Positions 1-64,000 of a stretch of DNA of 64,000 bases are shown here, one piece after another. The notes beneath the pieces were generated by a model, which saw nothing but the letters and a program-made list of their open reading frames with translations, had not been told where the DNA came from and did not search any database. Positions within the stretch are counted from its first letter, which is position 1, and every line of letters begins with the position of its first letter. A program made the translations under genes and the position numbers. The stretch is taken from contig NC_088295.1 of NCBI RefSeq assembly GCF_032854445.1, positions 42,455,385-42,519,384 on the forward strand, read 5' to 3'. Origin of the DNA: Liolophura sinensis. Lineage: Eukaryota > Mollusca > Polyplacophora > Chitonida > Chitonidae.

Positions 1-296
1 GGTTAGACGGCATCACACGTTGAGTAGCTCAAAGCAGACCTATTTTCAGAGATTTTCTAAGAAAAGAGCGAATAAAGGTCAGTGTAAATGGTTGCAAAAG
101 GTGCATAAATGTCTTTGCTTGCAGACAGACCATGTCTTCAGTGGATTTGGATGTTAAGTATTGTGTATGCAGCGAGCTTTGCCGATGGGGTAACTGAATA
201 CAGCTATAGTGTCATAATTGGGCACGTCGTCTGGGCTTAGGATGGCAGCAATCTCTGCACATCAGTAAATATAAGCCATCCTTTGACTGGATTTTT
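1..296. other. Intergenic, nothing recognised
   Basis: AT-rich sequence before the fold-back element. I see no coding frame, RNA gene or clear repeat in it. Confidence 0.5.
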
Positions 297-554
297 GGGC
301 TAGGCCTTACCTAGTTCAATTAAACTAAACGTTGAGGTCTATTTTCATTAATTTCTGATATTTACCTACCTCAACGTTTAATCATTGCATTCAAAAACGC
401 AAAAAAAATGGATTTAACTGCCAACTTCGTTCTGCAAATTGCCTTGTGGAACAGACCTCCCATGTGTTTGAATCCAAGGATTAAACGTTGAGGCAGGTAA
501 ACATCAGAGATTGTTGAAAACAGACCTCAACGTTTAACTTAGTTGAACTAGCCC
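297..554. repeat. Nested fold-back element (MITE-like)
   Basis: The two ends are reverse complements over roughly 75-85 bases. The left arm begins GGGCTAG at 297 and the right arm ends CTAGCCC at 554. A unique loop of about 100 bases lies between them. Each arm is itself palindromic: AAACGTTGAGGT at 327-338 faces ACCTCAACGTTTA at 368-380, and TAAACGTTGAGG at 482-493 faces its complement at 524-537, so the motif occurs four times in alternating orientation. There is no transposase frame, so any movement would depend on proteins made elsewhere. I could not define a target-site duplication. The superfamily is not assigned. Confidence 0.75.
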
Positions 555-1336
555 TTACCCAATATTAAAGGTTCACAGCCCATTTCTTGGCTAATACTCT
601 GTATACGAAAATACACACACACGAAAACTTTAAACACCAATACGAACGAAACAATGTTAAATTAGTGGTAGCATAACGTGTGATCTATGCTAGGTAATGT
701 TCTGGGCAACAGGTAATCAAATGACAGTTGACAGATTGTTTTGTTTTCTAAAAGTGTTGTTGTTGTCGTCCGGCCCTGTCGAAGTTTTGCAGACTTTCTC
801 ACAACTAACGACCTTGTCCACCATACACACCTGTCTTCGGAGGATATCTGTAAGCATTGTTTGTTCTTATTTCGACAACATCGTTTCCAGAGTTCCCTCG
901 GCTCATGATCCCACCCATTTTCGGAGAGTTTCTTGGTAGAAAATTCCGAAACAGGAAGAGCACAGATTCAATATGGCTTCAGTTCACAGAGACGTCATCG
1001 TGACCTTATAACCTTTGAACTGAAACCAAAACAATATTTGTTAATAAACACAAGATTTTCTGAATATCATCAGGTAAATTAAAAGTTATTTTCCACACAT
1101 TCTTCTTCAATTTAATACAATAACATCTTGATTTAAATCCAATGAGAACCATGTTATTTGTGTTTTGAGTGGAAATCTGTTCAGCAGGGGTAAAGTTTAA
1201 CTGATGGAAAAGCGGATGTTGTGATGTATTTGCATATGGGATCCGCCTTTGCTGCTGTTCGAGAGCCAATGAAAATCCAGCAAGGTGCGAGAATTTGTCA
1301 ATCAAAGGGGTGAATTAACTGGTTTGGCAACAATAA

Positions 1337-5144
<3,808 letters not shown>

Positions 5145-7947
5145 GCAAGTGGGAGAAAGTACCATGAGACAAACTACAAACTGTCCTTGAGAAAGATTTC
5201 TTTTGTGCTTGTTTTCTTCGGGAAATGTTTGTCTTGGCCTGGAATATGGTTTCTTTTGAAGGTTCATCCCTCTCAAAGAATCCTGCTTCCAGCAGCGGCC
5301 ATGAGTCGTGCAGGAACCAAGCCCAGCGTGATGCACCATAGGATTTATCCTTCACAAAGGTGGATTCAAGCCTGGGCTGTGGAGAGTGTGCGTGAGCTGA
5401 CAAGAAAACTTTACCGGTGTGGAGAGTGGAGACAGTGCTCTCATTTCCCCATATGTGTTACTCAATCTCCCTACTTGGGGGACTTCTCTGATGGATTGTT
5501 TAGACCTATGAACCGTCACTGCACCCTAATAGCATGAATGAAATGAAGATGTGTGTCATGTAGGAAGTTCTAACTTTACCAGAAAACATGAATGTAATCC
5601 AGAGGCCTTGACTCGGAGCGTATTGCTGAGAAAGATTTTAGATGGTGTGTTTTGGAGAGGAGCTTTTTATATTTCTATGGCTGTTGGCCCGTGATATTGT
5701 TTGACTTGCTAACTTTGAAATGGAGTTTTTAGTCGCTGGAAATGTGTGGAGTTAGGAGAGAAATAGGACTTGCCATGGCCCGCATGTTGGAGCTTTTTCA
5801 TTTTCGTCAGATTATGATATATATATATATATTAGGATATGTTTTGTTTTTGTTAAGATTTTCACTCTTTGAATCAAGTACTGCCATGGGACATTACTAA
5901 TATCTGTGACTGTGAGCATGTATGCGTGTGTGTGTGTGTGACATAGCAGAAGCTAATAGTTGCTAGTGATCTTACTAAAGGTTATCTCTCTTTGCCCTAC
6001 CCAGGTGTAGTTTTTTTCTCAGTGACTTTGGTGTACTGTATGACCACAGTATACTGTATGTATGTCTCAGGAGGACTTCTATAATGTATAAATATAGACA
6101 TTTACCTTGTGCATCTTTCCAGGAACGATTGTTTTTCATTGGGATATTTCACCCAAATGACCTGGGTGTTCCTCCAGTGGAGAGGCACTGACCATAAAAG
6201 GAAAATCTGGAATAATTCTTCGGCCCAGAAGGATTAAATTTTCATGGAAGGATTACCTGGGACATTTATCAGACCATCACTCAGTCACTCATAATTCGAT
6301 ATCATGTGTATTCAGTGTTCGTGAAATCCCTCACTCCAACATTTATTAACACCTCAGAAATGGCATCCATGGTTCAATAATAAGAGTATATCCATGAATA
6401 TGGCTGAAAATGTGCTTATGTAAATGAGAGTGATAGTGTGAAATAGGTGTGTGTCTACATGTATGTGATCATAATCTAGATATGCCAGTGTTTAAGATAA
6501 ACCTCTGGCAATGTAATATGTGAATAGTTAATGCTGTTTTGTCATAGTTGCTGGTGAGTTCGTTAATATGAAATTGGGTGTGTTGGTCATTGAGGTTAAG
6601 TTGAGCAAGAGAATATCTTGTCAGTTTAGATGTTGTCAGTAATAATACTTTACACGCGCCACATTGCTCTTAATATCATAATATGGATATATAAACTGTA
6701 CATGTATATTATGTTCTTAAAAGAATTCATTATCTCGATTAGTAACCATCAATGCAACAGCTGTATGCTCTGTACTCCATTAAGAACATTCTTGTATGTA
6801 ACCAGCACTTCAGTGAAGGCCTGTCATATATTTCTGGTTCTTCAAAATCATGAAATCTAATTTATCATGTTGTTAGATTTAACAGTAACATGTCCACTAC
6901 ACTCTATTCTACTCAAGTCTTGCCAGGTCTGTGGTAGAAGTTATAGTTCGCCGTGAAAACACGAGAAAACCAAATGTTACAACCATGTTTAATACCATCA
7001 TTATCAATGAAGAAAACACTCCCTTCCACTCATTCGACCCCTCCCACCTACTGCCCTCTTTTGTACAGACTGTTTTAGGCCATGTCCACATTTAGTCTCT
7101 TGTATCACGGATTATGTGTGGCCTTTGTGGGTCAATTAAAAAAGAGAAGAAAAAAAGTACCAGAGTTCAAATGGACAATTAGGCGTTTTGTTTTTGATCT
7201 GCATGAGCAGTTTTCAGTTTCTGTTTATGGTGAATTATTTCATTATTTGTCAACAAGTTCGTCAGTGTTTGTCTAGTAGCTGAACGGAAACCTAGACAAC
7301 TCATGAAGGAAGAGTTCCAGCCTAGGTGCAAATATTCAGAGATTTCATAGAAAGATTTGCTTGTTCTTATAGGAATATGGCGGAAAGAGATGATTAACAT
7401 CCAACAAGCGTTGACGGTGTCAACAGCCAATAGAGCAAAGGCCATACCATTTTGTTGGCAAAGCTATGGGGGCTTCATGATGGGTTTGCTCAATCCTCAG
7501 TTTCCTCAGTCCTTAGACCTAACTGACAATAGTCAGTCACTTAATGTTTAGTAACGTCACAAAGTGTATGGGCTAATAATGAATTCATTTTCTTATTCTA
7601 CATATGATATACACACTAACTTTCTGTTTACTGTTACCGTCAGAATATTACAGTATGGTTTTGTTTTTTCTCCTTTGATTTGAACCTGTTTGACTGAAGT
7701 TGATACATAATATCTGCTCCTCCAGATGTTTATGTTTAAAATTCAGGATGATTATGTATTCTTGGAACCAGGGGTTGATCCCTGGTTTTGACTTACCTGT
7801 AAGTCAAAGTATGGAATTTGATTTGAACCTTTATTATTGAACCCAACTATAGATGGTAAATCCCCAATAGATAAGTACATCCCGTTTTTAACTACCTGGA
7901 CTGTAAGCGATGCCAAATAATGTCTTCAGTTTTGACCTACACAAAAG
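5145..7947 (+). other. 3' flank of UBALD: probable 3' UTR then intergenic
   Basis: No supported coding exon follows the UBALD stop. The first part is presumably 3' UTR, but I cannot fix a cleavage site. Short simple repeats are present: a TA run near 5818-5831 and a GT run near 5925-5940. The open frames here are short and lack splice or homology support. Confidence 0.4.
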
Positions 7948-7957
7948 TCACTTTGAG

Positions 7958-8278
7958 TGAGTGCTTGGGGTTTAACGTCGTACTCAACAATTTTTCAGTC
8001 ATATGACGACGAAGGAATCATTAGGGTGCATGTACGTATAATGTGCCTCCTTGTTGCAGGACGGATTTCCACCGCTCTTTTATTTAGTGCTGCTTCACTG
8101 AGACGACTTACCGAAGGCAAGTAAGCCGCCCCGCCCGAGCCATTATACTGATACGGGTCAACCAGTCGTTGCACTATCCCCTTCATGCTGAACGCCAAGC
8201 GAGGAAGTTACAACTTCCTCTTTTAAAGTCTTAGGTGTGACTCGATCAAGGATTGATCCTGGATCTACCGGTCCCGAT
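7958..8278 (-). mobile_element. tRNA-derived SINE, family A, 5'-shortened
   Basis: Flanked by a 10-bp direct repeat TCACTTTGAG at 7948-7957 and 8279-8288, the expected target-site duplication. Read on the minus strand it starts at GGGACCGGTAGATCC, runs through the shared body (GTTGACCCGTATCAGTATAA, CTTGCCTTCGGTAAGTCGTC) and ends with ACGACGTTAAACCCCAAGC and CACTCAC. The tRNA-like A box is missing. Four other family A copies lie in the window. Confidence 0.9.
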
Positions 8279-8379
8279 TCACTTTGAGGAATTGGCCTCA
8301 GCTTATTTGGGGTATATGGATTTAACCTGCCGGAGAACACATTTGACTTGAAGTTTGCACCAGTTTCTCTTTCATCTTT

Positions 8380-8745
8380 AAATTCCCCCATAGCTCAGTT
8401 GGTAGAAGCGTTCGCTTCTGGGAGGGGTAGATCCAGGGTCAATCCTGGGTCAAGTCACAGCTAAGACATTAAAACAGAAAGTTGTGGCTTCCTCGCTTGG
8501 CGTTCAACATGAAGGGGATAGTGCAACAACTGGTTGACCCGTATCAGTATCATGGCTCGGGTGGGGTGTCCTACTTGCCTTCGGTAAGTTACCTCAGTAA
8601 AGCAGCACTAGATAAAAGAGCAGTGGAAATCCGTCCAGCAACAAGGAGGCACATTAGACACACATGCACTCTAAAGGCTCCTTCGTCGTCATATAACTGG
8701 AAAATTGTTAAGTGCGACGTTACACCCCAAGCACGCACGCACTCA
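8380..8745 (+). mobile_element. tRNA-derived SINE, family A, full-length with A and B boxes
   Basis: Bounded by a 13-bp direct repeat CTCTTTCATCTTT at 8367-8379 and 8746-8758. The head TAGCTCAGTTGGTAGAAGCG is a clear pol III A box, and GGTAGATCCAGGGTCAATCC fills the B-box position. The body and the (CACT)n-like tail match the other family A copies. It lies about 100 bp from, and head-to-head with, the inverted copy at 7958-8278, so the two could pair over more than 200 bases. It is a SINE head, not a tRNA gene: no complete cloverleaf or acceptor stem is visible. Confidence 0.92.
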
Positions 8746-8758
8746 CTCTTTCATCTTT

Positions 8759-11700
8759 TTCGATGAATTTTGGATGGGTCAAGTTGCAAGTAACTTTTCA
8801 GATGATGCTAAGATTTGGTGTTAGTTCCTCCATGCTCTGTTCGCATTCCTCCGTGCTCTTTCCGGATTTCTCCGGGATCTATCCGGTTACCTCTCGGCTG
8901 TATCCGGCTACCTTTTGAGCACTGTACGGTTTCCACTAACTTTGGTCACAAATTGTTCGGTAAATAATACAGGTAGCGGGTTAACATCAATCAAAGAAAT
9001 AAGTGATCACTTCATAAGGTTTCACCTGTCTTTCCTTGTAGCGTTAAAGAAATAAAAACAGATACGTGTATATACTGTACACATTTAGAGAGCTCAAGCA
9101 GAAAATACTACTTGGAATATAACTGTGCGGGCATGCCGCTGTTCCACAGTGAATACACTCCCTGTATGCTGTCAAAATGTTTGCCCAAGCCAAATTTTTT
9201 TACATCCTGCTTGCAAATGATGCCCGCTAGCAATTATTTGTATAATTTTGTCACAAGTTCTAAAATTTATATCCTCCATCGTGTTCGCTAATGCTTGGCT
9301 CTATTAGTGCGTCTCGTGAAATAAAAGCTGCAAAATTCATACACAGCCAAACGTCATCAATTTGATGATTGGAAATTTTGCATTCGGACAATGACATATT
9401 GCTTTAACCCCTTTTAGTGTCCGGGAACTGAAAGAATCTCAGTAATACCAGTAATATTTGATGAGATGACTATCAGTTCGGTTCCTTTTCATATCCGCTT
9501 TATGCTTGGTTAATTGTCAAAATGATATTCCAAATATGTTCTTGTCGTTACTATCAAATTATATTAATTTAATAATCAAATTATATAAGAAAAATGTCCA
9601 AATTCTAATATTCGAGAATGTCTTGAATATCGTTACTGGAGCACTGCGAATTGGGCGTGTTTATGTGATTGGACAGAGCTTTTGATATAACAAGTTCATG
9701 TTTGTTTCCTGTTTCATACATATATTATAGATTTCAGAGATGCGGAAATGGTAATATGGTCTAACTTGCTAAAAGATTTATACTGACATGATATGCACAC
9801 CAGTTCATTTGCCTCTTTGTGTATATGTAAGAATGGGTTCTGTACATGCCTTGCGGATCTGCGTATTTCTTGAAAATGCCAAAACTTTAATGTCGAACGA
9901 AATATGACATACCCAAAGGCGCATCTTTTCTTGGAGTTACTTGTGTTCATACATATATCAAGACTTTCACTTAAATGAAAACGGTAAAAACTATTACCAG
10001 AGGAAATTGGATAGACCATCACATGCACCGCAATAGCTACCAAATTAATCCCCAGATTAAGCCAGCAGAGTAAACAGGGACAGCATTGTTCAAAAGGCAC
10101 GTATAGTCACATTCGAGGAGGCCATGTTGACCACAAGGCCTGGGTAATTGGCCACAATAAGTGAAATATAATTTGTTTGAGTGGTATAAATGCATTTTGT
10201 CCGAATTAAGTTTTTTAGGAAGTGGCTTCCGGGTAATCTTGAGATTAGGCTTTATCAATATTTAATACGAGAGAAGTTACTGGAAAACTTTGGCAAGTGT
10301 ACCCGGAATTGTGTATGCCTTTAAAGCTATATACCGCAGTTTGCATGTAGAATTGCAAGACCAACATCTTGCATGATTTGTGAGACAATTTAGCAAAGGC
10401 TATTGAAATCGTGAGATGATGTCGATGTCGACAATTAGATCTGGCTGTATGTGCAATACGGTAAAATAGTCTAAAAATGTAGTTCACATTGATTGTAAAC
10501 ATGTCAGCAAGGACATGTATCAGTACAATAATTCCAAGGCATATTTAATACATATACATGCACCTCCAATGCCTGGACAATATTCATGAATGTATAGAGA
10601 GCGTTAGTCAGTTAGATAAATACATGATACAAAGATGCCTTAATAGACAGTGGGATTTTCCGATGTTTTTATTATATAAAACAAATAGTAGACGTTCAAA
10701 TGACTACAGATGGCGTCTGTGAGATGAATTGGGCATCTTCCCACAAATAATGCTAACGGTGCGCGACAAATTGCATGGTGTCAGGGTCCTCGTGCGCTAT
10801 TGTGTTATATACAGATGGGTGGGCAACCGGATTAGTTCATGTAATGATTTCTAACTCGGTAAATGTACACAGGGATGGTTCTTTATTAATGGACAGGCAG
10901 GGCACAGCACGCATGCGTGTGAACTTATCTGATGCGATAATCAGGTATGGAAGAGCTCTGTGCGAAGCTATACAGAAACAAGAATGTCGTTCATATCAAT
11001 AAATTGGATTGATCTGAATCCATCCCTGAGATAGAATTTGTTACACTCCCAAGAGAAAATGTCAAAAAACTTTCAGAAAGAATAATGTAATGCAATATAT
11101 AATGAATTACTGATGAGATGAGTCAGAAGGAATGAAGCTGTTTAAGGTTAAAGAAATGAATTAAGATTTCTTGCGTGCTGACGGGATATGAACAATGAAA
11201 GGGATACTATAATGGCACTCGGTTTGAAATGAAGTGTCCAATAAATATAAGCTAAATGAGGTTCAGTAAACAAAACAAACAAAAAGCAAACAAAAACAAA
11301 CTAACCAAAAACGAAATCCTGAAAACATAAATTCCTGTTTCTAAGATATGAATTTCACATTGATATCCATAACAACGGGTTAATTTATTATTTTAGAAGG
11401 GACAACATACATTGAAACCGGACATACCCCAAGGAGGGTTCAGAAGACTCTCAGATGATTGACAAGTTCCTGATATCAGCAAACACGTGTACATATCAGC
11501 TTAAGGCACGTGACACATTTGAATGAGTAGAGCGTGATGGTGTAAGAAAATTGAATGATAACAGGAGAGATATCTACGGAGAAACCAGAAGCTATAGCCG
11601 GTATATGATTTAAACTCATGCTCTCAGACGTTTATAGCTTTTGCTTTAAATGACAGATATATGGATATTACGGTGTTTAGTTAACGGGAGCAGGTGCGTG

Positions 11701-12990
11701 GCTGTTCAGAAGCCATATATAACAATTGTATATACTTTTGCAATGGCGCGCCGTATGTATATAATATATCATTTGCCGAGATTTCAAAATTTGCTAACAG
11801 CTGTACAGTATTGCTGGAACTTTTAAAATCTCGTTGGTTTGCTTGTACATGTATAGTACATATATGCTTTAGTACGAGGTTGCCATAAAGCCTTGGTCAG
11901 TGGTGACCTGTTATTCACTGCCTCGAGCTTGTGAATGCTATAGCGACGTTATGCATAAGCAGCTTATTACTACTTAATATATAGAAAAGGTTGAACAGCA
12001 ATATGAACACCTCGCTTATATAACATAATAATGTATTTATATATAACTATAACCCACATGATGGCCTTCAGACGCAGCTTGCTTTCATGCCAAAGTGGCC
12101 GTGCAAACGGAATTAAGCCAAGCAAGGCCAATGCTGCATACGAAGTGATGACGCAATGTTTTGACCCCCGTCGCTTGTCTGTTTCAATTACAATTACTAA
12201 AACATATTTCTAGAATCGCTGATCAAGCATTAAGGAAAAACATGTGCAACCATAATCAGTTCGTCTAGAATAAAGAACATAAGTCACAAAATTATGCTCT
12301 AATTAATTTAAATACAGACCATAATATCGTTGCACAATGACATAAGAACAATTAAAAATTCCATTTTTTCATTCTTGGCACAGCAACCGCTGTTAAATAA
12401 TTAACATTTGACAACTTCGGACACCGGCTAGAACGATCTTGCCGATGCTATAGTACACAGGATAAATCCTGGGTCGCCACTAGAAGGGATGCGTGTTGCT
12501 GTCATCTTCAGTACCAGCCAGCATGTCGTAAGACGGTGTTAAGCTTGCTGTCAACATTCCTGAATTACTTCATATTTAGATACGGAAGACATTATATTCC
12601 AGTTTTATCTCCCTTGTAGAAAAGTTTAAGCGACCTGAACCCAGTTGTTCGAAAGTGTATTAGCTAATACTGATATTAAGTCATATTTTATATTGAAGTT
12701 TTTAGCCAAACTCAGCTATCAATGCAGTTCTCCAAAGTCAAAGTATAATAGCCCGTTTTAGTTCATATTTAATATAATGTTACACATTTTTTTAGACTAA
12801 GTATAAAATTGTAGACTTGGCAATAGAAGTTTAAATCTGGTGTTAAGATTTCAGATGGATGGTATATGATGTTACAAAGTGGTGGTGCAAGGTGGCGAAT
12901 CGATGACGCTATCCTTCAAAGCAACAATACAATTCTACAAAGTGATGTTATACTACTCTGCGATGCATTAGCTCTATAAACAGCATCGAA
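8759..12990. other. Gene-poor region, nothing firm
   Basis: AT-rich DNA with scattered stops in all frames. Open frames reach at most about 130 codons, with no recognisable domain or supported splice structure. An A/C-rich stretch (runs of AAAC) lies at about 11270-11310. I recognise no RNA gene or mobile element. Confidence 0.4.
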
Positions 12991-13001
12991 GATTCTCAAC
13001 T

Positions 13002-13318
13002 ACCGGTCCGCTGCGGGACCGGTAGATCCAGGATCAATCCTTGATCGAGTCACACCTAAGACTTTAAAAGAGGAAGTTGTAAGGGGATAGTGCAACGACT
13101 GGTTGACCCGTATCAGTATAATGGCTCGGGCGGGGCGGCTTACTTGCCTTCGGTAAGTCGTCTCAGTGAAGCAGTACTAAATAAAAGAGCGGTGGAAATC
13201 CGTCCTGCAACAAGGAGGCACATTACACGTACATGCACCCTAAGGATTCCTTCGTCGTCATATGACTGAAAAAATTGTTGAGTACGACGTTAAACCCAAA
13301 GCACTTACTCACTCACTC
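13002..13318 (+). mobile_element. tRNA-derived SINE, family A, 5'-shortened
   Basis: Bounded by the 11-bp direct repeat GATTCTCAACT at 12991-13001 and 13319-13329. It starts ACCGGTCCGCTGCGGGACCG, a small perfect-looking palindrome, then joins the family body at GTAGATCCAGGATCAATCC. The end carries ACGACGTTAAACCC and ACTCACTCACTC. Its start point is almost the same as that of the copy at 7958-8278, so a shortened subfamily may exist, not just random truncation. Confidence 0.9.
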
Positions 13319-13329
13319 GATTCTCAACT

Positions 13330-15435
13330 TTACAAAATGGCATCTCGCGGATTCCACACATACATTCTCTGGTCCATATACAATTGTATAAGCCTGTGTA
13401 AGTAATTAAGATTATTCTTATCTCGATTCTTCTGTATGTTAAATTCAGTCATTAACGTCGTACATCATTTCAAAAGCCTTATCCCCATTAAATAAAGACA
13501 TCATGGGCAAGGCAAGCACAAATCACAGAGCTTTAAATTATAGAAAAGTATGTGGCTACGTGTAATTGAGGTTAACTTTCAGGGTAGTGATTACAGTAAT
13601 AATAGATACAATTTAATGCGCATGGATAGAGGCCTATTTAAAATCATATTTTACTGTAATCTACTGGAATGAAGAAGTCTGAGTGTATTCAGATCATATG
13701 CAACCAAACTGAACCTTTTTAAAGTACTCATTAAGGTTCTTCTCGTTTATCCGTACATGACCGTACATTGCATACCGAAAATACTTCATTGATACCGTAG
13801 ACAAAAGTACGGCCTGCCAAGAGAGGTTTAGCAAGTGGTAACTTGTTTACTGTAGGTCTGATCATACACTTATTAGGAGGGATATAGGCCATAGCCTTGA
13901 GCGCTTAAAATCACCCATGAAAACATGGGTGCAGGACAAATAACGGTGCACTCGTTTCCAACGGTAGATATCCTGTTACCTTAAATGTTACGTCATCACA
14001 GGTTACTTGTACAGGTCAATTAGTAATTTGTTCTTGACAAGAAATACATTCTAACAGAAAAAAAGGGATTTTTTTTATACAGTTGCAAATGTCATGGTTA
14101 TTCAGCTCTGGACTGAGTTTAACGCGCGGCTGACTGTTTAAAAATCCAGTTCATGACTATTAAAGTTGTTGTGTATAGGGCTCAGTGAAAGTATGTTTCG
14201 CTCAATTAAAATCGGCGTAGTCTTGTCGTGCATAGTTAGGGCTTCGTCACTGAAGTAACAGCGAGCAAGCATAGAGTCTAATGGGCCTATACTTTGACAT
14301 CCACATGCAGTTTTATTTTCATTATCTACATGAATCAGGTTTCTCAAAATATATGCTACGGACGGGTTCACAGACTTCATGACCTACAAAGAACAGCGTC
14401 GTTTCGTGTATGTGTATAGACTGAGGAACTTTTGTGTGACTCAACATCCGTTTCAGCCATTCATAATTCTCTATTGACAGACACCACATTTGAAGGTATA
14501 CCAAGTATAGGGCCTATATACCACAGTAGGTTTTAATCGCTTGGAATGCACTGGTATTTGCAAGCAGTTATAAAGCAACAATATGCAAGAAGGTAGCATG
14601 CTTGTATGTATGTGTGTATGTATGTAGGTATGTATGCGATGTAGAACTTAAGAACGTCTCCGTGTAAACTGATATGTTTGAATTTCCAGTATTAAAGAAT
14701 CAATAAGTGAGCTTCATATTCCGCCCGCATGCAGACTTAATATCTGTGAAGTCTCTGGTATAACAGCTCTTGTTATTACTATCATATCTAGCTATCAATG
14801 AATTATTAGTTACTGTGTTTTAATAATAAAATCAGCCCCCTGGCTTTCGTCACCCGCTTACATTAGCTTTACACTTTAGTTATACTGTATTCTATGTATA
14901 TTAATATCTATTTATTATTTATATAAATGTTCATATATCAATTCACTTCATGCAAATAAACGTGGCATTTAAGATTTGTATAACATCACCTGTGTTACAT
15001 TACACCATGGCTTACATTCGTTAATTGGTGCATGTGCACAGTCAATAAATATTTATTTATTTATTTATTCCATCAGTGGCTTTAATGTTTTAGTCATGAA
15101 TGTTTTACCTTTATGATAGTCAGTTATATATAAGAGGATAGAATGTTCGGATTAAACTACCCGCCTTTGGCACTGCGAAATCTTTTCCAGATAAGGTTGT
15201 TAGGGTCCAAGCAGTGTGATTTACTCGTGCCTACCTTTACGATGTCGTTTCGTAACCAAACTTGTTACATGTCACATATGTATTTGAACAAATCATTGGT
15301 CAGTCTAGCTTTGACCGAGTAACCATTACGTGGGGTAAGATGTATCCATTGAACAACTGGAGCACAAGTTTTCCACATGTAACACACAGGTGTATATCAT
15401 AAACTTAAGGTGGAAGACGAGTGATCTTTATGTAG
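13330..15435. other. Gene-poor region with short simple repeats
   Basis: No coding exon or RNA gene is supported. A TGTA/TATG-rich run lies near 14604-14634 and a TTTA run near 15047-15069. Open frames are under 85 codons with no domain features. Confidence 0.4.
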
Positions 15436-15464
15436 AACCTAATAAACGATACTACGATCGTTGT

Positions 15465-15748
15465 TTGCAGTTTATGACGATGGGGAGTCATCAGTTGTGT
15501 GTACATATACTGTGTCTCCCTGTGGCAGGACGTCCAGGCCGCCAAAGTGCTGCTTCCACTTAAGTATCATGCCGAAGACACCAGACATGACACCCCACCC
15601 AGTCACATTATAGGCCATTCCCGTTGCCTTGCTCTAATGCCTTGTATTATTTTGAAAGTCATTGGTATGACCCGACCCGTGTTTGATCCTGGGTCTCCCG
15701 ATTTCGAGGCGGACGTTCTAACCGTTAGGACAACGAAACGATCAATAA
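15465..15748 (-). mobile_element. tRNA-derived SINE, family A2
   Basis: Flanked by an unusually long direct repeat of about 29 bp (starting AACCTAATAAACGAT) at 15436-15464 and 15749-15777, with two mismatches. On the minus strand the head reads GTCCTAACGGTTAGAACG (A-box-like), followed by GACCCAGGATCAAAC, then a body with GTGACTGGGTGGGGTGTCAT and GCAGCACTTTGGCGGC. The same body recurs at 47395-47757. The 3' end is degraded relative to that copy. Confidence 0.8.
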
Positions 15749-16494
15749 AACCTAATAAACGATCCTACGAGCGTTGTCAATGGTTCACCGCCACGAACGC
15801 GCCGGGAACTTTGGAGACGGATGGAATCTCAAGGATTCCATGACAATAAATATATTTTAGCCTGAAGAGATTACAACTGATGTATAGAATTCTGCATGTA
15901 GAGGTGAGGCGTAAGGTTTGTTTATGTCTGAGACGGCAGATTGGGAGGGGACACTGGTTTTCCTGCTACTCTTGATTTTTAAAATGCGCATGTGTCGTAG
16001 TCATTTCTTGAACTAGAATCTTTCAGTCTGAATTGGACAGTGTTGTTAAGTATTAAAGAGACTATATACCGGATATTTCTGTCCAAAAAATAAATCAGCA
16101 CAAATCCAATCGATTTTGCCATTAATTTAGAATACTCGTCTGTGTACGTGTTACAGTTGAAAATCTGTAATGAATTTCGCATAGCTTTTTCAAACTATAG
16201 AATCATTTAAACACTATAAACAGTTACGAATCTGATATTTTCTGAAAGATTATAATTAGAGTTATTTTTGATCAATAGAGAAAATTGGATTTGATTAGCG
16301 AGTATGGCTTTTTGGGGCAGAAATATATTTTTTTTCAAGCGTGAGATTATGGAACTTCGTTTTTCGAGTTCAATACACAGGTCAATCTGGACCCAAAGGC
16401 AATTTACTATATAACAATTTACAGTTTACAATAAGTGTTCGAACTGACTTCCACCTTCCTCCAAACACTTTCTATATATTTCTATATAAACACT

Positions 16495-16598
<104 letters not shown>

Positions 16599-16681
16599 AC
16601 ACATAGGTGAAAACGTGTAGAAGACAGTTACTCATACACTGGGTTTGTCTTTCACAAAGCGCATATGGTACCACATGGTAT

Positions 16682-16913
16682 GCTTATGCTTATGTGTGCT
16701 TGGGGTTTTAACGTCGTACTTAACGATTTTTCAATAATATGAAGATTAGTCATTAAATATGTGTACAAATATTGTGTCTTCTTATACAGTAGGGCCAGTC
16801 CTGACATCAGGCCAACCAGCCATGTTTCCTTTCCTCTAACCTCTCAGTGCTGGACGCCAAGCGAAACAGCAGCAATTACCATTTTTAAAGTCATTGGTAT
16901 GACCCTACCCGGG
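16682..16913 (-). mobile_element. tRNA-derived SINE, family A2, 5'-truncated
   Basis: Bounded by a perfect 16-bp direct repeat TGGTACCACATGGTAT at 16666-16681 and 16914-16929. The left edge carries CTTGGGGTTTTAACGTCGTA, the minus-strand form of the shared A/A2 tail. The right edge ends inside the head region near GGGTAGGGTCATACCAATG. The tRNA-like promoter is absent. Confidence 0.9.
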
Positions 16914-17541
16914 TGGTACCACATGGTATAGCATGATTGTGGTATATGGGTCCCTGATATAACACTGTCGTGTGAATGACCGACCCAATAAATAAATGTG
17001 CTAACAGCACATACACACTACAGATTCAACCGTCGTTGTTCTCCGTGCCAAAACAACACTGCTAAATCTCGAGCGCACCTGATGCCTGTTTATTTACCTA
17101 TCACTGCACGCTCAAGTCTTGTTCTTCATACAACCCCCGGGGCCTCTTCAGCTTAACGCGCCATTATGTTAGTCTGGCTGTTGACGTACCTTGACTTAGT
17201 TGCTCAAGACTGTCAGTGTAAGCCTCGGCCGTGAACGAGATAGAATTGACGTGTGTATCAACTTTGGCACTGGTAAACCAAGACGGTTATCCGTTAATAA
17301 GATGGTAACCACATGGCCAAATTGGCCAAGGTGCAAATCTTATATAAATATACCTGTAGAGGGAAAATAACCAGAAAAAAACCGTTTCGCTAACCATGGT
17401 GTTTTCATGAACTTTCTTAGACCTGCACTGATGAGCGTGTACACCTTCATTTGTATTTTACTATTTGGTCGCTTTATGTTTGACGTTTAATGTCGCTTTC
17501 CTCTTCCGGTGATGATGCATTCATTGTGCTACCTAATGTAG

Positions 17542-17945
17542 ACGACGTCCAATCACACTACAAAGACAGCAGTCATGATGCCAACACCAAATCACAGTAT
17601 AATGACATCAGCCACGACGCTGCGCCAGATCACTGTACACTGACACCAGACATGACGCTCCACCCAGTCACATTATAGGCCTATTGACAACAGTATACAG
17701 ACACTAACCATGACGCCACACCCACTCACACAGTATACGGACACCAGTCACAACGACTCAGCCAATAACAGTATACTGAAACCATACTTGACGCCCCACC
17801 CAGTTACAGCATACTCACACCAGTCATGACGCCCCACCCAATCAGAGTTCACCAGTCATGACGTCCCACCCAATCATAATATAATGACATCGGGTCATGG
17901 CGCCCCACCCAATCAGAGTATACTGACACCAGACATGACACTTCC
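17542..17945 (+). repeat. Degenerate minisatellite, units of roughly 38-40 bp
   Basis: Variants of CATGACGCCCCACCCAATCA followed by CAGTATACTGACACCAGT recur about ten times with length differences and internal deletions. Part of the unit resembles the family A2 SINE body (GACACCAGACATGACACCCC at 15579), so the array may have grown from a SINE fragment. No consistent reading frame runs through it. Confidence 0.8.
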
Positions 17946-18117
17946 CTCGAACACAGCATTAGCTAGCACTGGAGCACTAGATCCTCTAGTGCGAGCCCAG
18001 CGAGATGAGTATCCAGTTTGCTCCTCACTGCCTTTCTTTCGCCGCGTATTTCTGATTCGGGTGCATTCCGGATTGACTAGCATTCTCTTGTAATACACTA
18101 GTACTACGTCACTAGTT

Positions 18118-18435
18118 TGCGCACCGGCATATCTTCATCGCAAAATCAGGTAGGGACACCGGTATAACTTTATCGCAAAATGAGTTAAGGGCACCGTTAT
18201 ATCTTCATCGCAAAATCAGGTATGGGCATCTGTCAGTATTTCTTCATCGCAAAATGAGGTATAGGCACCTGTATATCTTCATCGCAAAATGTAGTAAGGG
18301 CACTAGTATATATTCATCGCAAAATAAGGTATACGCACCGGTATATCCTCATCGCAAAATGAGGTAAGGGCACCGGTATATCTTCATCGCAAAATGAGGT
18401 ATACGCACAGGTATATCTTCGTCGCAAAATCAGGA
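18118..18435 (+). repeat. Minisatellite, about nine units of 35 bp
   Basis: The unit is close to GCACCGGTATATCTTCATCG plus CAAAATGAGGTAAGG. Nine copies follow head to tail, with variation mainly in the last bases (GGTAAGG versus GGTATAC or GGTATGG). TCATCGCAAAAT is the most constant part. No gene lies within it. Confidence 0.92.
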
Positions 18436-18790
18436 ATAAACAGAGCCTGGACCGAAACTGCTTTAGGCGTTAAAAATTCTCCAGTGCAAACTGTTACGCA
18501 TATTAAATTGATCATGTTCTGTGCATTTTGCAGAACTTAACCCCGGCAGTAGTTGTCAACTCTGTACACATGTATAAATCGATAACCAGTTTTACAACAT
18601 ACGTATGTTGTTGGGATAAGAGTCATCTATGCCATTCACGGTAATCCCCTATGTTGTCATTCAAACGGCATGCATATTCATTAAGCATTGTATGCAATAG
18701 TGGTGAAAAGTTTATTTCCTCAATTACGTAACCGATGTAATTAAACCTTTTTGCAGTCTTCCTCAGAGTATTTTCCCTGAGGATTTAGAC

Positions 18791-18823
18791 AACCAACCAA
18801 CCAACCAACCAACCAACCAACCA
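18791..18823. repeat. (AACC)n microsatellite
   Basis: About eight AACC units in a row, followed by ACCGAAAT. Confidence 0.95.
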
Positions 18824-18870
18824 CCGAAATACTCACATGTTTATAGGGGAAAGGCGCTCTTAAAAGGCTT

Positions 18871-19121
18871 CACTCAAAAAAATTCATCTGTTAATTTTAA
18901 CAGAAAGTCCGTTAGAATGTATTCGGTTATTGCAACGGATAATTCTGTTAAATACAACACACATATTCCATTAATTCAACATAAAGACTAACATAATAGA
19001 TAGTAGACTAACATGTTATTATGTTTAATATGACACAATATTATGTTATAATAACAGTATGCATTCTAGCATCACTCAGACAACAGAATTTCTGTTAATA
19101 TTAACAGATTTTTTTGTGTGT
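18871..19121. mobile_element. Short MITE-like element with AT-rich inverted ends
   Basis: The left end CTCAAAAAAATTCATCTGTT with TTAATTTTAACAGAAA is approximately the reverse complement of the right end TCTGTTAATATTAACAGATT with TTTTTGTGTG. Both ends carry a TCTGTTAA...TTAACAGA palindrome. The middle is very AT-rich with further TGTTAT/ATAACA pairs. There is no coding frame. The exact limits and a target-site duplication are not resolved. Confidence 0.5.
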
Positions 19122-20073
19122 GTTTTCTCGCGATAACAGGAACTTTTTATGGTCATTCATGAACTGTACAGGGAGCGAACAGAGTAAGTATACAATATTT
19201 TGTGCATCTAAATATGGAATTACAGCATATGAACAAGTAATTACCGAATACAAAAGTATTAGTTAACTATATGTGAAATGTGCTCATGCTAACTGTATAT
19301 GAACGTTTAATTACAGTTGATATGCAGAATCTATGAATTTCTTTTTCTTGGCAATATTTTTTATAACGGGATTCAGTGGGCAGCTGATTTCACAGTGAGC
19401 ATATATGATTGTATATATGACTATGAAAGGCATTGCTATTTCACTGTGCCTTGTACGGTCCTATGTTTCACCGTGTCATCCCTAATTGTTTGGTGTTTCA
19501 CCGTGTACTGAAGGTTTCATCGTGTCGCCCCTCTATAATGGTTTTAGTGTTTCTTAACACGTCCACCACACCTCACTGTTTGGAATTTCACAAGCAGTGT
19601 CACCTCATTTGTTATATATCGTCAAGCTCCCAGGCAAATAATCAGTTTGTCAGTCAGAACCAAGTAACGGGAAATCCTTCTTCGCAAATATTTAAATAGA
19701 GGCTTGTGAGAATGAAGACCTATTTGTGTATATTAAAGGATCCGGCTGCATTACGGTATAATATGAAAGCCTGAAAGAATACATAGTATATAAACCTCTT
19801 GTGTAAAGCTAGTGCATTTTACATATGATTTACCTTCACATTTTACCGTATGTTTTCAGATCGGAATGTTCGAGAAAATGCAACAGCACTTTGGTCTTGT
19901 GAAATCCCGAGACAAGATCGTCAAATCTGACCCATTTGAACCCGGATACTTCCCGGACAGCTGATTTTGTTTGTCCTATGTTGGGGGGCTTTGCAAGTAA
20001 CATTGACCAATGGGGACTAGCAGACTCCAATTACTGATTTATTTTCTTGCTCTTAACACTTCCTTACCTACGT
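19122..20073. other. Gene-poor region
   Basis: No coding exon recognised. A loose repeat of TTTCACCGTGT with CCCTAA lies around 19438-19600 and may be a decayed minisatellite. Confidence 0.35.
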
Positions 20074-20440
20074 TATAGCACATACGGTCTTTTTATCTCT
20101 TGACGTTGAACCAATCTGTCCCCTAAACAGCATCTATGGTCTATTTCTGTTCTGTTTTCTGTAGTGACACATTTTGCTTTTCATACTTTGATGCTCGAAA
20201 ACGACGGTATGTGCCGAATTGGTCCCCCCGATGATAACACAACATTAGCACATACCAGCACGGTTTTTTTTTTTTTTTTTTTTTTTAATTTCTAATCGCG
20301 CTCAGCCAATCAATGGAGAAGATTTCCATGTAGTATCCGTGTAGTATGAAGTGTTGGTTTGGATATTTTGTTGCTCGAAAACGATGATATATGTTAATTA
20401 GGTTAACCATGGCTAACTCAAACACAACACCATACTTCGG
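20074..20440 (+). repeat. Imperfect tandem duplication, about 180-bp unit
   Basis: Two diverged copies align. TAGCACATACGG, GTAGTGACAC and ATGCTCGAAAACGACGGTAT in the first match TAGCACATACCAGCACGG, GTAGTATGAA and TTGCTCGAAAACGATGATAT in the second, 180 bases later. A T run of about 23 bases lies in the second copy near 20265-20287. Confidence 0.5.
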
Positions 20441-23330
20441 ATTCGCCTCGATGCAATGTTGTGTAACAGTAGTCCTTGTCAATCATGGTCTAACCTATTC
20501 CTGTATTTATTTTCAGGTTGTACATAGACATCAAAACATCGTTACATCTCATCAATATATACACTGACTATAGCTGATATAGTGATGACTAAAGCATGTC
20601 ACCTTGCACCAAATGACCTTGCTCTGTATTGTGCTGTAGGATATGTCACAACGGCGTGAAGTATATGTCATTCTTTCTATTTTCTCTCTTCCATAAATAT
20701 GTCTTACTGTGGAATGTAACCAAAATATTTATTCCTCATCAAAAGTGAGACATTTCTTAAACACGACACACAGGCTTGCTGTAAATGTATATTGCTTGTA
20801 AACAAACGTACATCAAAGAGAGATATTTATAGGACGACCTTGCCTGAAGCATCACCTTTATAAGAATCTTTCCTTTGCATCATTTATCAGTAAAAGAACT
20901 TGAAACCACGACTATAGAGGGCCTACGTATGCATATATATAAATACATTTTGGATTATTAGATTTTCGTCTATAAATCAAACATTCTTGACTACATATGG
21001 TGTTGAACAAAAATCAAACAAATAAATAAATAAACACATCCTGAGAAATATAAGAATAAAATATAATTTCATCTTCAGGCGACTAAATAGTTAATGTGCC
21101 TACCTTACGCAATAGTAATTATAAAATAACAATTGATCTCACACCAACCTGCAGATGATTTCGCCTATCCGTTTTCGTCCCACCCTAATGCTGGCCGCCG
21201 TTTTTGTGGTGACACGTCAACCGAACAAAAATACGCAAGAGTATATACCCGGGATAAACGATTGACAATCTACTCAAGCACTTTCCCACCTTTGACGTCC
21301 CACTTATGCTTGTAGGTATATTTACAATGCACATTGTAACTGAGCGATAGGATATTGAAAATATACACGGAAGTTTCCCCAGATAGAACTAGTAAAGTCT
21401 GCATTGTATATTCTTTATATTCAGACGAGCAAGATTCACAGGCTGAAGAATGGGCTCAGTTTAATGTTGTAGGACATACATGCAGCACTATTCTTGAACT
21501 GGCACAGAAACGGAAATCGGCTGCTCTCTGGCTATTCCAAGCCCAGTCCTTTGATTCAGTCGTTCGCAATTTCCTCTGTGTTCACGCCGAAGGTCATGAT
21601 TAAGTTGCCATGTACTTGTCCGCCTGCGTTTAGTCGCTTGCCAAAAAGACCATCGAAACTGTGTCGGGTCAACGAGCCAGTGGCCTAATCAGAGCTACCG
21701 CCCTAGATCTGAGCCTAAAAATAACACGGCCTGGAATAACTGGGTCAATTTATTGCTTCTCAGTTCTTTAGAGGTTTCACTATAGCTGTGCAAGGTTACA
21801 TGCCCTATTTATTGTTGGCATGGCAACATATAGTCGACATTCGAAACCTGAAAAATTCGAATACTAAATGCCGGAGGCGATTTGTGTCCGTATTAAATAA
21901 ACGTTAACCGGGCTAGGGCAACGTTTAGATTGCGTACATATAGAGAGTGATACCATGTTGCATGACAATCGAACGGTAAACCAAATCGAGTAGTGTGTCC
22001 AGCTTGCACGTCGTATTTTAGCCCACCTTTGATTTTTACAGTGTGAGCCTTTATAAATACATATTCGCCTATGGTGGAGACATCTTTTCCTTTAATCTCG
22101 TAAGTCTTTCAACGGAAATAATGCATGCGATATTTTATGTGAATCTCACTTCAGCGTCAAGCTGTATTGCGACTTTTCAAAATAAAGCATCGTTTGCAGA
22201 TTCACCAGTAATAAATAGGCCTAATTTATATGCACATGGGCGTGCATATCTGTAATGCTCTAACTGATGTCTGACTGCAAATATATACCTTTACATAGAA
22301 CACCAGGTACACAGCCATATCCCTGCGGGCATATGTACCTAAACAGGGTTTGTTTTGTAGCATACCATAACTCTACGGTATATGCATAAGACAGCTGCCA
22401 TAACGTACAGACATTAAAAAATCGTACATTTAAAAAAAATACAATGCCTATATTGTAAAATATTTCACAATGATTGTATATGTATGCATATATATAATTG
22501 CGTGCTGGACATGATTAGTATCCGATATTTAAAAGTGTAGTTATTTTCTACAAGAGCTCATCACCTACTCAGCCCATGTTCTTCCGGCTGATCATGTTGC
22601 ACAAATCCCTTACCAATTTAGATGTGAATATCGGTGATAAACCGTTAATGCAATTATAAGGTTATGTAAGATTTGTCATCCATCAACCTTATACTGGAAA
22701 CCAATCTGCGTACAGCTGAACTGAAGAAACTGGAATCTGTCAAAGCCAATGTAAATTGTCCCCGTGGATGTGACACCCAGATACAGCTGTGTATATATAT
22801 ACCTGAGCATATAAACTCGGTCAAAATGTCACTCTTCGCTGTCTCAAGCGTCATTAGCTGGAATGAGTTTCCATGGAAACAGACTGACCATTGACGTCAA
22901 TGCGTTAAAGTATATATCAGTCAAATGTCAGAAAGTAAAGTTTCTTATGAGTTTCGCTAATACACTATAGTATCACGCATGATGTATTAGTTGATGTATC
23001 TTGAATGGACAAATAAGCAAATAGAAATAATGCGCAGTTATACGTGTGTATAGAATCGGATTGTTTTCCTCGCACCTGATGCCAGTATATGATTGATGAA
23101 TTCATATGTGAGAACCCGTTCATAAGCTGATGCTCAAGCACGTCGTCCAGATGTTTAGTTAAATATATGAGAAATATGAAATGTTGTTTTTTCTTGTATT
23201 CGGGTTGGCGCACTCGAGTCCTATATCGCTGGCTCATTCATATATAGATTTCATGCAAAGCCAGTTTAGTTTATTGAACATTTTAACATTAATTTTTTCA
23301 GTGATTCTTATCACGCCAATGTCTTAAGCT
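20441..23330. other. Gene-poor region
   Basis: No supported gene. A short stretch at about 21175-21205 (CCCACCCTAATGCTGGCCGC) resembles the core of SINE family B and may be a fragment. The open frames at 21355-21603 and 22673-22894 show no domain or splice support. Confidence 0.35.
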
Positions 23331-24917
23331 GTCCTAGTGCCGACCGATCTATTTATTATATTCTTTTTACACCCAGCCCTAGTGATGGTCGATATATATT
23401 TATATTGCTGTCTAAGAGGAACAACATGCCGAACATAGCAGAAGTGTTGCGCCACCAGTCCTAGCGCCGACCGATCTATTTATACTGCTGTCTCACTAGA
23501 ACGTCATTTCGAACACAGCAGAAATGTTGTTACACCCAGTCCTAGTGCCGGTCGATATATATTTATATTGCTGTCTAAGAGGAACAACATGCCAAACATA
23601 GCAGAAGTGTTGCTCCACCCAGTCCTAGCGCCGATCGATCTATTCTCACTAGAACGCCATTTCGAACACAGCAGAAATGTTGTTACACCTAGTCCTAGTG
23701 CCGGTCGATATATATTTATATTGCCGTCTCAGTGGAACAACATGCCGAACATAGCAGAAGTGTTGCGCCACCCAGTCCTAGTGCCGACCGATCTATTTAT
23801 AGTGCTGTCTCACTAGAACGCCATTTCGAACACAGCAGAAATGTTGTTACACCCAGTCCTAGTGCCGGTCGATATATATTTATATTGCTGTCTAAGAGGA
23901 ACAACATGCCGAACATAGCAGAAGTGTTGCGCCACCCAGTCCTAGTGCCGACCGATCTATTTATACTGCTGTCTCACTAGAACGTCATTTCGAACACAGC
24001 AGAAATGTTGTTACACCCAGTCCTAGTGCCGGTCGATATATATTTATATTGCTGTCTAAGAGGAACAACATGCCGAACATAGCAGAAGTGTTGCGCCACC
24101 CAGTCCTAGTGCCGACCGATCTATTTATACTGCTGTCTCACTAGAACGTCATTTCGAACACAGCAGAAATGTTGTTACACCCAGTCCTAGTGCCGGTCGA
24201 TATATATTTATATTGCTGTCTAAGAGGAACAACATGCCGAACATAGCAGAAGTGTTGCTCCACCCAGTCCTAGCGCCGATCGATCTATTCTCACTAGAAC
24301 GCCATTTCGAACACAGCAGAAATGTTGTTACACCTAGTCCTAGTGCCGGTCGATATATATTTATATTGCTGTCTAAGAGGAACAACATGCCGAACATAGC
24401 AGAAGTGTTGCGCCACCCAGTCCTAGTGCCGACCGATCTATTTATAGTGCTGTCTCACTAGAACGTCATTTCGAACACAGCAGAAATGTTGTTACACCCA
24501 GTCCTAGTGCCGGTCGATATATATTTATATTGCTGTCTAAGAGGAACAACATGCCGAACATAGCAGAAGTGTTGCGCCACCCAGTCCTAGTGCCGACCGA
24601 TCTATTTATACTGCTGTCTCACTAGAACGTCATTTCGAACACAGCAGAAATGTTGTTACACCCAGTCCTAGTGCCGGTCGATATATATTTATATTGCTGT
24701 CTAAGAGGAACAACATGCCGAACATAGCAGAAGTGTTGCGCCACCCAGTCCTAGTGCCGACCGATCTATTTATACTGCTGTCTCACTAGAACGTCATTTC
24801 GAACACAGCAGAAATGTTGTTACACCCAGTCCTAGTGCCGGTCGATATATATTTATACTGATGTTTCAGTGGAACAGCATCCCGAATACGGAAGAAATGT
24901 TGTCGCGCCCACAACCC
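23331..24917 (+). repeat. Satellite array with nested units of about 82, 164 and 645 bp
   Basis: Two related half-units of about 82 bp alternate. One contains CCGACCGATCTATTTATACT and AACGTCATTTCGAACACAGC. The other contains CCGGTCGATATATATTTATA and GGAACAACATGCCGAACATA. Both share CCAGTCCTAGTG and GCAGAARTGTTG. The pair forms a 164-bp unit, as shown by repeats of GTGCCGACCGATC near 23946 and 24110. A marked variant with CGCCGATCGATCTATTCTCA, lacking about 14-16 bases, occurs twice about 645 bp apart (near 23627 and 24272), so four dimers form a larger repeat. The edges are decayed, as expected. Open frames of 82 codons inside it are by-products of the repeat. Confidence 0.95.
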
Positions 24918-25080
24918 TTACTGGACAGTATATTTGTAGTATATAATATAAATGCTACAGCATTGCAAGTAAAAGCAGAGCAGCGACGGCAGTTTCATAG
25001 TTAGCAAATGGCCACTCGTAACCGGTGAACTGGGTTTTTTTTTTTTTTTTTTTTGCTTTATCATTTGGAGTCTTATGTCG

Positions 25081-25120
25081 GAGACACCAGAAATGTTGCC
25101 ACATCCAGTCACAGTGTACC
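25081..25120 (+). repeat. Detached decayed satellite unit
   Basis: CCAGAAATGTTGCCACATCC followed by AGTCACAGTG resembles one half-unit of the neighbouring satellite, about 160 bases beyond its edge. The T run at about 25034-25054 lies between. Confidence 0.5.
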
Positions 25121-28100
25121 ATCAACCAGTCGACGAGTACTTAGCATTTCCGCCTTATTTGCGAATCTCTTAGAAGGGTAGTCACAGGAAGTATTATGAG
25201 ATTTGCCCATTTTGAAGTCTTATGCATATACGGTAGAAAGTGGCAGAAGACAGTGGGTGACTGTACCACACAAGAGAAACTGCACGGCTTGTTACGTACA
25301 AGATCTGAAAATAGTTTTCGAGAAATTGAGAGTTTAATTCACGAGGTACTGAATTTGGTAAGCCGTCAGTTGCTAAAACAAAACAGAAGTGGAATAAATC
25401 GGAGTACTAGGGGTAAACCACCGACCGTTGCCAAGTTTCTGACTAACCTTCTGACTAAAAGCGGCTACCGAAACAACGATATAACAGGATTCTCTCATGT
25501 GACTTTATTCGTCAAGGCCTTGATACAGCCGAAGCTAGTCAGCGCTTTAACCATCGGTATATCGTAATGTATATTATTTGTCCAGCAAGTTCTCCGAATA
25601 GCCCGTTAATGTCGTTCTGCTCTCAAAACCTGTTATTAATCGTCGTGACCATGACTGTAAAACTGAGAGCCGTGCTAACACCTTTCGCTAAACCCTTTTG
25701 TGTTTATCTAACGATTTTATCCATCAAGGCGGATGGCCATCTGTATTGCAGAGCTGTGGAGATTATTGCCGTGTAAAGTCAGCAATAACCGTTCGATTGA
25801 CCCGATTCTGCACGCTGATGATGACTCTCCAGGGTGGCCAGCTGTTGTCCAGGACATCTTCACTAAAACATACCCCTTAATGAATAATCATTATCGATTG
25901 TAGGCCAATCCAGGTCTCCTCTTATATCTTATACATCTCGAGCCACCCTAGCAACCGTCCAGTCGGAATCTGAGCTTGGATCTGATTCTCACCTCTTTCG
26001 CAGAAGATTCTCATTGTGTGTCGACTGCAAAGTTTATTGTGCATTGAAAACAGGGTCGAGTTAAAATGATTTTTGTAAACGTCCTCCTTACTGATTAAGC
26101 TTAACTGGAATGCAACTTGAACCACAGAGGTGTTTACGGTTGTGCTTCGTACTGTGCAAATAACCATACTCAGTCGATGGTATACCAACCCAGAAGCAAG
26201 ACTCATGACTACCTGTATTATCGTACATGATGGCAACTCTGGGATGTGTTTTCAATCAGTTTGTGAAACATGGTCACTTGTTATTGTAGAATTATGAATG
26301 CGTAATCGGTCCTGCCGGCATAACAAGCTGCACACGTGCATTGTGGACAATTATTTGCACATTATATATCAAATTTGAAGTATCTCTATGCAGGGTTAAA
26401 TGCATAATAAGCTATATATGTGTGTGTTCAGTGAATATATATGGAACTACATTGTGTGATGTAGGTTGCATTGATGTTTTCATAGATATGTCACCCGGTA
26501 AAACGTATACTGTAGTTTGCTGCAGTGGTTTAATGTAAAAAAAAAAAAGGCTACGCACCACGTCAGTATTCCAGGCACTCTGAATAAACCTCACACGGAA
26601 TTTTGAAGGATTCTTTGTCCTAAGGCAACAGAGGTACTATTTTCGGATCCAAATAGAAAACCTTTTAGTTGGTTCTTTAATGAACGTCTTTGAAAAGATT
26701 TTATATTGAGCATGTATTATATAACGGGCATCACCAACAACCTTTTTTTCTCACTCGAAGCGTATTTATATGGTTTTTATCTAGAACGATTATTCAGTAT
26801 TCGTATCATCATCGTCATTTTCATTGGTGAAGGGAACCATACAGTGCTGTGACAAGAACTTTCCCATATCTGACATATAGACTTGCACAACATATGGAAG
26901 GCAATTGATCTCGACAAATGTCCGAGTTTGAACCCGGACATTCTTGAGATTAAAACACAAGCGTCTTAACCACACGGGAACGACCATTTCCCTGTTTTCT
27001 TATAGACAAAAATATCACCCTGTAACTAACAGTAGTTTAAATCATAGACGAGAATAATATCAAAAATGCATGCACCATATTACAGCAAGCCATAGCTCTG
27101 TCTGTATTGTGGTCTTACAACTTGTGTACGTCAAACCCATTAAACATTCATTGAAAATATATCACGTTCTACTGTGATGTTCAAAAATCGCTCTTCTGAG
27201 TATTTCAGTATATTTCCAGGTAGAGCTAAGTGCATATACCATGTCCAGGGTTTTCGGCATCAGGCAGCACTGTTGTATTTTGTAAACATAGTAACTTATT
27301 GATTTACCGAATGAGGACTGGCTTTTATCAATAATATATGCTCAGTCGTGATAATTCTATAGCAACCGACATCTTGTGAATGTATGTTCCCCTCTCTTCG
27401 GAATCTGTTGACGGTCAAGACCCATTCTAGTTTTAGACGAACAGCCTATTCTGTGGCATTATATACCCTTAGTTCTAAGATCTAAGTTCTATATCTGGTT
27501 ACCACCAGATCCATCACTGCATGCACCGTCGCTTGCTGGATTAAATTTTTCTCTTAATGGTCGAAGGTTAGTGCCCGCAAAGATGGTCAGGGTGAAACTG
27601 ACCGATGTCGTCCACTATGCGGGCTGATCGATTGGTAATTTCCGCCAAGGATCGTTTGCTCTAAGATTACAGGAAAAACCATAGTAACCGAGTTGAGCTT
27701 TGCAGAAGCTAGTGTCGAGGTAACCTTTTATAGTCATAGATGAATCGGCTTCTAGAGTGTCCGTAAAAAAATATATACTAAAAGAGAATTTACCAAGCGT
27801 TATTTATGACATGCACCTGTGTGGTTTCAAATCAAAGGCTTGCGCAGTAGATCATGCTCCAGTTTAAGTGAAATATCTATATACTAAGTTGACATACAGT
27901 GTCTAGAAAGTCGCAAGAATCCTGAAAATATTTAACCCTCAGCTCTCTGAATCTAGATGATTCATATCGTGTTTGTTACGTACCTCATTCCTTTGAATTG
28001 AATTAAACTCTTCCTTTAAAGCATATTAATATTTATTTTTCAGTACGCCAAAAGCAGAAATGGATTGAATCGACATCATTTTGATTCCCTTTTATATAAC

Positions 28101-28505
28101 AGTTTTGATGCAAAATGTATATTGTATGTGTTTGTGTCCTCACAGCTCCCATGTTTTTACATCATGTTAGTTCAGGGACAACCTATGGCGGAGCAGGCAC
28201 ACACCCCGAACTCTTCATACATTTTTCATAAGGTAGATGGCTTTTGAAGGATATTGAATCGCATAATAATAAATTGCTGATCTGATGATCAAGATGTAAC
28301 AACGACCGGCTTGGTGAATAAGGTGCAAATTAAATCAATTTTCAACATATAGCGTAAAAGAGGGGAGCGAAGCTAAAAAGGATCAACTGACTTCATATTC
28401 CTTTTGCATATAAGGCACATTTTCATTTGCTGCATTCGTATGTTGTTCCCAAACAGTTGCATGCATTGCTTGGGTCATTAACGAATGTATTGAACATAGT
28501 TTGGT
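25121..28505. other. Gene-poor region
   Basis: Several open frames of 60-125 codons (for example 25196-25567) show no recognisable domain, no clear splice structure and no codon pattern I would trust. The sequence is AT-rich with no obvious repeats apart from the tRNA-like stretch annotated separately. Confidence 0.35.
26915..26986 (-). repeat. tRNA-derived sequence (pseudo-tRNA or SINE head)
   Basis: On the minus strand GTGTGGTTAAGACG fits an A box. GTCCGGGTTCAAACTCGGAC forms a five-base-pair T arm with a proper B box. The acceptor stem does not pair, so this is not a sound tRNA gene. The absence of a family body makes a decayed tRNA or a third SINE type equally possible. Confidence 0.4.
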
Positions 28506-28516
28506 GAGGAAATATA

Positions 28517-28765
28517 TTTATTTCTTTATTTTATTTGATCGGTGTTTTACGCCGTACTCATGAACATTTTACTTATACGACGGCGGCATTATGGTGGGAG
28601 AAATCCGGGGAAACTCTCGACCATCCGCAGGTTGCTGGAAGTCCTTCCCACTTACGGCTGGAGAGGAAGCCAACATGAGCTGGACTTGAGCTCAAAGCGA
28701 CCACATTGCTGAGAGACTCCTGGGTCATTGCACCGTGCTAGCGTGCTAAGCCCACGGAGGCCTCC
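28517..28765 (-). mobile_element. tRNA-derived SINE, family B, near full-length
   Basis: Bounded by the 11-bp direct repeat GAGGAAATATA at 28506-28516 and 28766-28776. On the minus strand it begins GGAGGCCTCCGTGGGCTTAG, has a B-box-like GAGCTCAAGTCCAGCTC, a middle part with GGAAGGACTTCCAGCAACC and CACCATAATGCCGCCGTCG, and ends GAGTACGGCGTAAAACACCG with a short AAATAAA tail. Confidence 0.92.
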
Positions 28766-28776
28766 GAGGAAATATA

Positions 28777-29160
28777 AGACAAGGCCCGCAGGGAAATCTT
28801 GGAATTGACTGATGCCTGTGCATGATTCGTGCTCGCTCACTCCACACTGTCCCAATAAGCATTAGCCTTATCCATTTCCATGAACACTTTGTATAGTTTA
28901 GTTAATTTCTCCTTAAGATCAGAAGCCTGTTTGTGATGACTGACTCGGACAACGAAAGTGCCTTCTTCCGCATGACTTGTCAGTGAGGTAGTACCGGTAC
29001 TGTAAATATGTCAGCGTAAACCGTGTACTGCTAAAAAGATACGCCGATGTGAAGTCACGGAATGCTGAATGCCATGTGAAACACTGATGCCATAACAAAC
29101 AAACCAAATGGTGACATCAGTTACGTCACGTGAGCTGCTTAAAGGTTAAACCAAAGCGGG
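28777..29160. other. Intergenic, nothing recognised
   Basis: No supported gene, RNA gene or repeat. Confidence 0.4.
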
Positions 29161-29164
29161 GGAT

Positions 29165-29365
29165 TGTATTGTATTTTATTTACCCGGACTTTTAACACAC
29201 GGCCAGTCCTTCGAATGAAATCAAAAGCTAATAAAATCAACAAGTATTAAATCCGCAGGCCCAAAAACAAAATAATAATAAACAGTAAAAAAAGATAGAC
29301 GCCAAATCGGCAAGGTTTGGATTCGAACGCGTAACCCGAGCGGCATATGGAGATGGAACTGAGCC
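29165..29365 (-). mobile_element. Possible third tRNA-derived SINE type
   Basis: On the minus strand GCCGCTCGGGTTACGCGTTC leads into GAATCC, giving a good B box (CGCGTTCGAATCC). The following 150 bases end in an AATACAATACAATCC tail. No target-site duplication was found and no second copy is present here, so the call rests on the tRNA-like head and the simple tail. Confidence 0.4.
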
Positions 29366-30850
29366 TAAAGAACGATATGACCTTTGCCAATCTTATAGGG
29401 TTATATAGGTGACATAATACTACAGTATCTCAGCTTATCACGTCAATTTAAGGCAATAGCCCTGTTGAACTCCCCACAGCGCTCTTACTTTCTGCTTTCC
29501 GCACTAGCTTACGTCACTGCCACCACCATAAGAAATCTTGCACAGTGTCAAGGTTAGGTCATGAACCAGGACGTGATGTCGAAAAAAATATATACCTCAT
29601 TATTGGCCACTTTTTATGTTTTTACTTGAAACGTATAAGCGTTCCTTTTCATCCACAGTATTGGGAGAATGGTTTCAAATGGTCTGTCAATGGTAGCATA
29701 ACGTTAACCGTTCATTAAACACCCGCGCAAGGTCATTAAGACCAGCTGTGATAAGGCTAAACGTAAACAAGACCACGTGAGTCTGTTCCGCTACTGAAAG
29801 GTCAAGCGTGTCTATCAATGGCAGTGATGTTAAGTTAGTGTGATCGCGCGAGGCATGCGCTGTTGGACAAATGTGACTGGGTAACTGTAGACTGTATTGC
29901 GTATTAATAGGCCCAGTAACTTATATATTTGCCTACCTAATTTCACCTACAGAACTACAGAACTACAGAAATGCACACAATGGAAATTTACCGTTATTCG
30001 CATAGCATGTGAATAGTTGTTTGACACAGATCCAAATTCCCGAAAGGCATAATTCATAGCTTTACATTTGTTTACTACTTTAAATACAGCAATATATATT
30101 ATTATAATGGCTGGTTGACCTATATAGTCTATCCGTCTATCAACACGCATGTTTGCCTGCCTTAAAAACAAGCTGCGAGCGCTATGTGATTCCGTCAAAA
30201 CATGTTCTGTTTACCTTCACGGTTGAATTGGTGTCATGTTCTTCTTGAGAAGAATGTGTATTTACATATCATATTTACCTTATGCATGGACGTTTAATAT
30301 AGCCTATACAATCACCTATACTAGTACCTATCTGCACACATCGACCTATAAACATAATAACAATAGACCCTCTATACACGGTAAGCTTCTATTTACAACT
30401 TTGTGACCACCGTACTGTATATATTATATTAAGACGTGCACGAACGTGTATCGATTTATATACAGCACGTACCGGTACTTTTATACATATATCTGGCGAT
30501 ACTCTCGTGGTTCAAACCTAACCCAGGTCAAGCTTCATGTCTTGAAGCTGTCTTTTTATAGTGCGTAACACCTGCATGATTATATAGCTCCAGTTCTCCT
30601 GATGGGCCTATTTTAATTGAGAGCTAAGTCAAACATTTTAGCACATGTATATACTAACCAGGAAAATCATCTTTACAGGGCTTAGAAACGTGAAGAAAAT
30701 GAAGAGTCGATTTACACTCTCCAAACTACGGTAGTAAGAATCCGGGTGGAGGAACAGAAGTGGACGGACTGGGATCAGATGTGTCCTCGGATCTCGGAAC
30801 TACCACCACTCAACAAGCTTGACCTTTGGAAAACGTGCAACGCTCGTAGG
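29366..30850. other. Gene-poor region
   Basis: No supported coding exon. The open frame at 29947-30198 on the minus strand shows no domain features. Confidence 0.35.
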
Positions 30851-30853
30851 TTC

Positions 30854-30925
30854 ATTTTGGATTAGCCTCATCGCTGAAGTCCTCGTGCGGACCTATAATC
30901 AGCATTCATCAATGAAATTGTTTCA
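30854..30925 (+). repeat. Dispersed repeat D, copy 1
   Basis: GATTAGCCTCATCGCTGAAG, then GCGGACCTATAATCAGCATT and CATCAATGAAATTGTTTCAT, matches stretches at 43930-44000 and 57900-57975. The unit is short and non-coding, and its full extent and class are unknown. Confidence 0.6.
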
Positions 30926-31152
30926 TATGTCCGTTATCGTCTGGCGCCTTGTTTATAAGGGGATACATATGTAGACCAAATACTATGGTCGACACGATGT
31001 CAGTATATGTCTGCATGGTGTCTGTGGCATGCAGGGTGTTCCAGTTAGGTGGAACTATTACAAGGACACTGTTAAGACATGACCCGAAATGAATTAAGTC
31101 ATACAGTAAATCACAAAGGAAATTAAATAAACTCTAGCCAAAGTACAGCCCT

Positions 31153-31620
31153 AATCAGCTGGTTCAGTATTCGAACATTATCATTATCATTATCGCAGTG
31201 CTACCCTAATCATGCAGCTGATTTAACATTCGGACATTATCATATCATTATCGCAGTGCAACCCTAATCAGCTGCTTCAAAATTCGGACATTCTCATATC
31301 ATTATCACATTGCAACCCTAATCAGCTGATTCAACATTCGGGCATTCTCATATCATTATCGCAGTGCAACGCTAATCAGCTGCTTCAAAATTCGGACATT
31401 CTCATATCACTATCACATTGCAACCCTAATCAGCTGATTCAACATTCGGACATTGTCATATCATTATCGCGGTGCAACCTTAATCAGCTTTTTAACATTC
31501 GGACATTATCATATCATTATTGTAGTGTTACCCTAATCAGCTGCTTCAACATTCGGACATTATCATATCATGGTCGCAGTGCAACCATAATCAGCTTTTT
31601 CAGCATTCTGGCATTATCTT
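31153..31620 (+). repeat. Minisatellite, nine units of 54 bp
   Basis: Units start with AATCAGCTG at 31153, 31208, 31266, 31320, 31374, 31428, 31482, 31535 and 31589. The consensus continues TTCAACATTCGGACATTATC, then ATATCATTATCGCAGTGCAA. Units three to six alternate between two variants (CTTCAAAATTC with CACATTG, GATTCAACATTC with CGCAGTG), hinting at a 108-bp dimer. Confidence 0.93.
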
Positions 31621-32226
31621 TGTCAGTTATGATTGCACTGTGTCTACAACAAACATAACATAGTTAAACTTTCATAGAATTAATGTCAAATAAAGCTTAC
31701 ATTTATGTCGTATAAGGTGTTTTTAACTGCGACAAGCTTCAGCTTTATAGGAGAACGGTCTTGTTGTTGCTGATGGGGACTTGATTGTTGGGTGCATTTT
31801 TTCTCGATTAAGTGTAAATCACTCATAATTACGCACAGCTCCTTTGCACATCCACGCCTTTTGTTCTAATAACTTAACTTTTAACGGATATCCGCTAATA
31901 TGTGTAAGTAATGTAATGTCCACTGAAAATGTAGATGGCTAAGTTATTTATGCTGAATGTGCATGCATGTTAGGTTCCGTTACGTGTCATATTGACAGGA
32001 AATCGACAATATGCGATAGTAACATCTACATCGTTAATGAAAGGAAATGCGAGGTAACGTGTAACTGCAATTAGATACACTGAATGCATCTGTATCTGTA
32101 TGTATGTTTGAGGTTAATGCTCAGTGGTGTACACACGTATGTACAACAAGCGCATGTTATAAGCTCCTTAACTTTCGCTGCTTGTAGAGCCGGATTTTTT
32201 TTTAACTCAAGCTGGGATGAAACCTA
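31621..32226. other. Intergenic, nothing recognised
   Basis: No supported gene or repeat. Confidence 0.4.
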
Positions 32227-32237
32227 TATAACTGAGG

Positions 32238-32375
32238 TGAGGGCCTCCGTGGCTCAATTGGTTAGCGCCTAGCACAGCGTAATGACCCAGGAGTCTCTCA
32301 CCAATGCGGCCGCTGTGAGTTCAAGTCCAGCTCAGTACGGCGTAAAACACCAATCAAATAAATAAAATAAATGAG
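32238..32375 (+). mobile_element. SINE family B with internal deletion
   Basis: The direct repeat TATAACTGAGG at 32227-32237 and 32376-32386 bounds the element. It has a complete head (GGCCTCCGTGGCTCAATTGG, GAGTTCAAGTCCAGCTCA) but jumps straight to the tail GTACGGCGTAAAACACCAAT plus (AAATAA)n. About 120 bases of the usual middle are missing. Because the duplication is intact, the shortened form was probably what inserted. Confidence 0.9.
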
Positions 32376-32707
32376 TATAACTGAGGACGTGCATCGAGTC
32401 AGTAAATGTGTGTTACATATTATGCTCATAACTGTTAGTCACAAAAATGACATAATGAAACACAGATTCTCCTGTTGTCAGATAAAAACGGACATAACCC
32501 CCCCGGACAAACCCCCCTCGATCAGAGTTAAAGCGTATATGGAAAATAACATAAGTTGTTCTGCTTGTTTAAGAAAACTTGAAACATTCTGGCTGAGGTG
32601 ACTTTCATGTTTTGCAATCTGGAGCCTCTTCTTACTCGTTCATTCCCCATGTATTCTAACCGTTTTTGACGACATCGGAAAGACCTATATCTCTCAGCCG
32701 TATACAG

Positions 32708-32768
32708 ATGTTCGATCTCCATTCCAGGTTTATCTGAAAACTAAAGAAGTCTACATGGTAAACAATTG

Positions 32769-32820
<52 letters not shown>

Positions 32821-32867
32821 TTCTCTCCTTTTCAGATAAGCCTGGAATGGAGATCGAGCATTCTGTC
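32708..32867. repeat. Inverted repeat flanking a (TA)n run
   Basis: The left arm at 32708-32755 (TTCGATCTCCATTCCAGGTT...) is the reverse complement of the right arm at 32817-32867 (...AAGCCTGGAATGGAGATCGA) with a few mismatches over about 48 bases. Between them lies a TA run at 32772-32817. The whole stretch should form a stable hairpin or cruciform. Confidence 0.88.
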
Positions 32868-33115
32868 AATTATAAGAGTCAGTTATATGATTATAGGAAG
32901 CGTTTTCTGTTATCATCCTACAGACAGCCAACGAGTAGCAGTGGAACTTGTGGAGATCGGAAAACGTCAGTGTGTTCTGCGTATTAACATCTAGGCTTAT
33001 CTGTACAGCGTCAGCTGCCGAATTAGGTAACCCAGTTTGGCTGTGATGTTTAGTATGTACACTTCACCTTGATCCGCGTGAGGGAACGTACCCTAACAGA
33101 TTCAGTGCCTTTGTT

Positions 33116-33144
33116 GGGGGTGGGGTTGGGGGGGGGGGGCAGGG
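33116..33144 (+). other. G-rich tract with quadruplex potential
   Basis: Runs GGGGG, GGGG, a G run of about 12, then CAGGG lie within 30 bases. This meets the usual four-G-run pattern with short loops. A C-rich stretch (ACCCACCCCCCAC) follows near 33184-33197. Confidence 0.6.
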
Positions 33145-33529
33145 CTGTTGTGGATACTCATAGTCTGCACTTAATATATCTTAACCCACCCCCCACACAT
33201 GTACACCCGATCTTAACAGAAACACCATCTGCTAAACATAAACAACCCAATGAAGATGTATCTGTAGGTTTGTTTTGACTTGACTAACCGGGTTAAATTC
33301 TTGTAGAGTATACACAGGTTTTACTTATATTATAGGTCCATACGGCTCATGCCTACATGTCATCACATGTATACGTACTTAAGTTTTCCACTCTCACAGT
33401 CAGTCTCCTACAGTCACTTATTCTTTCTACTCTAAGTCTATACAACATCATCTTCAATCAATGATCCTGCCTTCAGTCCTTTCTTCTGGCCCCTTACACC
33501 TTGATCAATTCCTTTACCCGTGGTTCCAG

Positions 33530-35375
33530 CCTCTGTCCATTATTTCAGCCTCTGTCCATGATTTCATTTGTTGGTGAGGAAGGTCGGCCATTGGGTTTGG
33601 ATGAGAAGAATCACCTCGCCTCTTTCTTTACACCTGTCCATTATTTCAGCCTCTGTCCATGATTTCATTTGTTGGTGAGGAAGGTCGGTCACTGGGTTTG
33701 GATGAAAAGAATCACCTCGCCTCTTTCTTTACACCTGTCCATGGTTTCAGCCTCTGTCCGTGATTCTAGTTTCGGTCCATGATCCTAACCTCATTCCAAG
33801 AGTTCAACCTGTGTCCAGCATGTCAGCCTTTGTCCATGATTCCATCCTCTATTCATGATTCCCGCATGTCCAACATTTCAACCTCTGTCCAACGTTTCAA
33901 CCTTTATCCATGATTGCAGCCTCTATTCATGATTCCACTTTACTCAAGATTCCAGCCTCTTTCCGATTTCAGTTTCCGTTCATGATTTCAGCATCTGTTT
34001 AAGATTTCACCCTTTGTCCACGATTCCTTCCAGCCTCTGCTCATGATTTCAGCCCCTTTCCAAGAATTCAGCCTCTGTCCAAGATTTCAAGTTATGTCCA
34101 TGGTTCCATCCAGCCTCTGTTCAGGATTCCAGTCTGTCCAAGATTTCAGCCTTTGTCTATGATTCCATGCAGCCGTTTTTAATGATTGCAGCCTTTAGTC
34201 AAGATTTTAGTCCTCGTCCAAGATTTCAACCTCTGCTCAACATTTCAGCCTCATTCCAACATCCCAGTTTCGATGTATGGTTCGACCCTCAGAGCATGAT
34301 TACAGCCTGTTCGTGATTTCTGGCTGTCCATGATTTCAGCCTCAGTCCATGATTTCTGCTTGTTCATGATTTCAGACTCAGTCCAAGATTTCTGCTTGAT
34401 CATGATTTCAGACTCAGTCCATGATTTCACCCTGTTTATGATTTCTGCTTGTTCATGATTCAGTCAGTCCTTGATTTTAGCCTGTCCATGATTTCTGGCT
34501 GTCCATAATTTCAGCCTCTTCATGATTTCAGCCTGTCCATGATTTTTACTTGTTCAGGATTTCAGACTCAGTCCATGATTTCTGGTGGTCATGATTTCAG
34601 ACTCAGTCCATGATTTCAGCATGTTCATGATTTCTGCTTGTTCATGATTTCAGTCAGTCCCTGATTTCAGCCTGTTCATGATTTCTGCTTGTTCATGATT
34701 TCAGTAAATCCATGATGTTAGCCTGTTCATGATTTCTGCTTGTTCATGATTTCAGTCAGTCCCTGATTTCAGCCTGTTCATGATTTCTGCTTGTTCATGA
34801 TTTCAGTCAGTCCTTGATTTCAGCCTGTCCATGATTTTTGCTTGTTCATGATTTCAGCCTCAGTCCATGGTTTCTGCTTGTTCATGATTTCAGACTCAGT
34901 CCATGATTTCAGCCTGTTCATGATTCCTGCTTGTTCATGATTTCAGTCAGTCCATGATTTCAGCCTGTCCATGATTTCTGGCTGTCCATGATTTCAGTCT
35001 ATTCATGATTTCACCCTGTCCATGATTTTTACTTGTTCATGATTTCAGACTCAGTCCATGATTTCTGCTTATTCATGATTTCAGACTCAGTCCCTGATTT
35101 CAGCCTGCTCATGATTTCTCCATGTTCATGATTTCAGTCAGTCCATGATTTTAGCCTGTCCATGATTTTAGCCCGTCCATGATTTCAGCCAGTCCATGAT
35201 TCGAGCTTTGTTGTATGATTCCATCCTCTGGGCATGATTACAGCCTCTGTTCATGTTTTCATGTTAGCACTAGTCCGTGATTTCAGCTACAGTCAGTGAT
35301 TTCTGTTTCAGTTTAAGTGATTGCATTCTCCGTTTATGATTTCAGCCCCAGTAGTCTTACATAATTATTACAGCT
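33530..35375 (+). repeat. Large minisatellite of about 17/34-bp units (CATGATTTCAG type)
   Basis: More than a hundred variants of TCCATGATTTCAGCCTG follow one another. In the middle (about 34300-35150) they settle into alternating units TTCATGATTTCTGCTTG and TTCATGATTTCAGTCAG. Toward both edges the units decay. The array continues past an inserted SINE to about 35940. It is pyrimidine-skewed on the plus strand and non-coding as far as I can see. Confidence 0.93.
33534..33735 (+). repeat. 101-bp tandem duplication inside the minisatellite
   Basis: TGTCCATTATTTCAGCCTCT through CTCTTTCTTTACACC is present twice, at about 33534-33634 and 33635-33735, with only a few differences (CGGCCATTGGG versus CGGTCACTGGG). 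The near-identity shows the duplication is younger than the surrounding array. Confidence 0.9.
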
Positions 35376-35385
35376 CCGGTTAATG

Positions 35386-35704
35386 AGTGAGTGCTCAGGG
35401 TATCACGTTGTGCTTAACAATTTTTCAGTCATATGGCGACAAAGGAGTCCGTAGAGTACATGTACGTGTAATTTAACTCCTTGTTGCAGGACGGATTTCC
35501 ACCGCTCTTTTATCTTGTGCTGCTTCACTGAGACAACTTACCGAAGGCAAGTAAGCTGCTCCACCCGACTTACCGTCCCACTCGGGCCATTATACCAATA
35601 CTGGTCAACCATGCTGAACGCCAAGCGAGGAAGCTGTATTTTCCTCTTTTAAGTTGTTAGATGTGACCCGACGCTCTACCTACTGAGCCATCCGGGCCCC
35701 GACC
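35386..35704 (-). mobile_element. tRNA-derived SINE, family A, inserted into the minisatellite
   Basis: Bounded by the direct repeat CCGGTTAATG at 35376-35385 and 35705-35714. On the minus strand the head GGATGGCTCAGTAGGTAGAG is an excellent A box. The body matches the other family A copies, and the end carries the AAGCACAACGTGAT/GAGCACTCACT tail. It is longer in the middle than its sisters because of an extra copy of a CACCCGACTTACCG-type stretch near 35562. Confidence 0.92.
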
Positions 35705-35714
35705 CCGGTTAATG

Positions 35715-35945
35715 CTTTCAGTTTCGGACAATGACTAATCTTGTAATCAATAATTCCAACCTCAGTTTAGTCTATGATTTCATTTTTAGTTAATGTCTCA
35801 ATCCATAATTACATCTTTAGTCAGTATCTCAATCCATGATTACACATCTTTAGTCAGTATCTCAATCTATGATTACATCTTTAGTCAGTATCTCAATATA
35901 TGATTACATCTTTAGTCAGTATCTCAATCTATGATTACATGTACT
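35715..35945 (+). repeat. Continuation of the minisatellite, about 31-bp units
   Basis: Beyond the SINE the array resumes in decayed form, then becomes regular units of ATCTCAATCYATGATTACAT plus CTTTAGTCAGT, about four copies to 35940. Confidence 0.85.
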
Positions 35946-37945
35946 TCAGGTCCATTACAATGGCTTCATATTATAATGATTTCAGTAGTAAGACACAAAC
36001 GAAGCTAAATCCGTGCCTTCTGGGATATTCCGTTAACGACTTGATGTCCAGAAATAAAAAGCATCACAATAACAATATACAAATTGAACACGCACGAGAA
36101 AAATCGAAACGGATGTCAATAAAATACTCGTGTCCTGAAAGCTTCCGGCTCCATCCCGAATGGTTCAAAGCGAGTCTTTGTATAAGTTGGGGCTATAATA
36201 TTTTTCAAGAAATGTTTAAAAAAAACATATATATTGAATATTTTGCAGTTTTCAGGTACACTTGATGCAAACAAGGGGATGTTTTGTGACGTAATTTTCC
36301 ACGAAGACATATGGCGCGACAGGTTATTATGGAAGCTTCCGGCAATGGTCCGTCCTCGCTGGTTTCGAGGAATCCCCGCAACAACGAGCTACACACAATT
36401 TGAAAGTATCGCACAACCGCTTCCTTATCACAAATGTGTGCTTGCGTCAAACGTATAGGCTATATGTATCCGAACTTCGTCCTCACAGTTCATCCCGGCT
36501 CATTTGATATACGCGACATGGAAGTCCCCACGCTGAAACTGAGCTAGTTGATGTTCAACTAAAAGTAAAACTGTGAATAACTTAGCACTTTGTCACATCA
36601 ACATCATTAAAAATTATCTGTATATACACTGAAATTACATGTAGTTATGAGGGAGTTAATTGTTACTCAAATATAGTTTTGTCGCACATTCATCGTAGTA
36701 TATATATTTATGCCTTTTTTTTTGCTGATGATGTACGAAATTATGAATATTGCTTTTACATACATTTTTAAACTTTATATACGTCAAAACTGGCTTGGTA
36801 ACTTTCATAAACCTGTATTTGTACACGCAAATACACATTTAAAACACATATTTTATTAAATAATTCTGAAAACGCAAATTTTGTACCATTTTGTACAAAC
36901 AAAAACCAAGTCTGTTCATTTATGGATACATTTAAATTGTGATACCTATATACAAACCACGGATATCAACGATGCACATTTAGGCGTATAGTTGTCAAAG
37001 AAGTGTAAAAAAGTGTACTCATAATTAAGCCTAATGGAAACTGAATATATAAAATTAATCATTTATGTGTATATACAAATATACTAACAGTTCAGACGCG
37101 TACGACTTGACATCAGTAACAGATAAACCAATTCTATAATCGCTACCGTATCTGAAACACCGCATGATATCATATGCTGCAAATCTAGATATGAGACAAA
37201 TGCTTTGTGAGGCGAAGTCCAGGACGTTACCTATAAAACTGGAATGTTCTACATATACAAAAAGCCACTCCATTAGGCTACAGTTAAGCCTACAACGTAT
37301 GTTAAACCGTAAACTAAAAAAATCATTCATTAGAAGAAATGATTTTCATATCTGTTCATATATCATATTTCATATATAGAGAGCGTATATGTCATCAATC
37401 CAAGCCAAGGCGAACTTATACAGCAGTCGTCATGTGATAAGACACCGGACACGTGTCTACCCTTTAGGCCTATACGCGGATGATATACATAGACCTATTT
37501 ATATATAGATCCACGTGATTTTCTTTGCATATGCATGTATGTATTAGCAAAATCTCAATGGTTCAGTCCGCAAATGAATTAGATGAGCACGTAATTGAAT
37601 TTTGCCAGTAACTGACAATTAATTTGTCGTATCAAATGTATATCATATTGGACTGAATAATGTAATGATAGACCTCGGCGTAAGATAGTCATGCTGTGAT
37701 AATCCATCATGGCTGCCTGTTAACAGCCGAATCATGCGCAGTACTAGCGAAATTATGTCATGCAAACCAATTAATCAACACCCATGCATATCGTGCATGA
37801 AATCAACACAGCACCGTTGTATTTAATCCTACAGCCATGCACACCGCTTAACAAACTAGTTAAACAAGTTGCCGATCAACCAATTCTTCACCTATTATAT
37901 ATGCATTGATATAGGCTATATATATGCACCGGCCCCAATGTGTCA
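35946..37945. other. Gene-poor AT-rich region
   Basis: Open frames overlap at 35900-36460 on both strands, but none shows a domain, a convincing splice site pair or a signal peptide. No repeats beyond short TATA-rich stretches. Confidence 0.35.
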
Positions 37946-37949
37946 GCTC

Positions 37950-38256
37950 CCGATACATCCAGGGTCAATCCTGGGTCTGGTCATATGTAAGACCAACAGG
38001 AAGTTGTAGCTGCCTGGCTTGGCATTCAGCATTAAGAGGAAGTGCAACGACTGGTTGACCCGTATCAATATAATGGCTCGAGTGGGACGGCTAACTTGCC
38101 TTCGATAAGTCGTCTCAGTGAAGCAGCACTAGATCAAAGAGCGGTGGATATCCGCCCTACTACAAGGAAGCACATTACATGCACTCTAAGGACTCCTTAT
38201 ATGGCTGAAAAATTGTTAAGTACGACGTTACATCCCAAGCACTCACGCACACTTCG
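37950..38256 (+). mobile_element. tRNA-derived SINE, family A, diverged
   Basis: The body runs from CATCCAGGGTCAATCCTGGG through GTTGACCCGTATCAATATAA and CTTGCCTTCGATAAGTCGTC to ACGACGTTACATCCCAAGCA and CACTCACGCACAC. It differs from the others by several substitutions and a deletion near TCCTTATATGGCTG. I could not define a target-site duplication, so the ends are approximate. Confidence 0.82.
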
Positions 38257-39063
38257 TGCACAAACAGTGTATCCGGTCATCACACGTGTATGGACGGCAC
38301 ATTAAGCTGTAGTTTGAACTATAGTATGAGCTGACTTGAAATGTTGTTATAGGGGTTCGTTTGCGATGAGCTCTATAGCATCCCAGGCCGAGACTGGCAA
38401 AAGCTATTTCACTATGCCACAACCAACATTGATGGGATCGACCCGTTACACACCGTTAGGTGTAGTGTTGGCATGCATAGGTCTGGGATACAGTCACAGT
38501 CTGGGATACAGTCACAGAACAAGCGGAATTACAGCAAACATGAAGACTTACCATATATCACTGTGCATGATATATGTATACTGCAATGATTTCATGCAGA
38601 TGTACATAATTAATAAGCTTGATCAGCTGAGTATATGCATGATGTGTGAATTAAGGATCTTCAATTGACGAGTATTATGTTCGAGTATTTTCAATATTAC
38701 AGAGAAAAGGAAAAGCAACGCGAAATGGTTCGTGAGCTGTCATTTTAACATTTCAATGCGCATGCCACCTTTCCACCCTACGTGGCGGCTTGGGTCCAAG
38801 CTGGTTGCGTCGTTCTCCTGAAATCCATGTGTGATTCATGACCAGTTTTTATGCATCAAAACGTCACCGCAAAGGTGACAGACCACACAGCTATTTGGGT
38901 CCGAACTACCTAAGTCGAGGGCACGTTTCCCATCAGAACAATATTTATATGGTGTTCAAACGTCAGTGTGCAATAAATACAAGTGTGTTTATTATTAATA
39001 ACGACAAATTGATATTTAAATGTAAAGAAAGGTAAAATATGAAATAAGGCTCGCCATACAGAC
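38257..39063. other. Intergenic, nothing firm
   Basis: A short duplication of GGTCTGGGATACAGTCACAG occurs near 38479-38515. No gene is supported. Confidence 0.35.
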
Positions 39064-39456
39064 AACTGGAAACTATGGGTAAAAATACTTTCATTCATTT
39101 TTTTAAATGTTTTGAAGTGTTGAAAGGCACTCAAATATTTGAATTCTAAGGTGGGCTTTATGAGCCATACTGACGGTATCTAGGAACGCTGATGTCACAT
39201 CACCATTGACCAGAAGGAAGGAATTTTTGTGAACATTACTTCAGTAATCTTTTAGTCATGGGTAAAAAGAGTTTTTCCAACATTCAGTGTGGTGATTAGA
39301 GTTGGAAAAACTTCCTTTGACGTCAGAATTCCTACACTCTGATAATATATGGTCCATAAAAACCACCTTAGAATTCAAATGTTTGAGCGCATTTAACTCT
39401 CTTCACAAAAATCTAAAAAAATGAATGAAAGTATTTTTAGACATAGTTTTAATTGG
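39064..39456. mobile_element. Fold-back element with inverted ends of about 105 bp
   Basis: The left end (AACTGGAAACTATGGGTAAA, then AATACTTTCATTCATTTTTT and GAATTCTAAGGTGG) is the reverse complement of the right end (ACCACCTTAGAATTC ... AAAAATGAATGAAAGTATTT ... CATAGTTTTAATTGG), with mismatches. A second, smaller hairpin lies in the middle: GTTTTTCCAAC near 39269 against GTTGGAAAAAC near 39302. No transposase frame is present. No clear target-site duplication. Confidence 0.85.
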
Positions 39457-40737
39457 TCTATTAGGTGATGCCTCATTAAGGCTTGCAGGGTGATGGAGGA
39501 TTGATTGATTGATTGGCTTGAATGGTATTGTCATAGAATTCTTATTCCAATAATTGTTTCACTCGCTTGCTCTCTACTGTATTTGGCCAATCCTGCAAAC
39601 GTTTATGATGCCCAAAACCACCAGACTGTGTACTCTCAAAAAACAAACGTGAACCGTTTTCCACACGTGTCTGCGTAAACCCACGATGTAAACAAGATGT
39701 GTATCACAGGTACATAATCTGGTACACATTAAATGTGAAAGACTTGAAGAGCATGAATGCAAGATACTCATTAATATCTCTACAAGTGCAATTTTGTTAC
39801 ATTTAATGTGTTCCTGTGGTACACAGCTTGTGTATTTTTTGTACATAATTGCTTTTAGAGATTAAACATGCCTAGTTTTCATAAACAATTCGAACTCGAA
39901 TTCAACGCCTTAAATGTTGATGACTTGCATGCAATAACAGTGAGATAATGCGAGCATTTCCATATCAGGTATATAATGTACCGTATATAGTTAATGCGTG
40001 TCATGTAGGTCTTATATATAGGCCTGTTATACAGTACAGTGTATCTAGCAGTTTACTACGCAGGTATATATAGGCAGTGCATATGTATACGAAGGTTTAT
40101 GCATATTCATATGGTTTTCAGACATCCTTACACAGATATACAATTCACCGGATGTAAAGATTAATATAAGTGTTAAATAAGCAAGAAAAAAATGACTGTA
40201 TTTCTGATCATTGCCCGATCGCACAAATATGTACCACACATATATTGTAAATAGGTCTACCTTTAACTGAATGGTAGCAAGCACCACACATACCTAATAT
40301 ATGATGTGTCACATGTAAATGTATATAAATTTAGTATCGCTGGCATCATGATTACTGGGGATGTGTAATTTACACGTTTTCCCAATTCATCACTTTGATT
40401 TTTTTCACAAAACTGCATTACGTTAATAGATACTCAGCCCTCTAAATACATTGAATGGGTTATTTAACGACCAACTTCACTCTACAAATAACTGTATTTT
40501 TACCTACTTTTTTTTTTTTTAAAATTTTCGTTTTGTTTCCCACTTACCTAAAATCGATACCTATGTATACGCGTACACGCAGATGTTATACATCGTTATA
40601 TTATGTATCATATATATTTTTCTGTGACAAAGACGAACACCTCTTTTAACTATGTAATATTTTCAAACAATCTTTACGAATAACTATTCATACAAACAGA
40701 ACATAAATATTAACACATCAGAACAGACAGAAAAGTC

Positions 40738-40803
<66 letters not shown>

Positions 40804-41675
40804 CCTCTTCATATACATATCACAAGGAAGATCTAGTGGAGTATGATAGGAGAGATCCTACAATCACAATGCGTCAGGCGGGGGTCCAGGGGCCACCTAG
40901 GCCCCGAAAGTCCTACAATCTTAGATGGCTGGAGATGCGTTCTCAGCCATTTGGAGAAAATTAATTTACTTCGTGTGCAGTAATATTTTGCCTTCTAAGA
41001 GATTCCCTCGGGAGATATTATAGGCGTTATAGAGCTCTGTGGAGAAATCGTTGTGGACAACAGTACCACTGGCAAACGTATTTTTATGTTGGAATCTGCG
41101 ATCTTTCTCAAACGCCGATCAGCTTGTTTGCTTTTGGTTTGTTTTCTACACAGTATATTGACTTCTATAAGAAGACGGTATATAGAGCATGTACTGCTGT
41201 ATTTTCATGCAATCTTACCGCGAGCTCTATCCGTCGTAACCCTGCCTGCCTTCATATAAATGCCAGTATATTGTGTACAAAACATCAAATAACCGGACTG
41301 GATGCGAAACACTTCAGCCGAATGGCGGAAGTTATTTGTATATTGCGAGACCCGTCTGTCACACACCCCACCCCCGTCCCCTTCCCCCCTGTAGAGCCGC
41401 CCCTGCTATCCCTTTAATGTATCCCCAAGGAAACAGTAGGAAATATATATCTATTTGAAGATATTACGTACATTTTTTCACATCTATATATATATACAGG
41501 ATGTTCGATATGCCTTAGGCATATATAAGGCGCATAGATAATCACGTCAGGGCTCCATTCATAACAACCCATGCAGAGACTCACCCACCTACTTCAAATA
41601 CAAAAACATACAGCACAAAGCCGTACGTGTCCTTTCGCCATACAGTATCATACCATTTACAACTTGAAGGCCTAT
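39457..41675. other. Gene-poor region
   Basis: AT-rich, with no coding exon supported. A GC-richer stretch lies at 40880-40915 and another at 41340-41410, the latter with several CCCC runs. Neither matches a family I recognise. Confidence 0.35.
40740..40801. repeat. (AT)n microsatellite
   Basis: An uninterrupted AT run of about 62 bases. Confidence 0.97.
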
Positions 41676-41830
41676 GCAAATCCAACTCATGCTGGCCTCC
41701 TCTCCGGCCGTACGTGGGAAGGTCTGCTAACAAGCTGCGGGTGGGTCGTGGGTTTTTTTCCCGCGTTCTGCCCGGTTTCCTTCCACCATAGTGCTGGCTG
41801 CGGTCGTATAATTAACAAATGAATAAATGA
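41676..41830 (+). mobile_element. SINE family B, 5'-truncated
   Basis: It begins inside the element at AAATCCAACTCATGCTGGCC and continues with CTCCGGCCGTACGTGGGAAG and CCGGTTTCCTTCCACCATAG. It ends at GTCGTATAATTAACAAATGA, with most of the usual GTACGGCGTAAAACACC tail missing. Confidence 0.85.
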
Positions 41831-42927
41831 GGGCCTATAAACGTAAATGGGAATGTAGGCTCGCGTGGCCTAGGTAGCGGTACATAGACCTAGGTCTTTC
41901 GTATGGGACGTTAGGCTTTGGCCCATAATAGCACATGCATTTGCACACGTAAAGTTTTATATAGTGTTACCACCATATTAAGTTTCTTCATTCATCTAGA
42001 CTCGTATGCTTAAACTCCCGCAGACCGCTATATATTGGAGACACATCACAATTAACCTCGAAGTCAGCATCAGCTTGGGGATACATTTCACTCTGGACTA
42101 ATTTACGTAGACACATTGTAAAAGCCTATGAAATATTTAGGACTATGGTGTACATACACAAACTTAATCTCACACAACGAATGGTTACAGTGCTGTAGAA
42201 ATATGTCACAAAAATAATGTGTGTACAAATATTAGGTCACCTATATGTATCCAGTTCATAAACGTTCGCAGAGCTACACTTAGGAACCTTCGAATAAAAA
42301 TTAAATTATATTTCCAGTTAACGAGATTTCCTCGCAGTTTAATTTCTTACGATCTTTACATGTTAACCAAATTCAGTTAATTACAGGTAGGTAGGTAGCT
42401 GTGAATTCTAGTACAGTTGTGGCGAAATATGTTGTTTTTTGTAGGGTATCTGTGAGTGTAGGCCTAGATATAAACAAACTGATAATAATACTTTGCTCGT
42501 TACTTTTAAACTATTTAAGTATAAGTAGCCCTGGCAAACATTGAATGTCTTCAGTCAACTGAAGAAAAAAATCACTGCATGAATGAACATCAACAGCACT
42601 TTGTTGTCAAAACGAGGTTCGTTTGTGTTTACAAACACAACTAACCCACCTGTCTTTCTACAAATACACATACAACGCATTTGTGTCCTCCCCACCTATC
42701 TAAAACAGGTTCCACTGCTGACAAGGGCGGGTATTTGGTAAACGGAACAGCCACCGGACGCGATACCTCTATTGTAGCGCCACCTATAGGCATTACCTTT
42801 TATTTGCAAAGGGAGATGATTCTCAGTGAAAGAGCACGTTTTCATATCGTTGCACGAGAAGTTGTTGTTGTAAAAGCAGCACTGTGTTTCCAAGCAAGCA
42901 TAGCGATGTTGTATTCTCAGTAAAAAT
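41831..42927. other. Upstream region of POLR3H
   Basis: No coding exon is supported. A GGTA run lies near 42386-42399. The sequence GTATTCTCAG just before the POLR3H start codon could serve as a splice acceptor for an intron in the 5' UTR, but I found no matching upstream exon that I trust. Confidence 0.35.
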
Positions 42928-43536
42928 ATGTTTGTGTTGTCAGAGATGAAGGACACGGTACGTGTACCGCCGTGGGCATTCCATAAGAAGCTGAACGATG
43001 CTGTGAAGAAGACTCTGAATGACAAACTGGCAAACAAAGTTGTCCACAACGTCGGTCTATGTATTGCATTATGGGACATAACTAAGCTAGAAGACAGTTA
43101 CATCTTCCCCGGAGATGGCGCATCCCATACGGTTGTCTTCTTCAGATATGTCGTTTTCAGACCTTTTATGGACGAGATTTTGGTAGGAAAGATAAAAAGC
43201 TGCAGCAAGGAGGGTGTGCACATATCGCTTGGGTTCTTCGATGACATTTTACTACCCTCCGATTCCCTCCAGCATCCGTCAAGATTTGATGAAGCTGAAC
43301 AGCTCTGGGTGTGGGAATACGAAACTGAGGATGGGAAGCACGATCTCTTCATGGATCCAGGAGAAGAAATACGCTTTCGGGTTGTCGAGGAGATATTCGT
43401 GGACACAACGCCGAATGCTCCCGAAAGTGTATCAGAACAGCCAGACTTAAGTGAAGATACAAAAAAGTCTCCGTACACTATTATAGGTTCAATTAGTGAA
43501 CCTGGACTGGGTCTTCTTTCATGGTGGAACTCGTGA
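42928..43536 (+). CDS. POLR3H: DNA-directed RNA polymerase III subunit RPC8
   Basis: A single uninterrupted frame of 202 residues, essentially the length of the human protein (about 204). It begins [20 protein letters not shown], the RPB7-type tip domain. It has [20 protein letters not shown] and [20 protein letters not shown], then the OB-fold part with [22 protein letters not shown] in order. The hallmark end [14 protein letters not shown] is near the stop. RPC8 pairs with RPC9 in the stalk of Pol III and helps initiation at tRNA and 5S genes in the nucleus. There is no intron, although the vertebrate gene is split. All conserved blocks are intact, so it looks functional. No poly-A tract or target-site duplication is visible at the 3' end, so a recent retrocopy is not demonstrated. 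A possible poly-A signal ATTAAA lies near 43829. Confidence 0.96.
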
Positions 43537-43929
43537 TATTATACGCTCATTAGACACACAGGAAACACATAACGGTCAACCATGGAACACACACAGTCCA
43601 TTATAATCATTGGTCACATAATCATGACAAAATATTCATTATATTACAAGAAGGCCATGGTTGAAGCTAATAATGTGACAGTTGATTGCAGATGTCTGTG
43701 TATGACACTTGTATTTTTGTTTTCATTTGTGAAATTAATAACTACACGTCTTATATGTGAATTAAAATTGAATGCTCATAAGCAAGGTACATTTCACGTT
43801 TAGATTAAATAACATTTATCAGTGTTTGATTAAAGTTTTGAAAGTATAAAGCACATGCACCACTGTCTATGCTCATAACTGCCACCACTAGAGAAGAACG
43901 ACTCTTAGAACCTGTGTGACACACAGGCT
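43537..43929 (+). other. 3' flank of POLR3H
   Basis: AT-rich sequence, probably holding the 3' UTR. No further gene is supported. Confidence 0.4.
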
Positions 43930-44000
43930 TGCTTAGGCATAACCTCATCACTCATTTCCTTGCACTGAGCTGTAATCAGCATTCATAAATAAAGGTATTT
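43930..44000 (+). repeat. Dispersed repeat D, copy 2
   Basis: AACCTCATCACTCATTTCCT, then GCTGTAATCAGCATTCATAA and ATAAAGG, matches copies at 30854-30925 and 57900-57975. It contains an AATAAA at 43988-43993 that could act as a poly-A signal for POLR3H. Confidence 0.6.
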
Positions 44001-45026
44001 CGGGTGTTCTTTAGATCATGTGCATAATTCAGATAAATAAAATGCATGTGTATTATTAGAAGTGCATTACCTAGAAGTATACGACTTCCCTATAACTTGT
44101 CTCCACGGCACTTTACACTTTTCTTTCATCTGTAACACATTATGTGACGTATCTGCGTAGCCATGTATTTTTATTTCTCTCCATTAGGCAGCAAATGTTT
44201 GAGAAACAGCTGATGCACGATGGGTTCCGAATGCAGTTGTATTGAAATAGGCTTAAAAAAATTACACATCGGAAGGTTTTGGAAAAAGGACAACATTGTC
44301 TTTGATAGTAATTGTTTTATAGTTGCTTGGAAATATAAAAATAGGCAGTGGGTTCTTGGGTGCATAGCAACAATTATCTGAGAAGTCATACTTTTTAAAT
44401 ACAGAGTTTTGGTTTCAAGGTGTGGCGAGTTCTTGTAGCAGCCATTTACAATTATATTTCCCATGATTCAGTTCACAATTTCCACCCAAGAACTTGGCAT
44501 ATTTCTCCACCAGAGAAGGTGCGACCTTCTACAGATGACGTAAGGTGTAATGTGCTGGGAGACTAGCTATAGGGAGGTTGCATAATGCTAGATAAGGGAC
44601 TTCTAGTATTATGTATTAATAGATGATAGTTTTTATATTTTCAGACATTCCTACCGGCCTCATCACTGTGACTGCAGTCTCATTGGCATTGTTTCTGTGC
44701 AAAATTTGAGTATGAGTATAAGAAGTATGAGTGTTTTCGTTTATGAGAGATTTAGTTTTATTGTAGACAGAACTTCCATTTAGTATGTACTGACATTCCA
44801 AATTTCCATTTCGAATTTAAGTTGTAGAAGCTAGATTTAACTCCAGAGCCCTCTTATGATCCACTGAATGTTCAGTGATGTGGCCATCCACTTTATGGAA
44901 GTGCAGGACTGTTACAGTGTGTCTCATTAATGGCGAAGTATGAACAAATAAAGCTGCTAAGAATTGGTATTTAACCTGTAGTGGGAGAGATTTAAAGAAG
45001 CTGTGGTGATGCAGTTTTTTCCATTT
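44001..45026. other. Intergenic, with a second piece of repeat D
   Basis: At about 44636-44705, TTCAGACATTCCTACCGGCC with TCATCACTGTGACTGCAGTC resembles 58060-58140. The two dispersed blocks therefore recur in the same order at 43.9-44.7 kb and 57.9-58.1 kb, though spaced differently. No gene is supported. Confidence 0.45.
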
Positions 45027-45033
45027 AAAAAGT

Positions 45034-45302
45034 TCTCGGGGCCTCCTTGGCTCAGTTGGTTAGTGCGCTAGCGCAGCGTTATGGCCCAGCAATCTCACCA
45101 ATGCGGTCGCTGTGAGTTCAAGTTCAGCTCATGCTGGCTTCCTCTCCGCCCATACGTGGGAAAGGCTGGCAGCAACCTACGGATGCTCGTGGGTTTCCCC
45201 CAAGCTGTGCTCGGTTTCCACCCACCATAATGCTGGCCGCTGTCGTATAAGTGAAATATTCTTGAGTATGGCGTAGAACCACAATCCAATAAATAAATAA
45301 AT
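45034..45302 (+). mobile_element. tRNA-derived SINE, family B, full-length
   Basis: The head GGCCTCCTTGGCTCAGTTGG with TTAGTGCGC is an A box, and GTGAGTTCAAGTTCAGCTC is the B-box region. The middle has CCATACGTGGGAAAGGCTGG, GTGGGTTTCCCCCAAGC and CACCATAATGCTGGCCGC. The tail is GAGTATGGCGTAGAACCACA then (AATA)n. The short repeat AAAAAGT at 45027 and 45303 may be the target-site duplication. Confidence 0.93.
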
Positions 45303-45309
45303 AAAAAGT

Positions 45310-47394
45310 CCTCTGTGATGTAAAGTATCAGTCAGAAGTTTACACTTTTGAGAATTAACTGATTATATAGGAGGTGAAAAGGTTCTGTGTGCCTCTGAAT
45401 GTCGTGAATGAAATCTTGGTTGAATGGATCTCCAACAGCTTCATGCTAAATTTGAGATTGATGCATATTTTCAGCAGTGAGGTGGATGTATTACTAATAA
45501 ACTAAAAACTGTCATCAGTGAATAATATTTCTTTTACTAACAGTCGTATGAATACGTTTGACTGTTAGTTAAAGGAATATTATTCAGACTTTAGTAATGT
45601 GGGCAGTATTCAAAAATGCAGATTGCATATTGTAAACATAGGTATCGTTTTCTTTAAATCCTTGACCACTAGTTTTTTTATTCCTTTCTCAGGGATGAAC
45701 TCATTAGGGAACCGATGTGTGCATTGCCTTTAGCCTTGGGGGTTATCTCCCCTGGTATGTCGTATAGCGAACTAAAAACTATTGAGAGCTTAATAAAATA
45801 TGTATTTTGGAAAAGAAATTCACTGGTACATTTTCTAAGTTGTTAAAAGAGTGCAGTCTTATTACTGTGATGTATGGGTGTCCAGTGCTAGTCCATGGGA
45901 GAACGCCCTTGTACTGCCAGTGCACGCAGATTATCATCCGATTTATCATGTAAATGAATACAGTATGTTTCAAATCAAAACACAGGCAATGTTCTTTTAA
46001 CCTCCGCGGTTTATAACATCTTAGATATTTTCTTTTTATCCATGGTTTAAAACTGCCACACATCGTTAAAATGCCGGTCTATAGCCGACGAATAACCGTG
46101 AATCGTTGTACTGTGAACTACAGTAAAACCAAAGCTATGCGCATATGCGAGAGAGCGCCTGTTTCGGTAGTTTTACGCGGACTTGCGATCGTCGACAACT
46201 GCTGACTCTTGTTCTACTTTATAGTACTGGAAGCATCCAGTTGTATCCAGTTCCATCGATTTACTCGTGCTTGCGACTAGTTGGTCGTGGTTGGCTCACC
46301 ATCGCAAACTTTACTCTTCAGTCCTACAATGCGAAATACCGCTTCTCAACGTGATTTGTCCTTGAAATCGTATGACTGACATATGGACATGTATCTAAGT
46401 CTATATTAAATCCAAATCTCGCTTCACTCTAAAGTGTGATTTCGTCTTGCCATCTGGGTTGGACTACATGTAGTTCAGTTAAAGTAAATGTCAATTCTGG
46501 CGATAATTGACCATCTGACAGTTGTCGAACCGGCCGTTAACTTTAACATCGTCCACTATCGCAACAGTCGACGTTTAATTTTTCACTGTAACCGGTCGGT
46601 CCTTAAGCATTAGGGTAACGAAATCGAATCCAGCTTCCATGAAACTGGGCAACTATGATGCAGGAGATACCGTATGTAGGGCCTCCCATGTTAAAACTCA
46701 GGCTCGTTGCGACCATCGTCAATAAATCAAGCCAAACAATACGTACATCGCTATATGTTTTATATCACTCCTTTCACTAGTAAACGTAGATAGGGCCTGT
46801 ATGCGAAATGTCTGGCTTGATAAAATGAAGATGACTGCGACTGCCGGGCTCTTTGACCATCGTCTTTAGCAGGGCGTCAAAAACCAATTGATCAACCATT
46901 CAGTGAAACATTATGAGCAGTATATAGGATCTCCATCCCATGTCAGGCGTCAGTAAAGATGGCCGTCGTTCCATTAGTGAACTATTCCAGAGTACTGCGT
47001 TAATTAAGAATAATTAGCTTTCATATCTTGGTTCTTTAGTGGTTTCTGTCAAGTATAAGTTACCTTATTACAACGTTACTTTATCTATTTGCTGAATTAG
47101 AACCAGCGTAACTATAAAATTTCCACTTGTCTTTGGAAAACGTCGGTTATTATTTTCTACAAGATATTATAATGAATTCTGGGATATATTGTAAACTGCA
47201 TATTTGCAAGTTTATCTGGTTGCACGGCGTTCAGTAATAGTATACATCCATGGATGCGACGGAACGATGAAGTGTATGGAGTGGACGAAACCCATTTAAG
47301 TGAACTTATAACCACTGACAACTGGATTCAGCACACAGCCTTACTGACGCAAGGACGAGATGGGAGATCGGGCTGAGCCAAACGGGGCTCTAGT
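45310..47394. other. Gene-poor region
   Basis: No coding exon is supported. The open frames at 45779-46063 (minus) and 46145-46354 (plus) have no domain or splice context. The stretch around 46060-46340 is richer in CpG than its surroundings. Confidence 0.35.
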
Positions 47395-47757
47395 GAAATC
47401 CGTGTAGGTCTAACATTTTTTAATCGTCTCGAATTCGAATTCATGCCAAGGATCAAAATCGGACAGGGTCATGCCAAAGATTTCAAAAAAGCATGCTACT
47501 TGTTGCTGCCTTGCCTCGTACTCAGTACTGAGAGGTTACAAGAAGGAAGCATCCCCGGTGTCAATGTAATGTGACTGGGTGGGGTGTCATGTTTGGTGTC
47601 TTTCGTATGACATTTAAGTGGCGGCAGCACTTTGGCGGCACGAACTCGCCCTGGAACAAGAAGACACAGTATATGTACATTCACCTAATGACTTCTTGTC
47701 ATCATATGATTGACAAATTGACGTAAAACCCAAAGCATACATACACACATCGTCATC
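47395..47757 (+). mobile_element. tRNA-derived SINE, family A2
   Basis: A degraded tRNA-like head (GTCTAACATTTTTTAATCG, then CCAAGGATCAAAATCGGACA) is followed by the A2 body: AATGTGACTGGGTGGGGTGT, GCAGCACTTTGGCGGC and ACACAGTATATGTACATTC. The end TTGACGTAAAACCCAAAGCA with CATACACACA matches the shared A/A2 tail. The limits are approximate. Confidence 0.8.
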
Positions 47758-48573
47758 GCAAAGTTAGTAATGAACCACTCAGATTGAGCCCGAATTACTT
47801 TGAGGGGAAAACGTTACCAGTGAAAGCTTTCTTCTGTGGTACACGCCCATCCATTCTTATATAACGCCATACGACTTCATATACAGGTTACATGTCATAC
47901 TGGATAGACTATTTGTCGTAGTATTACTTGTGAATTGGCTTTGTGACACGCACGCCGTGATTGGTTGAAAGGTCAGCGCAATGCACACGTCCTGTTGAAA
48001 TATTTCCGCGCATTCAAGTTAAAACTATCCATTTCAACTATGTTCATCATCTGTTGTTTATCTCGAAGGGTATGGCAGGCTTTGGACAACCTGTTGTTTG
48101 GGCATGCGTGACTTTTTTAACACAACCCTCGGGAAGTAGGCACGCCATTAACAAAGATAGAAGGGGATTTGTAAACATTGTAACCCGTTTACTGACAGAA
48201 CACACACGAACGTTAATTATCGCATCCTAACAATAGATGAAAGTCATTAAAATGGTAATGTTTGGCGCGGACTAACTGACCTGGTGTTGTAACAGATATG
48301 GAACTCATAAAGTCTAGTACAAAATCTGTATAGGTAACTGTTGATATGCATGTTACACAGACTAAAATATAAGAGCAATTAAGTTGTGCAGGCTTTCATG
48401 CTATACGACTTTTAGTATAAACGCCACCACAGGGCAACCATAGTTGCAAAATATTAGCATCTTTTGTGTTGTCAGGCAGACATCTGACGTTCCAATCATT
48501 AGAATGATTCCCACACTGTCATCAGTTGGTAAAAATCTTTCACGTGTATATGCACAAGCACCGATTTGTTGAC
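47758..48573. other. Downstream flank of the secreted-protein gene
   Basis: The minus-strand 3' UTR of the gene ending at 48574 should lie here, but I see no canonical poly-A signal close to the stop. The open frame at 47961-48230 has no support. Confidence 0.35.
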
Positions 48574-50439
48574 TTATTGCAAGAGTTCAATTTTCCAGTC
48601 AGACCCTGTGATTTCCTCCCCTGACCCACACCTGTTGATGAAATCCACTGTAGAGGCCTCCTGGGTCTCCCACCCGTTTGTCAGCTGGTTGACCGTTCGA
48701 CCATTGGTCACGATGGTGTCCACGCCGTTGGTAGCGTCACTCGCCCATGGTGCTATGAAGCGAACCAGTGGGGAGGTTTCCGTGTCGATGTTGACGTTAG
48801 CGCCAGTGATGGTAAATTCTGCCGTCTCGGAGGTAGCGTCGATAAAGAGATTGACGGTGCTGTTGTCCAAGAAAGTGATGTTCATCGACAGTTCTGTGGG
48901 GTTTACGTCCACCGACCGAATACCGGCCACACCCGGTGCCAGTTTGAACGTGGATCGTTCGCCAGGCGGGAGGAACTGGCCGAGTATTGGCGACGCCAGG
49001 GAGATAGAACCGTCTTGGGTCAGTTCGAATATTGGTACTGAGTCCAACCCTCCGTTAGGCTTGAGATTTACGACAATGGCGTCTGCTCCGTTCACGGGTG
49101 ACGGGTTTATCCCACTTACAGCCATTGTAGGACGATCAGGGTTTCCAGGATCCCCAGACGAAATAGCCTCGATGGAAAACTGTTGAGCGTCAATAGATAC
49201 AGGGTTCTCCGATACACTGTCACTTAAGAACAGTCGTATGAAGTCGATCGCAATTTGAGTCGGTATCTCGGCCTCCACAACAATTTCCAGTCTATTCTGC
49301 CCAAGGGGGTCTAATCCCAGTTCTCCTACAGCGAATTGCCAAACATTTTTCAAAGAGTTGGGATCAAATTTTTTGAACAGTGGAGGAGACATTTCACCAT
49401 TGTCGAAAAGTGCCTGAACTGAAACGTTTACGGGCAATTCCGATGTCACTAAGGCTATTTCAACGTAAGCCAAGCCGTTTGGAATATTTTGCAAACCTGC
49501 GAATTGTCCTCCATTAAAACTCACCTGGAACTGGCTGACCGAAGACGTGTCTAGGGTTCCGAGAAATTCTGCGTCAGGTGTTCCGATGACGAACTCAGGA
49601 AGTTGGTTAATACTGCCCGACGGAGTATCGGAGAACTCACCAGCGCTCTCGTCCTCATTGCCGATCTGCCAAATGACGGCCTGGGTTCCAGCGTTCCCGG
49701 AGGAACCTCCACCGACGTACCAAGGTGTTACAGCGACAACTCTGCAAGGAACCAAGGGACGTGGGAACATGTCGATCGCCGCCGCCGTCTGGCCGTCTTC
49801 CGTCGTGATCAGACCTTGGTTCTGAAGTAGAAGTACAGCGCCAGAGTCTTTAACCGGGTTACCCGCCTCTTCGTCATAGTCGAACTCTTCCACCACCTCG
49901 TCCAGGCATTTTTCGCAGCGTAAGTATTCCTCGTCGGTGAAATTCGGAATATCGATGTTAAGTTCGACAGTATCCAACTCTACCCCGTGAGCATCGGTTT
50001 GGTTCAGACTGAACTGCACCTTGTGGAAGCCCGGGGGGAGCCGTTTGGGCTCACCAACAGCACCCGAAGACAAGAATAGGTTCCAGTTCTTACCCCAGTC
50101 CGTGTGAGACTTACTGTCAAAGGACCCCACAAGTTCTTCGTTAATGAACACGGGAACACTGTCTCCTTCGCCGTCATTTGAGTATCTCACATTCTCTACA
50201 GTCACGGTGGCTTCTACGGGAAGACAGAATTTTATTCCCGCATAATGTCCGGCCTTCAGTACCACACTCTGTAATCCAGAGGCGTTAGATCGTGGAATAA
50301 TCGCGTCAATATCCGAGTTTTCTAGATAGTTTTGGAAGTCGAATTGAATGGACACACCATTTGCACCGGGTGGATTGGACAAAAAGGCTGTTCTTGCCAG
50401 TAATATCCAAAACAACGATAAATCCATGATTGCCCTCAT
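48574..50439 (-). CDS. Secreted protein of about 621 residues with a CBM6-like region, intronless
   Basis: One uninterrupted minus-strand frame. The ATG at 50439 starts MRAIMDLSLFWILLARTAFL, a good signal peptide; no ATG lies upstream in frame, and a TATA box sits about 70 bp upstream. A second ATG at 50427 is possible. Residues about 60-165 look like a family-6 carbohydrate-binding jelly roll: AGHYAGIKF, VENVRYSNDGEGDSVPVFIN, DWGKNWNLF, LPPGFHKVQF, HGVELDTVEL. A CEKC pair follows near 175-178, then a long beta-rich part (about 230-410) with GGQFAGLQNIPNGLAYVEIA and IAIDFIRLFLSDS, perhaps a second jelly roll. There are several N-x-S/T sites and few cysteines. There is no membrane anchor, so it is probably extracellular. 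I do not recognise the full protein. The missing introns, own TATA box and more GC-rich coding stretch fit either a highly expressed matrix or mucus protein or a gene gained by transfer. Confidence 0.88.
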   Translation of the reverse strand: MRAIMDLSLFWILLARTAFLSNPPGANGVSIQFDFQNYLENSDIDAIIPRSNASGLQSVVLKAGHYAGIKFCLPVEATVTVENVRYSNDGEGDSVPVFINEELVGSFDSKSHTDWGKNWNLFLSSGAVGEPKRLPPGFHKVQFSLNQTDAHGVELDTVELNIDIPNFTDEEYLRCEKCLDEVVEEFDYDEEAGNPVKDSGAVLLLQNQGLITTEDGQTAAAIDMFPRPLVPCRVVAVTPWYVGGGSSGNAGTQAVIWQIGNEDESAGEFSDTPSGSINQLPEFVIGTPDAEFLGTLDTSSVSQFQVSFNGGQFAGLQNIPNGLAYVEIALVTSELPVNVSVQALFDNGEMSPPLFKKFDPNSLKNVWQFAVGELGLDPLGQNRLEIVVEAEIPTQIAIDFIRLFLSDSVSENPVSIDAQQFSIEAISSGDPGNPDRPTMAVSGINPSPVNGADAIVVNLKPNGGLDSVPIFELTQDGSISLASPILGQFLPPGERSTFKLAPGVAGIRSVDVNPTELSMNITFLDNSTVNLFIDATSETAEFTITGANVNIDTETSPLVRFIAPWASDATNGVDTIVTNGRTVNQLTNGWETQEASTVDFINRCGSGEEITGSDWKIELLQ

Positions 50440-50505
50440 TGCAAACGTTTCTGCTGAAAAAAGCACTGGCTCTGTATACACCTATAGTCTTTATTTTAAC
50501 GTTCT

Positions 50506-50516
50506 TATTTATATAC
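50506..50516 (-). promoter_or_regulatory. TATA box of the secreted-protein gene
   Basis: Minus-strand GTATATAAATA lies about 67 bases upstream of the ATG at 50439. A start site 25-32 bases downstream would fall near 50475-50485, giving a 5' UTR of about 40 bases. The spacing supports the ATG at 50439 as the start. Confidence 0.7.
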
Positions 50517-50519
50517 GCT

Positions 50520-51305
50520 TGTTCGCTCAAAATACGTCGGCCCCGCCCCAAAGTTGAATGTCACTTGATTTTTTGTTTGACGTTATCACGTGGTATACAT
50601 TTTACGCCCGTCAATATAACTTCCGAGGGGGTGGTCTCTGCACAGGTCCGCGTTTGTCAGGATCAGAATGTCACTGAAATTTGGCCTCTCCGTTTACTCC
50701 CACCCACGCAGTGAGAAGGTACGCGGTGATTCTAAGTTAAATACATTTCAATACTGAAATACTCCTCCCACAAGAGAACGAATATAAATGCGGTACACCC
50801 TGATGTAATATCACCGCCTTTATCTTAAAGCGGGGAAGATTACATGTAGTCATCTTTAGCACACGTCTAACAGAGGCGTATAACCGTGCTGCTTTACGTC
50901 ACAGTCAGATGGGCGAGAAATGTGAGAGAATAAGACATCATTGAGAGTTAAATGGAGTGGCATGGCTAATCCTGTAGGTGTCAACGTCTGTACAATTGTG
51001 CACCTCACACATCACAACCTCTGACTGGTGGTATATATAACACGTCCCATGTCAACCTCGCTTATGTGACAGTTTAGCTGGTGTGTCACAATAGGTGGTG
51101 AATGGTGATGGTGCTGCAGTAATTACTTAAAGCTAAAATTAGACAATAGGTCACGGACAATGCCATTTGACAGGGTCTGATGAATGTTAACTAAGTCTAT
51201 TTACACATCCTTTAATGAAACCATTTTCAACGTGAAGTTAAAAAGAATTGGTTCAGCCAACATGAAAATATTTATTTATCTATCTAGTAATTTTATTATT
51301 ATTAT
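50520..51305. other. Upstream region of the secreted-protein gene
   Basis: No coding exon or repeat is recognised. It presumably holds more distal control sequence for the gene on the minus strand. Confidence 0.35.
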
Positions 51306-51309
51306 TATT

Positions 51310-51385
51310 ATTTTATTTTTACTTTATTGGTGTTTCACGACGTACTTAGAAATATTTCACTTATAGGCCAGCGTTATTCTGTGGA
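51310..51385 (-). mobile_element. SINE family B fragment
   Basis: TTTATTGGTGTTTCACGACG, then TACTTAGAAATATTTCACTT and AGCGTTATTCTGTGG, is the minus-strand tail and part of the core of family B. An ATT-rich run lies just before it. Confidence 0.75.
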
Positions 51386-51470
51386 AGCATTTTCAGCCTG
51401 AAATAAATAAAAAAATGGTACAATTCACCTAAATATATTTTATTTATCTGCCGCTATTTATTATATATAT

Positions 51471-51472
<2 letters not shown>

Positions 51473-51545
<73 letters not shown>
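51473..51545. repeat. (AG)n microsatellite
   Basis: An almost pure AG run of about 73 bases, ending AGATAGAG. Confidence 0.97.
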
Positions 51546-51550
<5 letters not shown>

Positions 51551-51551
<1 letters not shown>

Positions 51552-51731
51552 GGTTTATTTGCGCGTGTTCCCCGCTTTCCCTCACATGATAATGCTAACC
51601 GATATCATAGAGTATTCTGAAATGAGATATTCTTGAGTATGGCGTAAAAACACCATATATACAATACTACATGTATATGATATCGGTCAGCATTATGATG
51701 TGAGGAAAGCGGGAAACACGCAAATAAACCT
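51551..51731. repeat. Inverted duplication of a SINE B core
   Basis: The left arm at 51551-51609 (AGGTTTATTTGCGCGTGTTC ... AATGCTAACCGATATCATA) and right arm at 51676-51731 are reverse complements over about 56-58 bases. The left arm plus spacer (CCCGCTTTCC, ATAATGCTAACCG, GATATTCTTGAGTATGGCGT, AAAAACACC) follows the family B core and tail. The structure therefore arose by inverted duplication of a SINE fragment. Confidence 0.85.
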
Positions 51732-51899
51732 ATGTATAATTTCTCTATATTTACAGGCATGTATTTCTATATTAAAGAACCCAACCTTTGTTGGTCCAGA
51801 TACGTGAACAAAGCTGAATTCTGGCTCGAAACTAAGACTGCAGGGACAACTATTTGTCCTATCGCCATGATACCATTTATATTGAAGCCGAAAGAGAAC
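51732..51899. other. Short spacer, nothing recognised
   Basis: No supported gene. An open frame runs across 51732-51962 but has no domain features. Confidence 0.35.
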
Positions 51900-52180
51900 A
51901 TCTCGCTACCTCACTTCCTCGACTTTTGTAATACAGGGCGAGGGAGAGAGGTAACGAGGTAGCGAAGTAAAGAGGCGGGGAAAGCGAGATTATCTTAATC
52001 TCGCTACCTCGCTGCCTCGCATCGCAACTGCACTCCTCCTCCTATTTCGCTGAGTCGCTACCTCTCTACCTCACCGACCTTTACCAAGGGCGAGGTAGAG
52101 AGGTAGCGAAACAGCGTAGGAAGGTAGCGAGGCCGCGTGGGTAGAGAGGTAGCGAGGTCAGCGAAGTAGGAGGTGGGAGC
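51900..52180. repeat. Palindromic simple-sequence patch built from GAGGTAGC
   Basis: Runs of CTCGCTACCTCGCTGCCTCG alternate with runs of their complement, GAGGTAGCGAGGTAGAGAGG. The direction switches at least three times (about 51915, 51970, 52030, 52095). Neighbouring blocks can pair, making several possible hairpins. Confidence 0.85.
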
Positions 52181-52263
52181 AGTTATTACACCCACTTTAG
52201 TGTCAGGCTGAGGCATACAACAGTGCGCAAGTTGGGTTCTTTGAGATAGGTTCTTGCACCCCA

Positions 52264-52632
52264 GTGTATTGCATCACTCAGCACGACCCCTCACTCAAAT
52301 TTCAGCGACCGAGGAGGTCAGGCCAGTCCGTTCGTACACAGGAAGGCCTGTCAGCAACTTCGGGGTGGTCTTAGGTTTCCGTGGGTTCTCTCTGGTTTCC
52401 TTCCACCATATATTGGCTACTGTATTTTGGCTATACTGCATCACTCAGCACGACCCTCACTCAAATTCAGCGACCGAGGAGGTCAGGCCAGTTAGCGACC
52501 AGTTCTGACCGACTTCCACTCCGTTCGTACACAGAAGGTCTGTCAGCAACTTCGGGGGTGGTCTTAGGTTTTCCGTGGGTTCTCTCTGGTTTCCTTCCAC
52601 CATAATATTGGCTACTGTATTTTGGCTATACT
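52264..52632 (+). repeat. Tandem pair of SINE-B-related units
   Basis: Two head-to-tail copies meet near 52437. Each has TGCATCACTCAGCACGACCC, GCGACCGAGGAGGTCAGGCC, GTTCGTACACAGAAGG with CAGCAACTTCGGGG, and TTCCTTCCACCATA with TTGGCTACTGTATTTTGGC. The second copy has about 30 extra bases (TTAGCGACCAGTTCTGACCG). The middle resembles family B (CGTACGTGGGAAGGTCTGCC). Confidence 0.8.
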
Positions 52633-52653
52633 GGCTAAAGCAACAATTCAGTA

Positions 52654-52686
52654 AAATAAATAAATAAATAAATAAATAAATAAATT
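52654..52686. repeat. (TAAA)n run
   Basis: AAATAAATAAATA repeated, probably the A-rich tail of the preceding SINE-like unit. Confidence 0.9.
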
Positions 52687-52689
52687 AAG

Positions 52690-54513
52690 GACCTGGTGGG
52701 GTAAGGCGGAGAATCGGCCCTCAAAAAGGTAGAAGCACCCATAGGCCCTACATGTTATACGACCATAAAAGAGATGGTTTCTTTGTAATAAAACGGCTAA
52801 ATTGCAGGCATTCTCGATCAAAATAGCCAATTTTTCGTTCAAACGAGGCACCGTGCTTTTAATTTACAGAATGAAGATCAACGTTAACCAGAAATATATC
52901 TTTACTGAAACTTTCATGTGTGCATTTCTACGTGCTATCAAAGTTTTGTTTGTTAAAGTTTGTCTTCATGTTTATATAAAACATAAACTTCATAAAGTGA
53001 TCAATTTTGTTATGTTTTTGGCAAGTTCGGCAGGTAAAAAAATCCGTATTTCTGCCATAGTCTATCAGGCATACTGCATAGTACAGTGAACTAACCAAGT
53101 CGTTGTGGAGAACAGGCTGTACCTCAAGGAAGAGTTCTAATCTCTGTTGGTCTTTCTTATTTTGGAAACCTACTTCTGTGGGATAAAGATATAGGCCGTC
53201 TTGCACTAAATAAGTGTTATCATGAATTAGAATCGATAATTGTGAAGATGGTATTACCTAACGTGTGGCAATTAAATTTATAACGAATCACACGTGAATC
53301 CCGTTTTGACAACACAAGTGGTCGTCTAGCTGTCATTAGCATGAACACGTTATGCCCTAACAGTAGTATAAGCTGAAAGTTATTTAATTTGCTTTGTGCA
53401 TAACTGCATGCTCAAGAATTTTTCAGAAAGTTACATTTGTGGTAGGGTGATTTCCCACACTCCACAGTATCTAATTAAAGAAAAAAAGATGTTTCATTGA
53501 AGTGGATAAGGCTACCATTTTTCGATTTTATGACATATACATCTCTTCAGTGTATGCTGGGAGCTTTGGAAGTCTCATGTTTAGCAGTTGTCACTCGCAG
53601 GTGTAGCCAGTTTCGCTTCTTGAGGTGCATGTTTTCTTGCTCTGGGATCCCCGCCTTGCCATACCAGGTCTTTATTTAAGTAAAGAATGAATTTCAGATT
53701 CTTACCACCAACCAATACTGAAATATGACGTAGTCAAGATTAATAGGACGGACAAGGATGGAAGGAAAAGCGATCACTATATATACCAACAAAAATCCTG
53801 TCCCAGCGCCACATCACATTCACTGATGGCGATATAGCTAATGTAGATATGTTATTCTACGTTTAGATCCAATGTTCCATATGGAGCAGTATTAGCTTAT
53901 ACATGGTAGCAAGATCTTCAAATAAAGGGCAGAGAACCGTTCACCGACATTGTGAATCTGCTCTGTATGTAGGCTATAGTAAACGTTACATAGACGGCCA
54001 TATTCTGGCCCGAATACTTCTATCGCACCGGCCCCATGTCTAAGGACTTCGGGTCTTTGGATGGGCATGGATAATTTTACACACTGACCATGCAAGTACA
54101 ATTCACCTGTACTCGTCAGATGGCCTGGGAGGTCTGTGTCAGGTGGTCTGCTTGTCTGTTGTCTGGTTGTCGGGGTAATCTGGTGGTTTGGGTGTCTGGT
54201 GCGCTGTTGTCTAGGCTCCTGGAGCAGATTATTCAACAATGGTGTTTAAATCTTTAGTGATAAAATTTATTGCAAAAAGTGACGATATTTTGCATCTTTC
54301 AAAATACTCTACATGGCCTAGTGTAGTAACGATTCACGCGAACCCAAGACCCGCCCTCAGTTAAAAAATACCGGGCTGTGTTACATCCCCTTGTTGTCAA
54401 CAGATGGCGCACCAGATGTGGACTTAACTGCGGGTTCAATACCTTGAAAATCGAAGAAATGTTAAGCAGCGCCTCTTTAGATTGCTTGTATCCCCTCTAA
54501 AACATTTTCCGGA
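52690..54513. other. Intergenic, upstream of the six-exon gene
   Basis: No supported coding exon. A GT-rich repeat-like stretch (variants of TGTCTGGTGGTCTG) lies at about 54125-54215. The segment at 54340-54510 is GC-richer and probably holds the promoter and 5' UTR of the gene starting at 54514. Confidence 0.35.
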
Positions 54514-57500
54514 ATGTCACTGCTGCCAGGTATATACTCAACATAAAATACATATGGATTTTTAAACCATTTTGAACAGTTCGCCAAGTGTTGCTGTTGT
54601 TGTTGCGCTTTTTCTTCTAACAGGAGATCGACGGCAACCAGTACTTACTTTTTTGCAAGTGGCAACAAGGCCTATTCATTTATAACTCTGCAGTGTCTGC
54701 TGGGTGTCTGAGTATCATATGTCTTCTATTTTTCACAATTTCAGCTCTATTTAGTAATGCCATAGTAGTTTCCCTCCATCTTTATTTACTTTACCATTGG
54801 TTTGTTCATTTGTAATATCGGTACTGATTTGCCTTATGTTGATATTTGTTTGGTAGATAATTTTTCAAGTAGAGCTGCCAGTTTGATTTTTTTAGCATAA
54901 TGTATGTGAGCACAGAAATGCTCATTTCAAGAACAAGATACAACATCATATTATAAAGTTAGGGACAATCATCTACCTCAAATGCTTTCTCATTGTACGC
55001 GCTCAAGACAGATCCATGTGCAGTCCTGAGTTGGGCCATGTGTAAGACTTGCATATTTACAGTCATGGCACTTTCTTGTATGACCCCAAAATTAAGAGAC
55101 AGTCCAAGAACTGAGGTCTGTTGTCACAGTACAGTACTTCACATACTGTAACTAAGTAAGGCGTCATGTCTTGAAAATTGTGTCCCAGTCAGCAGCACTA
55201 CAAATATGGTAGACATGATGATGGCCTCACAAATAATTACCATGACAAGGATGATAAAGCAACGTTGTAAATGTGCTCTTCTTCTTAGATTAATGACTAA
55301 CAGTGCATCACCTTGATGTAAATTTGATACACATGATGACATCACATGAAAAGTAATATTTCATGGCATGGTGTCAGTTATTATTTTGAATTTAATTATG
55401 CCGCAAGTGAACTGTCCTTGAACAAGGAATTTAATATTCACACACTCACTCGCTCACTCAATAATTTGCCAAATGTCAACGGTTTACTCCACGTACAAAA
55501 TTGACCGCTGTCACATAAGTGAAAATTCTTGGGTATGGCATCAAGTGACTTGTCATCATTATAAGACTTAAAAATTGTTAAGTACGATATCATAAATAAG
55601 ATTGATATCATTTATGACTTTGATGATTCCAAAACTCTAGTTATGCCTGATTCAAGTCTAGGTAATGCTTTCAGAAGGTGTACCACTGAAATGTCAGTGT
55701 AGTTCAAGGGTTGTGTGTGATGCATGAACCAAAGCTAAATAATTAAGCTGCCCTATTAATTATGTCAGTGTTAGAATCTGGACAATTTGAAAAACTTGTT
55801 ACTTTACCCTTATATTTTACTCTGTTTCAGGTAATCATTTTGAACTAGATGATGACTGGGTCAGCGTAGACGAGTCGAATGTCAACAATGGAACTGCTCA
55901 ACAGTCATCAACCATAACTTCCACAGATCACAGATCTGGAGTTAACCACAAAACAGCACAATGTGTTGTGGGAAATGTCAGTCATACTCAGTGGATGGAG
56001 TCTAACTTGTATGTTGTTGATATGTTCTAAATTTTTCATGAAAAACATCTGTTCCTTTATAGATCATCCATTTGTTATGTGAATGTTAGTCAGAATTTCT
56101 GCAATTTGCACAAATCTTGAAAATTAATTTGCGGGGATTATGAAAATCATATTTCATGAATGTAAGACAGACATTGTATATCACTCATCAACTTTAGTGG
56201 GCTCCGGCCGTACGTGGGAAGGTCTGTCAGCAACCTGCAGCTGGTTGTGGGTTTCCCCCGGGCTCTGCCCGGTTTCCACCCACCATAATGTCGTATAAGC
56301 GAAATATTCTTGAACACGGCGTAAAACACCAATCAAAAAAAAAAAATCAACTCTAGTGGACGTTCCAGGTAATTAAACGTTTGCTGTGGCGTCATACTAA
56401 TGTCTGAGCAGTTGATTATTTTTCAAAATCCACACTTGAGAGCAAGTGGTGTGAGTGGTGAAGGTGATGATTTGTACTACCTGAGCTCACCTTCATTTTG
56501 TGTACAGTAGAGTGGGATTTCAACCCACAAACTCAAGGCTGTAAAATATTCCAGTGAGCTATCAGGAAAGACCATATAGCTTTCTCCTTTTAGACAACTT
56601 TAAACGTTTGTTGTGACGTCAGTCCTTTGTCTGACCGACCGCTTCTTTTCAAGAACAACTGGTCACCGGTATTGGGAAAGGTGTCTAGATATAAGCTGAT
56701 ACCAAACTGCTTGATGTACTGGTCTTTGCAAGGGACAAACAGTGATCAGGCATCACCTACAATGGAAACTCACCCAAATCCTGTATGTAACAGCAGAGTG
56801 ACTACAAAAACAGTTGCGAATTTGTGGCTGTCACAGTATACAAAAGAAATAAGATATTTTCTCATTACCTTTGGCAGTACGCCAACTTTTGTAGTTTCAG
56901 TTAATTGCTCATGTTATAAACAGCCTTTGTAGAATTATGACCAGTGAAAAAATCTCGCTGATGAACAAATGTGTTGTACCTTATTGCTGGCCAGGGGTCA
57001 CTCCTATTATTAAGCAATGCACCAAGGATAGGATTTGCTCCAGTACACAATCTCACACACCCAATGTATGTAGTATCCCGTACAGAGTACAAGTGACTGG
57101 ACTCCCATTGGTTAAAAGCCCTAATACTGTTGCACTAAAACGTCATGTAAACACCGTCTGGAAAGATCAACCATGCTAGGTATTATGTTCAACCATACAA
57201 ATAATTGCAGCAGAGCCGCTACGAAAAAGAATTCATTGACGCTAATTGTGGCGTAACGTTTTTTTTAATATTTGTTGGAAATGATACTGCGCGATTTTTG
57301 AAAAAGAACCGATGGCTGTTACATCACTACGAACACGTTTGAGTAGGAGAAACAACTCGGGACAGTTGATTCTTAAAAAAGAAACAGACTTCCAGAACAG
57401 TGTTTAACAGAAAACACCAGAAAACTGTTAAGAAATTACATGTATAGACATAAGAACAAAGTAATATAAAAAAAAGCACTTCAAAGTTTTCAATGAGCCT

Positions 57501-60500
57501 GGAAAGACACATCATGGACATGGAAAGGTGTGTATTTTTAGTCAGTATTGAAATTGTGCACCAAGCAGGCTTAATGATATTTTAGGCTTTCCACATGACA
57601 TTGGTTTACAAAACTAAAATTAATTCTATAGTTTTTCTCACAAACTGAGCTTGAATATAGCCTAAGTGGCCTCACAGACACATGAAGAACACAACATTTT
57701 CCTAACAGTGGTTCGTACTTTATTTGCCCTTATTCTTCATCCTTTTCAACCGCCTTTGCAACCAATATTTTGAAATGTTCTGAAAGAACTGTGGGTTGTA
57801 GACAAATAGTTTGCACAGTTTTATGAAGCTTGCATCTTTAATTATGAAAACAAATCATTTTAACAACTTTTTTCATAATAATTGTCATACTCCTGTTCAG
57901 GATTAGCTTCATCACTTGTGTCCTCCTGCGGAAATATTTAATCAACATTCATCAATAAAATTGTTCTAGGTATTGGTTAGAATCACGTTACACATTCTTT
58001 TGATAAAGAGAATACATGTGTATGAAGTAGTATTAGAGACGAAGGTCGAGATGGATTGTTTGTGTTTTCTGACACCACTTCCTGCCTCATCACCATGACC
58101 CCAGTGACCTCAGCTTTGTGCAACTTTATGTACAAATTTGCTATTGGTGGCAGTGATGAAAAGAGAAAGGTAGAGACTGACATGTTCACTGCAGGGAGAA
58201 TAATTATATGCAGAAATTCCACTGAAAAAAGTGCTTTACTGGTTGAAAAGGTTGAAGATTTACAGTACATCTTGTTTCTCTTAATGTCATTTTAACTTTG
58301 AAACTAGCCCTAGGTCATTTTAAGACATTTCTTCCAACATTACACTTTAAGAGGACACTATATGAGGGAAGTGACATCGGGGGAGGTAATTTGATGGAGC
58401 TCTATTTCACCATTTACTTTTTATTTATCCTATTTCTTGTATTGTTAATATTTGTTTTGTATCTTTTTGTTCTTTTCTCGCAGAAATACACAAGTGACAA
58501 GCAATCCTACTGTTTCACCTGCGAAGACGTACATACTCTCGAATAGTACCTGTTTGTCTCCAGCTTCATCCACCTCCAGTCAGGTAGTTAATGAGAACCT
58601 GTGATTTCTTTGTTTTTGCTTGAATAATAAAGTATATATGTAATTATGCTTGTGTTGCTGTTTACCCAGTAGACCACTTGTCTTCCACCAGCATGGTCTA
58701 ATTTTATTTATTTATTTCTTTGATTGGTGTTTTACGCCGTACTCAGAAATATTTCACTTACATGTCAGTGGCCCATCATTATGGTGAGGGGAAACTGAGC
58801 AGAGCCTGGGGGAAACCCACGACTATCCGCACGTTGCTGGCAGACCTTCCCACATACTGAACTTGAACTCACAGGCACCACATTGGTAGAGGCTAGTGAG
58901 TCATTGGGCTGTGCATTGTGCTAACCACAGAGGCCACTGAGGCCCCCAGTAACTTTTTATTGCTGTTTATTTATGTGTTTCAGTCTTCGCCATCTTTGAG
59001 TAAAGTTTGCGTGATAAATAACGTAAAGCCTTTGAGTGGACAAATCAGGACGATTGTGAACAATCCAGCAAACTCTGTCACCCCCAGTACTGTAGAGGAT
59101 AAGTCTGCTAACCCATTAGGCCCAAGGGTGGTGGTTGTCCGACGCAATGCACCCCCTCCTAGTCAGACAAACACTTTCCAAAAGAAGGTGCTGTACAGAG
59201 TACAGGCCTCCCCCAACTCTGCTGCAAACTTGACAAACCTAGATTTGTGTGCAGTATGGAATGGTAGTATGTTTGTGGAGGCAAGTAAACAAGGTAAGCT
59301 TCAGAAACCACTCGCTGAGGTATGTCTGACTAATTTGTTACTACACATGTATTACTAATACTTGGTAGTAAAGGATTAGTGTCCAGATTGGCTATTTATT
59401 CATAATTAGCTATCCCTGCTTATATTATTAAATTAAGTGCAAAAAAATATTGAAAAAATGTACATTAATCTGAGTAATATGGCAGTAAAATCACTAGATA
59501 ATGCGGCTGGGTTTATGCATATTTTCCACCAACACTCTGTAGTCTTCGTCGAACCTTTAGGTTCAGTGTTAAGAAAGCCACAAACACGATAACAAGCATA
59601 TGGAATTTTCTCCACGAAATGGTTTGCTGTTTTGCACATGGTTCTAAAACAGTTGGTCAAAGAACCCTGGAGTTTTTTCAAGTTTCCAATTTGGCCCTCA
59701 AGAAAGCATGCATTCACAGCACAAGACAGAGAGGTTTTATACCCACCAAACACAGCTGTATCTGCTCTCGCCTTTTTCCAGCAGAAAGCTATGAGAGGAA
59801 TTCACATGAACACACAAGATTTGGCAACTATGGGGGCAGCCGTCGACTGAAACCTGAAGCTATTCCCACCATAGTCACCATGATGACATACACAACCCAG
59901 GATGTCTTTATTGAGACAATTTGCCCCAAACCACCAATGTTGACATATGCACAATAACTGGCCCTCCTCCAAGGCTTTCCTCTCAGTCTCGCTGACTTTT
60001 ACACAACACAGACTTTCCAATTCTGTGGACATCTGTAGGCAGTTTCCATAACGACACCTCGCACGTCCACATCGCACATGTATTTATATTGCACACGACT
60101 ATAGGCCCGTAATAGGCATAGGCTATTCCGAATGTTGACAATCACGTACCAGTAATTGCCATTGCATATGGGTAGGAATTTCGAATCACTAGGGGGAATA
60201 GAATTATATTTATTTGAAGCTCACAGAAGGGAAGAATAGTAAATATTAAATCTGATATAGGCCCTACATACAAAATGTAGACCTACGGTGTAACACAAGA
60301 TAAAGCTATAGCTTACCAGTCCATATATTGCCAGTGCGGTTGGAAATGCCCTGACAAAAATCAAATTCAACACCTGAAAACTTGGTATCTTAAGTCTCGC
60401 CAGAGATGTCAGTGTCATAAATTGTAACTTCAAAATCGTCCACTATGGGTTCAAATTGATATGGCTGTATCTATTTTCTTGTGTGTAGCTAGAATCCGTC

Positions 60501-62182
60501 TCGAAATTGACATCATTTTGATACAAATTCTCATGTTATTTGGGCCAGCTAGACATAGGTGACGTCACCCACTGAGCTTTAGTCATAACTCAGAGGCCCT
60601 CTCGGTAACATACTGTTTATAAACAGGTTATAATCTTTATAATGAGGACAAGTAACTAAATCTGGACACTAATCCTTCAGTGAAAAGTACCAAAATGAAG
60701 TCAAAGTCAAGAAACAGACCACAGAATATACTAGAATATATATACTGTACCTTTATTTTGTTTCGTTTTATTTTTTTTTTCTGTCTTTGATTATTATATA
60801 CAGTAAAGGTTTTGAATTCTGTACAAATGGATTAAATATAGAATATGTCATGGCATAAACTGGAGACTGCATGCTTCACCTAGAGACTAGGTCCCATTTC
60901 TTATAGTTTAAGGTTTCAAGAACAAACCTTGCATCATGTCACAAAGCTGCAATGTGATCTAATCTAGTGGAGAGAGCTATGAGCAGACATCATGCATGGC
61001 CTGCCATAAAGGCAGATGGGTAAATATGAGAACATGGGTCATTCTTACTGCAAGAAAACATTGTCATGACAACAATGCAGACTGTTAAACGTGAAGAACT
61101 GCTATAGAATTTGTGTTGAAAAGTGCTTGGCAAGAATTCCAGGTTAAACTCATCAGTTTTATTTACAGATTTGGAGATGACAGCTGCAAACAGAACAGAA
61201 CCCATAACAATTAGAAAACTCCAGTCCAGTTCTCAAGATCTCTCCCAGTTCCCAGGAGTTCTTTCTGCACTGAGAAAAAAACAGTAAGTGTGTAGCTCTT
61301 TAGTGGTTTTCAACAGTTGATTTCTTGTGATTTACATGTGATTAAGTGGTTAACTTTAAACATGAACTGTGTCATATAACGTAGATGTATGTGTATGCTT
61401 CTGTCAAGTCAATCCTGGACTAAGAATTTGTAGATTTTCTGGCTTTCACTGCTGGTGGGATTTTGGTGACATGATTTGGGCGACTAAGCTAGTATGGCTA
61501 TTTGCGCGGTCTCGCTTTTGTTGAAGACCTCTAGTTTTATACCAATATGGTGTACATATCTCCGCATCACTTGTGGGAAAGGTTTTCGTTCATTAGCCAA
61601 AGAGAGGTGGTTTTCCCCAGGGCACTCTGCTTTTCTCCAACCATAAAACTGATTCTTATTGTATGATTGAAAAACTATTGAATATAAGTAAAAAAAAAAA
61701 AAAATTCTCCTGTTTAATGAAAAAAAGAAATATTGAATAAAGGCATTGAATTAAGTCTTGGCAAATGCTATTTATAGCAAAGCAAAACAGACTTGATTTT
61801 TTATGTAAAGCTAAAGCTCAGTCTTGCTTTACTGGATGATAAATGTTACCTTTATCCTGACAAAAAAGACACATAGACAATGTTTGGTGTTATTTCAAAA
61901 GATACATTGAAGTGGTTAGTATTTCTGTACACACAGTTTATATGTCACTTTTGACACACTGGCTTTGGAGTGGATGAGAACCATGCTATGCAAGAATCAC
62001 ATTTGAGACTTATTCATTGTTTCTTCTTCTACAGGCCTAGTCTTTCCACAAAACCGTTAAATGGTAAAACTGGTTCAAATGAACCGATGAAGAGTCAGCA
62101 GACCACAGACAGTTCAGTTGTCAGCAGCACTAAAGAGATATCCTCCCAGTCTGCCCCGGAGGCCCCAGGCTGTGCGGAGGAG
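54514..62182 (+). CDS. Unrecognised six-exon gene, Ser/Thr/Asn-rich protein (3' end open)
   Basis: Exons at 54514-54529, 55831-56008, 58484-58583, 58984-59293, 61169-61283 and 62035-62182 join in one frame. All have AG acceptors, and GT donors with phases that match at every junction (1, 2, 0, 1, 2). Together they code for 289 residues. The protein starts MSLLPGNHFELDDDWVSVDE and is otherwise rich in Ser, Thr, Asn and Gln. A more ordered basic part reads VCVINNVKPLSGQIRTIVNN, then GPRVVVVRRNAPPPSQ. After that come KKVLYRVQASPN, VWNGSMFVEASKQ and IRKLQSSSQDLSQFPG. There is no signal peptide or membrane segment. It is probably nuclear or regulatory, but I recognise no domain. The first exon is short and is the least certain. 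After 62182 the frame runs to a stop at 62215; that may be the true end (299 residues), or the GTTTGT there may be a weak donor to exons further on. Confidence 0.72.
55505..55600 (+). mobile_element. SINE B and A tail fragments, fused
   Basis: CGCTGTCACATAAGTGAAAA with TTCTTGGGTATGGCATCAAG is a family B tail. It is directly followed by TTGTCATCATTATAAGACTT and AAAAATTGTTAAGTACGATA, a family A tail. It lies in intron 1 of the six-exon gene. Confidence 0.65.
56201..56345 (+). mobile_element. SINE family B, 5'-truncated
   Basis: Bounded by ATCAACTYTAGTGG (one mismatch) at 56187-56200 and 56346-56359. It runs GCTCCGGCCGTACGTGGGAA, GTGGGTTTCCCCCGGGCTCT, CACCCACCATAATGTCGTAT, then GGCGTAAAACACCAATC and an A run. 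It lies in intron 2 of the six-exon gene, in sense orientation. Confidence 0.92.
56512..56572 (-). repeat. tRNA-derived sequence
   Basis: On the minus strand TAGCTCACTGGA fits an A box. GTGGGTTGAAATCCCAC makes a five-base-pair T arm with a seven-base loop. The acceptor ends do not pair. It is best read as the head of an unclassified SINE or a decayed tRNA. Confidence 0.4.
57900..57975 (+). repeat. Dispersed repeat D, copy 3
   Basis: GATTAGCTTCATCACTTGTG with TCCTCCTGCGGAAATA, then ATCAACATTCATCAATAAAA, matches the copies at 30854 and 43930. A second block at 58060-58140 (TTTCTGACACCACTTCCTGC, CTCATCACCATGACCCCAGT) matches 44636-44705. Confidence 0.6.
58690..58948 (-). mobile_element. tRNA-derived SINE, family B
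   Basis: From the left: TTTATTTATTTC, TTTGATTGGTGTTTTACGCC, TGGGGGAAACCCACGACTAT, GTTGCTGGCAGACCTTCCCA, then a head ending CAGAGGCCACTGAGGCCCCC. All are minus-strand family B landmarks. It lies about 35 bases before exon 4 of the six-exon gene, so the polypyrimidine tract of that acceptor is squeezed between SINE and exon. Confidence 0.88.
59371..60677. mobile_element. 1.3-kb element with 19-bp perfect terminal inverted repeats
   Basis: AAGGATTAGTGTCCAGATT at 59371-59389 and its exact reverse complement at 60659-60677 define the ends, about 78 bases after exon 4 and inside the following intron. Flanking bases weakly extend the match (TAGTA versus CACTG). I found no clear target-site duplication and no transposase. 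The interior carries a minus-strand cysteine-rich sequence resembling the P2X7 C-terminal domain. It is probably a non-autonomous DNA transposon, but the superfamily is unassigned. Confidence 0.6.
59802..60083 (-). pseudogene. P2X7 C-terminal (ballast) domain-like fragment
   Basis: The minus-strand frame opens after a stop at 60084 and has no upstream ATG. It reads CGRARCRYGNCLQM, then STELESLCC, and 20 residues on CICQHWWFGANCLNKDIL. The pattern (C-x-C-x-x-C, then T-x-x-E-x-x-CC, then CI-x-x-H-x-x-F-x-x-x-CLN) is that of the zinc-binding cytoplasmic domain of P2X7 receptors and related invertebrate proteins. After about residue 65 the match stops; the later part of the domain (a Tyr-Arg-rich helix, then IPSC and FP-x-x-x-G-x-Y) is not readable in any one frame. 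The adjoining frame at 59433-59753 has PYACYRVCGFL, which may be its decayed remnant. No receptor channel part is present. Confidence 0.45.
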
Positions 62183-62215
62183 GTTTGTACAGTTGATTGT
62201 GTACTTCACAGTTAA

Positions 62216-64000
62216 TGTGATGCTGTGTATGGTAAATGACCTAAAGTTTCGCCCCGGGACTCGGAAAGTGTCTCTCGTGATTCATTACGTTGATTTTGGT
62301 TCGTACTGACTGGGTGCCTCGGGAGAGCATCGGGGGTGGTTAGGGGATTATGCTGACAGTTCAGTAGAAGAATGTATGTAGTAAAAAAGCTCACGCTTCA
62401 CTGAGCAGTTAGTCTCCAACCTCCAACAGTTGATGTCCTCAGTTTTAATCATAATAACTTTAGTACATGCACTTCGTATCAAGTTGATTGTTTTAGCATC
62501 GTTTTTTTGTGATAAATGGGAATTTGGGAGAAAACTTTGTGGAGATTAAGTGTGACTACCCAGTATCTTTATGCATGTGGAGTGTCATGTCAAATATCCT
62601 TTTTTAACTGCAGGGCTCTCCGTATTCATAGCTGTAGCAGTAATTTGCACACCACTTATTCATATTTGCAAACTAGGACTACCAGCAGACAAGATAAAGA
62701 TGTCATATTGTGATCAAAGCGAGACCTACACTTGTGCTTTTGCACCATTCCAGCTAAACATTTCTTGTTCGTTCTGGCGTTTTTGGAAAAACTCAACATC
62801 TGCTCATATTTCGTAAACATGAGTACTTATGTGAACATAAAGTCTGCCGCAAAATATACATAGAAAAAATGATATATGACACAGTTATCACAGAAGAATA
62901 TATAAAAAAATCTATGAAGTTTTGAGAGTGGAGAAGATGAAGTTAAGCAGTGGGGATATGGCTCTGACGGACAATTCACTCCGAGCAGACATGAGGCAGA
63001 AACCCTTATGAACTTGGGCAATCACTAGCGCTGAGAGCATCACGTGATAATTTAGCTGTCACATCAAAAAACCTCAGCTCTTGATTATCAGTGTATGGTT
63101 TTTTATAGTGGATAGACAGATATCGATGCAATAATTTGGATTTTTCGGTTATCTGAAGCGTTAAACTGATGAATGCATTTGAACCATACATTTGTGAGCA
63201 GGGAACTGAGAACAGTTGCCCGTGTCACAATGCACACATGTTGGACAGGATAGTGCAGTAACTTGTCAGGTTGAACTGGCAAGAAAACTGCCTCTCGAGA
63301 GTCATTGCTTGAAGAGAAATATTGTGAGTTTGCATTTTATTTCCTTATAGAAATGTCAGATTTATTACACAGATATCTTCTCAAAATCTGAGTGAAAGAG
63401 TCTGTTGTCAATCAGAAGGCCCTGCTATGTTTGGTAAATTTCCTGAAGTCGGTACAGCCAGCTAGGTCAGATGCTTACACCCATGCAGGACAAGGACGAG
63501 CAAGGTTGCTAAAACACTGCGCTTGTGTCTATGAACATTGACCTGACAGAGCGCCAAAGGAAACATCAGTCACATTGTTTAATACCGATGGTACGGGAGA
63601 GCGCCTAGGTTTTGTGACGTCACTCTAGATAGCTATAACATGGCAAAATGGCGTCACCAAATGTGTGGCTAGGTACTGACGATTGTTTGCTGTTTAGTTT
63701 TTTGATAAGCGGTGTAGAATTTTTCAAATATTTTTAGAGTATTTCTGGAATACTAATTTGTTAATTAATTCCAGCTTTAGTGGCTGACTTTATGTTCCCT
63801 TTAATTTACTAAATGTTTAATCAAGTCCCCTGAGATGAAATTTTAGTCATACAGATTAGTTTTATCTACATGTAGATACAAGCCACTAACAGTCACAGGA
63901 CTTGAAATTTCTGCGTGTCTATCCATCAATCATATGATTTTTACTGGCGAAAGGCAAAACGTTAATTTTATCTGTCGCTGGCAACATGTAAATTGTGTGT
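62216..64000. other. Downstream region, nothing firm
   Basis: A possible acceptor (TTTTTTTAACTGCAG) occurs near 62600-62614, but the sequence after it does not continue the frame of the preceding exon. No other gene, RNA gene or repeat is supported to the end of the window. Confidence 0.35.

Follow-up and report, generated by a model that had tools for sequence, protein, structure and literature searches.

Carbohydrate-binding modules of family 6 (CBM6) and the PF14683 module, which corresponds to domain III of family 4 polysaccharide lyases (PL4), usually have catalytic domains as their companions. Here, we describe a gene whose product appears to bring relatives of both modules together in a different setting. 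The gene lies in a 64-kb stretch of the Liolophura sinensis genome (the window), and we favor, with moderate confidence, the view that it encodes a secreted, non-catalytic, multi-module glycan binder belonging to a small, old, intronless host gene family under purifying selection. A sequence-only reading of the same DNA had proposed an unrecognized, single-exon gene for a secreted protein with a CBM6-like domain, perhaps acquired from a microbe. That outline is supported except for the microbial acquisition, and to it we add at least two further protein parts, one of them PF14683-like. The alternatives considered below concern origin, splicing and function, which are separate questions, so that the likelihoods attached to them and to the favored view overlap rather than adding up to one.

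The coding sequence (48574..50439, minus strand) is a frame of 621 codons plus TAA that runs from an ATG at 50439 to its stop at 48574 without an internal stop. The longest ATG frame that arose in simulation had 195 codons for forty 64-kb windows (order-2 Markov model) and 266 codons for 200 stretches of 2.1 kb with local composition, ruling out a chance origin for a frame of 621 codons. Coordinates and length thus agree with those first proposed for the gene, and the strand, which had been left out, is minus. A 217-codon stop-to-stop frame that lies antisense to the gene (48533-49186, plus strand) is interpreted as a by-product of coding on the opposite strand. Elsewhere, the window holds long tandem repeat arrays at 23367-24886, 33735-35261, 18121-18434 and 31142-31618, with units of ~164, 17, 35 and 54 bases, respectively, and a THAP-domain-like stretch (59502-59954, plus strand; E 1.7e-4) that falls short of its cut-off (22.7 versus 23.9 bits).

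The host genome contains two further intact single-exon members of the family, each a frame of 635 codons, arranged as a tandem pair 1.8 Mb from the window gene (C1:40688269-40690173 and C1:40692446-40694350). They were found with the window protein as query (E 1.5e-30) in a six-frame search of 609 Mb in 632 contigs, with the window on contig C1; counts from this search are lower bounds and, as it was six-frame, an intron-split relative may have been missed. A decayed copy with stops adjoins the pair (L011:5974-6285, equivalent to C1:40685974-40686285; 82.6% DNA identity in a 316-column match), and a search with a paralog as query returned the same three members together with this stop-bearing fragment, reported in two pieces. 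The window protein is 25% identical to both paralogs in an alignment that spans the N-terminus through the final residues and includes Cys604. Because this alignment with two single-exon paralogs runs end to end, we take the window frame to be the whole coding sequence. The termini of both paralogs align with the window protein, which places the complete coding part within one exon and rules out, for that part, a single exon of a longer gene; the single-exon claim is therefore borne out by three full-length members. The tandem copies share 97.6% protein identity, and alignment of the duplicated unit (2431 columns) gives 96.8%. Their single-change codons comprise 14 synonymous and 12 non-synonymous differences on 439 and 1466 sites, respectively, giving a dN/dS of ~0.25 that omits three multi-change codons, all amino-acid-changing, and would rise if these were included. 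Purifying selection on the pair is the natural reading. The window gene thus belongs to a small, old, intronless host gene family.

The idea that the gene came from a microbe was drawn from its missing introns, and here our results part from the sequence-only reading. A recent transfer appears unlikely, because within this one genome the window gene is already so divergent from the tandem pair (25% identity), and membership of a small, old family with two intact relatives makes a recent microbial arrival improbable. Intronlessness itself is weak evidence for transfer, as POLR3H (RPC8), the one neighbor identified and an intact gene of 202 codons in the same window (42928-43536, plus strand), is equally intronless. 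POLR3H was identified by its Pfam Rbc25 domain (E 2e-41) and by its match to PDB chain 7a6h_G (RPC8; E 2.6e-100), which we take to be the human chain; the next RPC8 chains match at E 1.5e-50 and weaker. The host genome search found no second POLR3H copy, and in this genome 'intronless' alone is a poor sign of transfer. Nor is a foreign composition evident, given a GC3 of 0.55 for the window gene versus 0.49 for POLR3H, the one host gene compared; the codon-fraction correlation between the two is 0.56. Searches of GTDB contigs, viral contigs, phages and plasmids detected no relative, although for GTDB and viruses these were coarse scans with two to six short peptide patterns, which would show close relatives only. 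Among eukaryotes, the search covered the host genome. Taken together, acquisition from a microbe is unsupported.

A much older event could be envisaged, in which the family was acquired from a polysaccharide-degrading microbe, was kept intronless, and then diverged and was duplicated. Such a history would fit the absence of coding introns in all three intact members found, the resemblance of the first two domains to modules typical of microbial carbohydrate-active enzymes, and the matching of PF14683 in none of 14 control genomes. We nevertheless consider it unlikely, given the silence of the microbial, viral, phage and plasmid searches (a weak argument for GTDB and viruses), a GC3 near that of POLR3H as the single host comparison, and the fact that POLR3H, a eukaryotic gene, likewise lacks introns. 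A founding retrogene, copied from a spliced animal mRNA and later duplicated, seems to us quite unlikely. All three members are single-exon and the nearby intronless POLR3H could be a second case, but the six-frame search, with its lower-bound counts, found no intron-bearing parent in the genome, and no run of eight or more A residues occurs within 4 kb past the stop, although such marks are lost in old retrocopies.

The description of the gene as intronless and TATA-driven would be incomplete if the frame were spliced in some transcripts or if an intron were present in the 5' untranslated region. Using hand-written splice-site scoring matrices, we found in the frame a perfect donor-like site, CAGGTGAGT (49519..49527, minus strand), another sequence resembling a donor, CTGGTGAGT (intron base 49640), and one resembling an acceptor (exon base 49741), with a score that is reached 0.27 times per kb per strand; an additional acceptor-like sequence, TTTTTTCAG, is located downstream of the TATA box and upstream of the ATG. 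However, across and past the CAGGTGAGT donor the reading frame continues uninterrupted and in alignment with the paralogs, and acceptor scores comparable with those of the two CAG sites preceding the ATG arise at rates of ~5 and 1.1 per kb per strand. The window frame also contains four copies of GTRAGT, one of them within CAGGTGAGT, whereas both paralogs have none, a difference that argues against splicing of the family frame while leaving room for alternative splicing of this gene. On balance, splicing of either kind is possible but improbable, and we retain the single-exon reading.

With respect to the promoter, a TATA-box candidate is present where it had been placed, with TATATAAAT (50507..50515, minus strand) 76 bases upstream of the ATG (-76). 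In the same motif scan, a GC-box-like sequence, GGGGCGGGGCC (50539..50549, minus strand), which contains GGGCGG at -109 and is presumably an Sp1/KLF-type site, lies just 5' of the TATA box, and an E-box-like hexamer, CACGTG (50587..50592, minus strand), lies at -153. The exact TATATAAAT 9-mer occurs nine times in the window when both strands are counted (0.07 per kb per strand). Less stringent patterns are more frequent: TATAWAAR and TATAWAWR occur at 0.31 and 2.6 per kb per strand, which corresponds to a chance occurrence of ~3% and ~23%, respectively, per 100 bases. Within 300 bases upstream of the ATG, the paralogs have only TATATA, at -15/-13, and neither has GGGCGG or CACGTG; the position of the TATA box in the window gene is not common to the family. 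The element is suggestive of a TATA box. Use of a TATA promoter by the window gene is plausible, not proven.

The N-terminus of the predicted protein resembles a signal peptide (residues 1-27; 50359..50439, minus strand; cleavage point deduced from hydropathy), with a best 19-residue Kyte-Doolittle mean of 1.56 starting from residue 3. The paralogs have a similarly hydrophobic start, with a value of 2.06. Past residue 35, 19-residue hydropathy in the window protein peaks at 1.31, and hence no membrane anchor is indicated. These features, together with six N-glycosylation motifs, agree with the earlier proposal that the protein is secreted, and we infer that it probably is.

The first domain, D1 (residues 28-166; 49942..50358, minus strand), may have a jelly-roll fold of the CBM6/CBM35/CBM36 type, a weakly shown assignment that draws on a single-sequence structure prediction of low confidence (pLDDT 52.5; the full-length model was poor). 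In a Foldseek search with this model, a carbohydrate-binding module of family 6, 35 or 36 was named in 17 of the best 50 of 951 matches; the best E value was 2.3e-4, and six of the 951 matches had E ≤ 0.001. In a Pfam profile search, CBM_6 was listed for one paralog (E 0.19, profile positions 2-122 of 125) and not for the other paralog or the window protein, and this only listing, at 12.5 bits, falls below the curated cut-off of 28.9 bits. The CBM6-like domain foreseen in the sequence-only reading is therefore supported weakly, at the level of fold. Matches of ribosomal S22 and S-adenosylmethionine decarboxylase to profile A1 (E 0.5-1.9) were judged to be chance; MiXBM, also among the matches to this profile (E 1.1), covers the beginning of D1.

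A linker (residues 167-228; 49756..49941, minus strand), defined from sequence and alignment, carries CxxC at residues 175-178 where the paralogs have CxxxC. It leads into D2 (residues 229-410; 49210..49755, minus strand), which has the motif WQIGN.D....EF in common with the paralogs and resembles PF14683. The paralogs match this profile over positions 1-159 of 160 (E 1.9e-5 and 1.4e-5; 25.1 and 25.5 bits), and the window D2 matches it over positions 2-61 only (E 0.0088; 16.4 bits), with all three scores below the curated cut-off of 27 bits. A fold like that of PL4 domain III is, like that of D1, weakly shown. A match of D2 to PncA (3pl1; E 0.0083 over 54 residues) was judged to be chance. PF14683 has four matches across the host genome, the two best being the paralogs. 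A match at locus L016 contains stops and is no intact member, and a match on contig C10 (12638718-12639014) was ruled out as a family member. The latter falls in a 494-codon frame (L015:370-1854, plus strand) with GH39 above its cut-off (27.6 bits) and with porphyranase beta-sandwich and beta-porphyranase C-terminal matches, both below their cut-offs. This frame may be the last exon of a porphyranase/agarase-like gene, its translation beginning past a stretch that looks acceptor-like by eye; such a GH39/porphyranase-like gene would suit an algal grazer and has no link to the window gene.

The remainder of the protein, D3 (residues 411-621; 48577..49209, minus strand), aligns with the paralogs to the last residues and has no credible family match in Pfam or PDB sequence searches. 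A DUF2272 match to part of D3 in one paralog (E 0.14) and PDB matches at E 0.62 and 0.84 were judged to be chance. We also set aside internal repeats: among the six pairings of D1, D2, D3 and the linker, the last taken with a few residues of D1 and D2 at its ends, only D1-D3 stood out, through a weak similarity in a proline-rich stretch that 4 of 500 shuffles reached with BLOSUM62 and 1 of 500 with BLOSUM45. Because catalytic domains commonly accompany PF14683 and CBM6 modules, and because D3 is aligned throughout the family yet has no family match, D3 or the protein as a whole could be an unrecognized enzyme, such as a lyase or a glycosidase, equipped with two binding modules. We regard this as doubtful, as Pfam, NCBIfam and PDB sequence searches found no credible catalytic family, and the matches listed at E ≤ 10 for the window protein and both paralogs include no catalytic domain of a polysaccharide lyase. 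The protein is instead probably non-catalytic. It was also rightly called unrecognized, with no match above a curated family cut-off in Pfam, NCBIfam or PHROGs, and the family is not named in the titles and abstract openings of the literature searched.

Given two putative sugar-binding modules and the lack of a known catalytic family, the product is most simply read as a secreted, multivalent glycan binder. In this model, the product would be a secreted, probably N-glycosylated protein without a recognizable catalytic domain. It would bind polysaccharide or another glycan via two jelly-roll modules, the CBM6/CBM35-like module at the N-terminus and the PL4-domain-III-like module in the middle, followed by a third, C-terminal domain, and could act outside the cell much as soluble lectins or matrix proteins with several modules do. 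A putative role in matrix, mucus or egg coat had been suggested in the sequence-only reading. More speculatively, and with little confidence, we propose that the three genes represent an undescribed secreted animal family that combines CBM35/6-like, PL4-domain-III-like and new beta-rich C-terminal domains, and that originated anciently from a marine polysaccharide-degrading microbe, lost catalysis and became an intronless extracellular glycan binder. In either case, the locus provides a concrete candidate for secreted glycan binding, with clean paralogs available for structure and selection tests. Pfam and NCBIfam name none of the three members, and PHROGs, searched with the window protein alone, does not name it either.

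Comparison with the described modules shows both kinship and departure. Foldseek places the D1 model among CBM6, CBM35 and CBM36 modules, and the CBM_6 profile is nearly covered in one paralog, but the LEAE found near the mature N-terminus of the paralogs is FDFQ in the window protein. Similarly, the paralogs span the entire PF14683 profile, and the window D2 covers its first third, over WQIGN.D....EF. In contrast to PL4 enzymes, all three members score below the PF14683 cut-off, and they carry this module with no lyase catalytic domain listed beside it.
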